From the NCBI RefSeq assembly GCF_020180945.1, contig NZ_JAIPUL010000001.1:124001-188000 (forward strand): a stretch of 64,000 nt of DNA. Direction: 5' to 3'. The number at the start of each line of letters is the position of its first letter. Positions within the stretch are counted from its first letter, which is position 1. Below are positions 1 through 64,000 of the stretch, one piece after another. This stretch comes from Lacticaseibacillus kribbianus (GTDB taxonomy: Bacteria > Bacillota > Bacilli > Lactobacillales > Lactobacillaceae). The notes under the pieces are model-generated. The model did not search any database, was not told where the DNA came from, and saw nothing but the letters and a program-made list of their open reading frames with translations. Both the position numbers and the translations under genes were made by a program.

Positions 1-2
1 GC

Positions 3-140
3 TTCTACGAGAACGTCGCAGAGGTGCTCAACGGTAAGGCCACCCGCATCGTCCAAAACGATGAGGTGCTGCGCGTGCTGCGGCTGATCACGGTAATCTT
101 CAAGGCCGCCGAGACCCACCAGACCCTGCCGTTCGAATAG
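3..140 (+). CDS. C-terminal end of a Gfo/Idh/MocA-type oxidoreductase (partial)
   Basis: Only the last 45 codons are present; the reading frame enters from the left edge and ends at a TAG at 138-140. The peptide (FYENVAEVLNGK...LRVLRLI...ETHQTLPFE) resembles the C-terminus of NAD(P)-dependent sugar/inositol dehydrogenases of the Gfo/Idh/MocA family, where YxNV and a helix before a short LPF-like end are common. The catalytic and Rossmann parts lie outside the window, so substrate cannot be said. A hairpin with a T-run follows at once, so this is probably the end of its transcript. Confidence 0.6.
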   Translation, partial: FYENVAEVLNGKATRIVQNDEVLRVLRLITVIFKAAETHQTLPFE

Positions 141-152
141 CTGGAGACATTC

Positions 153-180
153 GCCTGCCGCTTTGCGGTGGGCGTTTTTT
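153..180 (+). terminator. Rho-independent terminator
   Basis: GCCTGCCGC and GCGGTGGGC pair (with wobble) around a TTT loop and are followed by GTTTTTT. It ends the oxidoreductase transcript. Confidence 0.75.
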
Positions 181-251
181 GCGTCCGGCGGGGCGTGTAA
201 TTTGGTGCCGAAACCCGTATAATGTAAAGAAAAAAGAGACTGGTGGTAGTT

Positions 252-1100
252 ATGGAACTCGTCCAAAAGGCGCCCGCCAAGATCAACCTCAGCTTAGACG
301 CGCTGTACCGCCACCAAGACGGCGAACACGAGTGGCGAATGGTCATGACTGCGGTGGACCTGGCCGATTACGTCCACATCCAGCCGGCAGCAACGATTCA
401 GGTGACCACGGACAGCGGCTTTTTGCCCGAGGACCCGCGCAACTTGGCCTACCAGGCGGCCAAGGCGCTGGCCAGGGCGGCCGGGGTGACGGCCGGCGCG
501 CGCATTCACATCGAAAAACACATCCCCGTCGCCGCGGGCCTGGGCGGCGGCTCCTCCGACGCGGCCGCGGTGCTTAGGGGCCTCAACGACCTCTGGGGGC
601 TCGGCTACAGCAAGGACAAGCTGGCCGCCATCGGCCTGACCGTCGACTCCGACGTGCCGTTTTGCGTCTACTCGCAGACCGCCCTGGTGCGCGGGCGCGG
701 CGAGGTGGTGCAGCCGCTTGGGCCCATGCCCAATTGCTGGGTGGTGCTGGCCAAGCCGCGGGTGTCGGTGTCGACGCCGAGCATCCTGAACGCGATCGAC
801 TACTCGCAGCCGCTGCCGCGCCCGGACACCGGCATGGTGATCGAGGGCATCGCGCGGCGCGACTTCGCGCAGATGGCCAGCGGGATGTGCAACAGCCTCG
901 AGCAGGTGACGGCCAGCCGCCACCCGGAGATCACCGAGCTCAAGCACCGCTTCCTGAAGTACGGGGCGACGGTGGCCCAGATGTCGGGCTCCGGCCCCAC
1001 GGTGTTCGCGCTGTGCGAGCAGCAAAGCCGTGCCGCGCGCGTGTACAACAGCATGAAGGGCTTTTGCCACGAGGTGTACCTGGTGCGCCCGCTGGGGTGA
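252..1100 (+). CDS. ispE: 4-diphosphocytidyl-2-C-methyl-D-erythritol kinase
   Basis: GHMP-family kinase of 282 residues that phosphorylates CDP-methylerythritol in the MEP route to isoprenoid precursors. The ATP-binding GHMP motif PVAAGLGGGSSDAA is at residues 92-105 and the C-terminal glycine motif SGSGPTVFAL is near residue 250; the N-terminal PAKINLSLD is typical of IspE. I chose the ATG at 252 because GGTGG lies at a workable distance and the family begins close to this point; a GTG at 243 is in frame but has no room for a ribosome binding site. In lactobacilli ispE often lies next to purR; here two unrelated genes have come between them. Confidence 0.95.
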   Translation: MELVQKAPAKINLSLDALYRHQDGEHEWRMVMTAVDLADYVHIQPAATIQVTTDSGFLPEDPRNLAYQAAKALARAAGVTAGARIHIEKHIPVAAGLGGGSSDAAAVLRGLNDLWGLGYSKDKLAAIGLTVDSDVPFCVYSQTALVRGRGEVVQPLGPMPNCWVVLAKPRVSVSTPSILNAIDYSQPLPRPDTGMVIEGIARRDFAQMASGMCNSLEQVTASRHPEITELKHRFLKYGATVAQMSGSGPTVFALCEQQSRAARVYNSMKGFCHEVYLVRPLG

Positions 1101-1106
1101 GTCGAC

Positions 1107-1138
1107 CCGCCGCGCCGAACTGGTGCGGCGGTTTTTTT
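1107..1138 (+). terminator. Rho-independent terminator after ispE
   Basis: CCGCCGCGCC / GGTGCGGCGG stem with a 5-nt loop, followed by seven T. Confidence 0.9.
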
Positions 1139-1201
1139 GCCGCCTGGGGCGCCTAGGGGGATTGCGACGGCCGGCTCGGTCCGGCGGAAGGGAGCAGTGG
1201 C

Positions 1202-2401
1202 ATGGATCTCAGTGAATCGACCTTTCAGCTGCCGACAGCGGCGAGCCTGACGCCGGCCCAGCGCGGCATCGAGGCGGCGCTGCTGGACTTCGTCGCCGCC
1301 CACCGACACGACCCGCAGGCCGCGGTGTTTGTGCTGGAAGGGGATGCGGGGTCGGGTAAAAGCGCGGTGCTGGCCGCCGTTTTTGCCGCCCTGCAGCACC
1401 GGGCGCGCACCGCCGGCGACCCGTGGTTCGGGATGCGCAACAAGCTGGTGGTCAACCACAACGAGATGCTCAAGGTCTACTGGGAGCTCGCCGCCAAGGA
1501 CCCGCTGCTGCGCAAGGCCGACTTCGAGAAGCCCACGCCGCTGCTGAACCGCCTGGCCAAAAAGGGCGAGCGGGCGGACGTCGTGTTCGTCGACGAGGCG
1601 CAGCTGCTGTTGAGTCAGCCCGACCCCTTCAACAACTTCCGCGGCCACAACCAGGTGGCGGCACTGTTGCGCGTGGCCGCCGTGGTGGTGCTGGTGGTGG
1701 ACTTCGCCCAGGTGGTCAAGCTCAAGTCGCGCTGGACGCCAACGACCCTAGCGCAGGCGCTGGCCGGCCACGCGGTGGTGCGCCGCCGGCTGCGCGGTCA
1801 GCTGCGGGTCCAGACCCCTGGGGTCAGCGCCTGGATCAACGCGTTCAATCAGGGCCAACTGAGACCGCTGCCGAGGCAGGGGGTGCGGGTGTTTGAAGAC
1901 GGGCAGCCGCTGGCCGACTGGATTGCGGCGCAGGACCGGCGGGTGGGGCTGTCGCGGATGCTGGCCACCACCGATTTTTCCTTCCGCGTCTTCGGCACCA
2001 AGGACTGGTTCGTGCAGGCCGGCACGCTGCAGCTGCCCTGGGACCACATCAACTTCACCGACCGGCCGTGGGCCAGCCGGCCGGAGACGCTGCACGAGGT
2101 CGGGTCGGTGTACACCATTCAGGGCTTTGACCTCAACTACGCCGGCGTGATCCTTGGGCCGAGCTTCGGCTACGACGCCACCGCCGACCGCGTGACGGTC
2201 GACCCGGCGCGCTTCGAGGACCAGACGGCCTTTCGCCGCCGGGCCGACCTGCCGGACGACGCCGCGGCCAAGCGGGCAATTGTGCGCAACGTCGCGAACA
2301 TCCTGATGAAGCGCGGCCGATTGGGGCTCGGCCTGTTCGCCACCGACCCGGCGCTCGAGGCGCGGCTGTTGGCGCTGGACCGCGCCGCGCGCGGGCGGTG
2401 A
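1202..2401 (+). CDS. DUF2075-family P-loop ATPase/helicase-like protein
   Basis: 399 residues. Walker A is GDAGSGKS at residues 47-54 and Walker B is VFVDEAQLL with DEAQ at 131-134. The late motif YTIQGFDLNYAGVILGP near residue 305 is characteristic of DUF2075, a superfamily-1-like helicase core without a known pathway. A GGAAGGGAG ribosome binding site precedes the ATG. It stands alone between ispE and a transporter with its own promoter, so the neighbours say little. Role inferred only as nucleic-acid-dependent ATPase; some DUF2075 proteins accompany defence or nuclease genes but none is here. Confidence 0.85.
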   Translation: MDLSESTFQLPTAASLTPAQRGIEAALLDFVAAHRHDPQAAVFVLEGDAGSGKSAVLAAVFAALQHRARTAGDPWFGMRNKLVVNHNEMLKVYWELAAKDPLLRKADFEKPTPLLNRLAKKGERADVVFVDEAQLLLSQPDPFNNFRGHNQVAALLRVAAVVVLVVDFAQVVKLKSRWTPTTLAQALAGHAVVRRRLRGQLRVQTPGVSAWINAFNQGQLRPLPRQGVRVFEDGQPLADWIAAQDRRVGLSRMLATTDFSFRVFGTKDWFVQAGTLQLPWDHINFTDRPWASRPETLHEVGSVYTIQGFDLNYAGVILGPSFGYDATADRVTVDPARFEDQTAFRRRADLPDDAAAKRAIVRNVANILMKRGRLGLGLFATDPALEARLLALDRAARGR

Positions 2402-2495
2402 CAGGAAATCGGCCGGTTGCCGGCCGGGCCGTCACTCACCGAGCGACGGGTGAACGGCCGCGGGCTCGCCGAGCCGGGCGCGGCCCTAGCGGCGG

Positions 2496-2524
2496 TTGAC
2501 TTTCCTTGTGACGCCCGGCACAAT
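2496..2524 (+). promoter_or_regulatory. Promoter of the cation-efflux gene
   Basis: TTGACT (2496-2501), 17-bp spacer, CACAAT (2519-2524), followed by an untranslated leader of ~110 nt to the start codon at 2642. The -35 is 5/6 to consensus, the -10 is 4/6. Confidence 0.5.
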
Positions 2525-2641
2525 GGGGGGGTGAATACAAGGCGGTGAATACAGTGCGCGGTGACACCGGAACCTTTCCGGCCGTGCTGGCCTGGGGAGG
2601 CCGGCAGGACAGCGCCATACACCGGCAGAGGAGGAGTCGCA

Positions 2642-3517
2642 ATGAAGCATCAACCAAGTCAGGCGTTTCGGTGGGGCATCGTGCTCAACGCCGCGTACAT
2701 CGTGGCGGAGGTGGCCTTCGGGGTCGCGGTCGGATCGATCGCGCTGGTGGCCGACGCGATGCACAACCTGAGCGACGTCCTGGGGCTTGGCATCGCGTGG
2801 TTCGCCGACTGGCTGTCCTGCCGTCAGCCGACGCTCAAGCGCACCTATGGCTACAAGAGCTCCTCGATTCTGGCGGCCCTGATCAACGCGGTGTTCCTGC
2901 TGGTCGCGATGGGCGCCATCATCGTCGAGGCGGCCGGCCGCTTCGCCCACGCCGAACCGATTCAAGGCGGCACCGTCATGGCGGTCGCCGGCGTCGGCAT
3001 CCTGGTCAACGGGGTGACCGCGCTGATGTTTCACGCCGGGCAGTCGCACGACCTGAACATCCGCGGCGCCTTCCTGCACATGGCGGCCGATGCCGGGGTG
3101 TCCCTAGGCGTGGTCGTCGCCGGTGGGCTGTACCTGCTGACCGGCTGGACCTGGCTTGATCCGCTGGTGTCGATCCTGGTCGCGCTGGTGGTGCTGGTCA
3201 GCACGTGGGGGCTGCTCAAGGACGCGGTGAACCTGGCGATGGCGGCAGTGCCCAAGGCCATCGACCTGGCGAAGGTCCGGCAGCTGATCACCGATTTTCC
3301 GACGGTGGTGGGCTGCCACGACCTGCACATCTGGGCGCTGAGCACCACAGATGTCGCGCTGACCGTGCACGTGACGCGCAAGACGGACTGCAACAACGAC
3401 CAGTTTCTGGAGCAGCTCGGGCGCAAGCTGCGCGACACCTTCGACATCGCGCACGTCACCATCCAGGTCGAGTACGGCGACTACCAGCCGCTGCAGGCGA
3501 CGGACAATCCTTACTAG
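2642..3517 (+). CDS. Cation diffusion facilitator (CzcD/ZitB-type metal exporter)
   Basis: 291-residue inner-membrane transporter with six predicted membrane helices and a soluble C-terminal domain. The two intramembrane metal-site motifs of zinc CDFs are present as H41xxxD45 (MHNLSD) and H146xxxD150 (HMAADAG), which predicts Zn2+ (or Co2+/Cd2+) efflux in exchange for protons. A histidine loop between helices IV and V is lacking. The C-terminal domain (from about residue 200) carries HDLHIWAL, a usual CDF feature. I chose ATG 2642 over in-frame upstream starts because AGGAGGAG lies 7 nt before it and the family starts here. Confidence 0.92.
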   Translation: MKHQPSQAFRWGIVLNAAYIVAEVAFGVAVGSIALVADAMHNLSDVLGLGIAWFADWLSCRQPTLKRTYGYKSSSILAALINAVFLLVAMGAIIVEAAGRFAHAEPIQGGTVMAVAGVGILVNGVTALMFHAGQSHDLNIRGAFLHMAADAGVSLGVVVAGGLYLLTGWTWLDPLVSILVALVVLVSTWGLLKDAVNLAMAAVPKAIDLAKVRQLITDFPTVVGCHDLHIWALSTTDVALTVHVTRKTDCNNDQFLEQLGRKLRDTFDIAHVTIQVEYGDYQPLQATDNPY

Positions 3518-3527
3518 CGCATTTGTG

Positions 3528-3550
3528 AAAAAGCCGGCGACGGCTTTTTT
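3528..3550 (+). terminator. Rho-independent terminator
   Basis: AAAAAGCCG-GCGA-CGGCTTTTTT immediately after the transporter stop codon. Confidence 0.9.
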
Positions 3551-3639
3551 CTTTGTCTGCCAACCGGACAGCATCTGTCCGGTTGGCGGCGAAACCGGAA
3601 CGAGTCACCCCTGAAAAATCGGCTTTTTCCGGTCAGTTG

Positions 3640-3699
3640 CGAACAATTGCGAAAAATTGAGCGAAATATCTCGAAATTCCCGGAACAATCCCGTATAAT
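3640..3699 (+). promoter_or_regulatory. purR promoter with possible PurBoxes
   Basis: A perfect TATAAT lies at 3694-3699 with a weak -35 (TCGAAA, 3671-3676, 17-bp spacer). Two strings resembling the core of the PurBox (CGAACAWT in Gram-positive purR regulons) lie upstream: CGAACAAT at 3640-3647 and GGAACAAT at 3682-3689. They are in the same orientation, not the inverted pair of Bacillus, so autoregulation by PurR is plausible but unproven. The AT-rich sequence contrasts with the flanking genes. Confidence 0.4.
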
Positions 3700-3761
3700 G
3701 TTCAAGATTGGTGCAATACACGGCACGATAATCCAAATATTCGGAGTTGGGAGATAACACT

Positions 3762-4622
3762 ATGAAAGTTCGGCGCAGTAACCGCCTGATCGACATGACA
3801 CGCTACCTGATGGAGCGGCCCCACACGCTGGTGCCGCTGACCTTTTTCTCGAAACGCTACGACTCGGCCAAGTCCTCGATCTCCGAGGACCTGGCGATTG
3901 TTCGGCACACCTTCGCCCAGCGCGAAACCGGCATCCTTGAGACGGTGCCCGGCGCGGCCGGCGGGGTGCGGTTCATCCCGACCATCGGGCAAAGCGAGGC
4001 GACGGCCTTCATTCAGGACATGGCAACCAGGCTGTGCGAGACCGATCGCCTGCTGCCGGGCGGCTACGTCTACCTGTCCGACCTGCTCGGCACGCCGGAC
4101 GTCCTGCGCCAGATCGGCCGCCTGATTGCGACCCAGTACCTGGACGCGCACGTCGACGCCGTGATGACCGTCGCGACCAAGGGCATTCCGATTGCGCAAA
4201 GCGTCAGCCAGTACCTGAACGTGCCGTTCGTGATCGTGCGCCGCGACTCCAAGATCACCGAGGGCTCGACCGTCAGTGTGAACTACGTGTCGGCCAGCTC
4301 CGCGCGGATCGAGAAAATGGAGCTGAGCAAGCGCAGCCTGCCGGCGGGCTCCCGCGTCCTGATCGTCGACGACTTCATGAAGGGCGGCGGCACCGTCAAC
4401 GGGATGCGCAGCCTGATCGCCGAATTCGACGCCAACTTGGTCGGCATCTCCGTTTTCGCCGAGGGCAACTTCTCGGGCGATCGCATGGTGACCGACTACA
4501 CCAGCCTGATCCGCGTCGACGAGGTCGACACCAAGGCCAACACACTGCACGCGGTGGCCGGCAACTATCTGGACCACAACGCGGCCCAGTTCGCCGAGCT
4601 GGCCAAGCACCTGTCGGTATAA
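3762..4622 (+). CDS. purR: Pur operon repressor
   Basis: 286 residues: a winged-helix DNA-binding domain (about 1-75, with the conserved MTRYLMERP...SKRYDSAKSSISEDL) followed by a phosphoribosyltransferase-fold domain. The PRPP-binding loop VLIVDDFMKGGGT (199-211) senses PRPP and relieves repression of purine synthesis genes in the Gram-positive PurR family. ATG 3762 follows GGGAG with suitable spacing; a TTG at 3747 is in frame but less likely. The gene has its own promoter. prs, which makes PRPP, lies two genes downstream. Confidence 0.95.
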   Translation: MKVRRSNRLIDMTRYLMERPHTLVPLTFFSKRYDSAKSSISEDLAIVRHTFAQRETGILETVPGAAGGVRFIPTIGQSEATAFIQDMATRLCETDRLLPGGYVYLSDLLGTPDVLRQIGRLIATQYLDAHVDAVMTVATKGIPIAQSVSQYLNVPFVIVRRDSKITEGSTVSVNYVSASSARIEKMELSKRSLPAGSRVLIVDDFMKGGGTVNGMRSLIAEFDANLVGISVFAEGNFSGDRMVTDYTSLIRVDEVDTKANTLHAVAGNYLDHNAAQFAELAKHLSV

Positions 4623-4625
4623 CCC

Positions 4626-4700
4626 AGGGCGTAGCTAATCGCGCCCGCGTTGCGGTGCGGAGCCCGACGATAAAGGCGGAGCAGCGCGGGCTTAGCGAAC
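4626..4700 (+). repeat. Relative of the GCCCGACGAT structured repeat family
   Basis: Most of the 255-bp purR-glmU gap is non-coding. It holds GCGTAGC..CGCGTTGC..GCGGAGCCCGACGAT and ..GCAGCGCGGGCTTAGCG, closely similar in order and spacing to the repeat units at 44.5 kb. A second CGACGAT lies at 4732-4738. No ORF or transposase is associated. Confidence 0.5.
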
Positions 4701-4762
4701 GCATCGACTTGCCGCGACAAACAATAGGCCGCGACGATAGGTATAGCCCAATTGACAAGCCG

Positions 4763-4788
4763 AAAAGGTGCGGTTCCCGCACCTTTTT
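4763..4788 (+). terminator. Rho-independent terminator after purR
   Basis: AAAGGTGCGG-TTC-CCGCACCTTTTT, a clean GC-rich stem with T-run. Confidence 0.9.
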
Positions 4789-4817
4789 ATTTATAATTAA
4801 GATAATGGTACGGTGAA

Positions 4818-4846
4818 TTGCAAGTTCACCTGTTCCGGCTTATAGT
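4818..4846 (+). promoter_or_regulatory. glmU promoter
   Basis: TTGCAA (4818-4823), exactly 17 bp, TATAGT (4841-4846); the start codon follows 31 bp later. Confidence 0.7.
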
Positions 4847-4877
4847 GGTCTGGTAAGCAAAAATGAAGGAGCAGATT

Positions 4878-6269
4878 ATGGCAGGAAAATACACGATCAT
4901 TCTGGCCGCGGGCAAGGGCACGCGGATGAAGTCGAAGGTGCACAAGGTGCTGCAGACGCTGTGCGGCAAGACCATGGTGGACCACGTGCTGACGCAGGTC
5001 GAAAAGATGCACCCGACGGAGGTCGTCACCGTGATCGGCCACGACGCCGACGCGGTGCGCGAGAGCCTGGGCAACCGCAGCCAGTACGCGCTGCAGGAAA
5101 AGCAGCTGGGCACCGGCCACGCGGCGCTTCAGGCGGAGCCGATCCTCGGCGGCAAGGACGGGGTGACGCTGATTGTCTCCGGCGACACGCCGCTTTTGAC
5201 CGCCGAGACCTTCGAGAAGCTCTTCGCGTACCACCAGGACAAGGGCGCCGCGGCGACCATTCTGACGGCGCAGGCGCCGGACCCGACCGGCTACGGCCGC
5301 ATCATTCGCAACGAGCTGGGCACCGTGCAGCGCATCGTCGAGCAAAAGGACGCGACGCATGAGGAGGCGCAGGTGACCGAGATCAACACCGGCGTTTTCT
5401 GCTTCGATAACAAGCGCCTCTTCGCCGCCTTGCACGAGATGAAAAACGACAACGCGCAGGGCGAGTACTACCTGACCGACGTGATCGAGATCCTCAAGCA
5501 CGAGGGCGCGGTCATTGCGGCCTACAAGATGACCGACTTCAGCGAGTCCATCGGCGTCAACGACCGCGTCGCGCTGGCCGAGGCGACCCGCGTGATGCAG
5601 GCGCGCATCAACCGCCGCCACATGCAAAACGGCGTGAAGCTGATCGATCCGGCGACCACCTACATCGACGCCGGCGTTATGATCGGGGCCGACACCACCG
5701 TCGAGCCCGGTGTGCAGCTGCTCGGCCACACCGTGATCGGTGAGGACTGCGTGATCGGCGCCCACTCCAAGATTGTCGATTCGACCCTCGAGGACGGCGT
5801 CACCGTCACCAGCTCGACCATCGAGCAGTCGATCATGCACAAGGGCTCGGACATCGGCCCGAACTCCCACCTGCGCCCGCAGTCCGACATCGGCGAAGGC
5901 GCGCACCTCGGCAATTTTGTCGAAGTGAAAAAGGCCGTGATTGGCCCTCGCACCAAGGTCGGCCACCTGACCTACGTCGGCGATGCCACGCTTGGGTCCG
6001 ACATCAACGTCGGTTGCGGCGTCGTGTTCGTCAACTACGACGGCGTCAAGAAGTGGCACACCAGCGTCGGGGACCACAGCTTCATCGGCAGCAATTCGAA
6101 CATCATCGCTCCGGTTGCCCTGGCCGACCACAGCTTCGTGGCCGCCGGCTCGACCATCACCGACGACGTGCCGTTCCACGCGATGGGCATCGCGCGCGCC
6201 CGCCAGGTGAACAAGGAAGACTTCTGGACTCGCACGGCCCTGGCCGACGATCCGGAGTGGAATAAGTAG
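4878..6269 (+). CDS. glmU: Bifunctional GlcN-1-P acetyltransferase / GlcNAc-1-P uridyltransferase
   Basis: 463 residues, the usual GlmU length. It acetylates glucosamine-1-phosphate and then makes UDP-GlcNAc, the precursor of peptidoglycan and teichoic acids. The N-terminal nucleotidyltransferase domain has [12 protein letters not shown] (9-20); from about residue 250 the hexapeptide repeats of a left-handed beta-helix begin, with [21 protein letters not shown] typical of the acetyltransferase half. ATG 4878 is chosen over the in-frame ATG at 4863 because AAGGAG lies between them at the right distance from 4878. Confidence 0.97.
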
Positions 6270-6276
6270 CAGAATG

Positions 6277-6301
6277 GGCCGCGGGCAACCGCGGTCTTTT
6301 T
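6277..6301 (+). terminator. Rho-independent terminator after glmU
   Basis: GGCCGCGG-GCAA-CCGCGGTC followed by five T. Confidence 0.85.
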
Positions 6302-6566
6302 GTGCACCCAAGGCGAAGCCCCGCCCGACGATACTAGGGCGAAGCAGCGCAACGCGCTGCTTCGCCAGACGATGACCAAGAATTGTCGCACACATCGGCT
6401 GATTCGCCGGCCAGAATATTTTCTGAAAACACCGGTGCTCGGTACCGAGACCGCGTCATCCCGCGGCTGCCGCGGCACCGGTGGCGGCACAGTTTGGCGC
6501 GCGCCAATGGCACAGCGGGCGAATTTGCGGCAGCTTGCGGGAAAAGCCCGCAAAACGCGTAATCTC
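6302..6566 (+). repeat. Non-coding gap with a perfect 13-bp hairpin flanked by GACGAT
   Basis: The 405-bp glmU-prs gap encodes no credible protein. It contains CCCGACGATACTAG (6323-6336), then a perfect hairpin GGCGAAGCAGCGC-AAC-GCGCTGCTTCGCC, then GACGATGACCAAG. The flanks match the GCCCGACGATGACCAGGGCGA core of the family at 44.5 kb. The hairpin has no T-run, so it is not an ordinary terminator. The remainder to the prs promoter shows nothing recognisable. Confidence 0.5.
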
Positions 6567-6575
6567 TGTTATAAT
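6567..6575 (+). promoter_or_regulatory. prs promoter, extended -10
   Basis: TGTTATAAT is a perfect extended -10 element. No good -35 lies 16-18 bp upstream. A leader of ~95 nt separates it from the prs start codon. Confidence 0.55.
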
Positions 6576-6674
6576 CAAGGGAGCAATGCCCGGAAATCCA
6601 GGCGGTTACGGCCGCACGGGGGGATTCGGTGCGGCGTTAGATGGCACTCATTCAAACACATCATGGAGGAAACC

Positions 6675-7643
6675 ATGTCTTACTCTGACCCAAAGTTGAA
6701 GATTTTTGCCTTGAACTCGAACAAACCGCTGGCCGAGAAAATCGCGGCCGAAGTTGGCGTCGAACTCGGGAAGTCATCTGTGAACCGGTTTAGCGACGGC
6801 GAAATTCAGATCAACATCGAAGAAAGTATCCGTGGGGACGATATCTACCTGATCCAGTCCACCTCAGCCCCGGTCAACGACAACCTGATGGAGCTTCTAA
6901 TCATGATCGACGCGCTGCGCCGGGCGTCCGCCCACACCATCAGCGTGGTCATGCCTTACTACGGGTACGCCCGTCAGGATCGCAAGGCGCGCTCGCGCGA
7001 ACCGATCACCGCAAAGCTCGTCGCCAACATGCTCGAGCGCGCCGGCGCCGACCGCGTCCTCGCGCTTGACCTGCACGCCGCTCAGATTCAGGGCTTCTTC
7101 GACATTCCGGTCGACCACCTGATGGGTGCGCCGCTTTTGGCCGATTACTTCATCCGCAACGGCTACGCCAACGCCGACACCGTGGTGGTTTCGCCAGACC
7201 ACGGCGGCGTGACCCGCGCCCGCAAGCTCGCCGAGTTCCTCAAGGCCCCGATTGCCATCATTGACAAGCGCCGTCCGCGTCCGAACGTGGCCGAGGTGAT
7301 GAACATCGTCGGTAAGGTCTTCGGCAAGCGCTGCATCATCATCGACGACATGATCGACACCGCCGGCACCATCACCCTGGCCGCCCAGGCGCTCAAGGAC
7401 GCCGGGGCCACCGAGGTACTGGTCGCCGCCACCCACGCGATTTTCTCCGGCCCGGCCGTGGAACGCCTCGAGAACTCCGTGATCTCGCAGGTCGTCGTGA
7501 CCGACTCGATCAACCTGCCGGAAGAAAAAAAGATGGACAAGCTGGTCATCGTCTCCGTCGGCCCACTGATGGGTCGTGCCATCACCCGCATCCAGGAGAA
7601 CAAGCCGGTCTCCCCGCTGTTCGAAAACCGCTTCACCAAGTAG
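6675..7643 (+). CDS. prs: Ribose-phosphate pyrophosphokinase (PRPP synthetase)
   Basis: 322 residues, class I Prs. It makes PRPP from ribose-5-phosphate and ATP for purine, pyrimidine, NAD, His and Trp synthesis. Seen: [16 protein letters not shown] at the N-terminus, the flexible-loop region [17 protein letters not shown], and the PRPP-binding [17 protein letters not shown] 6675 follows GGAGG with good spacing. Upstream regulation by PurR is possible because the sensor responds to PRPP, but I see no PurBox at this promoter. Confidence 0.97.
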
Positions 7644-7652
7644 AAGACCACC

Positions 7653-7685
7653 AAAAGCCCTGCACATCGCGTGCAGGGCTTTTTG
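7653..7685 (+). terminator. Rho-independent terminator after prs
   Basis: AAAAGCCCTGCAC / GTGCAGGGCTTTTT stem-loop. Confidence 0.92.
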
Positions 7686-7703
7686 CGTTTCAGGCAAAGA
7701 AAA

Positions 7704-7729
7704 TGCCCCGCACCGATTCGGTGCGGGGC
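7704..7729 (-). terminator. Rho-independent terminator of the GGDEF gene
   Basis: Read leftward: TGCCCCGCACCGAATCGGTGCGGGGCA forms a perfect stem, followed by TTTTCTTT. It is convergent with the prs terminator. Confidence 0.85.
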
Positions 7730-7734
7730 AGGGC

Positions 7735-8877
7735 TCAGTCAACGATCCGCCCGCCGATGTTCAGCCGGTCGCGCCCGGCGCGCTTGGCCTCGTACAAGAA
7801 GCGGTCGGCGCGCTTGTAAACGTCCAGGTAGTGGAGGTCGGCAGCGGAGCCGGTGGCCGTGCCGATGGAAACCGTGATGCTGAAGGGGAGGCCCGAAGCG
7901 TTGAACACCAGCGCGTCGAGCCGCGCCTTGAGCGCCTTGGCCACGGTCGCCACCGCGTCCGCCGGAAGATCGGAGACGGCAACGCAGAACTCCTCGCCGC
8001 CCAGCCGGTACGCGTTCGCGGTCTGGGGCAGAGCCTGCGCGAAGTCCTGGGTGGTGCGGCCGACGCCCTGCAGCACGGTGTTGCCGATCAGGTGGCCGTG
8101 CGTGTCGTTCACGCGCTTGAACCAGTCGATGTCGAGCTCCAAAAGCGTCAGGCGGGGACCTTTTTGGCGGGCCGCGTCGTAGCGGCGGTGCAGGTCCTGA
8201 TCGAAGGTGCGGAAGTTTTTCAGCCCGGTCAGCTCGTCGAGCTCGATTCGCGATTCGACCTGCAGCTGGTTGATCAGCAGCATGCGGAAGTACTCGTAGC
8301 CGCCGGCCGCAAGCACCGCGAAGGCCAGCAGTTGGCGCAGCAGGGCGCTGAAATCGGCCGCCTCCCCGCCGAGGTGCCAGGCCAAAAGCAGCGCAGCCCC
8401 GCCGCTCAAAGACAGCAGGGCGAGCATTGCCAGCCGGTTTTGCCAGAAGCGAAAGCCGACGAAGCTCGCGGCGGCCTGGACGCCGATCAGGGTGGTGAGG
8501 GTCAGGGCGACCAAGGGCGTCGGTCGGGCCCCGACCAGCGCCGCGTAGCCCAGCGTCTCAAGCGCCCCGATGGCGAACTGCCAGGGGCTTGAGATCAGCA
8601 GGTCGAAGATGAAAATGGCGACCACCAGCAGGTTCAGGGCGGTCCAGTGCAGCCCCAGCAGCGGGGTGGCGAAGTGCGTGTTGAGCGCGGCCAGCACCAG
8701 CACGTAGCCGGTGTAGCCGGCGGCCAGCGCGAGCTCGATTAGGTCGTGGTGCCGGGCGACCAGCGGGCTTTGGTGCGTCCAGATCCAGTAGAGAAACGAC
8801 AGCGTCCCGAACAGCACCACCAGGTTGGTGATGGTGGCAAAACCAAAGCTCAGGTTGCCCCATGCGGTGTGGCTCAT
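7735..8877 (-). CDS. Membrane-bound diguanylate cyclase (GGDEF domain)
   Basis: 380 residues. The first ~200 are hydrophobic with about six membrane segments; the rest is a GGDEF domain. DELTGLKNFRTF (214-225), LDIDWFKRVND (248-258) and the active-site signature GGEEF (293-297) are intact, so it should make cyclic di-GMP from two GTP. The RxxD inhibitory site five residues before GGEEF is absent (PQTA there), so simple product inhibition is not expected. There is no EAL or HD-GYP phosphodiesterase in the window. Two ATGs are adjacent (8880 and 8877); spacing to AAGGGG favours 8877. It is monocistronic, between its own terminator and that of the next gene. Confidence 0.9.
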   Translation of the reverse strand: MSHTAWGNLSFGFATITNLVVLFGTLSFLYWIWTHQSPLVARHHDLIELALAAGYTGYVLVLAALNTHFATPLLGLHWTALNLLVVAIFIFDLLISSPWQFAIGALETLGYAALVGARPTPLVALTLTTLIGVQAAASFVGFRFWQNRLAMLALLSLSGGAALLLAWHLGGEAADFSALLRQLLAFAVLAAGGYEYFRMLLINQLQVESRIELDELTGLKNFRTFDQDLHRRYDAARQKGPRLTLLELDIDWFKRVNDTHGHLIGNTVLQGVGRTTQDFAQALPQTANAYRLGGEEFCVAVSDLPADAVATVAKALKARLDALVFNASGLPFSITVSIGTATGSAADLHYLDVYKRADRFLYEAKRAGRDRLNIGGRIVD

Positions 8878-8973
8878 CATGTGCCCCTTTCCCCCGCGGC
8901 GCGGTGCCGCGGTGTCCAACTTCATTCTACTTGTTTGCCCGCGCGCGCAACAGGGGGCTTTACAATCGAAACA

Positions 8974-9000
8974 AAAACCCTGCGCACGCGCGCAGGGTTT
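8974..9000 (-). terminator. Rho-independent terminator of the alpha-xylosidase gene
   Basis: Read leftward: AAACCCTGCGCGCGTGCGCAGGGTTTTTG, long stem plus T-run. Confidence 0.88.
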
Positions 9001-9013
9001 GGTCAGTCTAATC

Positions 9014-11008
9014 TTACAGGCGCTTGAACACCGGGATCCGCTCGAGCGGGGCGGCCGCGGTGACGGTCTGGCCGCCTTCGTAGGTCTGACCGTCGTCGAC
9101 GTTTTGCCACTGGCCGGCCGGCAGGTAGACGTCGCGGCTGCGCTCACCGGCGTGCAGGATCGGGGCGACCAGGTAGCGGTCACCGAACATGTACTGGTCC
9201 TGCAGCTCCCAGGCCTTGGCGTCGTCCGGGAACTCGTAGAACATGGTGCGCAGAAGCGGCGCGCCGGTGGCACTGGCCTGCTTGAACAGGTCGGCGACGT
9301 AAGGCTTGAGGCCGTCGCGAATCTTGAGCTGGTCCTTCATGATCGCAAAGGCGTCCTCGCCGTAGCTCCACAGCTCGTTGGCGTGGCCCGTGTATAGGCT
9401 GCCGCCGCCGTGATCCGAGTCGGACAGGGCCGGGATGTCGTGCGGGCCGCGGTCGCCGTGCATCCGCACGAACGGGGTGTAGACGGCGAACTCGAACCAA
9501 CGCAGCAGCAGCTCCTTGAAGCCCGGGTCGTTGACGTCGTCGGTCATGAAGCCGCCGATGTCGGTGGTCCACCACGGAATGCCGGCCAGGCCCATGTTCA
9601 GGCCGGCCGCGACCTGGTCTTCAAGCGCGGCGAAGGTGCTCGGCACGTCGCCGGACCAGATCAACGTCGAGTACTTTTGGCTGCCGGCCCAGCCGGAGCG
9701 CACCAGGTGCAGGCGCGGCTCGCCCGGGTGCTCAGCCTCGATGCCGTCCTCGAAGGCCCGCACGTACAGCTGCGGGTAGATGTTGGTGACCTCAAGTGCC
9801 GGGCCGAGGTAGTAGCGGTAGTTGTCGTAGTCGTAGACCGCGTAATCCGGCTCGGCATTGTCCAGCCAGAAGCAGTCGATGCCAAAATCGTAGTAGTTTT
9901 GCTTGCACTTTTCCCAGATGAACTTGCGCGCCGCCGGGTTGGTGCAGTCGATCTCCAGGCAGTCGCCCTGGAAGTCGTAGGTCTGAATCGAGCCGCGCTC
10001 GGTGCGGATCAGGTAGCCCTTGTCGTACATCTCGCCGAAGTTCTCGGACTTGCGGTCAACGGATGGCCAGACGGAGACGACGACCTTGGTGCCCATCGCG
10101 TGCAGCTCGTCGCACATCGCCTTGGGATCCGGCCAGTAGTCGCGGTCGAAGTGCCAGTCGCCCTGGCGCGTCCAGTGGAAGAAGTCGATGACGATGATGT
10201 CCAGCGGAATGCCCAGCTTCTTGTACTTGCGGGCAACTTCCAGCACCTCGTCTTGGGTGCGGTAGCGCAGCTTGGACTGCCACAGCCCGAGCAGTTTGTC
10301 CGGCACGGCCGGCGCGCGGCCGGTCACGGCGGTGTAGTTTTCCACGATGTGGGCCGGGTCGTCGGCGACGGTCAGCCAGTAGTCCAGCTGCTTGGTCGCC
10401 GCTGCGTGCCACTCGGTCATGTTTTTGCCGAAGGTGACGGCGCCGACGCCCGGGTGGTTCCACAGGAAGCCGTAGCCGAGGCTCGACACGGCGAAGGGCA
10501 CGGTGACCTGGGAGTTGCGCTGGGCGAGCTCAAGCGTGCAGCCCTTGAGGTCGAGGTACTTCTGCTGGTACTGGCCCATGCCGAAGATCTTCTCGCCGTC
10601 GTTGGCGTCAAAGCGCAGGGTCAACCCGTAGTCGCCGCCGACGATCGGCTTCCAGTCGCGGGCGATGATCTTCAGGCAGCGCGACTCGTCGCTTTCGGTG
10701 CCGAAGTACGAGCGGTAGTACTCGCGCAGGATCAGCTTGCCGTCCCTGAAAAAGCTCAGGACGCCGGCCGCGTTGACCGTGGCGCGCAGGCGACCGTTTT
10801 CGATCGCGGCGGTGCCGTCGTCGTTGACGGTGATGTCCGCCTGGCGGTCGGCGTTAGCCACCGGCTCGCTCAGCGCCCAGTCGTTGGCGGTGAAGTCCGG
10901 GTACTCGGTGACGCGGATGCGCAGGGAATCCTGACCCCAGGCCTCCAGGCGCAGGGTTTCGTTCTGGTGCCCGATGACCAAGGCGCCGTTATCGTTACGA
11001 TATTCCAT
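9014..11008 (-). CDS. xylQ: GH31 alpha-xylosidase (YicI/XylQ-type)
   Basis: 664 residues, cytoplasmic (no signal peptide). GH31 retaining enzyme releasing alpha-linked xylose from isoprimeverose or xyloglucan oligosaccharides. Seen: EKIFGMGQYQ near 140, VIDFFHWTRQGDW (273-284), catalytic nucleophile D382 in FWLDNAEPDY and candidate acid/base D453 in IWSGD. The FWLDNAEPD form is that of alpha-xylosidases rather than alpha-glucosidases. Start at 11008 is fixed by ACGGAGG nine nt upstream; an upstream in-frame ATG has none. It is divergent from an AraC regulator, which is its probable activator. Confidence 0.9.
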   Translation of the reverse strand: MEYRNDNGALVIGHQNETLRLEAWGQDSLRIRVTEYPDFTANDWALSEPVANADRQADITVNDDGTAAIENGRLRATVNAAGVLSFFRDGKLILREYYRSYFGTESDESRCLKIIARDWKPIVGGDYGLTLRFDANDGEKIFGMGQYQQKYLDLKGCTLELAQRNSQVTVPFAVSSLGYGFLWNHPGVGAVTFGKNMTEWHAAATKQLDYWLTVADDPAHIVENYTAVTGRAPAVPDKLLGLWQSKLRYRTQDEVLEVARKYKKLGIPLDIIVIDFFHWTRQGDWHFDRDYWPDPKAMCDELHAMGTKVVVSVWPSVDRKSENFGEMYDKGYLIRTERGSIQTYDFQGDCLEIDCTNPAARKFIWEKCKQNYYDFGIDCFWLDNAEPDYAVYDYDNYRYYLGPALEVTNIYPQLYVRAFEDGIEAEHPGEPRLHLVRSGWAGSQKYSTLIWSGDVPSTFAALEDQVAAGLNMGLAGIPWWTTDIGGFMTDDVNDPGFKELLLRWFEFAVYTPFVRMHGDRGPHDIPALSDSDHGGGSLYTGHANELWSYGEDAFAIMKDQLKIRDGLKPYVADLFKQASATGAPLLRTMFYEFPDDAKAWELQDQYMFGDRYLVAPILHAGERSRDVYLPAGQWQNVDDGQTYEGGQTVTAAAPLERIPVFKRL

Positions 11009-11030
11009 AGTAAGCCTCCGTATTAACACG

Positions 11031-11058
11031 TTGATGATTCGGTGCAATCGCTTATAAT
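11031..11058 (+). promoter_or_regulatory. Promoter of the AraC-type regulator
   Basis: TTGATG (11031-11036), 16-bp spacer, TATAAT (11053-11058). It lies in the 128-bp divergent intergenic region shared with the alpha-xylosidase gene, whose own leftward promoter I could not place with confidence. Confidence 0.55.
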
Positions 11059-11088
11059 GCTAATATACGGTGAATTAGGCGCCATGAC

Positions 11089-11125
11089 TTGACCTAAATT
11101 GACCGATTCTAACACGATATTGACA
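11089..11125. promoter_or_regulatory. Phased TTGAC direct repeats, possible AraC operator
   Basis: TTGACC at 11089, TTGACC at 11099 and TTGACA at 11120. The intervals of 10 and 21 bp put all three on the same face of the helix. AraC-family proteins typically bind such direct half-sites. No experimental support. Confidence 0.4.
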
Positions 11126-11136
11126 AGGAGGCCGCC

Positions 11137-12015
11137 ATGCCAAAGAAGACGCTGCGCGAGCTGGAACCCCACGGGACGACGCTGTTCCCGCTGCGGGTAC
11201 ACGAATTTGAAAGCGATGCCCTCAGGACCGAGCGCGTGCCGGCCCACTGGCACCCGGAGTGTGAGCTGCTGGTGGTGACGCAGGGTCAAGCCGCGCTGCA
11301 CGTCGACGGGACGACGGTGACGCTTGGGTTGGGCGACATCGCCCTGCTTTTGCCCGATCAGCTGCACGCGATCACGGCGCCGGTCGGCCCACCGTTCGCC
11401 TTTTACGCCGTCGTGTTCGACCCGGTGTTCGTCCGCTCCGCGTCGCCGGACACCCTGCAGCAGCGCTACCTGGACCCGGTGTTCGAGCGCGCGGTGGCGC
11501 TGCCGGTGCGCTTCACCGCGGCGGACGCCCAGTACCGCGCACTGCGGCGGGGACTGGACGCGATTCGCGCGGCCGGCACCGCGGCGCGGCCGGGCTACGA
11601 GCTGCAGGTCAAGGCCCAGCTGTACCTAGTGTGGGCGGCGCTGTGGGACGCGCGGCAAGGCCCGGTGCCGGCCGCGGCGGAGGGGTCGGCGCACGTCGAC
11701 CTGGCCAAGGCGGTGATGGCGACCATCCGCACGCACTACGCCGAGCCGCTGACGTTGACCGGGCTGGCGGATAGCTTCAACCTGAGCAAGAGCCACCTGT
11801 GCCGGATTTTCAAGGCCGCGACCAAGGCGACGGTCACCGACTACCTCAACGACCAGCGCATCGACCAGGCCCAGCGGCTTTTGGCGACCACCGCGACGCC
11901 GATCGGCGAGATCGCGGGGCAGGTCGGCTTCAACAACATCTCGTACTTCAACAAGCTCTTCTTGAGGCGCTGCCACCAGACCCCGCGCGCGTACCGCGCG
12001 GCGCAGCAAGGGTAG
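11137..12015 (+). CDS. AraC-family transcriptional regulator (cupin sensor)
   Basis: 292 residues. N-terminal cupin-like sugar-binding domain (about 1-170, with HWHPECELLVVTQG and GDIALLLPDQLHAI), then two helix-turn-helix motifs (about 195-290: LTGLADSFNLSKSHLCRIFK and IGEIAGQVGFNNISYFNKLF). A strong AAGGAGG site precedes the ATG. Being divergent from the GH31 alpha-xylosidase and next to GH43/GH3 genes, it probably activates one or both in response to a xyloside. The effector is inferred from context only. Confidence 0.88.
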   Translation: MPKKTLRELEPHGTTLFPLRVHEFESDALRTERVPAHWHPECELLVVTQGQAALHVDGTTVTLGLGDIALLLPDQLHAITAPVGPPFAFYAVVFDPVFVRSASPDTLQQRYLDPVFERAVALPVRFTAADAQYRALRRGLDAIRAAGTAARPGYELQVKAQLYLVWAALWDARQGPVPAAAEGSAHVDLAKAVMATIRTHYAEPLTLTGLADSFNLSKSHLCRIFKAATKATVTDYLNDQRIDQAQRLLATTATPIGEIAGQVGFNNISYFNKLFLRRCHQTPRAYRAAQQG

Positions 12016-12166
12016 GCACCGGGCTGAGGTGCGGGGCCGTCGCCGCGGTGTAACGCTTGGCTGGCACGGCCACCGGCGCTGCCGCCGCTCGTGTCGGGTT
12101 GGCGCATCGGGGGCCCGCTTTTTCCAGACCGGGAGCTGCCGTGGCCTTCACAGACTTTTTTGGGCG

Positions 12167-12196
12167 CCGCGCTTCTTTATCAGAAGCGCGGTTTTT
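12167..12196 (+). terminator. Rho-independent terminator after the AraC gene
   Basis: CCGCGCTTCT / AGAAGCGCGG perfect 10-bp stem, 5-nt loop, then TTTTT. The ~150 bp between the AraC stop and this hairpin hold no gene. Confidence 0.9.
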
Positions 12197-12223
12197 CGTG
12201 CGCAGGCGGCGCCATGAATCCGC

Positions 12224-12251
12224 TTGCTTTTGCGCAAAAATACGCTATGAT
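12224..12251 (+). promoter_or_regulatory. Promoter of the xynB-GH3 operon
   Basis: TTGCTT (12224-12229), 16-bp spacer, TATGAT (12246-12251). An inverted repeat GTTNGTA-N5-TACNAAC lies at 12264-12282 between promoter and ribosome binding site and could be an operator. It does not match the proposed XylR site well. Confidence 0.5.
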
Positions 12252-12302
12252 GAATCTGAATCTTGTTTGTAAGCTATACGAACGAACCCCTAGGAGGCCA
12301 TG

Positions 12303-13823
12303 ATGACATACCGTAATCCTGTTGTGCCGGGCTTTTACCCGGACCCCAGCGCCATTCGCGTCGGGGACACCTACTACCTGGTGAACAGCTCCTTCAACTA
12401 TTTCCCGGGCGTGCCGCTGTTTGAAAGCCACGACCTGGTGAACTGGACCCAGATCGGCCACGTGCTGACGCGGCCGAGCCAGCTGCCGCTCAAGGGTGCC
12501 GGCACCGGCGGCGGCATCTACGCGCCGACGCTGCGCTACAACGACGGGCGCTTCTACATGGTCACCACCAACGTCAGCTTCGGCGGCAACTTCTACGTCT
12601 ACACCGACGACATTCACGGCGAGTGGTCCGACCCGATCGCCGTGGAGCAGGGCGGCATCGACCCGTCGCTTTACTTCGAGGACGGGCACGCCTACTTCAT
12701 GAGCAACGGCGACGACGATGAAGGCAACCACGGCATCACGCAGTGCGAGATCGACATCGCAACCGGCAAGAAGCTCACGCCGTCCAAGGTGATCTGGACC
12801 GGCGCCGGCGGCCGCTACCTAGAAGGCCCGCACCTGTACAAGGTCGACGGGTCCTACTACCTGCTTGCCAGCGAAGGCGGCACCGAGTACGGCCACATGA
12901 TGGTGTACGCGCGCGGGGACAACCCGTTCGGGCCGTTCACAAACTACGCGGGCAACCCCGTTTTGACCAACCGCAACCTCGGCGGCTACCAGATTCAGGG
13001 CACCGGCCACGCCGACCTGGTCGACGACGGCCACGGCCACTGGTTCCTGATCCACCTAGCGTTCCGTCAGCTGGACCGCTGGATCCAGCACCACACCCTG
13101 GGCCGCGAGACCTACCTGACGCCGGTGCAGTTCGGGGCGGACGGCTGGTTCACCGCCGGCGACCACGGCACCACCCGCGCGGTGATGTCGGCACCGGGCC
13201 TGGAAAACGTGGTGCAAAAGCCGCGCCTGCTGCCGCTGTCCTTCCACAACACGGCGATCGGCCGCGAGTGGGTGACGCTGCGCGAGCCGGACTCGGCGCG
13301 CTACTGCTTCGACCAGGACGTCTTGGCCCTGCGTCCCAACCAGTACGGCCTCGAGGAGCGTGAGGTCAGCCCGACCGCGCTGTTCATGCGCCAGCGGGCA
13401 TTCTTCTCGACCGTCCGCGTGACCGTCGACGTCACCGCCAACGCGGCGGGGCTTGCCGCCTACATGACAGAGGACCTGCACTACGACGCGATCGTGGAGC
13501 GGGTCGAAGACCAGGTCAAGGTCGCCCGGCGCCTGCGCGTCGGCCCCGCGACGACGACCGACCACGTGCACGTGCTGCCGGCCGGGCCGGTCACGTTGAT
13601 CCTTGAGACCACGAACTACCAGTACCATTTTTACGCGGAGGCTGACGGCGAGCGCTTTGACCTCGGTGAGGCGGACGCGCACTACCTGTCCAGCGAAAAC
13701 GCCGGCAACTTCACCGGCGTGATGCTCGGCCTGTTCACGGAGCAGACCGATGAACCGGACGCCGACTGGATCAAGTTCTCGGACTTTGCGATTGAGTACC
13801 CGAAGGAGGAAGACGTCGAATGA
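12303..13823 (+). CDS. xynB: GH43 beta-xylosidase
   Basis: 506 residues, no signal peptide, so it works on imported xylo-oligosaccharides. Five-bladed propeller GH43 domain: general base D14 in NPVVPGFYPDPS, the D of GGIDPSLYF as pKa modulator, and the acid E in YLEGPHLYK. A C-terminal beta-sandwich (from about 320) is usual for the XynB subgroup. ATG 12303 is chosen over ATG 12300 because AGGAGG ends only 2 nt before the latter. The stop overlaps the start of the GH3 gene by 4 nt (ATGA), so the two are translationally coupled. Alpha-arabinofuranosidase side activity is common in this family. Confidence 0.93.
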   Translation: MTYRNPVVPGFYPDPSAIRVGDTYYLVNSSFNYFPGVPLFESHDLVNWTQIGHVLTRPSQLPLKGAGTGGGIYAPTLRYNDGRFYMVTTNVSFGGNFYVYTDDIHGEWSDPIAVEQGGIDPSLYFEDGHAYFMSNGDDDEGNHGITQCEIDIATGKKLTPSKVIWTGAGGRYLEGPHLYKVDGSYYLLASEGGTEYGHMMVYARGDNPFGPFTNYAGNPVLTNRNLGGYQIQGTGHADLVDDGHGHWFLIHLAFRQLDRWIQHHTLGRETYLTPVQFGADGWFTAGDHGTTRAVMSAPGLENVVQKPRLLPLSFHNTAIGREWVTLREPDSARYCFDQDVLALRPNQYGLEEREVSPTALFMRQRAFFSTVRVTVDVTANAAGLAAYMTEDLHYDAIVERVEDQVKVARRLRVGPATTTDHVHVLPAGPVTLILETTNYQYHFYAEADGERFDLGEADAHYLSSENAGNFTGVMLGLFTEQTDEPDADWIKFSDFAIEYPKEEDVE

Positions 13824-16480
13824 ACGCACGGGACAAGGCCACCGAGCTGGTTGCACAACTGACACTGGATGAGAAAATCGGCCTGTTGTCGACGCACCAA
13901 AAGCCGGTGGCGCGGCTGCACCTCGCCGCCTTCAACATCGGCGGCGAGGCGGCCCACGGCATCGTGGACCGCGAGCGCTACCACCTGACCAGCTTTCCGA
14001 TTCCGCTGACGCTGGCGCAGACCTGGGACCCCGAGCTCGCCAAGCGCGCCGGCCATGTGGTCGGCACCGAGGCGCGCGCCTTGTACAACACCACCGGCCG
14101 TTCCGGGCGCCTGATGCCTTGGGCGCCGACAATCGATATGGAGCGCGACCCGCGGTGGGGCCGCAACGAGGAGGCGTACGGTGAGGATCCGCGCCTGGCC
14201 GGCAGTGTGGCCGGGGGTTACATCGACGGCATGCAGGGCGACGGCGACTTTCTGCTGGTCGCCGCGGCGCCGAAGCACTTCATGGCCAACAACACCGAGG
14301 CCAAGCGCGGCAGCGAGTCCAACTCGCTGACCCCGCACATGAAGCACGAGTACTACCTGCGCCCGTTCAAGTTCGCCTTCAAGGAGCACCACGCCCAGTC
14401 GATGATGACCGGCTACAACGGCGTCAACGGCGTGCCGATGATGCAGTCGCCGGAACTCAAGGCGACGGTCAAGGGCGCCTGGGGGATGGACGGCTGCATC
14501 GTGACCGACGGCGGCGCGCTGACGCTGAACGTCGAGGACTACCACTACTACGACCACTTCTCCGACGCCGTGGCCGACGCGCTGAAAAAGGGCATCGACT
14601 GCTTCGTCGACGACGCGGACAAGGTGGAGGCGGCCGCGCGGGCGGCGCTTGCCGCCGGCCAGATCAGCGTGCAGGACATCACGACGGCCGTGACCAACAC
14701 CCTGACCGTGCGCGCGCGGCTGGGGCAGCTGGAGGACGTCGAGCCCTTCGCCGAGTACCAGGCGGCCACCATCGGCACCGCGGCCAGCGACGCCGTGGCC
14801 CAGGCGGTCACGACCGGCGGGACGGTGCTTTTGGCAAACCGCGACCGCACGCTGCCGCTGACGGCGGAGGACCGCGTGCTTTTGACCGGGCCGGCCGCCG
14901 ACCGCTTCGTGCGCGACTGGTACGCGACGCTGCCGCAAAACACCCAGACGCTGGCCGCGGGGCTGCAAGACGCCCTGGGTGAGCGGGTGGACGTGGTCAA
15001 CAGCAACGACTACGCGACGCTGACGCTGGATGCCGACGTCGCCGCCGACGCCGGACTGGCCGGGCTGACCTACGAGATCGAGCGCCTGCAGGAGGGCCAG
15101 GTCTTCCTGCGCGACCGCGCAAGCCACCGCTACCTGCGCCTGACCGAGGACGGCCAGCTGATCCTCAACCAGACCGAGGTCTACGACTGGGTGATCCGCG
15201 AGGCCTTCGTGCTGCGGCCGGACGGCGAGCTGTTCGCCGTCGCCCACGACTTCGCCGCCAGCGACCGCAACTCGCTGCACGCCGGCGGCCTCGGCCAGCG
15301 CATCGGCCGCGTCACCGTGGTGGACGCCGGGGAGGCCCGCGTGCTCGCGGCGCTGCCGGGGCACACCAAGGCCATCGTGGCCGGCGGCAACCACCCGCTT
15401 TTGATCGCGCGGGAAACCGAGGACCGGCCGGACATCGCGCTGCCGCAAGCGCTTGAGGCGCTGATCGACGCGGTGCACGACACTGGCACCAAGACCGTCG
15501 CCGTTTTGATCGCCGGATACCCGTTCGACGTCTCCAAGCTGCGAACCGACGCGCTCTTGACCGTCGGGTACGCCGGGCAGTCGCTCGGCGCAGCCCTTGC
15601 GGACGTGTTGACCGGTGCCGTGGCACCGACCGGCAAGCTTGCGCAGACGTGGTACAACGCCGACTGGCCCGCCGGCAGCATGCGCGAGTACGACATCGAA
15701 AAGCGCCGGCTGACCTACCAGTACGCCGACCCGAAGACGGTCAGCTACCCGTTCGGCTACGGCCTGACGTACGGCAAGCTGCGGCTGCTGTCGGCCGCCG
15801 TTCACCGGGCGGGAACCGCGGTGACCATCAGCGTCGACGTCTGCAACCATGAGGACCACGCCGTCACCGACACCGTCCAGGCCTACCTGAACGGGGAGCA
15901 CCTGGAAGGCCGCCTGGATCGCCACCAGCTGGTCGCGTTCCAGAAGCTGACCGTTGAGGCCGGCGCGACCGCCCAGCTGACGCTGTCCGCCGACCTCGCC
16001 GACTTCGCCTGGTACGACGCCAAGCGCCGCCGGCCGATTTTCCCGGTCGGTGACTACACACTGAGCGTCGGCTTCAACGCCCAGGACCGCGCCGCAGTGC
16101 TGGCGCTGCCGAGCCTCGGTCAGGCGATTGACCCGTACGACCTGGCGCAGCCGCTTGCGGCCAAGGCCTTCGACCAAAGCGCGTCGGCGACGTTGACCAC
16201 CGTGGCTGATCACTACGAGGTCGTGGCGCTGGCGGCGGGTGGCAGCGTGACCTACGACCACGTCGCGGTGTCCGGCACGCTTCAGGTCTGGCTGTACGCC
16301 GAGACCGCGGGCAAACTAAAAGCCGCCTCGCAGGGCGAGACGGCAGAGGTGGCGCTGAACGGTGAAGCGGGGCTGCAGGCCGTTGACCTGCGGCTGGCCG
16401 GGGGGTTAGACCAGTCGCTGACGCTGACAACCGATGTCCCGGTAACGCTGGTGCGCCTGAACACGACACCGGACAAATAA
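13820..16480 (+). CDS. GH3 beta-glucosidase/beta-xylosidase
   Basis: 886 residues, cytoplasmic. GH3 N-terminal barrel with DPRWGRNEEAYGEDPRL (110-126), PKHFMANN (151-158) and nucleophile D230 in CIVTDGGA; the alpha/beta C-domain includes VAVLIAGYPF and GQSLGAALADVLTG; a fibronectin-III-like domain follows. An extra ~75-residue segment near 415-490 (YLRLTEDGQL...WVIREAFVL) interrupts the C-domain and looks like a small beta-rich insertion. The last ~70 residues form another beta module. Coupled to xynB by a 4-nt overlap. Substrate could be beta-glucosyl or beta-xylosyl ends; sequence alone does not decide. Confidence 0.88.
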   Translation: MNARDKATELVAQLTLDEKIGLLSTHQKPVARLHLAAFNIGGEAAHGIVDRERYHLTSFPIPLTLAQTWDPELAKRAGHVVGTEARALYNTTGRSGRLMPWAPTIDMERDPRWGRNEEAYGEDPRLAGSVAGGYIDGMQGDGDFLLVAAAPKHFMANNTEAKRGSESNSLTPHMKHEYYLRPFKFAFKEHHAQSMMTGYNGVNGVPMMQSPELKATVKGAWGMDGCIVTDGGALTLNVEDYHYYDHFSDAVADALKKGIDCFVDDADKVEAAARAALAAGQISVQDITTAVTNTLTVRARLGQLEDVEPFAEYQAATIGTAASDAVAQAVTTGGTVLLANRDRTLPLTAEDRVLLTGPAADRFVRDWYATLPQNTQTLAAGLQDALGERVDVVNSNDYATLTLDADVAADAGLAGLTYEIERLQEGQVFLRDRASHRYLRLTEDGQLILNQTEVYDWVIREAFVLRPDGELFAVAHDFAASDRNSLHAGGLGQRIGRVTVVDAGEARVLAALPGHTKAIVAGGNHPLLIARETEDRPDIALPQALEALIDAVHDTGTKTVAVLIAGYPFDVSKLRTDALLTVGYAGQSLGAALADVLTGAVAPTGKLAQTWYNADWPAGSMREYDIEKRRLTYQYADPKTVSYPFGYGLTYGKLRLLSAAVHRAGTAVTISVDVCNHEDHAVTDTVQAYLNGEHLEGRLDRHQLVAFQKLTVEAGATAQLTLSADLADFAWYDAKRRRPIFPVGDYTLSVGFNAQDRAAVLALPSLGQAIDPYDLAQPLAAKAFDQSASATLTTVADHYEVVALAAGGSVTYDHVAVSGTLQVWLYAETAGKLKAASQGETAEVALNGEAGLQAVDLRLAGGLDQSLTLTTDVPVTLVRLNTTPDK

Positions 16481-16490
16481 ATCCAAATTG

Positions 16491-16555
16491 GTTAGTAAAT
16501 TATATTTACAAATAAACGAAAGCGTTCTATAATACAGGATGTTGAAGCGCTTCCA
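16491..16555 (+). promoter_or_regulatory. Strong rightward promoter with proposed XylR operator and cre boxes
   Basis: TTTACA (16505-16510), 17 bp, perfect TATAAT (16528-16533). Over the -35 lies GTTAGTAAATTATATTTAC (16491-16509), a near-palindrome alignable with the xylA and xylB sites. TTGAAGCGCTTCCA (16542-16555) fits the CcpA consensus in 12 of 14 positions; a weaker cre (AAAGCGTT core) overlaps the -10. The promoter points into the antisense strand of yesL, and the first sense gene it meets is the ABC permease at 17272. Confidence 0.6.
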
Positions 16556-16563
16556 GCTTTTTT

Positions 16564-17220
16564 TCAGATTTCGTCGGTGTATTTGGCCAAGATCCGCCGG
16601 TACGCGAAGGCCTTGATGTACTGCCAGAAGGCGAAGCCGAAAATCAGAGACATGGCGCGACCAATATTAGTCAGGTAAAAAATGATGAATGCGGCGCCAT
16701 CAATGGCGACCAGCAGCAGCACCCGGAAGAAATTCGGGATGATCATCAAGGCGGCGTTCTTGAAGGTCTGGCGCACGGTGTTTTGGAACAGGCCGAGCAG
16801 TGGCAACACGAGCTCGGCAATCAGTCCCAAGACGACGGCGGCCACGATCATCACGACGAGCACCGGCGTGGCCCAGAAGTTGGGGTTGCCGCGCCAAAAG
16901 GCGATGTTGAACCCGAACACCGCGGCGAGCGCCAAGAGGATCAGCCACGTGCCGGTTGCCTGCTTGAAATTCTTCGTGAAGTGGTGCCAGTAAGTGCGGG
17001 TCAGCTTGGTGGACTCGATTCGCAGGTAACGCTGCTGCGTCGCTTGCATGGCAGTGAGGGCGGCTCCGATCGTGACGATCGGCAGGCACGTCAGCAGAAA
17101 CACCCAGTTGAGCACCGCGAAGCTGGCCAGCGTACCCATGAAGCGGAAGAACGAACTGTTCGGATTGAACTTCAACTCGATCACCTGGTTTCTCAAAATT
17201 GTGATAACGCTGTTCATCAT
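16564..17220 (-). CDS. yesL: YesL/DUF624 membrane protein
   Basis: 218 residues with four to five hydrophobic membrane segments and the DUF624 pattern (LFxxxCLPIVTIGAALTAM near residue 45-62). YesL proteins usually accompany, on the same strand, the LplB/LplC/LplA-type ABC importers for plant oligosaccharides; their function is unknown. Here the gene faces away from its importer, with only 51 bp between start codons. Its start has a weak AGTAGG site, and I see no good leftward promoter. This arrangement suggests an inversion. Confidence 0.88.
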   Translation of the reverse strand: MMNSVITILRNQVIELKFNPNSSFFRFMGTLASFAVLNWVFLLTCLPIVTIGAALTAMQATQQRYLRIESTKLTRTYWHHFTKNFKQATGTWLILLALAAVFGFNIAFWRGNPNFWATPVLVVMIVAAVVLGLIAELVLPLLGLFQNTVRQTFKNAALMIIPNFFRVLLLVAIDGAAFIIFYLTNIGRAMSLIFGFAFWQYIKAFAYRRILAKYTDEI

Positions 17221-17271
17221 AGCCTACTAATTTCGTACCTGGCAAGTCTATTTATTTCGAGGGGGATCATC

Positions 17272-18237
17272 ATGCAAAACATCACCGCGGATCAACCGAT
17301 TTCAGACAAGGAGCGCCAGAAGCAGCGCAAGAAGGCCGCTGCCAAGCGCGGCAAGCAGATGTGGCTGCTTCTGGCCCCGTTCCTAATCCTCGTGGTTTTA
17401 TTCTCATACCTACCGCTTTTCGGCTGGGTATACGCCTTTTTCGACTATGAGCCGCCAATCCCACTGTCGCAAAGCGAGTTCGTGGGGCTGCAGTGGTTCA
17501 AGATGATGGTTCAGAACTCGACGCAGATGCACCAGATCCTGCAGGTGCTGCTGAACACCTTCGCGATGAGCCTGCTGAACATCGTGACCTCGTTCTTCCC
17601 GGTGCTGTTTGCCATCGGGCTCAACGAGATTCGCAGCAAGCACTTCAAGAACGTCATCCAGACGCTGACCACGCTGCCGAACTTCATCTCCTGGGTGCTG
17701 GTTTACTCCATCGCCTTCGCGATGTTCTCGTCCGGCGGCATGGTCAACGACCTGCTGCAAAACCTGCACCTGATCACCGAACCGCTGAAGTTCTTGGATT
17801 CCGACTCTCACACCTGGCTGAAGATGCTGCTGTGGAGCACGTGGAAAGGCCTTGGGTGGGGCTCGATCATCTACCTGGCCGCGATCACCGGCATTGACCC
17901 GGAGCTTTACGAGGCCGGGCGTGTCGATGGCGCCAACCGCCTGCAGCTGATCCGCTACATCACGGTGCCGGCCCTGATGCCGACCTACTTCGTCATGCTG
18001 ATGCTGGCCGTCTCCAACTTCCTGAACAACGGGATGGATCAGTACTTCGTCTTCCAAAACGCGTTCAACCAGACCCACATCCAGGTGCTTGACCTGTACG
18101 TTTACAACGTCGGGATGGGCCAAAACAGTCTGTCGTACGCGACGGCGATCTCGATGCTGAAGAGTCTGGTGTCCGTGGCCTTGCTGTTCATCGTCAACAA
18201 GGTCTCGCAAAAGACGCGCGGCGAGTCCATCATCTAG
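17272..18237 (+). CDS. lplB: Carbohydrate ABC importer permease, LplB type
   Basis: 321 residues, basic N-terminus (KQRKKAAAKRGK) then six membrane helices. The EAA loop that docks the ATPase is YEAGRVDGANRLQLIRYITVPAL. This CUT1 subgroup (LplB/YtcP) imports aldouronates, xylo- or xyloglucan-type oligosaccharides. GAGGGGG precedes ATG 17272. Next gene is 19 nt downstream. No ATPase gene is nearby; such importers use the shared MsmX/MsmK ATPase. Confidence 0.92.
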   Translation: MQNITADQPISDKERQKQRKKAAAKRGKQMWLLLAPFLILVVLFSYLPLFGWVYAFFDYEPPIPLSQSEFVGLQWFKMMVQNSTQMHQILQVLLNTFAMSLLNIVTSFFPVLFAIGLNEIRSKHFKNVIQTLTTLPNFISWVLVYSIAFAMFSSGGMVNDLLQNLHLITEPLKFLDSDSHTWLKMLLWSTWKGLGWGSIIYLAAITGIDPELYEAGRVDGANRLQLIRYITVPALMPTYFVMLMLAVSNFLNNGMDQYFVFQNAFNQTHIQVLDLYVYNVGMGQNSLSYATAISMLKSLVSVALLFIVNKVSQKTRGESII

Positions 18238-18256
18238 CCGGGAAAGGAGCTAAGTC

Positions 18257-19171
18257 ATGAGTAACATCGAAAAAAACGAAGTCACCAACGGCGAGCGCGT
18301 TTTCCGCGTCTTCAACATCCTGTTTTTCATCGTGTTCACGCTGTTGTGCATCTACCCGTTCTACTACCTGATCATCAACACCATCTCGGCCAACGACCTG
18401 TCGGCCAACGGCGCCATCAACTGGCTGCCTAAGCACATCCAGTTCGAAAACTACGTGCAGGTCTTCAAGCTCGACGGCCTGGGCCTCGCCGCCCTGGTCT
18501 CCGTCGGCCGTACCGTCATCGGGACCGCACTGACCGTCTTCGCCTCGGCGTTCATGGGCTTCATGTTCACCCGCGAGAAGATGTGGAAGCGCAAGTTCTG
18601 GTACCGCTTCGTCATCATCACCATGTACTTCAACGCCGGGCTGATCCCGATGTTCATCACCATGAAGAACCTGGGCCTGACCAACAGCTTCTGGGTCTAC
18701 GTGCTGCCTGGCATCGTTGCCCCGTTCAACATCATCTTGGTCAAGACCTACATCGAAAGCCTGCCGCGCTCCCTCGAGGAGGCCGCCGAGCTTGACGGCG
18801 CCTCGACCTGGCAGGTGTTCTGGCAGATCATCCTGCCAAGCTGCACGCCGATTCTGGCGACCGTCGCGATTTTCTCCGCCGTCGGGCAGTGGAACTCCTT
18901 CCAAGACACCCTGATCTACATCACCGACCAGAAGCTCTACTCGCTGCAGTACCTGCTGTACCAGTACATCAACCAGGCCAGCTCGCTGGCCGCCATGGTC
19001 AAGAACTCGGGCGGTGGCCTGAATTCCGTCGCCGCGGTTGCCACGGCGCAGACGCCGACCTCGATTCGCATGACCGTCTCGATCGTCGTCGTCCTTCCGA
19101 TCATGTTCATTTACCCAATGTTCCAGCGTTACTTCACTAAAGGCATCATGCTTGGCGCCGTTAAAGGCTGA
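18257..19171 (+). CDS. lplC: Carbohydrate ABC importer permease, LplC type
   Basis: 304 residues, six membrane helices; EAA loop EEAAELDGASTWQVFWQIILP. Partner of the preceding permease, forming the heterodimeric channel. AAAGGAG ribosome binding site nine nt upstream of ATG. Long insertion-free family member with a 'GAVKG' end, typical for the family. Confidence 0.93.
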   Translation: MSNIEKNEVTNGERVFRVFNILFFIVFTLLCIYPFYYLIINTISANDLSANGAINWLPKHIQFENYVQVFKLDGLGLAALVSVGRTVIGTALTVFASAFMGFMFTREKMWKRKFWYRFVIITMYFNAGLIPMFITMKNLGLTNSFWVYVLPGIVAPFNIILVKTYIESLPRSLEEAAELDGASTWQVFWQIILPSCTPILATVAIFSAVGQWNSFQDTLIYITDQKLYSLQYLLYQYINQASSLAAMVKNSGGGLNSVAAVATAQTPTSIRMTVSIVVVLPIMFIYPMFQRYFTKGIMLGAVKG

Positions 19172-19200
19172 TTGCATCATTTGCACCTGTTTCACAAAAT

Positions 19201-19219
19201 TTGGTGGCCAAGCCACCAA
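19201..19219 (+). other. Intercistronic hairpin before the solute-binding protein gene
   Basis: TTGGTGG-CCAAG-CCACCAA, a perfect 7-bp stem without T-run, just upstream of the ribosome binding site at ~19223. Such hairpins often protect the 3' mRNA segment and raise expression of the binding protein relative to permeases. Confidence 0.5.
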
Positions 19220-19237
19220 CTAGGGGGACTTAGTATC

Positions 19238-20986
19238 ATGAGTAAGAAACGCGTTTTGTACACGCTGGTTGCCGCGAGCGCATTGCTTCTGGCAGCCTGC
19301 AGCAGCAACTCGGGTTCCAAAGACACAAGCAAGGCGGAAAAAGACGACGGCAAGATGATGACCGTCACCGTCTACGATGACCTCGCCAACTTCCAAGGGA
19401 CGCCGAAGGGCTGGTTCGAGAAGTACATCGAAAAGAAGTTCAAGATCAAGCTCAACATGGTTGCGCCTAACGTGGCCGGCGGTGGCAACACGCTGTACGA
19501 TACCCGCACGGCGGCCGGCAACCTGGGTGATCTGATCATCACCGGGACCAACCACGTGGCCAAGCTGGCCAAGGCCGGCCTTTTGACCGACATGACGCCT
19601 TACATGGACGGCAAGACCTACCTGAAGAAGTACAGCGGCGCGACGGACTCCATCACCAAGCTGGCCAACAAGAAGGGCATCTGGGGCATCAACTCCAGCG
19701 TTTCCGCCAACTCGCCGACCACGCCTTCCGAAGGCCTGGAGCCAACCACGGCGCCGTACATCCGCTGGGATCTCTACAAGGAAATCGGCTACCCGAAGAT
19801 CAAGAACACCGATGACCTGATCAACGTGTTGAAGGACATGCAGGCTCAGGCCCGCAAGGATGAAGGCAAAAACGACATCTACGCGATCTCCCTGTTCAAG
19901 GACTGGGACTCCAACATGATGCAAAACGCCGGCCAGAACCTCGCGTTCTACGGCTACGAAGTCAACCAGGGCTTCGTCCTGAGCAAGGGCGACAAGTACC
20001 AGAGCATGATCGACTCCAACAGCCAGTACGTCAAGGGCCTGCGCTTCCTGAACAAGGCCAAGCAGGCTGGGCTGGTCGATCCTGAATCGACGACCCAGAA
20101 CTGGGACACCCTGTACTCCAAGTACCAAAACGGCAAGGTCCTGTTCTCCTACTGGGCATTCCAGGGCCAGGGCGCTTACAACACGACCGAACACACCGCG
20201 GAAGGCAAGGGCTTCGAGCTTGCACCGCTTGACAACGCCAAGATCTACAGTGTCGGCTCCATGCCGGACGGCAACAGCACCTTCATCGGCGTCGGCTCCA
20301 AGGCCAAGAACAAGGCCCGTCTGGTCAAGTTCATCAACTGGCTGTACAGCCCAGAAGGCGTCCAGGTTCAACAGGCGCAATCCACCGGCTACTCCGCCGG
20401 CATCAAGGGCCTGACCTGGAAGATGCAAGACGGCAAGCCGGTCTTGACCGACTTTGGTAAGAAGGCCTTCCTTGAAGGCGGCACCGTCAAGATGCCTGCC
20501 GAGTACGGCGGCGGCACCTGGAAGGACGGCATCTCCACGCTGAACTTCGTTGCGGTCAACCAGTACGACAAGGATCCTTCGACCGGCTACAAGTACGGCT
20601 ACGTCACCTGGCCTTCAGTTTTGAAGCTGAACGCCACCAAGCTTTCCAAGGACTGGTCCGAGCACATGGGCGGCGCCACCAGCTCCATGCAGTACCTGAC
20701 CAAGAACAACCGTCTGCTGGTCGGTGCCGGCGTTTCCTACACCGCGCCTGAAGACGATTCCCAGATTAGCACCATGCGTGGGACCATCGGCACCCAGGTC
20801 AAGAACTCCAGCTGGAAGCTCGCCATGGCCAAGAGCGATTCCGAGTTCAACTCCCTGTTGGCAAGCATGCAAAAGACGGTCAAGGGCTTGGGTTACGAAC
20901 AGGTCTACAAGGTTGACCTGAAGAACTCCAAGGCCAAAAACGCCCTGCGCGCCAAGCTGATCAAGCAGTACAAGGAAGAAAACTAG
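19238..20986 (+). CDS. lplA: Oligosaccharide-binding lipoprotein of the ABC importer (LplA type)
   Basis: 582 residues. Type II signal peptide with lipobox LLAAC, lipidated at Cys21, then a Ser/Lys-rich linker. The large family-1 solute-binding fold is longer than maltose-binding types, as in LplA/YtcQ. It captures oligosaccharides outside the membrane for the two permeases upstream. The start ATG 19238 is fixed by TAGGGGG and the signal peptide. Codon use in this gene is slightly less GC-extreme, as expected for a highly expressed protein. Confidence 0.93.
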   Translation: MSKKRVLYTLVAASALLLAACSSNSGSKDTSKAEKDDGKMMTVTVYDDLANFQGTPKGWFEKYIEKKFKIKLNMVAPNVAGGGNTLYDTRTAAGNLGDLIITGTNHVAKLAKAGLLTDMTPYMDGKTYLKKYSGATDSITKLANKKGIWGINSSVSANSPTTPSEGLEPTTAPYIRWDLYKEIGYPKIKNTDDLINVLKDMQAQARKDEGKNDIYAISLFKDWDSNMMQNAGQNLAFYGYEVNQGFVLSKGDKYQSMIDSNSQYVKGLRFLNKAKQAGLVDPESTTQNWDTLYSKYQNGKVLFSYWAFQGQGAYNTTEHTAEGKGFELAPLDNAKIYSVGSMPDGNSTFIGVGSKAKNKARLVKFINWLYSPEGVQVQQAQSTGYSAGIKGLTWKMQDGKPVLTDFGKKAFLEGGTVKMPAEYGGGTWKDGISTLNFVAVNQYDKDPSTGYKYGYVTWPSVLKLNATKLSKDWSEHMGGATSSMQYLTKNNRLLVGAGVSYTAPEDDSQISTMRGTIGTQVKNSSWKLAMAKSDSEFNSLLASMQKTVKGLGYEQVYKVDLKNSKAKNALRAKLIKQYKEEN

Positions 20987-21183
20987 CTTTCGGTAATTCG
21001 CGTCAACATTCGGTTGTGAGGCCGTTGCACTGAGAGGTGCAACCCGCCTCATCCGGTTGACCCGCCTTGCATGACAAGGCGGGCGACCCGGGTGAAGCGA
21101 GTCGACGCGACTTGCAGGCACCACAACACAAGAACAAATAGGCTGAGCCGACGGCCACGGCGGATCGTGTGGACATGAATACG
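20987..21183 (+). other. Highly structured 3' region behind the binding-protein gene
   Basis: No ORF. From 21002 to 21061 a long interrupted hairpin can be drawn: GTCAAC..CGG..TGAGG..GTTGCAC pairs in order with GTGCAAC..CCTCA..CCG..GTTGAC around a TGAGAG loop. It is followed by a perfect 9-bp hairpin CCCGCCTTG-CATGA-CAAGGCGGG (21060-21082). Function unknown; could stabilise the 3' end. Confidence 0.5.
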
Positions 21184-21218
21184 GGTGCAAGACGGTGTGT
21201 GCGGTCTTGCACCTTTTT
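21184..21218 (+). terminator. Rho-independent terminator of the ABC importer operon
   Basis: GGTGCAAGAC / GTCTTGCACC stem followed by TTTTTCT. The 190 bp from here to the next gene are GC-rich and contain a further hairpin (TCGCGCCGCCAT / ATGGTGGCGCGA) but no recognisable promoter. Confidence 0.85.
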
Positions 21219-21405
21219 CTGTTCCGCGGGGTTGCGACCGGTTCGCGCCGCCATCCGACATGGTGGCGCGACGGCGACCTCGCGGAAACGGGAAACACGC
21301 GCAGTCGAAGCGCATCAGGGGCCAGGATGCGGTGGCCGGATGCAGCGTCGCGCCTCACCGCACCGACTCAGTCAGGCTGTCACGCAACGCAAAGGAGGAC
21401 GAACC

Positions 21406-22062
21406 ATGCTGTTTGAACCGAATACGACTATCGTGTGCGCCGGGGATTCCGTCACCGACGCCGGGCGCAACTACGACGCCGAGCCCGGGGGCTGGGACTC
21501 CTGGGGGCAGGGGTACGTCGCGCTGATCAACGCGGCGTTGACCGCCGGCGCCCCGGCGGCACGGCTGTCCGTCATCAACGCCGGGGTCAACGGCGACACG
21601 GTCGTCAAGCTGGCCGCGCGCTGGGACCAAGACGTGCTGGCGCACCACCCGGATTACGTCTCGATCATGATCGGCATCAACGACGTCTGGCGCTTCTTTG
21701 ACAGCCAGTTCCGCCGCCGCGCCGACCTGGTGGACGTCGCCCTGTACACCAAGACCTACCAGGAGCTGATCGACCGGACACAAAAGGCCGGTGCCACACC
21801 GCTGATCGTCAGCCCCGTGATGTGGGAGTTGAACCTTGAAGACGCGATGCGCGCCAAGCTGGTGGCCTATCAGCAGGCGGCCGCGAAGCTGGCGGCGGCC
21901 AACGGGCTGTTGTACATCGACGCGCAGGCGGCGGTCAACCGCTTCCTGGACCAGGCCAGCGTGTTCGGCATCACGATGGACCGGGTGCACCCGAACCTGC
22001 AGGGGTCGGCGGTGATCGCCAAGGCCTGGCTGGATGCAGTCGGACTGGATTGGAGGGCATGA
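21406..22062 (+). CDS. SGNH/GDSL hydrolase, probable carbohydrate acetylesterase
   Basis: 218 residues, no signal peptide. Block I GDSVTD with nucleophile Ser15, oxyanion GINDV, and C-terminal catalytic pair DRVHPN. The pattern matches cytoplasmic acetyl-xylan/oligosaccharide esterases found in plant-glycan loci. AAAGGAGG precedes ATG 21406. It is first of a tight set of genes running to the XylR gene (next start overlaps the stop by 1 nt). Confidence 0.85.
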   Translation: MLFEPNTTIVCAGDSVTDAGRNYDAEPGGWDSWGQGYVALINAALTAGAPAARLSVINAGVNGDTVVKLAARWDQDVLAHHPDYVSIMIGINDVWRFFDSQFRRRADLVDVALYTKTYQELIDRTQKAGATPLIVSPVMWELNLEDAMRAKLVAYQQAAAKLAAANGLLYIDAQAAVNRFLDQASVFGITMDRVHPNLQGSAVIAKAWLDAVGLDWRA

Positions 22063-23519
22063 TGGCACACACGTTCAAGGAGATTCAGGCGGTCAACGCC
22101 GCCGGGCCCTACCACGCGGACTGGGCCAGCATCGGGCAGCACCCGGCGCCGGACTGGTTCCGGCGGGCGAAGTTCGGCATTTTTACCCACTGGGGCGTCT
22201 ACACGGTGCCCGAGTACAGCAACGAGTGGTACTCGCGCAACATGTACATCAAGGGCTACCCGGCCTTCGCCCACCACGTCGCGACGTACGGGCCGCAAAA
22301 GGACTTCGGCTACAAGGACCTGATTCCGCTGTTCACGGCGCCGAAGTTCGACGCCGGCGCCTGGCTTGACCTGTTCAAGCGCGCCGGGGCCAAGTACTAC
22401 TTCCCGGTGTCCGAGCACCACGACGGCTTTCAGATGTACCGCTCCGAACTTTCGCACTGGAACGCCTACGAGATGGGACCGCACCGCGACGTCCTGGGCG
22501 AGCTGCGGACCGCGACGCTTGAGGCCGGGCTGCACTTTGCCACTTCCAACCACCGCGCCGAGCACTGGTGGTTCATGGGTCACGGCCGCGAGTTCGACTC
22601 CGACGTGCGTGAGCCGATGAAAAAGGGCGACTTCTACTGGCCCGCGCAGCCGGAGCCGGACAACCAGGCGCTTTTCTCCAAGCCGTACCCGACGGCTGAG
22701 TACCTGGAGGACTGGGTCGAGCGCGTCTGCGAGATCATCGACAACTACCGCCCGGAGCTCTTGTACTTCGACTGGTGGCTGCAGCACGCGGCCTTCAAGC
22801 CGTACATGCAGGAGCTGACCGCGTACTACTACAACCGCGCCAGCGAGTGGGGCATCCCCGTCAGCATCTGCTACAAGTACGACGGCATGGCCTGGGGCGC
22901 GGGCATCCCGGACGTCGAGCGCGGCGGCTTCGCGCAGGCGACGCCGTACTATTGGCAGACCGACACGGCGATCGCGAACAACTCGTGGTGCTACACGGAC
23001 TCGCTGGAGTACAAGGGCGTCAACGAGCTGTTGATCGCGCTGATCGACGCGGTGGCCAAAAACGGCAACCTGCTGCTCAACGTCGGCCCGCGCGCCGACG
23101 GGTCGATCGCGCCGCACGACCAAGCGATCCTTTCGGCGATCGGCGACTGGCTGGGCATCAACGGCGAGGGCATCTACGACAGCGTGCCGTGGAAGCAGTA
23201 CGGCGAGGGCCCGACCAACGTGTCCGGCGGGATGTTCGAGGACCTGTCCAAGCTGGCGTACGGGCCGGCGGATGTCCGCTACACGGCGGGCAACGGCAGC
23301 GTCTACGCGTTCCTTTTGGCGCCGGGGTCAACCGCGGTGCTCACCGCCTTTCACCTGTTCGCCGACAAGAATCAGCCGCCGTTTCACGGGGTGATCAAGC
23401 GCATCAGCCAGCTGGGTCAAGGCCCGGTCGACTGGCACATCGAACCGGACGGCATGCACGTGGCGCTTCGGCCGAGCCAAGTCGGCCGGCCGGTGGCGCT
23501 CAAGATTGAGGTGGAGTGA
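22062..23519 (+). CDS. GH29 alpha-L-fucosidase
   Basis: 485 residues, cytoplasmic. GH29 features: FGIFTHWGVYTVPEY near 36-50, YYFPVSEHHDGFQMY (family KHHDGF region), and LLYFDWW whose Asp is the expected nucleophile. Removes terminal alpha-L-fucose, e.g. from the galactosyl side chain of xyloglucan. ATG 22062 is chosen over ATG 22059 by spacing to GGAGGG and overlaps the preceding stop as TGATG. No fucose catabolic genes are in the window, so fucose may be exported or used elsewhere. Confidence 0.88.
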   Translation: MAHTFKEIQAVNAAGPYHADWASIGQHPAPDWFRRAKFGIFTHWGVYTVPEYSNEWYSRNMYIKGYPAFAHHVATYGPQKDFGYKDLIPLFTAPKFDAGAWLDLFKRAGAKYYFPVSEHHDGFQMYRSELSHWNAYEMGPHRDVLGELRTATLEAGLHFATSNHRAEHWWFMGHGREFDSDVREPMKKGDFYWPAQPEPDNQALFSKPYPTAEYLEDWVERVCEIIDNYRPELLYFDWWLQHAAFKPYMQELTAYYYNRASEWGIPVSICYKYDGMAWGAGIPDVERGGFAQATPYYWQTDTAIANNSWCYTDSLEYKGVNELLIALIDAVAKNGNLLLNVGPRADGSIAPHDQAILSAIGDWLGINGEGIYDSVPWKQYGEGPTNVSGGMFEDLSKLAYGPADVRYTAGNGSVYAFLLAPGSTAVLTAFHLFADKNQPPFHGVIKRISQLGQGPVDWHIEPDGMHVALRPSQVGRPVALKIEVE

Positions 23520-23523
23520 AAAA

Positions 23524-24342
23524 ATGCAAACATTCGTACACACGGTGACGACGCCACTGTCTAACAGCGCAAAGGTTTACGGTTACGTGCTCGACAACTT
23601 CGCGGAGATGGACACCAAGCGGGTGCGCCCGACCATCGTCTTGTGCCCGGGCGGCGGCTACGTGATGACCTCCGACCGCGAGGCGGAGCCGGTCGCGGTG
23701 CGCTTTTTGGCGATGGGCTACAACGTCTTCGTGCTGCGCTACAGCGTCGCTCCGGCGCGCTACCCCGTGGCGCTGTTGGAGCTGGCGACGGTGGTGCAAG
23801 ACGTGCGCGCACACGCCGCCGAGTACCACGTCGATCCCCACAAGCTGATCATCGCCGGCTTCTCCGCCGGCGGGCACCTGGCGGCCGATTTTGCCACCCA
23901 GTGGGACCAGGACCTCGCAACCGAGTTCGGCTTCGCTCCGGAGGCAATCCGCCCCGACGGCCTGTTCCTCGGCTACTCGGTGATCACGTCAGGGCCCCTG
24001 GCGCACCACGACTCGTTCAAGGCGCTGCTGGGCGACGATTACGGCGACCCGGCGCTGATGGCCAAGGTCTCGCTTGAAAATCGGGTGACCAAGACCACGC
24101 CGAAGACCTTCCTGTGGACCACGGCGACGGACGACTGCGTCCCGGCGCAAAACTCGCTGATGTTCGCCAGCGCCCTGCAGGACGCCGGCGTGTCCGTCGA
24201 GCTGCACGTGTTCCCCAAGGGCGGCCACGGCCTGAGCCTGGCCACCGCCGAAACGGCGATCGCGGAGAACGGCTACGGGATTCAGTCGCAGGTCGACGCC
24301 TGGCCGAGCCTGTTTCAGGCCTGGGTCACCAACAACTTCTAG
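23524..24342 (+). CDS. Alpha/beta-hydrolase, acetyl-xylan-esterase-like
   Basis: 272 residues. Catalytic Ser114 in GFSAGG, oxyanion loop CPGGGYVM (41-48, the HGGG equivalent), Asp in TDDCVP and His in GGHGLSL. Related to BD-FAE/acetyl esterases of plant-glycan loci. The ribosome binding site GGTGGAG overlaps the end of the fucosidase gene. Two different esterase folds in one operon suggest acetyl groups at two kinds of position. Confidence 0.85.
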   Translation: MQTFVHTVTTPLSNSAKVYGYVLDNFAEMDTKRVRPTIVLCPGGGYVMTSDREAEPVAVRFLAMGYNVFVLRYSVAPARYPVALLELATVVQDVRAHAAEYHVDPHKLIIAGFSAGGHLAADFATQWDQDLATEFGFAPEAIRPDGLFLGYSVITSGPLAHHDSFKALLGDDYGDPALMAKVSLENRVTKTTPKTFLWTTATDDCVPAQNSLMFASALQDAGVSVELHVFPKGGHGLSLATAETAIAENGYGIQSQVDAWPSLFQAWVTNNF

Positions 24343-24351
24343 GAGGCAGAC

Positions 24352-25230
24352 ATGAGCTATCTTTGTTACGACGTCGGCGGCACGTTCGTGAAGTACGCGA
24401 CCTTCGACGCGCAGAACCATTTTCTGACCAAGGGCAAGTACCCGACCCACTCGGACGACCCGGAGCAGTTCTTCGCGGACATGGCAGACATCGCCAACCA
24501 GAATCCGGACGTTGAGGCCATCGGCATTTCCTTCCCGGGCTTCATCGACGTCACCACAGGGGTTGCGGTGCGCGCCGGCGCCCTGGGCCAGCTGGACGGC
24601 TACAACCTGATCGACCACTTCAAGGCCCACCTGACCCACAAGGTGCCGGTGGCGGTCGAAAACGACGCGAAGTGCGCCGCCTTGGCCGAGGGCCTGAACG
24701 GCAACGCGCAGGGGCTTGACGACTACGCGGTGCTGACCCTGGGCACCGGCGTCGGCTGTGGCCTGGTGGTCAACGGCAAGCTGGTGCACGGCAAGCACTT
24801 CCGCGCCGGCGAGTACGGGATGTCGGTCACCGACTTCACGACCCGCGGCTTCGCGACCCTGCACGACATGGCCTCGACCAGCGCCCTGGTGCGCGCGTAC
24901 GCCAAGCTCAAGGGCATCGCGTACGAAGACGCCAGCGGCGAGCAGCTGATGGGCGAGCTGGCTGACCCGGCGGTGAACCAGGTGGTTGAGGACTGGGCGG
25001 ACCACGTCGCCGTGGCCATCTACAACCTGGTGGCGACCACCGATCCGGAGCGCATCCTGATCGGCGGCGGCATCTCCAAGAACCCAAAGATTCTGCCGTT
25101 CATCGAGGCGGCGCTTGAGAAGAACCCGTTTTGGGTCAAGGACTACCGCACGCCGGTGGTGCTGTGCAAGCACGACAACGACGCCGGACTGCTCGGCGCG
25201 CTGGCCGTGGCGCAGCAGTCGGCCAAGTAA
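24352..25230 (+). CDS. ROK-family sugar kinase
   Basis: 292 residues. ATP-binding DVGGTFVK at 7-14 and a second phosphate motif LTLGTGVGCG. The zinc-binding CxCGxxGCxE motif of most ROK kinases is missing, as in the BglK-like/NagK-like subgroup. Within a glycosidase operon the likely job is phosphorylating glucose or another released hexose. AGGAGG lies 6 nt before ATG. Not a repressor: there is no HTH domain, unlike the ROK proteins at 26.7 and 32.0 kb. Confidence 0.85.
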   Translation: MSYLCYDVGGTFVKYATFDAQNHFLTKGKYPTHSDDPEQFFADMADIANQNPDVEAIGISFPGFIDVTTGVAVRAGALGQLDGYNLIDHFKAHLTHKVPVAVENDAKCAALAEGLNGNAQGLDDYAVLTLGTGVGCGLVVNGKLVHGKHFRAGEYGMSVTDFTTRGFATLHDMASTSALVRAYAKLKGIAYEDASGEQLMGELADPAVNQVVEDWADHVAVAIYNLVATTDPERILIGGGISKNPKILPFIEAALEKNPFWVKDYRTPVVLCKHDNDAGLLGALAVAQQSAK

Positions 25231-25240
25231 GGAGGCACAC

Positions 25241-26725
25241 ATGTACTACGATAAGCTGAACGATTTTCCCAAAGACTTCCTCTGGGGCGCGGCCAGCGCC
25301 GCCTACCAGGTGGAGGGCGCCTACGCAACGGACGGCAAGGGCCCCTCAATCTGGGACACCTACGCCCACACGCCGGGCAACACCTACAAGGGCACGACCG
25401 GCGACGTGGCGATCGACCACTACCACCACATGGAAGAGGACGTCGCGCTGATGGCGAAGCTGGGGCTCAAGGCCTACCGCTTCTCCGTGGCCTGGAGCCG
25501 CGTGATTCCCGACGGCGAGGGCGCAGTCAACGCGGCCGGGCTTGATTTTTACCGCCGCCTGATCGCAGCGCTGCGCAAAAACGGCATCGAGCCGGTGCTG
25601 ACGCTGTACCACTGGGACCTGCCGCAGGCGCTTCAGGACAAGTACAACGGCTGGGAGTCGCGCCAGGTGATTCCGGCCTTCGCGCACTACTGCCGCACCC
25701 TGTTTGAGGCGTTCGGCGACTCGGTCAAGTACTGGGTCACCATGAACGAGCAAAACGTGTTCACCGGCATGGGCTACCGCTGGGGCAACCACCCGCCTAA
25801 GGTCCAGGACGTGCGTCGGATGTACGCGGCCAACCACATCGTCAACCTGGCCAACGCCACGGCAATCAACCTGTTCCACGAGCTGGTCCCGAACGGCATG
25901 ATCGGCCCAAGCTTCGGCTACGGCCCGGTCTACCCGCTGACCGGCGACCCCAACGACGTGCTGGCGGCGCTGAACGCCGACGACTTCAACAACAACTGGT
26001 GGCTGGATGTCTACTGCCGCGGCGAGTACCCGTACTTCATGCGCCGCACGCTGGAAAAAGCCGGCATCATGCCGGAGGTCACGGCAGAAGACGACACGCT
26101 GCTCAAGAGCGCCAAGCCCGATTTTTTGGGCATCAACTACTACCACGGCGGCACGGTGCAGCAAAACCGGCTGGAGAAGCCGGTCAAGGACGCGGAGCAA
26201 AAGGACTTCTCCGCCACCGACCCGTACCTGATGCAGCCCAAGGGCGAGCAGGCGCAAAACCCCGAAGTGCCGATGTTCAACTCCGTGTCCAACCCGTACC
26301 TGAAGAAGACGGACTGGGGCTGGGAGATCGACCCCGTCGGCTTCCGCGTCGCGCTGCGCCAAGTCTACGAGAAGTACCGCCTGCCGCTGTTCGTGACGGA
26401 AAACGGCCTGGGCGCGCTCGATAAGCTCGAGGACGGTCAGGTCAACGACGACTACCGCATCGCCTACCTCGAGGACCACGTGCGCACGATGAAGGAGGCC
26501 GTGACCGACGGCGTCGACCTGATCGGCTACTGCGCCTGGAGCTTCTCGGACATCTTGTCTTGGCTCAACGGCTACCGCAAGCGCTACGGCTTCGTCTTCG
26601 TCGACCGCGACGACGACGGCCCCAAGGACCTGCGCCGCATCCCGAAGAAGAGCTTCTACTGGTACCACGACCTGATCCAAGACAACGCGGCGGGCATTCA
26701 GCCGCTTCCGGCAACAAAGGAGTAA
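25241..26725 (+). CDS. GH1 beta-glucosidase
   Basis: 494 residues. N-terminal FLWGAASAAYQVEGA; acid/base E170 in TMNEQN; nucleophile E387 in LFVTENGLG. The neighbouring importer is an ABC system rather than a PTS, so unphosphorylated glucosides are the expected substrates; the residues that clamp 6-phosphate groups in phospho-beta-glucosidases were not checked in detail. GGAGG ribosome binding site, 10 nt after the kinase gene. Confidence 0.9.
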   Translation: MYYDKLNDFPKDFLWGAASAAYQVEGAYATDGKGPSIWDTYAHTPGNTYKGTTGDVAIDHYHHMEEDVALMAKLGLKAYRFSVAWSRVIPDGEGAVNAAGLDFYRRLIAALRKNGIEPVLTLYHWDLPQALQDKYNGWESRQVIPAFAHYCRTLFEAFGDSVKYWVTMNEQNVFTGMGYRWGNHPPKVQDVRRMYAANHIVNLANATAINLFHELVPNGMIGPSFGYGPVYPLTGDPNDVLAALNADDFNNNWWLDVYCRGEYPYFMRRTLEKAGIMPEVTAEDDTLLKSAKPDFLGINYYHGGTVQQNRLEKPVKDAEQKDFSATDPYLMQPKGEQAQNPEVPMFNSVSNPYLKKTDWGWEIDPVGFRVALRQVYEKYRLPLFVTENGLGALDKLEDGQVNDDYRIAYLEDHVRTMKEAVTDGVDLIGYCAWSFSDILSWLNGYRKRYGFVFVDRDDDGPKDLRRIPKKSFYWYHDLIQDNAAGIQPLPATKE

Positions 26726-26727
26726 TC

Positions 26728-27882
26728 ATGCAAGCTAACCGTAACCTTGTGCGGGTCCTGAACGTGCAGCATGTGCTGCAGCAGGCCTTCAACTACGGGC
26801 CAATCTCCCGCAGCCAGATTTCCAAGAACCTCGGCCTCAACAAGGTCACGGTGTCAGACATTGTCTCCGAGCTGATCGACGCCGGCTACCTGCTCGAGTC
26901 CGGGCAGGGGGACAGCACCCGCAACGGTGGCCGCAAGCCGACCATCCTGCGCTTCAACGCCGACCTCGGCTACGTGGTCAACTTCGACCTCGGGGCCGAC
27001 TACATCGACCGCATGATCAACCGGCTCGACGGCACCGTGGTGGCCGTCGACCGCTACGAGACGGGCGACATGGCCATCGAAAAGCGGCTGGACCGGATGG
27101 TGGCGACCGCGCGCGACGTCGGACTGCCCGCCGGAATGCCGCTGTTGGGCGTCGGGGTGGCGATCCACGGCATCGTTTTTGAGAACCGCGTGCTTTACAC
27201 GCCGTTCATCGACTTCAAGGACCTGGACATCGCCGAGATTCTGCGGCGGCGCCTGGGCGTGCCGGTGGTGCTTCAAAACGAGGCGAACCTGAGCGTCATC
27301 TACGAGCGCGACTTCGAAAGCCAAGACGCGATCGACAACATCGTCTGCGTCAGCATCCACCGCGGCATCGGCGCCGGCATCATCCTGAACAACCGCCTGC
27401 ACACGGGCAAGGCGGGGGAAGCCGGCGAAATCGGCCAGACCATCCTGTACGACCGCGCGCTCAAGGGCCGCCAGCACCCGACCAAGATTGAAAGCCTCTG
27501 CTCCGAAACGGCGATCGTCGACCGGCTGCGCCAAGCCGCCGGGGACCAGACGCTGACGCGCGCGGACCTGGTGGCGCGCTACCACGAGGGTGACGCGCAG
27601 GCCATCGCGATCCTCGACGATTTTTGCTACGACATCGCCAACATCATCTACAACACCATCATCACGCTGGACCCGCGCCGCGTGGCGATTAACTCGCCGC
27701 TGATTGCGGAGGTGCCGGAGCTTCTGCCGGCCATCAAGGCCAAAATCCCGCACCTGACCACCCAGGAGACCAAGATCTACCTGGTCGACGACGTCCGCAA
27801 TTGCACGTTGCTAGGCGCCTGCGCGACCCTGATCCAGCAGCTCCTCGACGTCCGCCCGGGTGAGCTGAACTTCCGGCGGTAA
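26728..27882 (+). CDS. xylR: Xylose-responsive repressor XylR (ROK family), copy 1
   Basis: 384 residues. N-terminal winged helix (about 1-75, ISRSQISKNLGLNKVTVSDIV) plus ROK sugar-binding domain (LGVGVAIHGIV, GIGAGIILN). XylR represses xyl genes in Gram-positives and lets go on binding xylose. AAAGGAG precedes ATG, 2 nt after the GH1 stop, so it is the last gene of the esterase-GH29-kinase-GH1 operon. The DNA-reading helix is almost identical to that of the second XylR at 32.0 kb, so both should read the same operators. Confidence 0.92.
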   Translation: MQANRNLVRVLNVQHVLQQAFNYGPISRSQISKNLGLNKVTVSDIVSELIDAGYLLESGQGDSTRNGGRKPTILRFNADLGYVVNFDLGADYIDRMINRLDGTVVAVDRYETGDMAIEKRLDRMVATARDVGLPAGMPLLGVGVAIHGIVFENRVLYTPFIDFKDLDIAEILRRRLGVPVVLQNEANLSVIYERDFESQDAIDNIVCVSIHRGIGAGIILNNRLHTGKAGEAGEIGQTILYDRALKGRQHPTKIESLCSETAIVDRLRQAAGDQTLTRADLVARYHEGDAQAIAILDDFCYDIANIIYNTIITLDPRRVAINSPLIAEVPELLPAIKAKIPHLTTQETKIYLVDDVRNCTLLGACATLIQQLLDVRPGELNFRR

Positions 27883-27906
27883 CGCCTGCCGGGCTCCGGC
27901 GCGGAG

Positions 27907-28070
27907 GAGCTACGGCTTCCGGTGCCGGCCCGGGGCGGCGGAACGCGTGCGGCTCCCGCAAGCCCGAAGACCGGTCTTGCGACCCGCCGTTGCGGTAAGC
28001 TGGCAAAACCGGCCAGCCAACCGCAATGTCACGCTGGCTCGCCCCGGGCCGGCACCTCCAGCCGTGGCTC
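27907..28070 (+). repeat. Structured intergenic element, family 1, copy A
   Basis: 164-bp imperfect inverted-repeat element 24 bp after the xylR stop. Outer arms GAGCTACGGCT / AGCCGTGGCTC, a symmetrical TCC bulge on both sides, then a perfect 17-bp inner stem GGTGCCGGCCCGGGGCG / its complement (28040-28056). Inside: conserved GGCGGAACGCGTG, small stem CGCAAG/CTTGCG, GACCCGCC, and a long hairpin TTGCGGT..ACCGCAA (27990-28026). GCGTG (27944-27948) can pair with CACGC (28030-28034) to close the junction. No ORF. The rest of the 498-bp gap holds a further hairpin (28108-28184) and the xylA promoter. Confidence 0.75.
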
Positions 28071-28289
28071 GTCCGCGCCTCCGCCCTACAGCGTGGGCCG
28101 ACAGAAACGCCGCCGTGACACGGCAAGTAGGCAGTGGGCACAGTTCCGTAGCCAGTGTCCGCCGTCAGCCACCGTGTCAGGCGGTTGCTGGGGCTTCACC
28201 CTAGATGGCGCAGCACGGGTCAGATTCGGCTCGGCGGGGACCCGGTCGCGGTTTTTTGCGGGAAATTGAGAAAAAGTCCCGCCGGCGGC

Positions 28290-28343
28290 TTGTGTTTGCC
28301 AGCTGAAAGCGCTACAATTCATCTGTAAGTTAAATATACTAAC
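28290..28343 (+). promoter_or_regulatory. xylA promoter, cre box and XylR operator
   Basis: TTGTGT (28290-28295), 17 bp, TACAAT (28313-28318). TGAAAGCGCTACAA (28304-28317) matches the CcpA cre consensus in 13/14 positions and covers the -10. GTAAGTTAAATATACTAAC (28325-28343) begins 6 nt after the -10 and is alignable, at the same distance, with the xylB leader. Confidence 0.8.
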
Positions 28344-28380
28344 TAACTCGAACAAAGTGGCTAAGAAAGGAAACTTTTGC

Positions 28381-29721
28381 ATGGCTAAGACATATTTTCC
28401 AAACGTTGATAAGATTCCGTTCGTCGGGACCAGCTCCCTGAAGTCGGGGCTGAACTACCACTACTACAACGCCGATGAGGTGATCGGTGGCAAGAAGATG
28501 CGCGACTGGCTGCGCTTTTCCGTCGCCTACTGGCACACCTTTGGCCAGCAGCTCAACGACATCTTCGGCGACGGCACCGCGATTCGCCCTTGGAACGGCC
28601 TGACCGGCATGGACCTGGCCAAGGCCCGCGTCGAGGCAGCCTTTGAGTTCTACGACAAGATGGGCGTCGACTTCTTCTGCTTCCACGACCGCGACATCGC
28701 CCCTGAAGGCGACACGCTGCGCGAAACCAACAAGAACATCGAGACCATCACCGACATGTTCGTCGACTACCAGAAGCAGACCGGCATGAAGGTGCTCTGG
28801 AACACGGCCAACATGTTCACGAACCCTCGCTTTGTCTCCGGCGCGGCTTCCAGCCCGTTCGCCGACATCTTCGCCTTCGCGGCTGCGCAGGTCAAGGAAG
28901 GCCTCGACACCGCCAAGAAGGTCGGCGCCGAGAACTACGTGTTCTGGGGCGGCCGTGAAGGTTACGAGACGCTGCTCAACACCGACATGCTCCGCGAGCA
29001 GGAGCACCTGGCCAAGTTCTTCCACATGGCCGCCGATTACGCCAAGGAAATCGGCTACACCGGCCAGCTGCTGCTTGAACCAAAGCCTAAGGAACCGATG
29101 ATGCACCAGTACGACTTCGATGCCGCCACCACCATCGCCTTCATGAAGACTTACGGCCTGGACGGCACCTACAAGCTGAACCTGGAAGGCAACCACGCCA
29201 ACCTGGCCGGCCACACCTACCAGCACGAAATCCGCACGGCGCGCGAGGCAGGTCTGCTCGGTTCTTTGGACGCCAACCAGGGCGACAAGCTGATCGGCTG
29301 GGACATCGACGAGTTCCCATCAGACCTGTACGAGGCGACGCTTGCGATGTACGAAGTCGTTGAAAACGGCGGCCTTGGCAAGGGCGGTCTGAACTTCGAC
29401 GCCAAGCCACGGCGCTCCAGCTTCACGCCGGAAGACATGTTCTACGGCCACATCGTCGGCATGGACACCTTCGCCGCCGGGCTGAAGGTTGCGACCCGCC
29501 TGCACGACGACCGTGTCTTCGATGACTTCATCAAGGACCGCTACGCAAGCTACGACGAAGGCATCGGCGCAAGCATCGAGGCCGGCAAGGAAGACTTCAA
29601 GTCCCTGAACGACTACATCATCGACAAGCCGCAGTCCGCACTGCTCGCCGCCACCAAGTCCGGTCGCCTCGAGGAGCTCAAGGACACCCTGAACCACTAC
29701 ATCATCGACACGTTGAAGTAA
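28381..29721 (+). CDS. xylA: Xylose isomerase
   Basis: 446 residues, class II XylA; converts D-xylose to D-xylulose in the cytoplasm. Seen: [13 protein letters not shown] (catalytic His/Asp), [32 protein letters not shown] and [15 protein letters not shown] supplying the two metal sites. ATG 28381 follows AAAGGA. Codon use is less GC-extreme than the neighbours, as in strongly expressed genes. Regulated by the XylR/cre promoter upstream; own terminator downstream. Confidence 0.97.
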
Positions 29722-29759
29722 AACCCCGCTGCGGTCATCCCCCCGGTGATCGCGCAACT

Positions 29760-29803
29760 GCGGTCGTGCTGCATTCCCTGAATGCGGTGCGGCCGCTTTT
29801 TTC
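29760..29803 (+). terminator. Rho-independent terminator after xylA
   Basis: 16-bp stem with wobble pairs (GCGGTCGTGCTGCATT / AATGCGGTGCGGCCGC), 4-nt loop CCCT, then TTTTTT. Incomplete termination would let the GH42 gene be co-expressed, since I see no separate promoter for it. Confidence 0.9.
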
Positions 29804-29822
29804 TTAAAAACAAGGAGGAACC

Positions 29823-31856
29823 ATGACACTGAAAAAAATGCCGCTCTTGTTCGGCGGCGACTACAACCCGGAGCAGTGGCCCGAAGCCACCTGGGAAGAC
29901 GACCTGATTCAATTACAGCGAGCGCACATCAACTCGCTGACGCTCAACGTGTTCTCGTGGGCGCTGCTTCAGCCCGACGAGGCGACCTACGACTTCACCA
30001 TGCTCGACAAGATCATGGCGCTGGCCGGCCGCTACGACATGCAGATCGTGCTGGCGACGGCCACCGGGGCGCTGCCGGCCTGGCTGGTCGCCAAGTACCC
30101 GGACGTCGCGCGCACCGACATCAACGGCCGCCACGCGCGCCAGGGGATGCGCCACAACGCCTGCCCGAGCTCGCCGAACTTCCAGCGCTTAGCCAAGGCA
30201 CTCGCTGGCCAGCTGGCCGCGCGCTACCACGACGACCCGGCGCTTGCCTGCTGGCACATCTCTAACGAGTACGGCGGCCAGTGCTACTGCGATAACTGCG
30301 CGGCGGCCTTTCGCACTTGGCTGCAGGCGCACTACACGGACCTCGCCGCGGTCAACGCGGCCTGGAACAGCAACTTCTGGGGCCACACGTTCCACGCGTG
30401 GTCCGAGATCCTGCCGCCGATGCACCTGACCGACATGATCGATGCCGGCACCGACAAGCCCGTTTTGGCCGGCGCGGCGCTTGACTACCGCCGCTTCCAG
30501 TCCGACGCGATGCTCGCCAACTTCAAGGCCGAAAAGGCGGCGATCCGCGCGGTCGATGCGACCACGCCGATCACCACCAACCTGATGAGCACCCAAAAGG
30601 ACCTGGACTACTTCCAGTGGGCCAAGGAGATGGACCTGGTCTCCTGGGACAACTACCCGAGCTTCGACACGCCGGCCAGCGAGACGGCGATGAAGCACGA
30701 CCTGATGGCAGGCGTCTTACAAAAGCCGTTCATGCTGATGGAGCAGACCCCAAGCCAGCAGAACTGGCAGCCGTACTGCGCGCTCAAGAAGCCGGGCGAG
30801 ATGCGGATGCTGTCCTATCAGGCCGTCGCCCACGGCGCCAACACGGTGCAGTTCTTCCAGATGAAGCAGTCGCAAAACGGCATCGAGAAGTTCCACGGCG
30901 CCGTGATCTCTCACGTCCAGGCCACCGGCCAGCACGAGACCCGCGTGTACCGCGAGGTCAAGCAGCTGGGCGCCGAGCTGGCTCAGCTGCCAGAGGACCT
31001 GTTGGCCAGCGCCAACCACGCCCAGGTTGCGGTGCTGTTCGATTGGCCGAGCTTTTGGGGCGTCGAGTACGCCACCGGCCCGAGCCGCCAGATGGATTAC
31101 GTCAAGCAGGTCCACCTGTACTACCAGATGTGCTACGACCGCGGCATCGACGTCGCGGTGATCGGCAAGGACACCCCGTTCGACGGGTTCGCCGCCGTCA
31201 TCGCGCCGGTGATGTACACCGCGTCGGAGCAGCTGTCCGCCAAGATCACGGATTACGTCCAAAACGGCGGGACCTTCGTGACCACCTACATGTCCGGCAT
31301 CGTCGACGACCACGACAACGTGTACCTCGGCGGCTACCCGGGCAGCCTGCAGGAGGTGCTCGGCCTTTGGAACGAGGAGTTCGACGCGCTGCCGCCGGAC
31401 ACCACGATCAACGTCGCGCTGGGCGCCGGCAAGACCTGTTCCGCCAGCTTCCTGTGCGACGTCACGCACCCGACCACGGCCCAGGTGCTTGCGACCTACG
31501 ATGACCCGCAGCTGTTTTACACCGGCGCGCCGGCCATCTGCCAAAACGACCTGGGTGAGGGCCACGCGCTGTACGTCGGCACGCAGCTCGACGCGGCGGG
31601 TCTGGAAACCCTGTTCGGCCACATCGCGCAGGCGGCGGGGCTTGACCTGACCGGCGCGCGGCCGTTTGCCGGCGTCGAGGTCACACACCGCTACAGTGCG
31701 GCTCACACCTACACCTTTGCGGTCAACACAACGGCTGAAGCCAAGCGCGTGGCCAACCCGGCACCGGCCGGGGTCGACCTGCTGACCGGCGGCACGCCGG
31801 GCAAAGAACTCGCGCTCGCCCCGTTTGGCGTCGCGATCCTGCAGACGGCGCGCTAG
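29823..31856 (+). CDS. GH42 beta-galactosidase
   Basis: 677 residues, cytoplasmic. Acid/base E149 in WHISNEYGG and nucleophile E307 in LMEQTPSQQNW; cysteines of the zinc site in CYCDNC just after E149. GH42 trims beta-galactosyl (sometimes alpha-L-arabinopyranosyl) residues from oligosaccharides. AAGGAGG ribosome binding site 19 nt after the xylA terminator. Between xylA and a xylR gene, so likely part of the same regulon and suited to the galactose of xyloglucan. Confidence 0.92.
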   Translation: MTLKKMPLLFGGDYNPEQWPEATWEDDLIQLQRAHINSLTLNVFSWALLQPDEATYDFTMLDKIMALAGRYDMQIVLATATGALPAWLVAKYPDVARTDINGRHARQGMRHNACPSSPNFQRLAKALAGQLAARYHDDPALACWHISNEYGGQCYCDNCAAAFRTWLQAHYTDLAAVNAAWNSNFWGHTFHAWSEILPPMHLTDMIDAGTDKPVLAGAALDYRRFQSDAMLANFKAEKAAIRAVDATTPITTNLMSTQKDLDYFQWAKEMDLVSWDNYPSFDTPASETAMKHDLMAGVLQKPFMLMEQTPSQQNWQPYCALKKPGEMRMLSYQAVAHGANTVQFFQMKQSQNGIEKFHGAVISHVQATGQHETRVYREVKQLGAELAQLPEDLLASANHAQVAVLFDWPSFWGVEYATGPSRQMDYVKQVHLYYQMCYDRGIDVAVIGKDTPFDGFAAVIAPVMYTASEQLSAKITDYVQNGGTFVTTYMSGIVDDHDNVYLGGYPGSLQEVLGLWNEEFDALPPDTTINVALGAGKTCSASFLCDVTHPTTAQVLATYDDPQLFYTGAPAICQNDLGEGHALYVGTQLDAAGLETLFGHIAQAAGLDLTGARPFAGVEVTHRYSAAHTYTFAVNTTAEAKRVANPAPAGVDLLTGGTPGKELALAPFGVAILQTAR

Positions 31857-31997
31857 GCTGCGGGCGGCGGTCACGGTTTTGACCGGCTGTCACGCGAAGC
31901 TGACTGGTAATCGGTTGCGCGGCGGGAGATATGGTAGAATGGGTACAGAATGACACACGGGCGGTCAGTCAGGCAATCGTCCGGGAGGAGTGCGGGG

Positions 31998-33194
31998 ATG
32001 CGGACAGATAAAAACCTATTGCGGGTGCTCAACGAGAAGCGGGTGTTGACGGAGGCGTTCAACCGCGGCACGATCTCGCGCAGCCAGATTTCCAAGAACA
32101 TCGGGCTGAACAAGGTGACGGTGTCGGATGTGGTCACCGGCCTGATCGAGAAGGGCTACCTGATCGAGCAGGGCCAGGGCGACTCCACCCACAACGGCGG
32201 GCGCAAGCCGACCATCCTGACCTTCAACCGCGACCTGGGCTACATCGTGACGATGGACTGGGGGTACGACTACCTGGTGATCGCCGCGGCGCGGCTGACC
32301 GGCGAGCTGTTGGTCGAGGAGGGCATCGAGATCACCGGGCGCGACTTCGCCTCGGTGCTTCAGCTCATCACCGACTGGATCGCCGACTACGACCGCGCCA
32401 CGCCGCCGCACCTGCCGCTTTTGGGCATCGTGATCGCCGTTCACGGCATCGTGCACCACAACCGGGTGACCTTCTCGCCGTTCATCGACATGAATGGGGT
32501 GGACATCGCGCGGGTGCTGGAGGAGCGCTTCACCGTGCCGGTGCGGCTGCAAAACGAGGCCAACCTGTCCGCCGTGTATGAGCGTGACTTCGAGCGCCGG
32601 CGCGAGGACGAGAGCCTGGTCTGCATCAGCATCCACAAGGGGATCGGCGCGGGGATCATCATCCACGGCAAGCTGTACACCGGTCGCCACGGCGAGGCGG
32701 GCGAAATCGGGCACACCGTGGTGTACGACCACGCCTTCTTCGAGAACGGTAAGACTACCACGATTGAAAGCATCTGCTCGGAGACCGCGCTGGTGGAGAA
32801 CGTGCGCGCCGAGCTCAACGATCCGACCGTCACGCGCGACCAGATCATCGCGCTGTCGCGGCAGGGCGACCCGGTCGTCCTGCGCGAGCTCGCGCGCTTT
32901 TGCCGCTACATCGCCAACGTGATCTACAACATCACGGTGGCGCTGGACCCGCGGCGCGTGATGCTCAACTCCGGCCTGATTGCCAAGCTGCCGGAGCTGC
33001 TCGACCAGATTCGCAAGGACCTGCCGAGCCTGACCGCCGAGGCCACCGAGATCGACCTGGTCGACGATGTGCGCCACTGCATCCTGCTCGGCGGCTGCGC
33101 GATGCTGACGCACGACCTGCTCAACGTCGAGTCCGGCCAGCTGACCTTCGGCACGCAGGTCGACACCCTGACGCCGGGTGCCGAGCAGGCGTAG
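31998..33194 (+). CDS. xylR2: Xylose-responsive repressor XylR (ROK family), copy 2
   Basis: 398 residues, same domain order as copy 1. The DNA-binding region ISRSQISKNIGLNKVTVSDVV differs at only two or three positions from copy 1, whereas the sugar-binding domain differs more (e.g. MDWGYDYLVIAAARLTG). Start at ATG 31998 behind GGGAGGAG; upstream in-frame ATG at 31950 has no site. It follows GH42 by ~140 bp with a possible weak promoter (TAGAAT at 31935) and precedes xylB. A paralogue reading the same sites with another effector is the simplest reading. Confidence 0.9.
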   Translation: MRTDKNLLRVLNEKRVLTEAFNRGTISRSQISKNIGLNKVTVSDVVTGLIEKGYLIEQGQGDSTHNGGRKPTILTFNRDLGYIVTMDWGYDYLVIAAARLTGELLVEEGIEITGRDFASVLQLITDWIADYDRATPPHLPLLGIVIAVHGIVHHNRVTFSPFIDMNGVDIARVLEERFTVPVRLQNEANLSAVYERDFERRREDESLVCISIHKGIGAGIIIHGKLYTGRHGEAGEIGHTVVYDHAFFENGKTTTIESICSETALVENVRAELNDPTVTRDQIIALSRQGDPVVLRELARFCRYIANVIYNITVALDPRRVMLNSGLIAKLPELLDQIRKDLPSLTAEATEIDLVDDVRHCILLGGCAMLTHDLLNVESGQLTFGTQVDTLTPGAEQA

Positions 33195-33217
33195 GCCGGA
33201 ATCACCACACCGAGTTT

Positions 33218-33256
33218 GCCCCCGGCAGTCCGCCGCACGGATTGCCGGGGGCTTTT
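33218..33256 (+). terminator. Rho-independent terminator after the second xylR
   Basis: 15-bp stem GCCCCCGGCAGTCCG / CGGATTGCCGGGGGC with one wobble, then TTTT. The ~160 bp that follow are GC-rich, can fold (CCAGCGC..GCGCTGG) and share GCCACCGGCCAGCG with the 44.5-kb repeats, but contain no gene. Confidence 0.88.
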
Positions 33257-33421
33257 GTGTGCGCCGGGGCGGCGCGTGGGTACTGGGGCCACCGGCCAGC
33301 GCAGGGTGGTGACTGGGCCGTGCGTTGGCGCAAGGACCCCGGCGCTGGAAGGACGGCCGGCATTCGCCCGGTTTGCCGCGATTGTTCCGGCAACCTTTTG
33401 GTCGGCGGGGCCTGAAAGGGC

Positions 33422-33475
33422 TTGCGTTCGCGGCGTGTAACCGCTACAATTTAAGCGTAAGTAAAGGAAACTAAC
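33422..33475 (+). promoter_or_regulatory. xylB promoter, cre-like box and XylR operator
   Basis: TTGCGT (33422-33427), 17 bp, TACAAT (33445-33450). TGTAACCGCTACAA (33436-33449) is a 12/14 cre match in exactly the same position as at xylA. GTAAGTAAAGGAAACTAAC (33457-33475) starts 6 nt after the -10, again as at xylA. Confidence 0.78.
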
Positions 33476-33492
33476 AAACTTAAAAAGCACGG

Positions 33493-33530
33493 AAAGGAGT
33501 GCGCAGGGTGAGCCCTGCGTCACACACAAT
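33493..33530 (+). promoter_or_regulatory. xylB leader: distant ribosome binding site and hairpin
   Basis: AAAGGAG (33493-33499) is the only Shine-Dalgarno sequence but lies 31 nt from the xylB ATG. Between them is a perfect hairpin CGCAGGG-TGAG-CCCTGCG (33502-33519) which, when folded, brings the site to an effective 13 nt. A GTG at 33508 at normal distance opens a 21-codon reading frame in another phase that overlaps the start of xylB. Confidence 0.55.
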
Positions 33531-35027
33531 ATGGAATACGTCATTGGGGTCGATCTGGGAACCAGCGCGGTGAAGGTGCTGTTGGTCACAAGGGACGGGG
33601 CGGTGGTCGCCACCGGCTCGCGGCCGTACCCGCTGAGCCAGCCGCAGCCGGGGTACAACGAGCAGAATCCCGACCACTGGGTGGAGGCGACGGCCGGCGC
33701 GATCAAGGACGTGCTGCGCCAAAGCGGCGTGGCCGCGGCCGACGTCAAGGGCCTGAGCTACTCCGGTCAGATGCACGGGCTGGTGCTGCTGAACGCGGCG
33801 GGCCGGCCGCTGCGCCCGGCGATCCTCTGGAACGACACGCGCACCACCAAGCAGTCGGAAGAGATCATGGCGACGATGGGTCAGACCTTTGTCGACATCA
33901 CGCGCAACCGGCCGCTTGAGGGCTTCACGCTGCCCAAGCTGCTGTGGGTCAAGGAGAACGAGCCCGAGATTTTCGCTCAGGCCACCACGTTCCTTTTGCC
34001 CAAGGACTACCTGCGCTACAAGATGACCGGCCAGATTCAGATGGAGCTGTCCGACGCGGCCGGCACGGTGATGCTGGACGTCGCCGCCGGCCGGTGGAGT
34101 AGCGCCGTCTTGGCCGTGTTCGACCTGCCGGAGAGCCTGTGCCCGCCGTTGATCCAGGCGACGGACCAGGCCGGCACGCTGACTGCGACCTTCGCTGCGG
34201 CGGTCGGCCTGGAGCCGGGGCTGCCGGTGTTCGGCGGCGGCGCGGACAACGCCTGCGGGGCGATTGGGGCCGGCATCACCAACCCCGACCAGGGCATGTG
34301 CAGCATCGGCACCTCGGGCGTGGTGCTGGGCTACGAGCCCGACGCGACGCACGACTACCACGGCGACCTGCACTTTTTCAACCACGCGATTCCGGGCGCC
34401 TACTACTCGATGGGCGTGACGCTCGCGGCCGGCTACAGCCTGAGCTGGCTGAAGAAAACCTTCGCGCCGGATGACGACTTCGACGACTTCATGCAGGCGA
34501 CGCTGGACACGAGCATTGGCGCCAACGGCCTGCTGTTCACGCCGTACATCGTTGGCGAGCGCACGCCGTACGCCGACGCGGCGATTCGCGGCAGCTTCAT
34601 CGGCGTCGACAGCCGCCAGGACAAGGGTGACTTCATCCGCGCCGTGATGGAGGGCGTCACCTTCTCGTTCAAGGACATCCTGGCCCTGTACGAGGCCAAC
34701 GGCAAAACGTTCACGAAGCTGACCTCGATCGGCGGCGGCGCGCACAGCCCGCTGTGGCTGCAGATTCAGGCCGACGTCTTCGACAAGCCGGTAGTCTGCC
34801 TGCAAAGCGAGCAGGGACCGGGCCTCGGCGCCGCGATGATTGCCGCGGTCGGCCTGGGCTGGTTCAAGGACTTCGCGGACTGCGCAAAGACCTTCGTGCA
34901 CGAGCGCGAGACCTACCTGCCCAACCCCGCGCACGTCGCCAAGTACGCCAAGCTCTACAAGCTGTACCAGCAGGTTTACCCGCAGACCAAGGCACTCTCA
35001 AAGGCCCTCGCCGAATTCCGCGCGTAG
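33531..35027 (+). CDS. xylB: Xylulokinase
   Basis: 498 residues, FGGY family; phosphorylates D-xylulose to xylulose-5-phosphate for the phosphoketolase or pentose phosphate routes. N-terminal GVDLGTSAVK (6-15), substrate motif SYSGQMHGLV with WNDTRT, and FGGGADNACGAIGAG plus SIGGGAHSPLWLQI in the ATP half. No in-frame start lies upstream and the family begins exactly here, so ATG 33531 is secure in spite of the odd leader. Confidence 0.97.
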   Translation: MEYVIGVDLGTSAVKVLLVTRDGAVVATGSRPYPLSQPQPGYNEQNPDHWVEATAGAIKDVLRQSGVAAADVKGLSYSGQMHGLVLLNAAGRPLRPAILWNDTRTTKQSEEIMATMGQTFVDITRNRPLEGFTLPKLLWVKENEPEIFAQATTFLLPKDYLRYKMTGQIQMELSDAAGTVMLDVAAGRWSSAVLAVFDLPESLCPPLIQATDQAGTLTATFAAAVGLEPGLPVFGGGADNACGAIGAGITNPDQGMCSIGTSGVVLGYEPDATHDYHGDLHFFNHAIPGAYYSMGVTLAAGYSLSWLKKTFAPDDDFDDFMQATLDTSIGANGLLFTPYIVGERTPYADAAIRGSFIGVDSRQDKGDFIRAVMEGVTFSFKDILALYEANGKTFTKLTSIGGGAHSPLWLQIQADVFDKPVVCLQSEQGPGLGAAMIAAVGLGWFKDFADCAKTFVHERETYLPNPAHVAKYAKLYKLYQQVYPQTKALSKALAEFRA

Positions 35028-35031
35028 GCCA

Positions 35032-35081
35032 CGCAAAGAAGCACCGCCATCCCGAATCGGGACGGCGGTGCTTCTTTTGCG
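35032..35081. terminator. Bidirectional terminator between xylB and mscL
   Basis: CGCAAAGAAGCACCGCC..TCCCGA-A-TCGGGA..GGCGGTGCTTCTTTTGCG: long symmetrical stem with A-run before and T-run after, serving both convergent genes. Confidence 0.92.
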
Positions 35082-35110
35082 TGGCATCGGCTTAGACTGT
35101 CAGGTGCATT

Positions 35111-35485
35111 CTAGTCCTGATTCTGCTTGGCCAAAAGGTCGCGAATCTCGGTCAAGAGGGCCTCTTCCTTGGTAGGGCCGGCCGGGGCCGCCGGTTTCTT
35201 TGGCATCAGGCGGTTCACGGTGCGCACAATCAAGAACACGATGAAGGCGACGATCAGGAAGTTGATGATGTCGCTTAAAAACGCACCGTACGTGAACTTG
35301 GCGCCGAGCACGGAGAAGCTGAGCTTGGCCAGGTTGGTGCTTTTGGTGAACATGCCGAGAATCGGGCCGATCAGGTTGTCGGTCAAGGACGTCACCAGCT
35401 TGGTGAACGCGCTGCCGATGATGACGCCGACGGCAAGGTCTAAGACGTTGCCGCGCATGATGAACGCTTTGAATTCTTTGAACAC
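35111..35485 (-). CDS. mscL: Large-conductance mechanosensitive channel
   Basis: 124 residues. Begins at GTG (35485) behind AGGAGG. Pore helix [21 protein letters not shown] and second helix [18 protein letters not shown], then a charged C-terminal bundle. Opens under membrane tension to release solutes after hypo-osmotic shock. Monocistronic, convergent with xylB. Confidence 0.96.
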
Positions 35486-35630
35486 AGAGGAACCTCCTGG
35501 TGCCGGTTTTGCCGGCTACTTTTTCCTTCAGTATACCGGTCTTGGCCCGGCCTTTTCAATCGTTGAATGCGCTTGCATTTTGGAATCGTCCTCCCTCATA
35601 ATTAAAGAGAGACGGCAAGGAGGAGAGCGT

Positions 35631-36568
<938 letters not shown>

Positions 36569-36572
<4 letters not shown>

Positions 36573-37564
36573 GGCGGGTGGTCGCGCGCGACGGCCTGGT
36601 GCTTGTGCTGTGCGCGCTTGTCTTCCTATTCGGTGCGGCCTTCAACACCGACACCGGCTGGACGCTGGGGCTGGCCGCGGCCGGGCTGGTTCTGGTCGGC
36701 GCGCTGACGCTGTTGTGGCCGCTGGGTCAGGTGCAGGCCGAATCCCGCGCGCAGACGTCCGCGGAGGTGCCGGTGACGCTTGCGCTGTCCGGGCGCGCCT
36801 GGTTCGCGCAGCTGTCCGTGCAAGGCGGCGTTGCACCGGCCGTTTTCACTCCGGTGCTGGGGAGCGCCGCCGGCAGCGTCGAGGTCGTCTTGGCCCGCGG
36901 CCGCTACCGCCGGTTGCCGCTGACGCTGGTGGCGACGGACGCCGTCGGTCTGCTGCAGAAAACGCGCCCGCTGATCCTCAAGTCGCCGCTTCTGGTCGGC
37001 CCCCGGCGTGAGGCGGACCTCTGCGCCCGGCTGTACCCGGTGATGCGCGCGGCCACGGCGCGCATGCAGGCGTCGGCGGGGGCGCCGAGCTTCGATCTGA
37101 TCGGCCTGCGCCCTTACGTGGCCGGGGATCCGATCCAGGCCATCGACTGGAAGCTGACGGCCAAAAGCGGGGCGGCCATCGTGCGGCAGACCAAGGCCGC
37201 GGCGCCGGTGACCTGGCAGGCGGTGCTGGTGCCCGACGCCGCCGAGTTCGAGCTGCAGCTGGCCCTAGTGCACACCCTAGCCGCCCGAGGTCTTTGGCAC
37301 GAGCTGACCGCGCTGACGTTGAGCGGCCCGGTGCGCCAGCCCGGGGCGGACTGGTTCGCGACCGTTCAGGCGGCCACCGTGCCGCTCGGCGACCTGACCA
37401 ACCTGAGCAGCCGGCCGACCATCGTGTTCTGCCCGGCCGCCGCGGTCGCGGCGGTGCAGGCCGCCCTGCAGCCGCGGCCGGTGATGGTGGTGGCGCTGAC
37501 GCCGGCCGGGACGGTGGTGACCTGTGGCGCCCGCGCGCAGCTGGTGCGGAGGGCGGCGTCATGA
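36569..37564 (+). CDS. DUF58 membrane-anchored protein
   Basis: 331 residues. Two membrane helices near the N-terminus (about 10-55), then the DUF58 motif LRPYVAGDPIQAIDWKLTAKSG near 180-200. It normally works with the MoxR ATPase and a transglutaminase-like protein in envelope-related functions that are poorly defined. The 4-nt ATGA overlaps on both sides fix the start. Confidence 0.88.
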
Positions 37565-39747
37565 CGGCCGGGGGCAAGACGGCGGCAAGCAAGCCGGCCG
37601 CCAGTGTACCGGGGGCCGGTGCGGGCGCGCGCCGCGCAACGGCCGCCGGGCGCGCGCACCGGCTGCCCGTCGCCACGCTTTGGCGCGCCGGGCTGATGCT
37701 CTGGCTCGGCCAGGTGCTCCTCACGCCCTACCTCGAGGTCAACGCGCTGAACGCCCCGTGGGCGATGCGCGGCTTTGCCGCCCTTGCCGTAGGACTTGCG
37801 CTGGGCTGGCGGTTGTGGCCGCGCTGGCGCGTCCTGTGGCTCGGGGCGCTGGCGTCTGCCTTGCTTGGCGCCTGGTGGCTGCTGTTGCCCGCCGTCAGCC
37901 GCGAGGGGCAGGACCTGCCGGCGCTCGGCCGCCAGCTGGTGGAGGCCTGGCACGGGCTGATCGCCCGCGGCGGGGTCAACGTCGCGGCGCTTTTGGCCGC
38001 GGGACTCGGGCTTCTGTTCGTCCTGGCGCTTGCGGTGCTCGGAGTGCGGCTCGTGCACCCCTACCTGGCGCTGCTGCTGGTGCTGTGGTACGTCCTGATG
38101 GTGCACGCGGTCAACGGCAACCCGCTGGTGGGAGCGAGCCTGCAGCTTCTGGCCATCGCCTGCCTGATCAACGCGGGCTCGTGGCGCGGGGTGCTGGCTC
38201 GCGGCGCGGTGGCGGCGGCGATCGCCGGTGGCGCGACGCTTGGGGTTACCTACTTCTCTGATCCGCTCGACGTCGCCACCGTGCCGGTGCGCAACTGGGT
38301 CAACGCCTCGGGGCTCTACGACGTGCTGCTGGCGATGACGGCCGAAAATGCGCGCACCGGCTACAGCGACAACGACACGACGCTCGGCGGACCGGTGTAC
38401 GACGACACCACGCCGGTTTTCGCCGTGCGTGCCAAGTCGCCGTTTTACCTGCGGGTGACGGCCAAAACCGACTACACCGGCCGCGGCTGGACCGAGGTGA
38501 CCGACCAGCGGGTGGAGCGTCAGCGGCTCCACTATGAGGACGGCAACCTGCACGGCTTCGAGGATGCAGAGGCCGCGGCCTACGGAGAACCGATGGCCGC
38601 GACCATCACCGCGCAGGACACCATCACCTACTTCGGTCTGCCCAACGCGGACGTCGGCATCAAAACGGTGGCGCCGGGCGAGGTCTCCGATCTGTTCTAC
38701 GACTACGCCTCGGCGCGGCTGTACCGCGGGCGCCAAAGCGGCATCCGCAAGCTGACCATGACGGTGGCGCTCAAGCGGCGCGACCCGGAGGCGCTGCGGC
38801 AGATCGAGACGGTGCCGGAAGCGCCGGAGGACATTCAGCTGCCGAGTGCCCTGCCCAAGCGCATCGCGCGCCTAGCCGAGCGGGTGACGCAGGGCGCGGA
38901 CAACGACTACGACCGCGCGGTGGCCATCGAGCGCTACCTGCGCACCGAGGCCGGGCTGACCTACTCGAAGGTCGACACGCCCCAGACGCCACGGGGGCGC
39001 GATTACGTGGACCATTTTCTCTTCACCAGCAAGGTCGGCTACTGCGACAACTTCTCAAGCGCGATGGTGGTGATGCTGCGCAGCCTCGGCATTCCCGCGC
39101 GGTGGGCCAAAGGCTTCAATCAGGGCACCGCCGTCGGTGACAACACCTACAGCATCACCAATGCCAACGCGCACTCCTGGCCCGAGGTGGACTTCGGGGA
39201 CACGTTCGGCTGGGTCGACTTCGAGCCGACGCCGGGCTTTGGCGGCACCACGCCGACGCCCCTGGCCACGCCGGTCGCCCAGGCCGCAAGCGAAAGCACG
39301 TCAAGCGCCGCCTCCTCGAGCAGCGCCAGCGTCAAAAGCGCTGTGCGGGCCCAAAGCGCAAGCAGCGCGGCGGCCCCGACGGCGACTGCAACCACCACCG
39401 GCCACGCCGGGGCGGTGCTGGCGGTCATCGCCGGCGTCCTGGCGCTTGCGCTGTGGCTGGTGCGCCGCAAGCTGCTGGCGCTGGCCGCAAGCGTCCACCT
39501 GACGCCGCAAAACTTCCCGCGCCGCTACCGGCTGCTGCTTTACGCGCTGGCCGGCGTGCACCGGCGGCCGCCGAGCCAGAACCTGGTGGCCTACGCCACG
39601 GCCGTCGAGGCGCGCCTGCCGCTGGGTGGAGCGCTCACGACGCTGACGACGGCCTACGAGGCCGCCGTGTACGGCGCGCGCCCGCAGGCCCCAACTAAGG
39701 CCTTCCGCCAGGTCGCGCGCGGGCTGCCGTGGCGCGGACGAAGGTGA
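37561..39747 (+). CDS. Transglutaminase-like membrane protein
   Basis: 728 residues. About six membrane helices (35-240), then an outside transglutaminase core with the Cys of GYCDNFSSAMVVMLRSLG, His of NAHSWPEV and Asp of GWVDFEPTPGF as triad. A Ser/Ala/Thr-rich linker leads to a last membrane helix (AVLAVIAGVLALALWLV) and a cytoplasmic tail. Typical third gene of MoxR-DUF58 operons; substrates unknown. Confidence 0.9.
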   Translation: MTAGGKTAASKPAASVPGAGAGARRATAAGRAHRLPVATLWRAGLMLWLGQVLLTPYLEVNALNAPWAMRGFAALAVGLALGWRLWPRWRVLWLGALASALLGAWWLLLPAVSREGQDLPALGRQLVEAWHGLIARGGVNVAALLAAGLGLLFVLALAVLGVRLVHPYLALLLVLWYVLMVHAVNGNPLVGASLQLLAIACLINAGSWRGVLARGAVAAAIAGGATLGVTYFSDPLDVATVPVRNWVNASGLYDVLLAMTAENARTGYSDNDTTLGGPVYDDTTPVFAVRAKSPFYLRVTAKTDYTGRGWTEVTDQRVERQRLHYEDGNLHGFEDAEAAAYGEPMAATITAQDTITYFGLPNADVGIKTVAPGEVSDLFYDYASARLYRGRQSGIRKLTMTVALKRRDPEALRQIETVPEAPEDIQLPSALPKRIARLAERVTQGADNDYDRAVAIERYLRTEAGLTYSKVDTPQTPRGRDYVDHFLFTSKVGYCDNFSSAMVVMLRSLGIPARWAKGFNQGTAVGDNTYSITNANAHSWPEVDFGDTFGWVDFEPTPGFGGTTPTPLATPVAQAASESTSSAASSSSASVKSAVRAQSASSAAAPTATATTTGHAGAVLAVIAGVLALALWLVRRKLLALAASVHLTPQNFPRRYRLLLYALAGVHRRPPSQNLVAYATAVEARLPLGGALTTLTTAYEAAVYGARPQAPTKAFRQVARGLPWRGRR

Positions 39748-39756
39748 GCACGAGGC

Positions 39757-39930
39757 AGGCCATAAGTCGGTCAGCCGGATTGTGCATGAAAGTTACATCG
39801 CAGTCGCGGGCCATAAGTCAACGCCCACGCACACAAGGCGGCCACCACGCGTTTCCTAAGTTCGGGAAACACGCGGTGGCCGCCTTGTGCTCTGGGCGAA
39901 GTGCGACTTATGGCCCAGCCTCAGTTACAT
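39757..39930. repeat. Small inverted-repeat element with 12-bp ends
   Basis: GGGCCATAAGTC (39808-39819) and its perfect complement GACTTATGGCCC (39905-39916) bracket a second palindrome with ~25-bp arms (39832-39856 and 39864-39889, two mismatches). A further direct copy AGGCCATAAGTC lies at 39757-39768. AGTTACATC occurs directly repeated on both sides (39791-39799 and 39922-39930). No T-run, so not a plain terminator. Small non-autonomous mobile element or recombination remnant is possible. Confidence 0.6.
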
Positions 39931-40974
39931 CAGTGCCTGCTGCAGCGCGATGGCCAGGCCAAGCGCGGCGATCAGGCCGATGATCACGATGTGGCGGCGC
40001 TTGTGGATCACCACGAAGGCCAGGTACTCGCGGATCACGGCGTTGGGCAGGAAGTAAAACGACGTGGCCGCGCCGACCCCGTTGGCGGCGAGGCCGGCCG
40101 CGCGGGCGAAGATGCCGGCGCGCAGCAGGTGGTAGTTGTTGGTGAAAAACGCCGCCTTGTAGGGCGCGCCCTTCACCTGACGCTCGATTAGGCGCTTGGA
40201 GAACAGCATGTTCTGGTACGTGGTCTTGGACGCGTCTTCGACCAGGGTGTCGGCCTCGGGCACGCCCTGGGCTACGGCGAAGCGCTGCATCGCCAGGCCC
40301 TCGGGCAGCTTCTCGTCTGCGCCCTGGCCGCCGGAGAAGACCAGCGTCGCGCGCTTGCCCGTTTTGGCCAGCTGCTTGTCGTAGAACTTGATGCCGGCGT
40401 TGATGCGGGCGGCCAGAAGCGGCGAGACCTTATCGCCGCCGAGCAGTCCGGCGCCCAGCACGATCAGGAAGTCCTTGTCGCGGCGCGGCCGGTAGAGGTT
40501 GTACAGCACCAGCGCGGTCAGGAAGTTGTACAGCGCGACCAGCTCGTAGGCGATGCTCAGGCTGAAGAAGACGGCCAGCCCGTTGTAGACGGGGTCGGGC
40601 AAAAAGCCGCGGCCGACGCTGGCGGCGATCTCAAGCAACAAAAGCGCCAGCGCGAGCAGCAGGGTCAGCGCGTTGCCCAGCGAGTGGCCCTCGCGCCGCC
40701 ACACGACCCGCGCGTTCCACAGCAGCCAGACCAGGTGCAGGGCGAAGAGCACGCCGATCACCAGCAGGAGGATGATGAACAGCGTCGCCGACACGGCGAT
40801 CAACAGGCGGTTGTTGGAGCCCAGGATCAGCCCGGCCGCGGCGGTCAGGACGGTGATGGCAAACAGGTTGAACAGCAGGCCGTTGAGCAGCCGCCGCGGC
40901 TCGCGGAAGAAGCAGGTGGCAAAAAGCCCCCCGAACAGGAGCACGGGAATCAAGAGGTAGGCGACAGCGGTCAT
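39925..40974 (-). CDS. YdcF/DUF218-family membrane protein
   Basis: 349 residues. Five to six N-terminal membrane helices (1-170), then the DUF218 domain with FLIVLGAGLLGGDKVSPLLAARI and LVFSGGQGADEKLPEG, and a final membrane helix. Relatives (SanA, ElyC) are tied to envelope integrity. AAGGAAG before ATG 40974. Convergent with the transglutaminase gene, with the inverted-repeat element between them reaching its stop codon. Confidence 0.88.
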   Translation of the reverse strand: MTAVAYLLIPVLLFGGLFATCFFREPRRLLNGLLFNLFAITVLTAAAGLILGSNNRLLIAVSATLFIILLLVIGVLFALHLVWLLWNARVVWRREGHSLGNALTLLLALALLLLEIAASVGRGFLPDPVYNGLAVFFSLSIAYELVALYNFLTALVLYNLYRPRRDKDFLIVLGAGLLGGDKVSPLLAARINAGIKFYDKQLAKTGKRATLVFSGGQGADEKLPEGLAMQRFAVAQGVPEADTLVEDASKTTYQNMLFSKRLIERQVKGAPYKAAFFTNNYHLLRAGIFARAAGLAANGVGAATSFYFLPNAVIREYLAFVVIHKRRHIVIIGLIAALGLAIALQQALM

Positions 40975-41111
40975 TGAGACACTTCCTTGTGGTGATTAGA
41001 TTTGGGTGGGGTTATAATGAGACCAATCATTGGCTTCACAATTTACTTAAATCAGGGCGGTGCAACGGCGGCAGTCGCGGCCGGTGTCGACCCAGAAGGA
41101 GTTAGTTCATC

Positions 41112-41582
41112 ATGCATGATCCAGTTTTCGGCACGAAAGATCCGACGCTGACCTACAAGACGCGCATCGGCGTCTACGGGGTGATTCCGGACGAAACCGG
41201 CAAGCGCCTGTTAATCCTGGAGGCGCCCAACCACGCGCTTTTCCTGCCCGGCGGCGAGGTCGAAGGTTCGGAAACCGACGCGCAGACGCTTGACCGCGAG
41301 CTGCTCGAGGAGTTCGGCGTGCGCGTCACCCAGGTGGCACTGCTCGGATCTTCCAGCGAGTACTTTTACTCGCACCACCGCCAGACGGCCTACTACCATC
41401 CGGCGACGTTCTACGCCGCGGCCGACATTCAGAAGGTGGCAGCGCCGCTGGAGGACTTCAACACGCTGATGCTGATGCCGGTGGAGCTGGCGGCCGCGCA
41501 GCTGAAGCGCCCGACGCACCGCTGGGCCGTCGCCCAGTGGCTGAAGCGCCAGGGTGACGAAGCGAACTCCGGCACGAACTGA
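41112..41582 (+). CDS. NUDIX hydrolase
   Basis: 156 residues. Complete Nudix box G-x5-E-x7-REUxEExGU in GEVEGSETDAQTLDRELLEE followed by FG. Family hydrolyses nucleoside diphosphates linked to another moiety; substrate not deducible. AGAAGGAG lies 11 nt before ATG. A TATAAT at 41013-41018 is the probable -10. Its stop codon is the first base pairs of the structured element copy B. Confidence 0.88.
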   Translation: MHDPVFGTKDPTLTYKTRIGVYGVIPDETGKRLLILEAPNHALFLPGGEVEGSETDAQTLDRELLEEFGVRVTQVALLGSSSEYFYSHHRQTAYYHPATFYAAADIQKVAAPLEDFNTLMLMPVELAAAQLKRPTHRWAVAQWLKRQGDEANSGTN

Positions 41583-41742
41583 CCACCGCTTTCGGCAACG
41601 GGCCAAGGCGGCGGAACGCGTGGGGCTCCCGCAAGCCCAAAGTGCGGTCTTGCGACCCGCCCTTGCTGTAAGCCGGCAAAGCCCGCCAGCTAACAGCAAT
41701 GTCATGCTGGCGCGCCTTGGCCCTCCGCCTCCAGTGGTGGTC
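41581..41742 (+). repeat. Structured intergenic element, family 1, copy B
   Basis: Outer arms GACCACCGCT (41581-41590) / AGTGGTGGTC (41733-41742) and inner arms GGGCCAAGGCG (41600-41610) / CGCCTTGGCCC (41713-41723) differ from copy A yet pair. Conserved interior: GCGGAACGCGTGGGGCTCCC, CGCAAG/CTTGCG stem, GACCCGCC, hairpin TTGCTGT..ACAGCAA (41663-41699), then ATGTCATGCTGG. Starts at the NUDIX stop codon; 100 bp further begins the convergent HD gene. Confidence 0.75.
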
Positions 41743-41843
41743 GGTTCGTGCCTCCGCGCGACAGTGCGTGTCGTTTGGTCCTGGCGGTTTTGACAATCAG
41801 CTTCAGCAGATACCACCTATCCAAGTGCGCGCCGCCCGACCGC

Positions 41844-43184
41844 TCACAGCCGAATCAGTGCGCCGTTGAGCAGGTGGTCCTGGAAGGCGCGGTAGACCCG
41901 CGCGTTTTGGGCGTCGCGGTCGCGGTCCAGCATCACCTTGGGGAAGTAGAAGCGCTTGTCGCCGACCGACTGCCCCGAAATGGCGGCGACCAGCCGCGAC
42001 TGGGTGGACAGCTCCTCGAGGGTGCCGTCGGCCTGGATGATCTCGATCTGAGTCTTCGGGTTGGCGGCGCTTGGGTCGTACTGGTCGTAAGGCAGGTCGA
42101 AGCTGTCGTTTTCGGCGGTGTAGTAGGTCGGGTCAAAGCCCGCCTGGCGCACCAGCTCGCGCATCTCTGGCAGAAGGCCCGCGGTGGCCTGGTTGAAGGT
42201 CACCGACTTCAGCGGCCGGCGGCTCAGAAAGCGGTCGGCCAGGTCGGCGAGCACCGGGTCCGGGTAGTCCAGCCAGTAGGTGAAGTAGGTGTTGAGCACC
42301 CCGTCGTCCAGGCGCAGGTAGTCGCGCAACGTGAAGTCGTTTTCGAAAAACGGAATCAAGAGGCGCGGCGCGAACTTGGCGTCGAACTTGCCCGCCGTGT
42401 AAAGCACCTTGGCGCGCTGCAGCAGGTGGGTCAGGATCATCTCCATGCCGCGCGAGACGGGGTGGAAGTAGATCTGCTGGTACATTTGGAAGCGGCTGAC
42501 GATGTAGTCCTCGACGGCGTGCATGCCGTTGGCGTCAAACCCGATGCCGCCGGCGTAGGGCCGCATCACCCGCAGGATGCGGGTGAGGTCGAACTCGCCG
42601 TACTTGGTGCCGGTGTTGTACGCGTCGCGCAGCAGGTAGTCCATGCGGTCGGCGTCGATCTGGCTTGAGATCATCTGCACCACCTGCGGGTTCGGGTAGG
42701 TGTGCGCGATGACGCTTGCGACCTTGGCCGGAAAGCCCGGCGCGACCGTCGCCAGGATGCGGCAGACGTTGGTGCTCGGGTCGGTCACGATCTGGCGCGT
42801 GATTGCCTCGTGGTCGGTGCCGAAGATGTGCTCGAAGGTGTGCGAGTAGGCGCCGTGGCCGATGTCGTGCAACAGCGCCGCGCACAGCGCGACCAGCCGC
42901 TCGGCGTCGTCCCAGAGGCCGTCGCCGGCCGTCTGGGTCGGGTAGTTGGTCGCGAAGTTGTCGCAGATCTGGCGCGTGATCTCGTAGACGCCTAGGCTGT
43001 GGGTGAAGCGGGTGTGCTCGGCGCCCTGGAAAACGGTCGCCGCCACGCCCAGCTGCTTGATGCGCCGCAGCCGCTGGAACTCCGGCGTGTTGATCAGGTC
43101 CAGGATGACCTGATGCCGGACGTGGATGTAGTTGTGGACCGGATCGCGAAAAACCTTCTCGCGAGGTAAGTACTGGATCGGCAT
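41844..43184 (-). CDS. HD-domain phosphohydrolase (YwfO/dGTPase-like)
   Basis: 446 residues. Metal-binding HD motif: EHTRFTHSLG (56-65) and LLHDIGHGAYSHTFEH with H106-D107. The layout VFRDPVHNYI at the start matches the YwfO group related to dNTP triphosphohydrolases; activity on dNTPs is inferred from family. GAGGAG before ATG 43184. A leftward promoter GTGTCA-N17-TATAAT can be drawn in the divergent region with ywiB. Confidence 0.9.
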   Translation of the reverse strand: MPIQYLPREKVFRDPVHNYIHVRHQVILDLINTPEFQRLRRIKQLGVAATVFQGAEHTRFTHSLGVYEITRQICDNFATNYPTQTAGDGLWDDAERLVALCAALLHDIGHGAYSHTFEHIFGTDHEAITRQIVTDPSTNVCRILATVAPGFPAKVASVIAHTYPNPQVVQMISSQIDADRMDYLLRDAYNTGTKYGEFDLTRILRVMRPYAGGIGFDANGMHAVEDYIVSRFQMYQQIYFHPVSRGMEMILTHLLQRAKVLYTAGKFDAKFAPRLLIPFFENDFTLRDYLRLDDGVLNTYFTYWLDYPDPVLADLADRFLSRRPLKSVTFNQATAGLLPEMRELVRQAGFDPTYYTAENDSFDLPYDQYDPSAANPKTQIEIIQADGTLEELSTQSRLVAAISGQSVGDKRFYFPKVMLDRDRDAQNARVYRAFQDHLLNGALIRL

Positions 43185-43237
43185 ATTATCTCCTCACTGG
43201 GCAGCGCCCGAAACGTGTCAACTTCATTATAATAGAA

Positions 43238-43277
43238 ATGACCGGTCATGACACGCGGTTGCGGATTTTGGTATAAT
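43238..43277. promoter_or_regulatory. Divergent promoters around a 12-bp palindrome
   Basis: Rightward: ATGACA (43248-43253) and extended -10 TGGTATAAT (TATAAT 43272-43277). Leftward promoter reads through 43228-43256. Between them the perfect palindrome ATGACCGGTCAT (43238-43249) overlaps both -35 regions and could bind a regulator of both genes. Confidence 0.5.
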
Positions 43278-43304
43278 GGCTGGCAGAAAGGACTGGTGAG
43301 AGGC

Positions 43305-43751
43305 ATGGATCTGACGCATGGCGTACCCATCACGCTTCACCTTGAGACATTCGTGGAGCAGGACGGCGCGACGGAGAAGCACGTTTTTGACGAACCCGGC
43401 ACCCTGGTGGCGATGGGAGGCACGCTGTACATTCGTTACCGCGAGGTCGACCCGGAGCAAAACACCGACTACCCGGTGACGCTCAAGCTGCGCGACGACG
43501 GCTCGGTGCAGCTGGCGCGCGGCGCCTCGGACGCGGACATGAACCTGCGGCTGCATTTTGCCAACGATCGGCGCATCCTGACGCGCTACCGGACGCCGTA
43601 CGGGGTGATTCCCGTCGAGACGGTGACGCCGCGGCTGGACGTCCGCATGACCGAGGACCCGCTGGCGGGCGAGGTTTACATCGAGTACCAGCTCTTCGGC
43701 AACGGCGAGCACCTTGGAAATTACCGGCTGCATTTGCAATTTAGTGCCTGA
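43305..43751 (+). CDS. DUF1934 protein (YwiB-like)
   Basis: 148 residues, lipocalin-like beta-barrel family of unknown function (DUF1934), commonly upstream of argS or rpoE in lactobacilli. Seen: VDPEQNTDYPVTLKL, YRTPYGVIPVETVTPRL and a C-terminal YIEYQLFGNGEHLGNYRLHLQF. ATG 43305 is chosen by the GAGAGG just upstream. rpoE follows 43 bp later. Confidence 0.85.
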   Translation: MDLTHGVPITLHLETFVEQDGATEKHVFDEPGTLVAMGGTLYIRYREVDPEQNTDYPVTLKLRDDGSVQLARGASDADMNLRLHFANDRRILTRYRTPYGVIPVETVTPRLDVRMTEDPLAGEVYIEYQLFGNGEHLGNYRLHLQFSA

Positions 43752-43794
43752 GCGCGTAATATCTTAAATAGACTGTGGAAAGGGCGTGTACCGG

Positions 43795-44433
43795 TTGAAA
43801 CTAGACGTATTTGCCGATGCGAACAAAGCTGAACTGTCCATGATCGAGGTGGCACGCGCCATCCTCGAGGAGAAGGGCGAAACCATGCCTTTCGTGGACA
43901 TTGTGAACGAGATCCAAACCTACTTGGGGAAAAGTGACAGCGAGGTTCGTGATCGCCTGCCGCAATTCTACACCGACCTGAACGTCGATGGTAGCTTCAT
44001 CTCCTTGGGCGACAACGTCTGGGGCCTGCGCGAGTGGTACCCGTACGAATCCGTCGATGAAGAGGTTAACCACCCCGAAGAGGAAGAGGACGCGCCGCGC
44101 CACAAGAAGCGCAAGAAGGTCAACGCCTTCCTCGCCGACGTGGCCGACGACGACGATGTCATCGACTACAACGACGACGATCCGGAAGACGATGACTTCG
44201 ACGACAGCGACGATGAGGACGACGACGAATCGGCCGACGGCGACGAGCCGGACGACTTCGACGCCGCGGTCGACAGCGACGACGCGGACGAAACCGACGA
44301 CGCCGCAGACGACCTGCCGGACGGCATCGAGGGCCAGCTGGCCGAGTTCGGCGACGACGAGACCGACGATTCCGACGACTCGGACGACGACTTCACCGCC
44401 GATCCCGCGGACGACGATTCGGATAAAGACTAG
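43795..44433 (+). CDS. rpoE: RNA polymerase delta subunit
   Basis: 212 residues. Globular N-terminal domain (about 1-90, [31 protein letters not shown]) and a very acidic disordered tail of Asp/Glu runs with a basic patch KKRKK between. Delta speeds recycling of RNA polymerase and alters promoter choice in Firmicutes. I place the start at TTG 43795 (TTG-KLDVFAD) because GGAAAGGG is 10 nt before it; a GTG at 43786 is only 1 nt from that site. Confidence 0.92.
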
Positions 44434-44437
44434 ACAG

Positions 44438-44464
44438 CAAAACCGGCGTAGGCCGGTTTTTTTG
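44438..44464 (+). terminator. Rho-independent terminator after rpoE
   Basis: AAAACCGGC-GTA-GGCCGGTTTTTTT. Confidence 0.9.
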
Positions 44465-44465
44465 T

Positions 44466-44745
44466 CCCCAGGGCGACGCGGGGCGCACTTAGCGGGACGG
44501 ATTGCCTAGCTAGGGTGCTTGGACCGCACTATGGCCCGAGTGCCCTAGCGTAGCAAGCCGCTCCCGCGTTGCCGCGCGGAGCCCGACGATGACCAGGGCG
44601 ACGCGGGGCGCACTTAGGCCACCGGCCAGCGTAAGCCCAGTGTTTGGGCCGTACTTTGGCCCGAGCGCTGGGCTTAGCTGGACGGGTGGCCGTTGCCGCG
44701 CGAAGCCCGACGATGACCAGGGGCGAAGCGGGGCGCACTTGGGCC
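44466..44745 (+). repeat. Tandem structured repeats, family 2
   Basis: About two and a quarter units with a period near 125 bp. The constant part reads CGTTGCCGCGCG(G/A)AGCCCGACGATGACC..GGGGCGCACTT; it occurs at 44567-44615 and 44691-44740, and its right half at 44466-44490. Between constant parts each unit has a long hairpin of different sequence: unit 1 CTAGGGTGCT / AGTGCCCTAG enclosed by GCGGGA / TCCCGC; unit 2 AAGCCCAG / CTGGGCTT enclosed by GGCCACC / GGTGGCC. The 609-bp gap holds no believable gene; 44746-45042 shows nothing further that I recognise. Confidence 0.7.
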
Positions 44746-45042
44746 GCTCTACGAGGAAAACCCGGGCTCCGGTGCGACCGAGTGACTGGAGAAACCGTAC
44801 ACGCTGCGATTGGAGTTCGGCAGTTGACCAGTATGGGTATCGGCTGGCGTTTGTGGGGCGGGAGCTCTTGTCTCGTCGCCGTTGACTCGTGGTGGTCAAC
44901 ATTCTGCGCGTGACTGAGCGTTGGAATCACGAGATTGGGCGAAGTCGCCCCGTTTCCACACGGCCACCGATTACGCGGCGATGACGGCCTGCTGGCTCGC
45001 GTTCGCCGCGTCTCTCACAATTCAACCCAACGGAGGAACAAC

Positions 45043-45576
45043 ATGGAACACCTGCTTTTGCTGCGCGGCGTCAACGTCGGCGGCAACCACCGCGTGGTGA
45101 TGCGCGAGCTGACCGCCGCGCTCACCGCCGCCGGGGCGAAAAACGTGGTCAGCTACATCAACTCCGGCAACGTGCTGATGGACTGCGACGGCGACGCGGC
45201 CGCACTGGTGGCGCCGGTGCTTGCGGCCTACGACTTTCCGATCGCGTTTTCGGTCGTGACCGGCGCGGCGTTCGTCGCCGCGGTGGGCCAGGCGCCGGCG
45301 TGGTGGGGTGCGCCCGGCGACCTGCGCCACAACGCGTTGTTTCGGCTGCCGGGCTACCGGCCCGAGTACGACGCCCGAATCCTGGCCGGCCTGACTGCCT
45401 ACGACCAGGTGGCAATCACGCCGCAGCTGATTTTTTGGACGTCGCCGGCCAAGGCCAACTACTCCCGGGCGTTCTACGCCAAAATGCTGCCGGAACCGTT
45501 CTACCCGCTGGTGTCGATCCGCAACCGCAACACCACGCTGAAGCTCGCGGCGATGATGCGTGATCGGCTGGACTGA
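45043..45576 (+). CDS. DUF1697 protein
   Basis: 177 residues. Family signature at the start (LLLRGVNVGGNHRVVMREL), then NVVSYINSGNVLMD and the C-terminal YSRAFYAKMLPEPFYPLVSIRNRNTTLKL. Function unknown. CGGAGG before ATG. No recognisable promoter in the GC-rich sequence ahead. Confidence 0.9.
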   Translation: MEHLLLLRGVNVGGNHRVVMRELTAALTAAGAKNVVSYINSGNVLMDCDGDAAALVAPVLAAYDFPIAFSVVTGAAFVAAVGQAPAWWGAPGDLRHNALFRLPGYRPEYDARILAGLTAYDQVAITPQLIFWTSPAKANYSRAFYAKMLPEPFYPLVSIRNRNTTLKLAAMMRDRLD

Positions 45577-45670
45577 GTCATTTTATGCAGTGGCGGCGGC
45601 GACCGGGCCGACGCCAGGGCCGGCGGGGCGGCGTTTGCCTGCAACCGAACCGCCGGCTTTCACAAAGTCC

Positions 45671-45780
45671 TTGACGCCTAGTGTTATTTTCGTTACTATA
45701 CTTTTTGGGCGCTCTGCTGATGCAGAGCCGAAACGGTTGCAAGCTCCCTGTTCGATTGAATGGGGAGCTTGTTTTTGTTT
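45671..45780 (+). promoter_or_regulatory. pyrG promoter and CTP-sensing attenuator leader
   Basis: TTGACG (45671-45676), 17 bp, TACTAT (45694-45699); transcription should begin at GGGC (45707). A first hairpin GCTCTGC-TGAT-GCAGAGC follows, then a terminator stem CAAGCTCCC / GGGGAGCTTG (about 45740-45771) with GTTTTTGTTTTT. In Bacillus pyrG, low CTP makes polymerase add extra G at a GGGC start, and the G-run pairs with a CUCCC in the 5' arm to block termination. All parts of that mechanism are here. Confidence 0.85.
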
Positions 45781-45818
45781 TTACCCGTCCCGCAAAAATC
45801 ACACAAAGGAGTTTTCTC

Positions 45819-47420
45819 ATGACCAAGTATATTTTTGTTACCGGTGGGGTCGTGTCTTCACTTGGCAAGGGGATCGTGGCGGCGAGCCTGGGACGTTTGC
45901 TCAAAAACCGGGGCTTGAAGGTAACGATTCAAAAATTTGATCCGTACATCAACGTGGATCCCGGCACGATGAACCCGTACCAACACGGGGAAGTCTTCGT
46001 GACCGACGACGGTGCCGAAACGGACCTGGACCTTGGCCATTACGAACGCTTCATCGACATCAACCTGAACAAGTACAGCAACGTCACCACCGGGAAGATC
46101 TACTCCGAGGTCCTGGACAAGGAGCGCAAGGGCGAGTACCTCGGCGCGACGGTGCAGGTGATCCCGCACATCACCAACATGCTCAAGGAGAAGATCATGC
46201 GCGCGGCCACCACGACCGACTCCGACATCATCATCACCGAGATCGGTGGCACGGTCGGTGACATCGAGTCCCAGCCGTTCCTCGAGGCGATTCGCCAGAT
46301 GAAAAACGACGTGGGCGCCGAAAACACCTACTACATCCACGCCACGCTGGTGCCTTACCTGCGCGCGGCCGGCGAGATGAAGACCAAGCCGACCCAGCAC
46401 TCGGTCAAGGAGCTGCGCAACATCGGCATCCAGCCGAACATGCTGATCCTGCGGACGGAAAAGCCGGTGACCGAGGGCATGAAGGAAAAGATCGCCCTGT
46501 TCACCGACGTGCGCAAGGACTCCATCATCGAGTCCCGCGACGCCAAGACGCTTTACAAGATTCCTTTGGCGATGCAGGCCCAGGGCATGGACCAGCGCGT
46601 GATCGAGCACTTCGGCCTTGACGTGCCGGAGGCCGACATGACCGAGTGGAGCGCTCTGGTGCACAAGGTGCAAAACCTGCACCACACCGTCAAGATCGCC
46701 CTGGTCGGCAAGTACGTGGCCCTCAAGGACGCCTACATCTCCGTCGCCGAGGCGCTCAAGTCCGCCGGCTACTTCTGGGATGCGGACATCGACCTGGCGA
46801 CATTCCAGGCCGAAGACGTCACCGACGACAACGTCCAGGAGCTGCTCGGCGACGCCGATGGCATCCTGGTGCCGGGCGGCTTCGGCGATCGCGGGCTGGA
46901 AGGCAAGATCGCCGCGATCCGCTACGCGCGCGAGAACGACGTGCCTTTCCTGGGCATCTGCCTGGGGATGCAGATGGCGTCCATCGAGTTCGCCCGCAAC
47001 GTCGCCGGCTTCAAGCACGCCGGTTCCACGGAGGTGGCCCCGGACATCGAGGATCCGGTCATCGACCTGATGCCGGACCAGGTCAACGTCGAGAACCTCG
47101 GCGGCACCCTGCGCCTGGGCCTCTACCCGTGTGAGCTGCTGCCGGGCTCCGTGGCCGCCGCGGCCTACGACAACGTGCCGGAGGTTCAAAAGCGTCACCG
47201 TCACCGCTACGAGTTCAACACCAAGTACCGCAAGGCCCTCGAGGACAAGGGGCTGGTGTTCTCCGGCGTTTCGCCAGACAACCGCCTGATGGAAGTCATC
47301 GAGCTGCCGGCCAACAAGTTCTTCGTCGCTTCCCAGTACCACCCAGAGTTCCAGTCGCGTCCGACTCGTCCGGAAGGGCTGTTCAAGGCCTTCATCAAGG
47401 CTGCCGGCGACTTCAACTAA
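45819..47420 (+). CDS. pyrG: CTP synthase
   Basis: 533 residues. N-terminal synthetase domain ([47 protein letters not shown]) and C-terminal class I glutamine amidotransferase ([12 protein letters not shown], nucleophile Cys in GICLGMQ, QYHPEF). Makes CTP from UTP. ATG 45819 behind AAAGGAG. Expression is expected to depend on the leader attenuator. rpoE-pyrG proximity is typical of Firmicutes; here DUF1697 and repeats intervene. Confidence 0.97.
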
Positions 47421-47454
47421 CCGCAGAATGTCTCTGGCACCCCGGGCTCCGGCC

Positions 47455-47627
47455 CGGACCGACCACTGCTTCCGGCTCCGGTCCGGACCGGCGGAACGCG
47501 TGGGGCTCCCTGGAGCCCGTTTCGGTCTCCAGACCCGCCCTTGCTGTAAGCCAGCAGAACCCCGCTGGCTAACAGCAATGTCACGCTGGCTCGCCCCGGT
47601 CCTACGCCTTCAGCAGTGGTCGGACCG
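47455..47627 (+). repeat. Structured intergenic element, family 1, copy C
   Basis: Outer arms CGGACCGACCACTGCT (47455-47470) / AGCAGTGGTCGGACCG (47612-47627) pair at 15 of 16 positions; inner arms GGACCGG / CCGGTCC. Interior constant strings as in A and B. The small stem is CTGGAG/CTCCAG instead of CGCAAG/CTTGCG, and the long hairpin (47541-47578) has AGC/GCT in place of GGC/GCC: compensatory changes. It starts 34 bp after the pyrG stop. Confidence 0.75.
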
Positions 47628-47725
47628 AGCCTCCGCCCTACGCTGTGGTTTCGCCGTCAGGCAGCGGCGGTGTGATTGGTTACCCGAGGCTTTACTTTCA
47701 GATACAGACTAGGCCCACGCCAACT

Positions 47726-47758
47726 AAAGGGGCACCCGCGTTTTGCGGGTGCCCCTTT
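47726..47758. terminator. Bidirectional terminator between pyrG and the UvrA-like gene
   Basis: AAAGGGGCACCCGC-GTTTT-GCGGGTGCCCCTTT, perfect 14-bp stem; short T-runs both ways. Confidence 0.75.
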
Positions 47759-47775
47759 GCGTGTGTGCGGCCGGC

Positions 47776-50007
47776 TCACAGGTACTTGGCGGTGATCGAC
47801 TCGGCGCAGGCCGTGATGCCGGCCGGCGCGCCCTCGTACAGCACGCGGCCGCCGCGGGTGCCGCCGTCCGGGCCGATGTCGATCAGCCAGTCCGCCTGGC
47901 GCATCACGTCGGTGTTGTGCTCGATCACCACCACGGTGTTGCCGGCCTCGACCAGGTCGTCGATGATGCGCACCATGTTGGCGACGTCGGCGACGTGCAG
48001 GCCGGTGGTCGGCTCGTCCAAGATGATCAGGCTGGCGGGCTGCATCAACGCCGCGGCAATCTTGAGGCGCTGCGCCTCGCCGCCGGACAGGGTGTCGAGC
48101 GTCTGGCCGAGCGCCAGGTAGCCCAGGCCGACGTTTTGAATCGTGGCGACCAGTGCCGAGAGCTTCTGGTCGTTGAAAAAGCTGACGGCCTCGTCGACGG
48201 TCATGTCCATCATGTCGACGATGCTGCGCCCGCGCAGGTGAAAGGCCGCGACCTCGGGCCGAAACTTCGTGCCGCCGCAGTCGGGGCAGACCACGCTGAA
48301 CCTGTCGTCCATGAACGACAGGTTCAGCGTGATCGCGCCCTTGCCCTTGCAGCGCGGGCAGGCGCCCTTGCTGTTGGCGCTGAAGAAGCCGGCGGGCTGG
48401 CCAGAGGCCTTGGCGAACAGCTGGCGCAGCCGGTCGCCGATGCCGGTGTAGGTCGCGATGCTCGAGCGGCTGTTGGCGTGCAGCGCCGACTGGTCGATCA
48501 CCTGCGCCTCCGGGTGTTCGGCGGCGAAGACCTGCTCCACCAGCGTGCTTTTGCCCGAACCCGCGACGCCGGAGACGACCGTGAACAGGCCGGCCGGGAC
48601 GTTCAAAACGGCGTCTTGCAGGTTGTGGCGGTTGGAGGGCTGGCTGCGCAAAAAGGTGGTCGGCTGACGCGGCGTGGCCTTGACCGGCAGCTGGTTGGTC
48701 AGGCTGCGGCCGGTCAGCGTCGCGCTTTGTAGCAGCTCCGCGTAGCTGCCGGTGAAGGTGACGGTGCCGCCGTTGCGGCCGGCGCCCGGGCCCATGTCGA
48801 CGATGTAATCGGCGCACCGGATGACATCCGGGTCGTGCTCGACGACCAGCACGGTGTTGCCCGAGTCGCGCAGCTTGAGCAACAGCTCGTTGAGGCGGTG
48901 GACGTCGCGCGGGTGCAGGCCGGTGCTGGGCTCGTCGAGGATGTAGAGCATGTCGGTCAGGGCGTTGCCGAGGTACTGCACCGTTTTGACCCGCTGGCTC
49001 TCGCCGCCGGACAGGGTGCGGGTGTCGCGCGTCAGGCTGAGGTAGTCCAGCCCGATGCCGATCAGGTCGCCGAGCCGCCGGTGCAGGTCGGCCAGAAGCG
49101 GCGCGGCCTCCGGCAGGTCCCAGCCGGCCAGCGTCTGATCCAGTGCGTCCAGCTGCATGTCGGTCAGGTCAAACAGGTTCAGGCCGTTGATGCGACAGGC
49201 CAGGACGTCGGCGTTGTAGCGCCGGCCGCCGCAGTCGGGGCAGGTGGCGGTGTCGGCGAACTCGGCCAGCCGCTTGGCGGCGCCCGCGCCGGTGTCCTGG
49301 TCGGAGCCGATGTTCAGCCGAAAGAACTGGCGCCCGATGCCCTCGAACTTCTGCTTCTTGCGCGTCGCCTCATCCGCCGCGCCGTTGATCAAAAGCTGCA
49401 GCCGTGCTTCCGGCCACTCGGCAAGCGGCAGGTCGGGGTCAAACAGCTTGGTCTTGAGCAGCTGGCCGAGGTAGTAGCCGGACTCGCCGTAGTTGGGCAG
49501 CAAAATGGCGCCCTGGCGCAGGCTGAGTCGCCGTTCCAGGGCGTGATCCAGGTTGAGCACGTAGGTCTCGCCGATGCCCTGGCAGGTCGGGCACATGCCC
49601 TCGGGGTCGTTGAACGAAAAGGCGTTGGCGGCGTGGCCGTGCGCTGGCTTGCCGAAGCGGGAGAACAGCAGGCGCAGCAGCGGGTTGAGGTCGGAGATGG
49701 TGCCGAGCGTCGAGCGGGCGTTGCCGCCCAGCGGTTTTTGCGCGATCACGACGGCGGGGGAGAGGTTGGCCACCGCGTCGACGTCCGGGCGCTGGTACTT
49801 GGGCAAAAACAGGCGGGCGAAGTTGGAGAAGGTGCTGTTGAGCTGGCGCCCGGCCTCCTGGGCGATGGTGTCGAACACCACCGAGGACTTGCCGGAGCCG
49901 GAGACGCCGGTGAACACGGTGATGCGGTGCTTGGGGATGCGCAGGTCGATGTCCTGCAGGTTGTTTTGGCGGTCGCCGTGGATCTCAATCCAGTCCGTTG
50001 CGGTCAT
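47776..50007 (-). CDS. UvrA-like ABC ATPase (short UvrA paralogue)
   Basis: 743 residues, about 200 shorter than true UvrA. Two ABC modules: Walker A GVSGSGKSSVV and GVAGSGKSTLV, signatures LSGGESQRVK and LSGGEAQRLK. Zinc-finger cysteines CPTCQG, CPDCGGRRY, CPRCKG, CPDCGGTKF are kept. The missing length falls in the UvrB-binding/insertion region, as in UvrA2 or drug-resistance (DrrC-like) paralogues; so a role in excision repair proper is unlikely. AGGAGG fixes ATG 50007. Confidence 0.88.
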   Translation of the reverse strand: MTATDWIEIHGDRQNNLQDIDLRIPKHRITVFTGVSGSGKSSVVFDTIAQEAGRQLNSTFSNFARLFLPKYQRPDVDAVANLSPAVVIAQKPLGGNARSTLGTISDLNPLLRLLFSRFGKPAHGHAANAFSFNDPEGMCPTCQGIGETYVLNLDHALERRLSLRQGAILLPNYGESGYYLGQLLKTKLFDPDLPLAEWPEARLQLLINGAADEATRKKQKFEGIGRQFFRLNIGSDQDTGAGAAKRLAEFADTATCPDCGGRRYNADVLACRINGLNLFDLTDMQLDALDQTLAGWDLPEAAPLLADLHRRLGDLIGIGLDYLSLTRDTRTLSGGESQRVKTVQYLGNALTDMLYILDEPSTGLHPRDVHRLNELLLKLRDSGNTVLVVEHDPDVIRCADYIVDMGPGAGRNGGTVTFTGSYAELLQSATLTGRSLTNQLPVKATPRQPTTFLRSQPSNRHNLQDAVLNVPAGLFTVVSGVAGSGKSTLVEQVFAAEHPEAQVIDQSALHANSRSSIATYTGIGDRLRQLFAKASGQPAGFFSANSKGACPRCKGKGAITLNLSFMDDRFSVVCPDCGGTKFRPEVAAFHLRGRSIVDMMDMTVDEAVSFFNDQKLSALVATIQNVGLGYLALGQTLDTLSGGEAQRLKIAAALMQPASLIILDEPTTGLHVADVANMVRIIDDLVEAGNTVVVIEHNTDVMRQADWLIDIGPDGGTRGGRVLYEGAPAGITACAESITAKYL

Positions 50008-50222
50008 GAGTGCCTCCTGTAATCTGTTGTGGGGAGAAAACGATACCACACGCGGTGGGCGAATGCAACGCGCGCCGGGTGACACGAGCTGCGCCCGCCA
50101 ACTTGGCCGCTACCGGGAACGCGTCGGCGGTGCGTGGTGCAGCGGGCGGAGCCTTCGGGGTGCATGATACAATAGTGGTGATGGGTGTGGTGGCTTTGGC
50201 AGCGGATGACGGAGGTGGACCG

Positions 50223-50582
50223 ATGATTGTGAAGGCACTGATCAGAGGCGGGATTCCGCTGGTGCTTCTCGGCGGGATTGCCTGGGTGCTGCACAACCAG
50301 GGCAGCGCACAAGACGCCAGAAGCACCTTGTTTGCCGGCCTGATTGCCGGGGTGGTGGGCGCGGCGTCTGTGCTCTACGAGGTGTCGGGGTGGTCTTTGG
50401 CCAAGCAAAGCGCGGCGCACCTGCTGGCGATGCTGGCCACCGTCTACCCGCTGCTGTTGGTCAGCGGCTGGTTTCGCGTCGCCTCGCTGGGGGATGCGCT
50501 GGTTGTCTTGCTGCTGTTTGGGTTGGTGGGCCTTGTGCTGTGGCTGGTGATGTTCTTGCTGGCCAAGTGGCGCGCGCGCTGA
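50223..50582 (+). CDS. DUF3021 membrane protein
   Basis: 119 residues, four membrane helices; YEVSGWSLAKQSAAHLLAMLATVYPLLL is the DUF3021 pattern. These proteins usually follow a LytTR-type regulator gene and act as its membrane partner. None is adjacent here. GGAGG before ATG 50223; an extended -10 TGATACAAT lies at 50165-50173. Confidence 0.8.
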   Translation: MIVKALIRGGIPLVLLGGIAWVLHNQGSAQDARSTLFAGLIAGVVGAASVLYEVSGWSLAKQSAAHLLAMLATVYPLLLVSGWFRVASLGDALVVLLLFGLVGLVLWLVMFLLAKWRAR

Positions 50583-50662
50583 GGGCCGCGCCCGGCGCAT
50601 CCCAGGGTTCGCTCACGCCAGGGTTCGCTCACGCCTGGGTCTGTGCAGGCCAGGGCAAACGC

Positions 50663-51112
50663 CTAGGCGGTGTGCGCTGCGGCCAGAGCAGCCTCAATCT
50701 CTGCTTGTGGGCAGTTGCGGTAGTGGTCCCAGCAGGGCGCCGGGGTGCCGGCGGCCGCGGCGGCCGCGCAGGCGCGGTGGAAGGCCAGCTTGCGGTGCAG
50801 GTGGGCCAGGGAATCCGCCAGGGCCGCCTGCTTGGCCGCGAGCACGTGCTCCTGCTGGGTCAAAAGCGCGACGATCTCCGGCTCGGCCGCGGGCGTGTCG
50901 GCCAGCGCGAAGAAGTCCTGCAGCTGGGTGATGGTCATGCCCGCCTGCTTGAAGCAGCAGAGGGACTTGAGCCGGTTGACGTGGCCCTCCGAGTACACGC
51001 GGCGGCTGCCGGCGCGGCCGACGTTGGTGAGCAGCCCGACCTGCTCGTAGTAGCGCAAAGTCGACGCGGGCAGGTTGAACATACGACTCAACTGGGTGAT
51101 GGTATAGGTCAT
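50663..51112 (-). CDS. MerR-family regulator of the adjacent aldo-keto reductase
   Basis: 149 residues. N-terminal winged helix (TITQLSRMFNLPASTLRYYEQVGLL), coiled coil around 70-115, and a C-terminal tail with CWDHYRNCP. ATG 51112 follows GGAGG; a TTG at 51124 overlaps that site. Divergent from the aldo-keto reductase; the shared promoter has the 19-bp spacer that MerR activators untwist. Signal may be an aldehyde or redox stress. Confidence 0.88.
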   Translation of the reverse strand: MTYTITQLSRMFNLPASTLRYYEQVGLLTNVGRAGSRRVYSEGHVNRLKSLCCFKQAGMTITQLQDFFALADTPAAEPEIVALLTQQEHVLAAKQAALADSLAHLHRKLAFHRACAAAAAAGTPAPCWDHYRNCPQAEIEAALAAAHTA

Positions 51113-51132
51113 TTTTTCCTCCAAGAAATCGC

Positions 51133-51163
51133 TTTACTTCAAGTGTACTTCAAGTTGTACACT
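51133..51163 (+). promoter_or_regulatory. MerR-type promoter of the aldo-keto reductase
   Basis: TTTACT (51133-51138), 19-bp spacer, TACACT (51158-51163). The spacer contains CTTCAAGT-GT-ACTTCAAG, an imperfect dyad that is also a direct repeat of ACTTCAAGT, centred between the two elements as expected for a MerR operator. Confidence 0.7.
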
Positions 51164-51182
51164 AAGCCCAGAGGTGAGCAAA

Positions 51183-52175
51183 ATGTATCTTGCAGACGAA
51201 AATCGTTACCAGAACATGACTTACAACCGCGTCGGCAACTCCGGGCTGCGCCTGTCCGCGCTGTCCTTGGGGCTGTGGCACAACTTCGGCACGGTCGACC
51301 CGCTGGCCAACCAAAAGGCGGTGCTCGAGGCGGCCTTTGACCACGGCATCACGCACTTTGACCTGGCTAACAACTACGGCCCGGTTGCGGGCGCGGCCGA
51401 GGAGAACTTCGGGCGCATCCTGCACCAGGAGCTTGCCGCCTACCGCGACGAGATGGTGATCTCGACCAAGGCCGGCTTCTACATGTGGCCGGGCCCGTAC
51501 GGGGAGTGGGGCTCCAAGAAGAGCCTGGTTGCAAGCCTGGACCAGAGCCTGCGCCGGATGAACCTAGACTACGTGGACATCTTCTACTCTCACCGCCCGG
51601 ATCCGGACACCCCGTTTGAGGAAACCGCGGCGGCGCTGGACCTGCTGGTGCGCCAGGGCAAGGCCCTGTACATCGGCATCTCCAACTACTCGGCGGAACA
51701 GACCGCGGCGATCATCCCGATCTTCAAGCGCCTGGGCACACCGTTCATCATCCACCAGGTGTGCTACAACATGTTCACGCGCGGCCCGGAGGATGGCCTG
51801 TTCGATGTGCTGGCCCAAAACAAGCTCGGTGCCATCACGTTCAGCCCGCTGTCTCAGGGCCTTCTGACTGACCGCTACCTGAACGGCATCCCGGCCGACT
51901 CGCGCGCGGCCCGTTCCAGCAGTCCGTTTTTGAACCCGGACAACGTCGAAAAGACGCTGGGCAAGGTGCGCGCGCTCAACGCGATCGCGGCCAACCGCAA
52001 CCAGAGCATGGCCGCCATGGCGCTGGCCTGGATCCTGCGCCAGCCGACCGTGGCGTCGGTTCTGATCGGCGCCTCGCGCGTCAGTCAGCTTGAGGCCAAC
52101 CTCAAGGTGCTGGACAACCTGAGCTTCACGAAAGACGAGCTCGCCGCCATCGACGCGGTGCTCGCGGAAAAATAA
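51183..52175 (+). CDS. yghZ: Aldo-keto reductase, YghZ-type (L-glyceraldehyde-3-phosphate reductase)
   Basis: 330 residues. The stretch ANERYxxMxYxRxGxSGLRLSALSLGLWHNFG is shared with E. coli YghZ. Catalytic Asp/Tyr in FDLANNYGP, Lys in ISTKAGF, His in FYSHRPD. Reduces small toxic aldehydes such as L-glyceraldehyde-3-phosphate or methylglyoxal with NADPH. ATG 51183 with GAGGTG. Confidence 0.9.
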   Translation: MYLADENRYQNMTYNRVGNSGLRLSALSLGLWHNFGTVDPLANQKAVLEAAFDHGITHFDLANNYGPVAGAAEENFGRILHQELAAYRDEMVISTKAGFYMWPGPYGEWGSKKSLVASLDQSLRRMNLDYVDIFYSHRPDPDTPFEETAAALDLLVRQGKALYIGISNYSAEQTAAIIPIFKRLGTPFIIHQVCYNMFTRGPEDGLFDVLAQNKLGAITFSPLSQGLLTDRYLNGIPADSRAARSSSPFLNPDNVEKTLGKVRALNAIAANRNQSMAAMALAWILRQPTVASVLIGASRVSQLEANLKVLDNLSFTKDELAAIDAVLAEK

Positions 52176-52184
52176 CAGTCCGGT

Positions 52185-52216
52185 AAAACCCCGACGGCTT
52201 TGGCCGCCGGGGTTTT
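52185..52216 (+). terminator. Rho-independent terminator
   Basis: AAAACCCCGACGGC-TTTG-GCCGCCGGGGTTTT. Confidence 0.9.
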
Positions 52217-52290
52217 CGTGCGTCTGGCGGCTTCACCCGTCTCGCTTGGTGAGGGTTCTCACAGAATCGCCCCCGGTTCGCCGAACGGCC

Positions 52291-52319
52291 TTGTGTTTTG
52301 TACAGAAGTTCATTAAAAT
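52291..52319 (+). promoter_or_regulatory. murA promoter
   Basis: TTGTGT (52291-52296), 17 bp, TAAAAT (52314-52319); leader of ~110 nt to the murA ATG. Confidence 0.6.
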
Positions 52320-52437
52320 AAAACGATGAACGTGTGTTTTTTGCGCGTCTCTCCCATCAGTGAACGAATTCAACCGTTGCGCCTGTTTCACTGGCGCGGC
52401 CATACCTGTGAACGTCTTTAAGTGAGGAATAAACCGA

Positions 52438-53700
52438 ATGAAAAAAATGCTGATCCGCGGCGGTAAGAAGCTCTCCGGCACGGTCGTGATCGGCGGGGCC
52501 AAGAACAGTACCGTTGCGCTCATCCCCGCCGCGATTTTGTCGCGCACCCCTGTGACCCTTGATTCCGTCCCCCACATTCAGGATGTGGACAACCTGATGG
52601 CAATTCTCGACGAGATGAACGTGAAGTCCGAATTCGCCGACTGTGTACTCAAAATTGACCCGACGCAGATCAAAGACGTGCCGCTGCCCAACGGCAAGAT
52701 CAAGTCGCTGCGGGCCTCGTACTACTTCATGGGCGCCATGCTCGGGCGCTTCGGCAAGGCGATCGTCGGCCTGCCCGGCGGCGACGACATCGGCCCGCGC
52801 CCGATCGACCAGCACATCAAGGGCTTCGAGGCCCTCGGCGCCAAGGTGACCAACGAGCACGGCGCCATCGCGATCCGCGCGCCCAAGGAGGGGCTGCACG
52901 GCGCCCGCATTTTCCTGGACATGGTGTCCGTCGGCGCGACCATCAACGTGATCCTCGCCGCGGTGACGGCGCACGGCCGCACGGTGATCGAGAACGCGGC
53001 CAAGGAGCCCGAGATTATCGATCTGGCGACCTACCTGAACAACATGGGCGCGTCCATTCGCGGCGCCGGCACCGACGTGATCCGCATCGAAGGGGTGGAC
53101 CAGCTGGCCGCCCACAACGCGCACACCATCATTCCCGACCGCATCGAGGCCGGCACCTACCTGGCCATGGCGGCCGCGGTGGGCGACGGCGTGAAGGTTC
53201 AAAACATCATCTCCGAGCACCTGGACGCCTTTTTGGCCAAGCTCGAGGAGATGGGCGTGACCATGGACGTCGGCGAGGACAGCATCTTCGTGTACCCGTC
53301 CGGCGACCTGCGCATGGTGCAGGTCAAGACCATGCCGTACCCGGGCTTTGCCACCGACCTGCAGCAGCCGATCACGCCGCTGATGCTCAAGGCCCACGGC
53401 GAGGGCATCATCGTCGACACCATCTACCCCAAGCGCGTGCGCCACATCCCGGAGCTGATCCGCATGGGCGCCGACATCACGGTTGAAAACGACGTGATCC
53501 TGCTGCACCACGCCGACCACCTGGAGGGCACCGAGGTCGCGGCCGAAGAGATTCGCGCCGGGGCGTGTTTGATGACCGCTGCTTTGATGGCGGAGGGCGA
53601 AACCGTCATCACCAAGGCCGAAAACATCCTGCGCGGGTACGACCGCGTGATCATGAAGCTGAAGGGCCTCGGCGCCGACGTCGCGCTGATCACGGACTGA
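52438..53700 (+). CDS. murA: UDP-GlcNAc 1-carboxyvinyltransferase
   Basis: 420 residues. First committed step of peptidoglycan synthesis, adding enolpyruvate from PEP to UDP-GlcNAc. K22 of GGAKNS and R121 of GPRPID are conserved. The usual PEP-loop Cys (C115 in E. coli, LPGGC) is replaced: the sequence reads [13 protein letters not shown], so Asp116 stands at that place. Asp variants stay active but are not alkylated by fosfomycin. GAGG site upstream of ATG 52438. Next to rpmE2, so this is the MurA2/MurZ-position copy. Confidence 0.95.
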
Positions 53701-53735
53701 CCGCGGTTGCGGGCCCGCGTTTTTGCTGCGGGCAA

Positions 53736-53764
53736 TTGCAATTGGGCGCCATCCATGATAAACT
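53736..53764 (+). promoter_or_regulatory. rpmE2 promoter
   Basis: TTGCAA (53736-53741), 17 bp, TAAACT (53759-53764) with an extended TG. A weak terminator for murA (CGCGG..CCCGCGTTTTT) lies just before at 53702-53725. Confidence 0.65.
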
Positions 53765-53828
53765 GCTAAGGTTGTGACACGAATATCTCTAGGTCAGGCA
53801 ATGGCTTAGGGCAAAGGAGAAGATTACT

Positions 53829-54077
53829 ATGAAGCAAGGCATCCACCCAGATTACCACCAGGTCGTATTCATGGACTCCGCTACCGGGTTCAAGTTCGTT
53901 TCCGGCTCCACCAAGAGCTCCAGCGAAACCGTTGAATTCGAAGGCGAGACCTACCCGCTGATTCGTGTGGAAATCACGTCCGATTCCCACCCGTTCTACA
54001 CCGGTAAGCAGAAGTTCAGCAAGGCTGATGGCCGTGTTGATCGCTTCAACAAGAAGTACGGGCTTACCAGCAAATAA
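53829..54077 (+). CDS. rpmE2: Ribosomal protein L31 type B
   Basis: 82 residues, [23 protein letters not shown]...[11 protein letters not shown]. No CxxC motifs, so it is the zinc-independent form. AAAGGAG before ATG. It marks the left border of the low-GC region with the integration module. Confidence 0.97.
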
Positions 54078-54195
54078 AGACCACTTTGTCACATTGCGGT
54101 CGCGAGCCGCGGCGTGACGGGAATCTTAAAAGTTGGTTTTCGTACAAATTCATCAAATCGAGAGTGATTTGTACGAGAATTTGGCTCAATATGAG

Positions 54196-54233
54196 GACGT
54201 TTGGAATTCAATCTGAATTCTGAACGTCTTTTT
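54196..54233 (+). terminator. Hairpin terminator facing rightward
   Basis: GACGTT..GAATTC-AATCT-GAATTC..AACGTC then TTTTT. It can end rpmE2 transcription and overlaps the last codons of int on the other strand. Confidence 0.7.
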
Positions 54234-55470
54234 GTTTTTCTAGTCTTGCGGAATCCAGCCGATCTAGGAAGCGTTGGTGGGTGACCGTTGTTATTATATC
54301 CGGTGTGTTCACGTAAGTTCGCGTGGTTGAAACACTGGAATGGGTTAGCGCACTGGAGATGTCTTCCATCGACGCACCACCTTGTCGTGCCAGGGTACTG
54401 AACGTGTGCCGCATCTTGTGTGGATGCAAGTAGACCAATTCAGGGTGCCGCCGATTGACTGACTTGATTCGTGCGTTGAGGTAGTCGGAGTAAAGTGGTT
54501 GGTTGCGAACACCCTCACGAGTAACGTAGGTGAATAGCCATTGCTCACCGTCTTGTTCTACCCCGATTGCTTCGAGCTGCTTGGCTTGCTCCGCCTTCCA
54601 TTCAGCCAGTAGATACAGAACATTCTGTGGTAGGGTCATAATGCTTTGCTTGTGTCCCTTGGTATCCTTGGCGTCGCGGTCACCATCGAGTGACTGAACC
54701 AGATACAACTTGCCAGCTTCCAAATCAATATGCTTCCACTGCAAAGCGTAGGATTCGCTCTTACGGTCGCCTAGGTGCAACGTTAGGAGGAATAGGGTGT
54801 AGTCGGCCAGAGATAGCTTACCGCGCTCATAGTCCTCTTTCGTGGCTTGTAGCCAGTTCAGAAGCTGCTCTGCGGTCAGGAACTCACCTTTCTTCACCCG
54901 CTCCTTCTTGAGCTTGTCCTTGTGTGGTTGCCCGACAAGGCGAAGGGACTTGCCAACGCGGTCGTATTCGATGTAGTCGAGGATCTCGGCAACTTCAAAC
55001 ATTTGGCGTACATACGCCTTAACCGTTTTAATATTAGCGAAGTGTTCTGACTTTTCCTTGAGCTGATCTACGACGAACTCTTTGTTGGAGTTCAGGTAGG
55101 TCATGGAGTAGGAGCCGAACATTGGCAGCAGGTGGTTCTTGAACAACCCACGTTGATATTCGACAGTAGCCTTAGTTGGGACAACCGGTGCCCGACCAGT
55201 GGAGCCAGTCAGATACAGCGGCATGAAGACATCTTTGTAGAACGTCTTGAACAGAATCTTACCTTTAAGCTCAAGAGACCGGGCATTGCCGTTCTTTTGG
55301 GCTTCTTTGATTTTCTTGTTGATCTCACGCTCCTTTGCGACTGCTGCTTGTTTGGTCGAGATGGTTTCCCGAAAACGGGTCTGCCCGGCGACGCCCATGA
55401 GTTCACGAACGGCTTTCGGATAGAAAACGCTGACCTGATAGGTGCCAGCTTTGGTTTTGGTGATTGACAT
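54208..55470 (-). CDS. int: Tyrosine-type site-specific integrase
   Basis: 420 residues. N-terminal arm-binding and SAM-like core-binding domains (about 1-190), then catalytic domain with R236 in LGDRKSE, H351-R354 in HPHKMRH, H377 and nucleophile Y386 in TTRTYVN: a complete set, so it may be active. AGGAGG fixes ATG 55470. Placed at the element's left end next to a probable attachment site, as in Tn916 relatives and prophages. Confidence 0.92.
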   Translation of the reverse strand: MSITKTKAGTYQVSVFYPKAVRELMGVAGQTRFRETISTKQAAVAKEREINKKIKEAQKNGNARSLELKGKILFKTFYKDVFMPLYLTGSTGRAPVVPTKATVEYQRGLFKNHLLPMFGSYSMTYLNSNKEFVVDQLKEKSEHFANIKTVKAYVRQMFEVAEILDYIEYDRVGKSLRLVGQPHKDKLKKERVKKGEFLTAEQLLNWLQATKEDYERGKLSLADYTLFLLTLHLGDRKSESYALQWKHIDLEAGKLYLVQSLDGDRDAKDTKGHKQSIMTLPQNVLYLLAEWKAEQAKQLEAIGVEQDGEQWLFTYVTREGVRNQPLYSDYLNARIKSVNRRHPELVYLHPHKMRHTFSTLARQGGASMEDISSALTHSSVSTTRTYVNTPDIITTVTHQRFLDRLDSARLEKQKDVQNSD

Positions 55471-55521
55471 AATGATTGACCTCCTGCTCAATAAGGCAGT
55501 GAGGCGTAAGACATCATTATA

Positions 55522-55794
55522 TTAACATCCAACACTCATGCCTTGCATCCATTTATCAAGTTCAATGCGATCAAATCTGACCGAGTTACCGATTGTGATC
55601 TTGGGTAAACCTAGCATGATCCAAACGTCTAACGTGTTGTACGAGACATTGAGATATTTGCAGGCTTCACCTTTTTTGAAGTAGCGGACGTTCAGCAGGG
55701 CTTCGTGCCGAACGCTGTTTACTTCCTCACGGATAATCTCAAACACCTTATTGCGAATCGTATCGATCTGTCCGTCGCTCAAAACGAAGGACAT
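55522..55794 (-). CDS. xis: Excisionase-like helix-turn-helix protein
   Basis: About 90 residues ending in a MerR-like/excisionase HTH: YFKKGEACKYLNVSYNTLDVWIMLGLPKITIGNSVRFDRIELDKWM. Start is uncertain: ATG 55794 lacks a ribosome binding site but directly follows (1 nt) the stop of a 24-codon frame (55796-55870), so coupling is possible; a TTG at 55836 is in frame too. A perfect GGAGGTGA (about 55860-55867) lies further up. Partner of int for excision. Confidence 0.75.
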   Translation of the reverse strand: MSFVLSDGQIDTIRNKVFEIIREEVNSVRHEALLNVRYFKKGEACKYLNVSYNTLDVWIMLGLPKITIGNSVRFDRIELDKWMQGMSVGC

Positions 55795-55836
55795 CTCATG
55801 GCGAGTTTCTTGGCTGATAGTGCCACTTCCCTTCAA

Positions 55837-56142
55837 GAGTTATTGTGTAAGGTGAGCGTATCACCTCCATTCAGAAAGTTGGTGAGGCAGCGCTGTTCAG
55901 CCCGGTTCCGACCGGCTAACTGATTCACAGTGAATCGGTTCTCCCGTTGCGTGGGAGTGACGTGCAAGTATCTGGCCTTGGTGTTCGCTCGCTCTGCGAG
56001 GTCATGGCGACGGCTGATGTTGCTGAACAACGCTATTCAGTTGTCAAAGGACACAGCGAGCAAAAGAAAATCCCGCTTCTGCATATACAGACAGCGGGAA
56101 CGGGTCGAAATGAAACCAAAATTAGAAAAAAGTTGAAATTTA
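55837..56142 (-). other. Gap in the integration module with a leftward terminator
   Basis: No credible protein gene. On the minus strand TCCCGCTGTCTG / CAGAAGCGGGA followed by TTTTCTTTTG (56061-56099) is a rho-independent terminator for the two regulatory genes upstream. The part next to xis contains GGAGGTGA and the short coupled frame described there. Confidence 0.65.
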
Positions 56143-56400
56143 TTATGTGCGAGTTAGTTGTGAACTGGATTCAGTGGATGATTGCGATAGGTGTTCAGCA
56201 ACATTAAAGCGCTGAACGCTGAATACAAATTTGATTTGAAGTTCTTGTTTCAAATCGGGATCGACATAGCTTTTTCCGTATGCAGCCTCACGATCGAAAT
56301 CGTAGCTGAACATATCGAGTAGTTGGGACATTGCCTCGGCGTTTCCGTCCTGCGCTGCTAAGATAACCGGGATCAGGTTATCGACCTCTGTATAATGCAT
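56143..56400 (-). CDS. Small HTH protein, Tn916 Orf8-like
   Basis: 85 residues; N-terminal NLIPVILAAQDGNAEAMSQLLDMFSYDF is the pattern of the helix-turn-helix domain of conjugative-transposon regulators. Start ATG 56400 follows GGAGGAG by 6 nt; an ATG at 56421 overlapping the upstream stop is less good. Works with the sigma-like gene just before it. Confidence 0.72.
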   Translation of the reverse strand: MHYTEVDNLIPVILAAQDGNAEAMSQLLDMFSYDFDREAAYGKSYVDPDLKQELQIKFVFSVQRFNVAEHLSQSSTESSSQLTRT

Positions 56401-56420
56401 TGAACACTCCTCCGTATTCA

Positions 56421-56819
56421 TTACATGTTCTCGTATGCTTCCTTAATCCGCGCTAGTGCCCGTCGCCGCCGCTTATTCACCCCCTGACTAGTTTTGCCGG
56501 TGCGGCTACCGATTTCCACGTCATTTAGTTCAGAATAGTAGTATTGATACAACACCATCTTATCAGCTGTGGAAAGGGTTGCAATGGCCGTGGCAAGACG
56601 TTCGTCTTCGATGAAGGATTCAAGGTGAGCAACTTCATCGTTGTTTAGAACATAGTCCTCAAGGTGCCCTGGTTCGGCGATTTCTTCCAGTAGCCAATCT
56701 TCGAGTGGGGTTTCTTTGATACGCTTGAGGTATTTCTGATGAATATTGATTCGTTCGTTCCGGAGAACCTGTTGCATGTACCTGATGAACATACGGGATA
56801 CCTCACGTTCATTACTCAT
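56421..56819 (-). CDS. Sigma-70-like regulator, Tn916 Orf7-like
   Basis: 132 residues. C-terminal region-4-type HTH: ADKMVLYQYYYSELNDVEIGSRTGKTSQGVNKRRRRALARI. In Tn916, the Orf7/Orf8 pair switches on transcription of int/xis and transfer genes. GGAGG ten nt before ATG 56819. Confidence 0.8.
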   Translation of the reverse strand: MSNEREVSRMFIRYMQQVLRNERINIHQKYLKRIKETPLEDWLLEEIAEPGHLEDYVLNNDEVAHLESFIEDERLATAIATLSTADKMVLYQYYYSELNDVEIGSRTGKTSQGVNKRRRRALARIKEAYENM

Positions 56820-56929
56820 AGTCTGATGACCTCCTAGTAAGCGGTTTTTTCGTACACAGATACAGACAATGTTTTCGCCCTGAAATGAAACTAAACTTCA
56901 ATTTTTGTGAGTACTGTGCCAGAAAGTGC

Positions 56930-56963
56930 AAAACAAAAACCACTAGCTAGTTAGCCAGTGGTA
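56930..56963 (-). terminator. Rho-independent terminator (leftward)
   Basis: Minus strand: ACCACTGGCTA-ACT-AGCTAGTGGT then TTTTTGTTTT. It ends the membrane-protein gene at 57125-57946. Confidence 0.85.
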
Positions 56964-57124
56964 TCTTGACGGTATATAAAAACATCTCTGATCGAAGATT
57001 CCCGTGATTGATAATCTGTGAACTGTGAATGTAAACAATTGGTTATCAATCATTGAACGGTGAATTAGTTAGCGGGTTGTTAGCCATAAAAATATGATTG
57101 GACGAAATCGGAAAGGCTCATCAT
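56964..57124. other. AT-rich gap with inverted repeat
   Basis: GATTGATAA (57006-57014) and TTATCAATC (57043-57051) form a perfect 9-bp inverted repeat 28 bp apart. No gene. Could be a remnant of the integration event or a hairpin within the 3' untranslated region. Confidence 0.4.
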
Positions 57125-57946
57125 TTAACCAATGGGCTTAGTAGAAGCTACGTGCATTTTATAGTGGTGACTAACCCAAAATGTGATGATACCAACAACC
57201 ATTAACGTTCCTGCAAGCCAACCGGTCGTTTCAAACATCTGACCTACGGCAGCCCGCACTGCTGGAGTCAAAGCCTGCTGCATCGATTCGGGTAGTTGGG
57301 CAGTAACGATGAGACCCGTTGTCGCCCAAATTAACCCCCAAATCATACCGCCAATAATTAGACCACCGCTAACGGTATCCGCCACCACGCGCCATTGTCT
57401 CCGGAGTATAAACCCACTGATTCCGGCCCCCAAAAGGACAAAACCCAATATCAAGCAAAGGGTCACCATGGCATCACGAGTATTTACCACGACGCCTCTG
57501 AGGTGCTTGGCCTGATCACTTAAGGCACCATCGATGGCACTATGTAGTTTCGGCTTCAATCGGTCATACATACGGCTGAACATCCCAGATGGACCTATGT
57601 TGCCAAGCGCCTGTTCCAGTTGATCGTCCAGGGGTTGGTAATCCACCAGACTGCCTCGGCCGACGTATGATTCCGCCACTAGTCCTTCAATGATCGGGGT
57701 CATCACTTGATGTGTCAGCACCCCATCGATCACCGAGGCGACGATCGGAATATTGAGCTTCTCTTGCGCCTTGCTCTTGGCAACTTCAACGATGCCATCT
57801 TCAAAATCAGTTCCCGTTGCCACCTCGGTGACAAACTCGCGGTTCAATAATGTACTCTGAATGGTCGTGATCGACATGGTCAACACGACCGCCAGTCCTG
57901 TCAGTACAGCCAATAACCACACAACAGGCTTGGTTCTTGAAGTCAT
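57125..57946 (-). CDS. Membrane protein of unknown function
   Basis: 273 residues. One N-terminal membrane helix, an outside region of ~130 residues without Cys, then three helices near the C-terminus. I do not recognise a family. AAGGAG fixes ATG 57946. It is separated from the DUF2871 gene by a terminator but lies in the same direction, so it is perhaps a partly read-through member of the TetR-controlled operon. Confidence 0.75.
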   Translation of the reverse strand: MTSRTKPVVWLLAVLTGLAVVLTMSITTIQSTLLNREFVTEVATGTDFEDGIVEVAKSKAQEKLNIPIVASVIDGVLTHQVMTPIIEGLVAESYVGRGSLVDYQPLDDQLEQALGNIGPSGMFSRMYDRLKPKLHSAIDGALSDQAKHLRGVVVNTRDAMVTLCLILGFVLLGAGISGFILRRQWRVVADTVSGGLIIGGMIWGLIWATTGLIVTAQLPESMQQALTPAVRAAVGQMFETTGWLAGTLMVVGIITFWVSHHYKMHVASTKPIG

Positions 57947-57966
57947 CTTGGACACTCCTTTGCATT

Positions 57967-58001
57967 AAAAAGGCGCCGGCAGGCTTCTCGCCACCGGCGC
58001 C
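57967..58001 (-). terminator. Rho-independent terminator (leftward)
   Basis: Minus strand: GGCGCCGG / CCGGCGCC stem with ~14-nt loop, then TTTTTAAT. Confidence 0.82.
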
Positions 58002-58023
58002 AACTACTTCCTGCAGCAACACA

Positions 58024-58470
58024 CTAGTTGAATCTGGCTTTACGCTTGGCAAACTCGCCAACAAACGTCTGCTTCACGGCCCACAAGAGCAAGAACAAGG
58101 CCACGGCAACACCGATATGGCTTAGTCCTGCGATGCCCGATAAGGCGGCGCTGGCGCCACCGGTCAATTCAGTCGCGGTGACTTGCACCACACCGCGGAT
58201 TGCCATTGTGATGGCCATCACTGGAAAGGCGACGTTGTAAAGCCAGAAGAAGATCCTAAAGCGCTTGTTATCGACAAGCGCCGGGGCTTGTAACATCGCC
58301 ACCGCCACCAGCGCGAACACGCCGACACCCAAAGCCATCAAGTGCGTATGCACCACGCCCAACACGGTTGGACCGGTGAAATTAAGGGCCTTGGTAAACT
58401 CGCGATAGAACACCCCAGCGACCATTGCGGCCACGAGGTAGATCAGACTGACGTTCATGATTTTGCGCAT
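58024..58470 (-). CDS. DUF2871 membrane protein
   Basis: 148 residues, four helices; REFTKALNFTGPTVLGVVHTHLMALG is the DUF2871 signature (His in a membrane helix). Function unknown. Its start overlaps the end of the next upstream gene by 16 nt. Confidence 0.82.
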   Translation of the reverse strand: MRKIMNVSLIYLVAAMVAGVFYREFTKALNFTGPTVLGVVHTHLMALGVGVFALVAVAMLQAPALVDNKRFRIFFWLYNVAFPVMAITMAIRGVVQVTATELTGGASAALSGIAGLSHIGVAVALFLLLWAVKQTFVGEFAKRKARFN

Positions 58471-58886
58471 TGTCCTGTCCTCCTTATGCCTCTGACATAG
58501 TCAATTCCAAACAAGATTCCCGCAAGAAACAACGCAGCGCCAAGTCCCGTGTAGAACACAGCGATGAAACGATCAGGCAAAAGGTTCATGACGCGGATCG
58601 TCACCCCGCCGCCCATCATGATTGCCATGATGATGAAAGACTTGAGGTCAAAGAAGTGGAAGAACCACAGCTTATCCATCTCGTAGGCGAGAATGCGGGT
58701 ATTGTGCTTGCGTTCGAGCTTGGAGAAAACCATGAACCAGAAGCTGGCGAACACGATCAGGGACAACCCGTAGTTCAGCGGCTTAGTAAATGTCGCGTAG
58801 CTATCGATCCCGATCTTTAGCACGTTGAAGCCGGCGATCAACCAAACAATGCTGGCGATCAACAGTAAGTTCACCTTGCGGACCAT
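58455..58886 (-). CDS. Small membrane protein of unknown function
   Basis: 143 residues with four membrane helices; FSKLERKHNTRILAYEMDKLWFFHFFDLKSF forms a charged loop between helices 2 and 3. Overlaps the DUF2871 gene. Downstream of the ABC ATPase by ~50 bp on the same strand, suggesting one operon. GGAGG before ATG. Confidence 0.75.
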   Translation of the reverse strand: MVRKVNLLLIASIVWLIAGFNVLKIGIDSYATFTKPLNYGLSLIVFASFWFMVFSKLERKHNTRILAYEMDKLWFFHFFDLKSFIIMAIMMGGGVTIRVMNLLPDRFIAVFYTGLGAALFLAGILFGIDYVRGIRRTGQCAKS

Positions 58887-58936
58887 GGCGTTCCTCCTTA
58901 TTTAATCGTAACAAGCTGCGGGGACAGCGGCCAACC

Positions 58937-59623
58937 TTAGGCTTTGACGACTTCCTTCTTGGTCAGGTAGCCGTCTTTCATCTCGTACAGGTGGTCGGCG
59001 GAATCGATCAGCCGGGCATCGTGGGTCACTACAACCACGGCCTTGTTGTGCTTGATGGCGAGGTCTTTCAGCAAATCGCCGACCACGGCGACGCGGGAGC
59101 TATCCAGCGCTGCGGTTGGTTCATCGGCCAAGATGATCGCTGGGTTCGGGTACAAGGCGCGGGCAATGGCAACACGCTGCTGCTGACCACCAGACAGTTC
59201 GCCTGGGTACTTGTTCAACAGGTTCTTGATACCGAGCGTGTCTAGCACGTCATCGAGTTCTTCTTTAGAAAGGTTCCCGTTTGGCTTCACTTTGTCGACC
59301 AGCTTGAATTGGTCGGCCACGGTCAGGTATGGCAACAGGTGGTAAGCCTGTAAGACAAACCCAATGGAATCTAGGCGCAAGGCGTCGCGTTTCTTCTTGG
59401 AGCGCTCGTTGTAGGCCACGCCGTTGACTTCCACAGTCCCGGAAGTCGGGGTGAGCAGGCCGCCTGCGATCGTCAGGAAGGTACTCTTACCGGAACCCGA
59501 AGGCCCCATGATCAAGCTCAGCGTGCCTGGTTCTGCTTCAAAGTTCACATCGTGCAGCACGTGCACTTCGGCGGTACCACTACCAAAGATTTGATTAACA
59601 TTTTTTACGGAAAATGAGCTCAT
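58937..59623 (-). CDS. ABC transporter ATPase (MacB/LolD type)
   Basis: 228 residues. Walker A GPSGSGKST, signature LSGGQQQRVAIAR, Walker B AIILADEPTAALD, H-loop VVVVTHD. Pairs with the FtsX-type permease whose last codons (GGA GGT TAA) carry this gene's ribosome binding site. Start ATG 59623. Confidence 0.95.
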   Translation of the reverse strand: MSSFSVKNVNQIFGSGTAEVHVLHDVNFEAEPGTLSLIMGPSGSGKSTFLTIAGGLLTPTSGTVEVNGVAYNERSKKKRDALRLDSIGFVLQAYHLLPYLTVADQFKLVDKVKPNGNLSKEELDDVLDTLGIKNLLNKYPGELSGGQQQRVAIARALYPNPAIILADEPTAALDSSRVAVVGDLLKDLAIKHNKAVVVVTHDARLIDSADHLYEMKDGYLTKKEVVKA

Positions 59624-59627
59624 AGAA

Positions 59628-60683
59628 TTAACCTCCAATAACGGATACAGGATCGACACTCAACACGGACTTGATCGGAATCAAACCACCGATCATGGCC
59701 ATCGCCAGCAGGCCGCCGCCAACGGCACTCAAGACAGGAATATCAAAGGCCATTGGAATGCTTGCTGGGATAATGAAGGCTGTTGCCGTCGTCAGTAGGG
59801 TGGCGATGATCAAGCCACTCACAACCAGCAGAACGGACTGGGAAACAGTTGCCATCACCAGAACCTTGCTTGGAATCCCTTGGGCGCGCAATACCGCGTA
59901 GTTCGGGAGCTTCTGCATGGTCAAGATGTACAATAAGACGGCGATAATGATCAGGGAGATTACCATCAAGAAGGCGATCATGATGATAAATGTCGTGGTC
60001 TGGGCCTGGTAACCAGGGAGCTTTTCGATGACGGTCTGCTTATTGTAGGTCTTGGCACCTTTTTCGGTGTTCTTGTACTTGGCGTTCTTGGAAACCACAG
60101 CTGAAGTGATTGGGCCAACGGTGATGCCGCGCAGGTCGCGCCAGGTTTGGAGCTGGCCATAAACGACTGGGGCGACGTTCATCTTAGCATCTTCGGTGAA
60201 ACCGACGATGGTGTACTTGGTCTTGTCGTCGTTGAGTTTGAACTTACTGCCGAGCTTGTAGCCTTCGAGCTTGAAGGAGGTATCAACCACCAGCTCGTGG
60301 GCCTTCTTAACGTTGCGGCCGCTTTCGAGTTTGATATTCTTGTAAACAAATTGGTTAGACTTCAAGCCAATGAATACTGCGGAGGTCTGCTTATGGCCCT
60401 TAGCGTTGGCGACCACCGAGGTTTCCCCAATCAGGGCTTCATTTTTGGTGATCTTACCAGCTTCCTTCTCGGTCAGAAAGGACTGGCGCATATCCACGTT
60501 GGCGCTTGAGTTCAGCGTAATGCGATCGACGCCCCATGAATTGATGGCGTCAGTGTTTTGCCGAGCCAAACCCAGGGCCAAGCTGGTCAAGATGAAGATT
60601 AAGTATCCGATCAGCACGATCATTGAGACGATCAGGCCGGAGCGGATCTTCTCTTTCTTGATTTCTTTAAGGGCTAAGAACAT
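59628..60683 (-). CDS. ABC transporter permease (FtsX/MacB type)
   Basis: 351 residues. One N-terminal helix, a large outside domain (about 45-220) and three C-terminal helices, the MacB/DevC layout. Such pairs export peptides, lipids or drugs, or give resistance to them. AAGGAG before ATG 60683. 22 bp after the TetR gene, so co-transcribed with it. Confidence 0.93.
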   Translation of the reverse strand: MFLALKEIKKEKIRSGLIVSMIVLIGYLIFILTSLALGLARQNTDAINSWGVDRITLNSSANVDMRQSFLTEKEAGKITKNEALIGETSVVANAKGHKQTSAVFIGLKSNQFVYKNIKLESGRNVKKAHELVVDTSFKLEGYKLGSKFKLNDDKTKYTIVGFTEDAKMNVAPVVYGQLQTWRDLRGITVGPITSAVVSKNAKYKNTEKGAKTYNKQTVIEKLPGYQAQTTTFIIMIAFLMVISLIIIAVLLYILTMQKLPNYAVLRAQGIPSKVLVMATVSQSVLLVVSGLIIATLLTTATAFIIPASIPMAFDIPVLSAVGGGLLAMAMIGGLIPIKSVLSVDPVSVIGG

Positions 60684-60705
60684 AGTGGCATTTCTCCTTT
60701 AATGA

Positions 60706-61215
60706 TTAACGTTTTTGCAAAACTGTGCGCAGCTGTTCGATACGCTGATCCATACTGTCTGGATCCAATACGATGTCGCGCACGGTCTGATGGTACAAGA
60801 CCGTGATTGCCCAGCGTGCCGGGGCGTCTGCGCCATCGACGAGCTTAGTTGGTTCACTGCCGAGGAAGCCTTCGTTGTAGCGATAGTGCTGTTCAATCAA
60901 TTTACGGTAGCCAGCCTTGTCGGTTTCAACAACGAATTGACGAATTGAATTCATATAGGCATCAACGTTATCAACCGTAGGCATTTCTGGCATGGTGCGA
61001 TGAATTTCATACATGGCGACTCCAAACACATAATTGTAAGCGTCCGGCAGGTCAGCGAAGTATTTGTAGAAGGCACCGCGGGCAATCCCAGCGTCCTTCA
61101 CGATTCGCGCGACTTGCGCTTCGGCCAAGGGATACTGCGAGAATTCATTTAGCAGCGCGTCACGAACGCGCGCTTGTTTTTCTTCGCTTAAATGATGAAA
61201 TGTTGGTAATACCAT
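60706..61215 (-). CDS. TetR-family repressor of the ABC exporter
   Basis: 169 residues. N-terminal HTH: EKQARVRDALLNEFSQYPLAEAQVARIVKDAGIARGAFYKYF. First gene of the leftward operon. Two related palindromes lie in its promoter region, which fits autorepression of regulator and exporter together. Confidence 0.9.
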   Translation of the reverse strand: MVLPTFHHLSEEKQARVRDALLNEFSQYPLAEAQVARIVKDAGIARGAFYKYFADLPDAYNYVFGVAMYEIHRTMPEMPTVDNVDAYMNSIRQFVVETDKAGYRKLIEQHYRYNEGFLGSEPTKLVDGADAPARWAITVLYHQTVRDIVLDPDSMDQRIEQLRTVLQKR

Positions 61216-61240
61216 GATTGCAACCTCACTTTCCGGAATC

Positions 61241-61301
61241 GGTGACGCCGTGTCACCCTGTCGACATTTATTAGTATAGCAGACGGTGACACGGTGTCAA
61301 C
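61241..61301 (-). promoter_or_regulatory. TetR promoter and paired operators
   Basis: Leftward promoter TTGACA (61300-61295), 16 bp, TATACT (61278-61273). Operator 1 TGACACGGTGTCA (61287-61299) overlaps the -35; operator 2 GGTGACGCCGTGTCACC (61241-61257) lies just past the start point. They are alternative versions of the same dyad, 45 bp apart. Confidence 0.75.
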
Positions 61302-61342
61302 ATTATTTTGAAAAAGTTCCTGAATGGGCTAGAAGACGAATT

Positions 61343-61378
61343 AAAAAAATACGCCTAGACCCATGGGGGACTAAGCGT
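61343..61378 (-). terminator. Rho-independent terminator of PEP carboxylase
   Basis: Minus strand: CGCTTAG..CCCATGGG..CTAGGCG then ATTTTTTT. Confidence 0.8.
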
Positions 61379-61401
61379 TGGTAAATTGAATTTATTTTTG
61401 A

Positions 61402-62913
61402 TTAACCAAGGAAGTGTCGCAGTTGCGCTTGCCGGTTGATCAAGGCAGTCACCGCAATGCTGGCACCGTCCTTGATCTGCGCGATCTGCTGGGCCAACTC
61501 ATAGTGCAATTCCTGTTCTTGGGTTTGGGGCGCCAGCTCGAAGCCGAGGATTCTCTGCAAGGTCAGAATATCTTCTTCCACCTCATGCCAGGCCGGGTTG
61601 GTCGCGGCTAGGATCGCCAAGCTGTTCATATTAACGTACTGGGCCAGCTCGGCGAAGTCCTTTTGCATATCTGGGTAATGCCGCACTAAAACGCCAAGGC
61701 TCTCAGCTGGTAATGCCGCCAGCGCCCGACCGAAGCCGATAAATTCTGGCGGGACACCGATGGCATAAAACGAGCCGGTGAAGTTGATTGCGCGCGGCAA
61801 GGCTTGCCCGTCCACTTCGCGCGAGTATCCTAGAACGCCCACGTGCTGGCGTCGATCGCGGCGCTTGGGAAACGCGGTGAAAATCGGCTGCATGTCCGGG
61901 ATCAGGTTGTCTAGCGTCTGGCGGTAGAAGGTGGCCGACTGTTCGGCGACCTGAATCATCACGGCCTGGTCGGCGGAATCAATCGTCAAGGGGGTTACTT
62001 GAGGCAGCGTCTGCTTCAACTGGGCAATCGCGTCTTGCACCTCTGGCAGCGGGAAGTCATACCGGAAGGCACTCTGAACCGTCACCGTACGCACGCCAGC
62101 GAACTCCTTGACGAAGCGATCGATACGACGGGGTGACAGGCCGCCACGGAAAATTGCGGACCCCATGCCGACAATCGGGTAAACGGGAATCTGCTCATCG
62201 GCCGCAAACTCATACAGACGCGCGATGGCCAGCTTGTTTCCGATGATGGCGTTCATAAATCCTGATGATAAGGCAGAATCAGAACCCGCCAGGAACACGC
62301 GTAAGTAGTCTGGGCGGTAGCCGAAATGTTCTTCATGCAGCTTGAGGTACTCGTGAAGAATCTCGGGTGCATGTAGCTGTGTCTCAAAATTCTCGAATAA
62401 CGGGATCATCTCGATGTGATCGCCGTTCTCACGCTGATTGGTAAAGACCTGTTGCTTGAAGTGTGCGAGCTGCTCAAAGCGGTCTTGCATCTCGATCAGC
62501 TGATCCGCACTTTGGGCCATCGGTAAGATGGCCTCAAACAATGGCCGTGAATCAAACTGTAAATCGTGTGCGAAGTCTTCGGCCGACAAGAAGGTAGTCA
62601 TGGCCTGCATCAAGCTGTAACCTTCTTCTTCCCAGATGTTCGGAAAACGAAACGTGATGAATTTGTCTCGCCCCAATTCGTGGGTTTTGAAGTAGTCGTA
62701 CTGCGTGGAAAATAGGCGGTCAACCACCGCTGCGTCGGCGTGCTTACCTTCCCAGTCCCACATATACTCATCGACGTCAAGGTCGGCAAAATTCTTGTAC
62801 GCCTCGGTCGTCTCTGTATACGCTGAAATGAAAGGGTTCTGGTTCACGTCCCAAAACGCTGCCCCTGCGTTATCCGGGTGTTGGGTGCCCATCGTGACTG
62901 GAATACTGCGCAT
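61402..62913 (-). CDS. ppcA: Phosphoenolpyruvate carboxylase, archaeal type
   Basis: 503 residues, about half the size of usual bacterial PEPC. MGTQHPDN (8-15) and the EYMWDWEGKH and FRFPNIWEEE strings are marks of the archaeal-type family, known also from Leuconostoc, Oenococcus and clostridia. Makes oxaloacetate from PEP and bicarbonate for aspartate synthesis. AGGAG before ATG 62913. Monocistronic with its own terminator. Confidence 0.95.
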   Translation of the reverse strand: MRSIPVTMGTQHPDNAGAAFWDVNQNPFISAYTETTEAYKNFADLDVDEYMWDWEGKHADAAVVDRLFSTQYDYFKTHELGRDKFITFRFPNIWEEEGYSLMQAMTTFLSAEDFAHDLQFDSRPLFEAILPMAQSADQLIEMQDRFEQLAHFKQQVFTNQRENGDHIEMIPLFENFETQLHAPEILHEYLKLHEEHFGYRPDYLRVFLAGSDSALSSGFMNAIIGNKLAIARLYEFAADEQIPVYPIVGMGSAIFRGGLSPRRIDRFVKEFAGVRTVTVQSAFRYDFPLPEVQDAIAQLKQTLPQVTPLTIDSADQAVMIQVAEQSATFYRQTLDNLIPDMQPIFTAFPKRRDRRQHVGVLGYSREVDGQALPRAINFTGSFYAIGVPPEFIGFGRALAALPAESLGVLVRHYPDMQKDFAELAQYVNMNSLAILAATNPAWHEVEEDILTLQRILGFELAPQTQEQELHYELAQQIAQIKDGASIAVTALINRQAQLRHFLG

Positions 62914-63012
62914 TATGTCTACTCCTATGATTGTTTTTAATTTTGTAACCCCACGAAAATATATAGGGTTACTATAAATTATATCACCAAAAAATTCTGG
63001 AACCAGCTAATG

Positions 63013-63453
63013 CTAGGCTTCTTTAGTTAAGCGACTCTGATACGTTACTGTGCCGTCTGCTGCAATAGTCGCAAAAACCGTGCGTCCAGGCTGATCAGTC
63101 AGTGGTCCTAACTCAACCAGTAACCGGTCATCGTCCGCCTCGACAGCAGCCACCGTCGTCAGTAGCTTTGACAACCGTGCACTTTGCGCCATCTCCTGTG
63201 CGGCACGCTCGGCGGCTACTCTCAGCGTGAAACCGGTGTCCAGGTTCGCTTTGATGGCGCTCATGACCAGCACGTCATGGTACGTGTAGTGCTTGTTGCG
63301 CCCTTGCGCCTGCACCGGATGAATCAAGCCCTTCTGCTCCCAATAACGCAGCTGGGCATCGGTCACACCGCACACACGCTTGGTTTCGCCGGCGCCGATG
63401 GTTAGATCTAACTGTCGCAGCTTGGCTACTGTCTGGTTGATACTGTCTGCCAT
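63013..63453 (-). CDS. MerR-family regulator
   Basis: 146 residues. HTH with TKRVCGVTDAQLRYWEQKGLIHP then a helical and C-terminal beta region (TVFATIAADGTVTYQSR). AAGGAG before ATG. Divergent from an MFS transporter, which it most likely controls. Confidence 0.85.
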   Translation of the reverse strand: MADSINQTVAKLRQLDLTIGAGETKRVCGVTDAQLRYWEQKGLIHPVQAQGRNKHYTYHDVLVMSAIKANLDTGFTLRVAAERAAQEMAQSARLSKLLTTVAAVEADDDRLLVELGPLTDQPGRTVFATIAADGTVTYQSRLTKEA

Positions 63454-63470
63454 TTTCTTGCTCCTTCGTA

Positions 63471-63508
63471 TTGACTTACTTCCGGATGAGTATAACGTAT
63501 AATACGTT
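63471..63508 (+). promoter_or_regulatory. MFS promoter with perfect 15-bp palindrome
   Basis: AACGTATAATACGTT (63494-63508) is a perfect dyad containing TATAAT (63498-63503). A TTGACT at 63471 and TTACTT at 63476 are possible -35 elements; spacing is ambiguous. Likely MerR operator placed on the -10. Confidence 0.55.
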
Positions 63509-63532
63509 AAGAAATCGAAGGAAGTGTCTAAA

Positions 63533-64000
63533 ATGTCTTGCCTTGATTATAATCACAAGCCGATTAACGTGCCAATGATGGTCGCCACGCTGATCGTCGG
63601 CGTCTTCATTACCGTCTTGAACCAAACGTTGCTGACTACGGCGCTGCCGACGCTGATGGCGACGTTTCGTGTCGGTCAAAGCACGGTGCAGTGGCTGACG
63701 ACCGGGTTTCTCCTGGTCAACGGTATCATGATCCCGCTGACGGCGTACCTGTCCGACCGTTTCTCCGCTCGGCGCCTGTATCTGGCCGCGCTGGGCATCT
63801 TCATCGCCGGCACGGTAATCGCGTTGGTAGCCCCGACGTTCGGCCTGTTGCTGACCGGCCGGCTGGTGCAAGCAGTTGGCGTGGGTATCAGCTTACCGCT
63901 TCTGCAAGCGCTACTCCTAGCACTGTTTCCGCCCGAGAAGCGGGGCATGGCGATGGGCTTAGCCGGGATCGCCATCGGGGTCGCGCCGGCGATCGGCCCG
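63533..64000 (+). CDS. MFS multidrug transporter, DHA2/EmrB type (partial)
   Basis: First 156 codons; runs off the right edge. Helix 1 VATLIVGVFITVLNQTLLTTALP, motif A-like LSDRFSARRLY, helix 4-5 QAVGVGISLPLLQALLLALFPPEKRGMAMG fit 14-helix drug-proton antiporters. GAAGGAAG before ATG 63533. Confidence 0.88.
   Translation, partial: MSCLDYNHKPINVPMMVATLIVGVFITVLNQTLLTTALPTLMATFRVGQSTVQWLTTGFLLVNGIMIPLTAYLSDRFSARRLYLAALGIFIAGTVIALVAPTFGLLLTGRLVQAVGVGISLPLLQALLLALFPPEKRGMAMGLAGIAIGVAPAIGP

Follow-up and report, generated by a model that had tools for sequence, protein, structure and literature searches.

The window, by which we mean the whole 64,000-nucleotide stretch of Lacticaseibacillus kribbianus contig NZ_JAIPUL010000001.1 that was analysed, contains three copies of a folded repeat, each at the 3' end of a gene. 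The initial annotation had named these genes xylR, NUDIX and pyrG, and Pfam supports their assignment to the ROK family, the NUDIX family and CTP synthase, respectively. The features of the locus are as follows:

26749-27882: ROK-family gene upstream of copy 1 (Pfam), its stop 4 bp before the unit
27887..28096, + strand: copy 1, full folded unit of about 210 bp (43-copy alignment A1)
27950..27989, + strand: hairpin 1 of the three-way junction in copy 1, with a conserved C.T mismatch (A1 consensus structure)
27990..28026, + strand: hairpin 2 of copy 1, with a conserved A.A mismatch (A1 consensus structure)
28097..28170, + strand: right tail of copy 1, variable and probably within the inserted unit, its end inferred rather than fixed
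41560..41769, + strand: copy 2, full folded unit, with the NUDIX stop codon (41582) inside its left arm
44762..44776, + strand: CCGGGCTCCGGTGCG, which resembles the left arm of the unit with the rest absent, a possible relic judged by sequence only
47440..47648, + strand: copy 3, full folded unit, which follows the pyrG stop (47420) and precedes the pyrG terminator
about 47728-47765: pyrG terminator, 3' of copy 3

The copies had been described as elements of about 165 bp at 27907-28070, 41581-41742 and 47455-47627. These sites are right, but the extents are too narrow, as the repeated unit spans about 210 bp. The short constant strings reported for the three copies are present where they had been placed, and GGCGGAACGCGTG has three exact occurrences in the window, where 0.43 would be expected if one mismatch is tolerated. 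Folds of the three copies also bear out that their arms differ from copy to copy and are complementary inside each one. All three share one orientation and start near a plus-strand stop codon, as had been noticed, at stop-to-element distances of 4, -23 and 19 bp for copies 1, 2 and 3. The unit has the termini CCGGGCTCCGGC on the left and GCCTCCGCCCTACAnnGTGG on the right, and these borders are sharp, with similarity mostly ending there for most pairs of copies. Identity among the 43 aligned copies ranges from 67.9 to 90.0%, with a median of 79.5%.

The consensus fold of the 43 copies, obtained with RNAalifold, has an outer stem interrupted by regular internal loops, and two hairpins at a three-way junction. 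It comprises 67 pairs, 37 of which show compensatory changes on both sides, and such changes were seen in 38 of 41 pairs of a second, wider set, made up of 34 copies of several species. Pairing was found in 95.8% of the alignment cells compared with 85.6% after shuffling, none of 500 shuffles reached the observed value, and sliding the partner by one to three columns lowered pairing to 34-44%. The covariation noted in the initial annotation is thus real, as it beats both shuffled sequences and slid partners. Certain letters recur within this fold, namely the C.T mismatch of hairpin 1, the A.A mismatch of hairpin 2 and a GGAAC/TG internal loop. The mismatch and internal-loop letters persist in other genera, and the copies of genome G192 are without GGAAC. 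In that genome (L222-L227) the fold is embedded in a larger repeat of about 690 bp that itself contains sub-repeats, and the loop of hairpin 2 is variable while its stem is constant. Other variants carry an additional hairpin at the junction (L085, 1495-1691) or one short hairpin in place of the inner hairpins (L252 and L257). The comparison with Rfam that had been proposed gave no match to the fold: at the gathering threshold no family covers it, the one match, to a signal recognition particle RNA, lying outside the fold, and a search with copy 1 at E up to 10 returned just two weak microRNA matches below threshold. At these two settings, a known RNA family is ruled out.

A search of the L. 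kribbianus genome (2.79 Mb in 11 contigs) with copy 1 yielded 40 scored full copies, and a covariance model built from the 43 copies (R1) found 80. Such a search of the genome and its relatives had been suggested, and rather than no further copies it returned these 80 and more in Lactobacillaceae, the family that the initial annotation had rightly named. Almost all of the 80 are intact, and a single copy (C1:246468) is visibly truncated. Analyses given below for 79 copies omit C4:136088, which was not within a fetched locus. Model R1 matched 15 of 41 genomes, all of the genus Lacticaseibacillus, and a broader model (R2) matched 21 of 30 genomes of this genus. In an even sample of the order, R2 had matches in at least 25 of 395 genomes, all of them Lactobacillaceae and belonging to 7 of 80 genera, while in a phylum sample of 398 genomes it matched L. 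kribbianus alone; both searches scored 7 candidates per genome, so the numbers of positive genomes are lower bounds. Plasmids of L. paracasei also bear copies. No match was obtained when plasmids were queried with the G327 unit or L203, and three plasmid matches (L247-L249) contained no match to the covariance model. Spread by phages was considered and set aside, as a single query of a phage collection found nothing. On contig C1 the copies are clustered, with a variance of 4.6 against a mean of 1.4 per 50 kb. Clusters lie at 1.30-1.34 Mb and 1.42-1.51 Mb of this contig and include several convergent pairs 400-700 bp apart. Convergent pairs also occur in other genera (L202, L203 and L204), and one locus of G008 (L080, 928-1653) has four consecutive copies, three in one orientation and one in the opposite.

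Placement was determined with gene calls from a simple codon-usage script. None of the 79 copies lies within a predicted ORF. The 3' end of a same-strand gene is upstream of 58 of the 79 copies, 32 of these 58 start at most 21 bp from the stop codon, and 4 of the 79 lie between divergent genes. In other genomes a same-strand upstream gene was found at 33 of 64 copies and divergent-gene sites at 6 of 64, a count for which two mixed sets pooled several genomes for training. Compared with 58 of 79 in L. kribbianus, this indicates that the strict orientation is a feature of its own genome.

Comparisons with relatives show that the element is often absent from orthologous sites. When 383 kb of L. 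parakribbianus (G010) were searched with the flanks of the 79 copies, both flanks were found for 10; the element is absent from nine of these sites, and the remaining one bears a very different copy. It is also absent after pyrG in all six relatives inspected and after NUDIX in all five, and at these element-free sites the adjacent genes nearly touch. However, 2 of the 23 named NUDIX loci contain a model match shortly downstream of the gene (L175 with 45.9 bits and L174 with 22.9 bits), which makes recurrent insertion or loss possible; given these and the one occupied L. parakribbianus site, some of the absences could be losses.

The ends of the inserted unit are clearest in genome G042, where units of 300-340 bp have terminal inverted repeats of about 20 bp (GTAAGTGTCAAC.. 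/ ..TTTACACTAAC). Among the five G042 units with both ends readable, two have a target duplication (L220 with 9/9 and L217 with 8/9 positions) and three do not (L216, L219 and L253). In L. kribbianus, empty-site lengths and the AT profile make it seem that the inserted unit includes about 75 bp to the right of the fold. Averaged over 79 copies, a right tail of about 70 bp is AT-richer with a weak motif, and k-mer and Gibbs searches for a conserved right-tail motif produced nothing firm, so we dropped this candidate. Terminal repeats and a target duplication were not established in this genome, where the right motif is weak; at the pyrG copy a 7-bp direct repeat, CAACTAA, was noticed by eye.

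Several candidates for a mobilising enzyme or autonomous copy were tried. The Y1 transposase (PF01797) has no occurrence in the L. kribbianus genome (G000), and across 20 genomes it was present in 5 of the 13 that have the fold and in 4 of the 7 that lack it, which shows no association. On these grounds a REP/RAYT system was rejected. In G042, a single inverted-repeat pair encloses one copy joined to the gene of an IS30-family transposase (NF033563, E 2.1e-74). This gene belongs to a 1178-bp IS30-family insertion sequence (L217, 1702-2879) inserted 24 bp inside the folded copy. The IS is nearly identical in G042, G022 and G000, elsewhere occurs without the fold, and lies beside a fold in 1 of its 10 G042 copies; as it is a separate element whose borders exclude the fold, an autonomous IS30 parent was discarded. 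A search of G042 with the terminal-repeat pattern gave 16 matches, and the ones inspected were folds, remnants or unrelated, with no parent IS in this one genome. The right-end pattern of L. kribbianus had 78 of its 79 matches within known copies, so a split, cargo-bearing version is not present there in that form. With Y1/RAYT and IS30 both rejected, neither a mobilising enzyme nor an autonomous copy was found.

Strong covariation is normally read as proof of a functional RNA. If pairing in RNA were selected, G.U should be far more frequent than A.C. The wobble test folded the copies without wobble pairs and counted 1x1 mismatches: the 79 L. kribbianus copies contained 47 G.T against 71 A.C, and 38 copies of relatives 12 against 32. 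Pooled, this is 59 G.T against 103 A.C, with p 0.0007 if the mismatches were independent; since related copies are pooled, such p-values are too small. As a control, ten tRNAs gave 8 G.T against 1 A.C, a small set with some stems out of register. Because G.T is not above A.C, the pairing looks DNA-level. Of the two strands, the better folder is mostly the complementary one, which lies opposite to the upstream gene: RNA energies favour it in 70 of 79 L. kribbianus copies and 29 of 38 copies of relatives, and DNA energies do so in 68 and 35 of them, respectively. This predicted strand bias fits a DNA fold and weakly favours the bottom strand.

The element also appears to change in place. Among G005, G009 and G041 there are nine orthologous locus pairs, six of which were displayed. 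In one of these both hairpins and the junction stem differ while the outer arms agree (L165/L191), in another the differences lie in hairpin 2 and a portion of the outer stem (L231/L241), and in a third both junction-stem arms differ (L230/L242). Three of the six thus show a block or both-arm change and the other three show none; two of the three undisplayed pairs are 99.9% identical across the whole locus. Modules of the fold combine freely, as 7 of 10 module pairs show all four allele combinations. The paired core has a within-genome divergence of 0.014 in G042, 0.052 in G327 and 0.061 in G192, whereas the right 95 bp reach 0.427, 0.455 and 0.161, respectively, although some of this tail sequence may be unrelated. 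An exchange of sequence among copies would account for the changes in place, the free combination of modules and a core so much less divergent than the tail. In E. coli, long palindromes have been reported to form hairpins and break, in the parts of the two studies covered (PMC4245961, PMC3315005), and such breakage might offer a route for exchange in the present element. These results bear out only part of the earlier statement that selection acts on pairing and not on sequence. G.T is not above A.C, hairpins can change as blocks at one locus, and conservation across genera extends to the letters of the inner loops and the junction; part of the pairing may thus stem from templated repair or exchange and not from selection.

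Taken together, we think the element is probably a new non-autonomous, MITE-like mobile DNA repeat that is scattered over the Lactobacillaceae, folds as DNA and has been diversified by exchange between copies. It is short, has 80 copies in one genome with 0 of 79 in a predicted ORF, and shows insertion polymorphism between relatives. A non-autonomous element preferring gene ends was among the readings of the initial annotation, and it draws support from presence and absence in relatives, the sharp ends, the placement of 58 of 79 copies, and the inverted repeats and roughly 9-bp duplications of G042 (the latter in two of five readable units). A dead repeat would not show copies that are almost all intact, nor a paired-core divergence of 0.014-0.061 against 0.16-0.46 in the right tail. 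In the mechanism that we propose, a transposase would move the element in trans, with insertion beside the 3' ends of genes. DNA would be the folded form, as either a hairpin or a cruciform, and the strand opposite to the upstream gene is probably the better folder. The complementary arms may be maintained by hairpin-templated repair and by copies trading whole hairpins, for instance once a palindrome has broken, and the conserved loop and junction letters may be kept because a partner recognises them.

The element could otherwise be a 3'-UTR RNA that is co-transcribed with the upstream gene, folds, determines where mRNAs end, how stable they are or how they are processed, and owes its spread to mobility. 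In favour of this are the same-strand upstream genes of 58 of 79 copies (with 32 starts no more than 21 bp from the stop), the strong conservation of the stems, the conservation of the loops across genera, and a shared terminator-like hairpin with a T run after some G327 copies. Yet G.U is not preferred over A.C, the opposite strand folds better, just 33 of 64 copies elsewhere have a same-strand upstream gene and copies are missing at most orthologous sites, and we consider such a role unlikely. The better-folding bottom strand would be expected of a folded single-strand DNA recombination site akin to integron attC, on whose bottom strand a recombinase would act to insert it behind genes; the fixed orientation behind stop codons in L. 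kribbianus, the conserved unpaired and mismatched letters, and the sharp unit ends are also consistent with this. Integron attC sites have the end boxes RYYYAAC and GTTRRRY, but on inspection no boxes of this type are present at the ends of the A1 consensus, orientations are mixed, and the G042 target duplications point to a DDE-type transposase, leaving a site of this kind very unlikely. That an IS30-family insertion sequence gave rise to the element, or contains it as a terminal part, was suggested by the G042 copy joined to the transposase gene within one inverted-repeat pair. This is hardly credible, however, as the 1178-bp IS is separate, occurs elsewhere without the fold, sits 24 bp inside a copy, and is beside a fold in 1 of 10 G042 cases. 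A bolder form of the mobile-repeat reading is that the element represents a family-wide class of mobile DNA, in which an enzyme would recognise the mismatches and loops of the folded bottom strand, place copies behind stops, and swap or homogenise hairpins, such that covariation would arise without an RNA function. We regard this as speculative and rather doubtful.

Judged by their descriptions, the nearest kinds known to us would be QMITE2, the bcr repeats and ERIC. QMITE2 of Coxiella burnetii is described, in the part of the source covered, as having 7-9 bp direct repeats, 23-29 bp inverted repeats and a short core, with a foldable transcript found mainly in 3' untranslated regions (PMC10969869). 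By that partial description, the G042 units are similar in their duplications of about 9 bp and inverted repeats of about 20 bp; the present element differs in that its three-way-junction fold is kept over several genera, that the L. kribbianus genome has no clear inverted repeats or duplications, and that no parent insertion sequence is known for it. The bcr1-bcr18 repeats of the Bacillus cereus group are intergenic, foldable, present in tens of copies and often in untranslated regions; bcr1-3 are MITE-like, and bcr10 and bcr18 have been proposed as RNA elements, as portions of two reports describe them (PMC3446304, PMC2267715). As far as these portions go, our element is likewise intergenic, foldable, MITE-like and present in tens of copies, but it has another host group, and the wobble test points to DNA where bcr10 and bcr18 were proposed to be RNA. 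The ERIC sequences of enterobacteria are large intergenic palindromic repeats with copy numbers that vary between species, and at gene 3' ends they affect transcripts, according to the sections covered (PMC10969869). The element resembles ERIC as a large intergenic palindromic repeat and differs in its hosts and size, as far as this partial description allows. ERIC is a simple palindrome. Like REP/RAYT repeats, our element consists of palindromic intergenic repeats near gene ends, but unlike these it has no Y1 transposase in its own genome and no association with one across 20 genomes. Because its branched fold is kept across genera and its covariation looks DNA-level, we propose that it is a new family, a variant of MITE-like repeats. 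No description of the folded element was found in the literature searched, which lies outside most subscription journals and includes the parts covered of PMC11109978, PMC8632094, PMC3733652, PMC10969869 and PMC2267715.

Here, wobble pairs are not favoured although compensatory changes occur in 37 of 67 pairs and, in the wider set, 38 of 41. If the covariation is indeed DNA-level, covariation screens of repeats will need a control for wobble asymmetry. The hosts are food and probiotic lactobacilli, and with up to 80 copies per genome and sites behind essential genes such as pyrG, the element could affect transcript ends and genome rearrangement. The window also contains a second repeat family, with units of about 130-150 bp (CCAGGGCGGAG..GGAGCCCGACGA) in tandem at 44451-44735, which the possible left-arm relic at 44762-44776 adjoins. 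An association of this family with the flanks of the folded element was considered and rejected, as it was found at just 9 left and 5 right flanks of the 79 folded copies. Related copies of the second family are present in G001, G007, G010 and G013.
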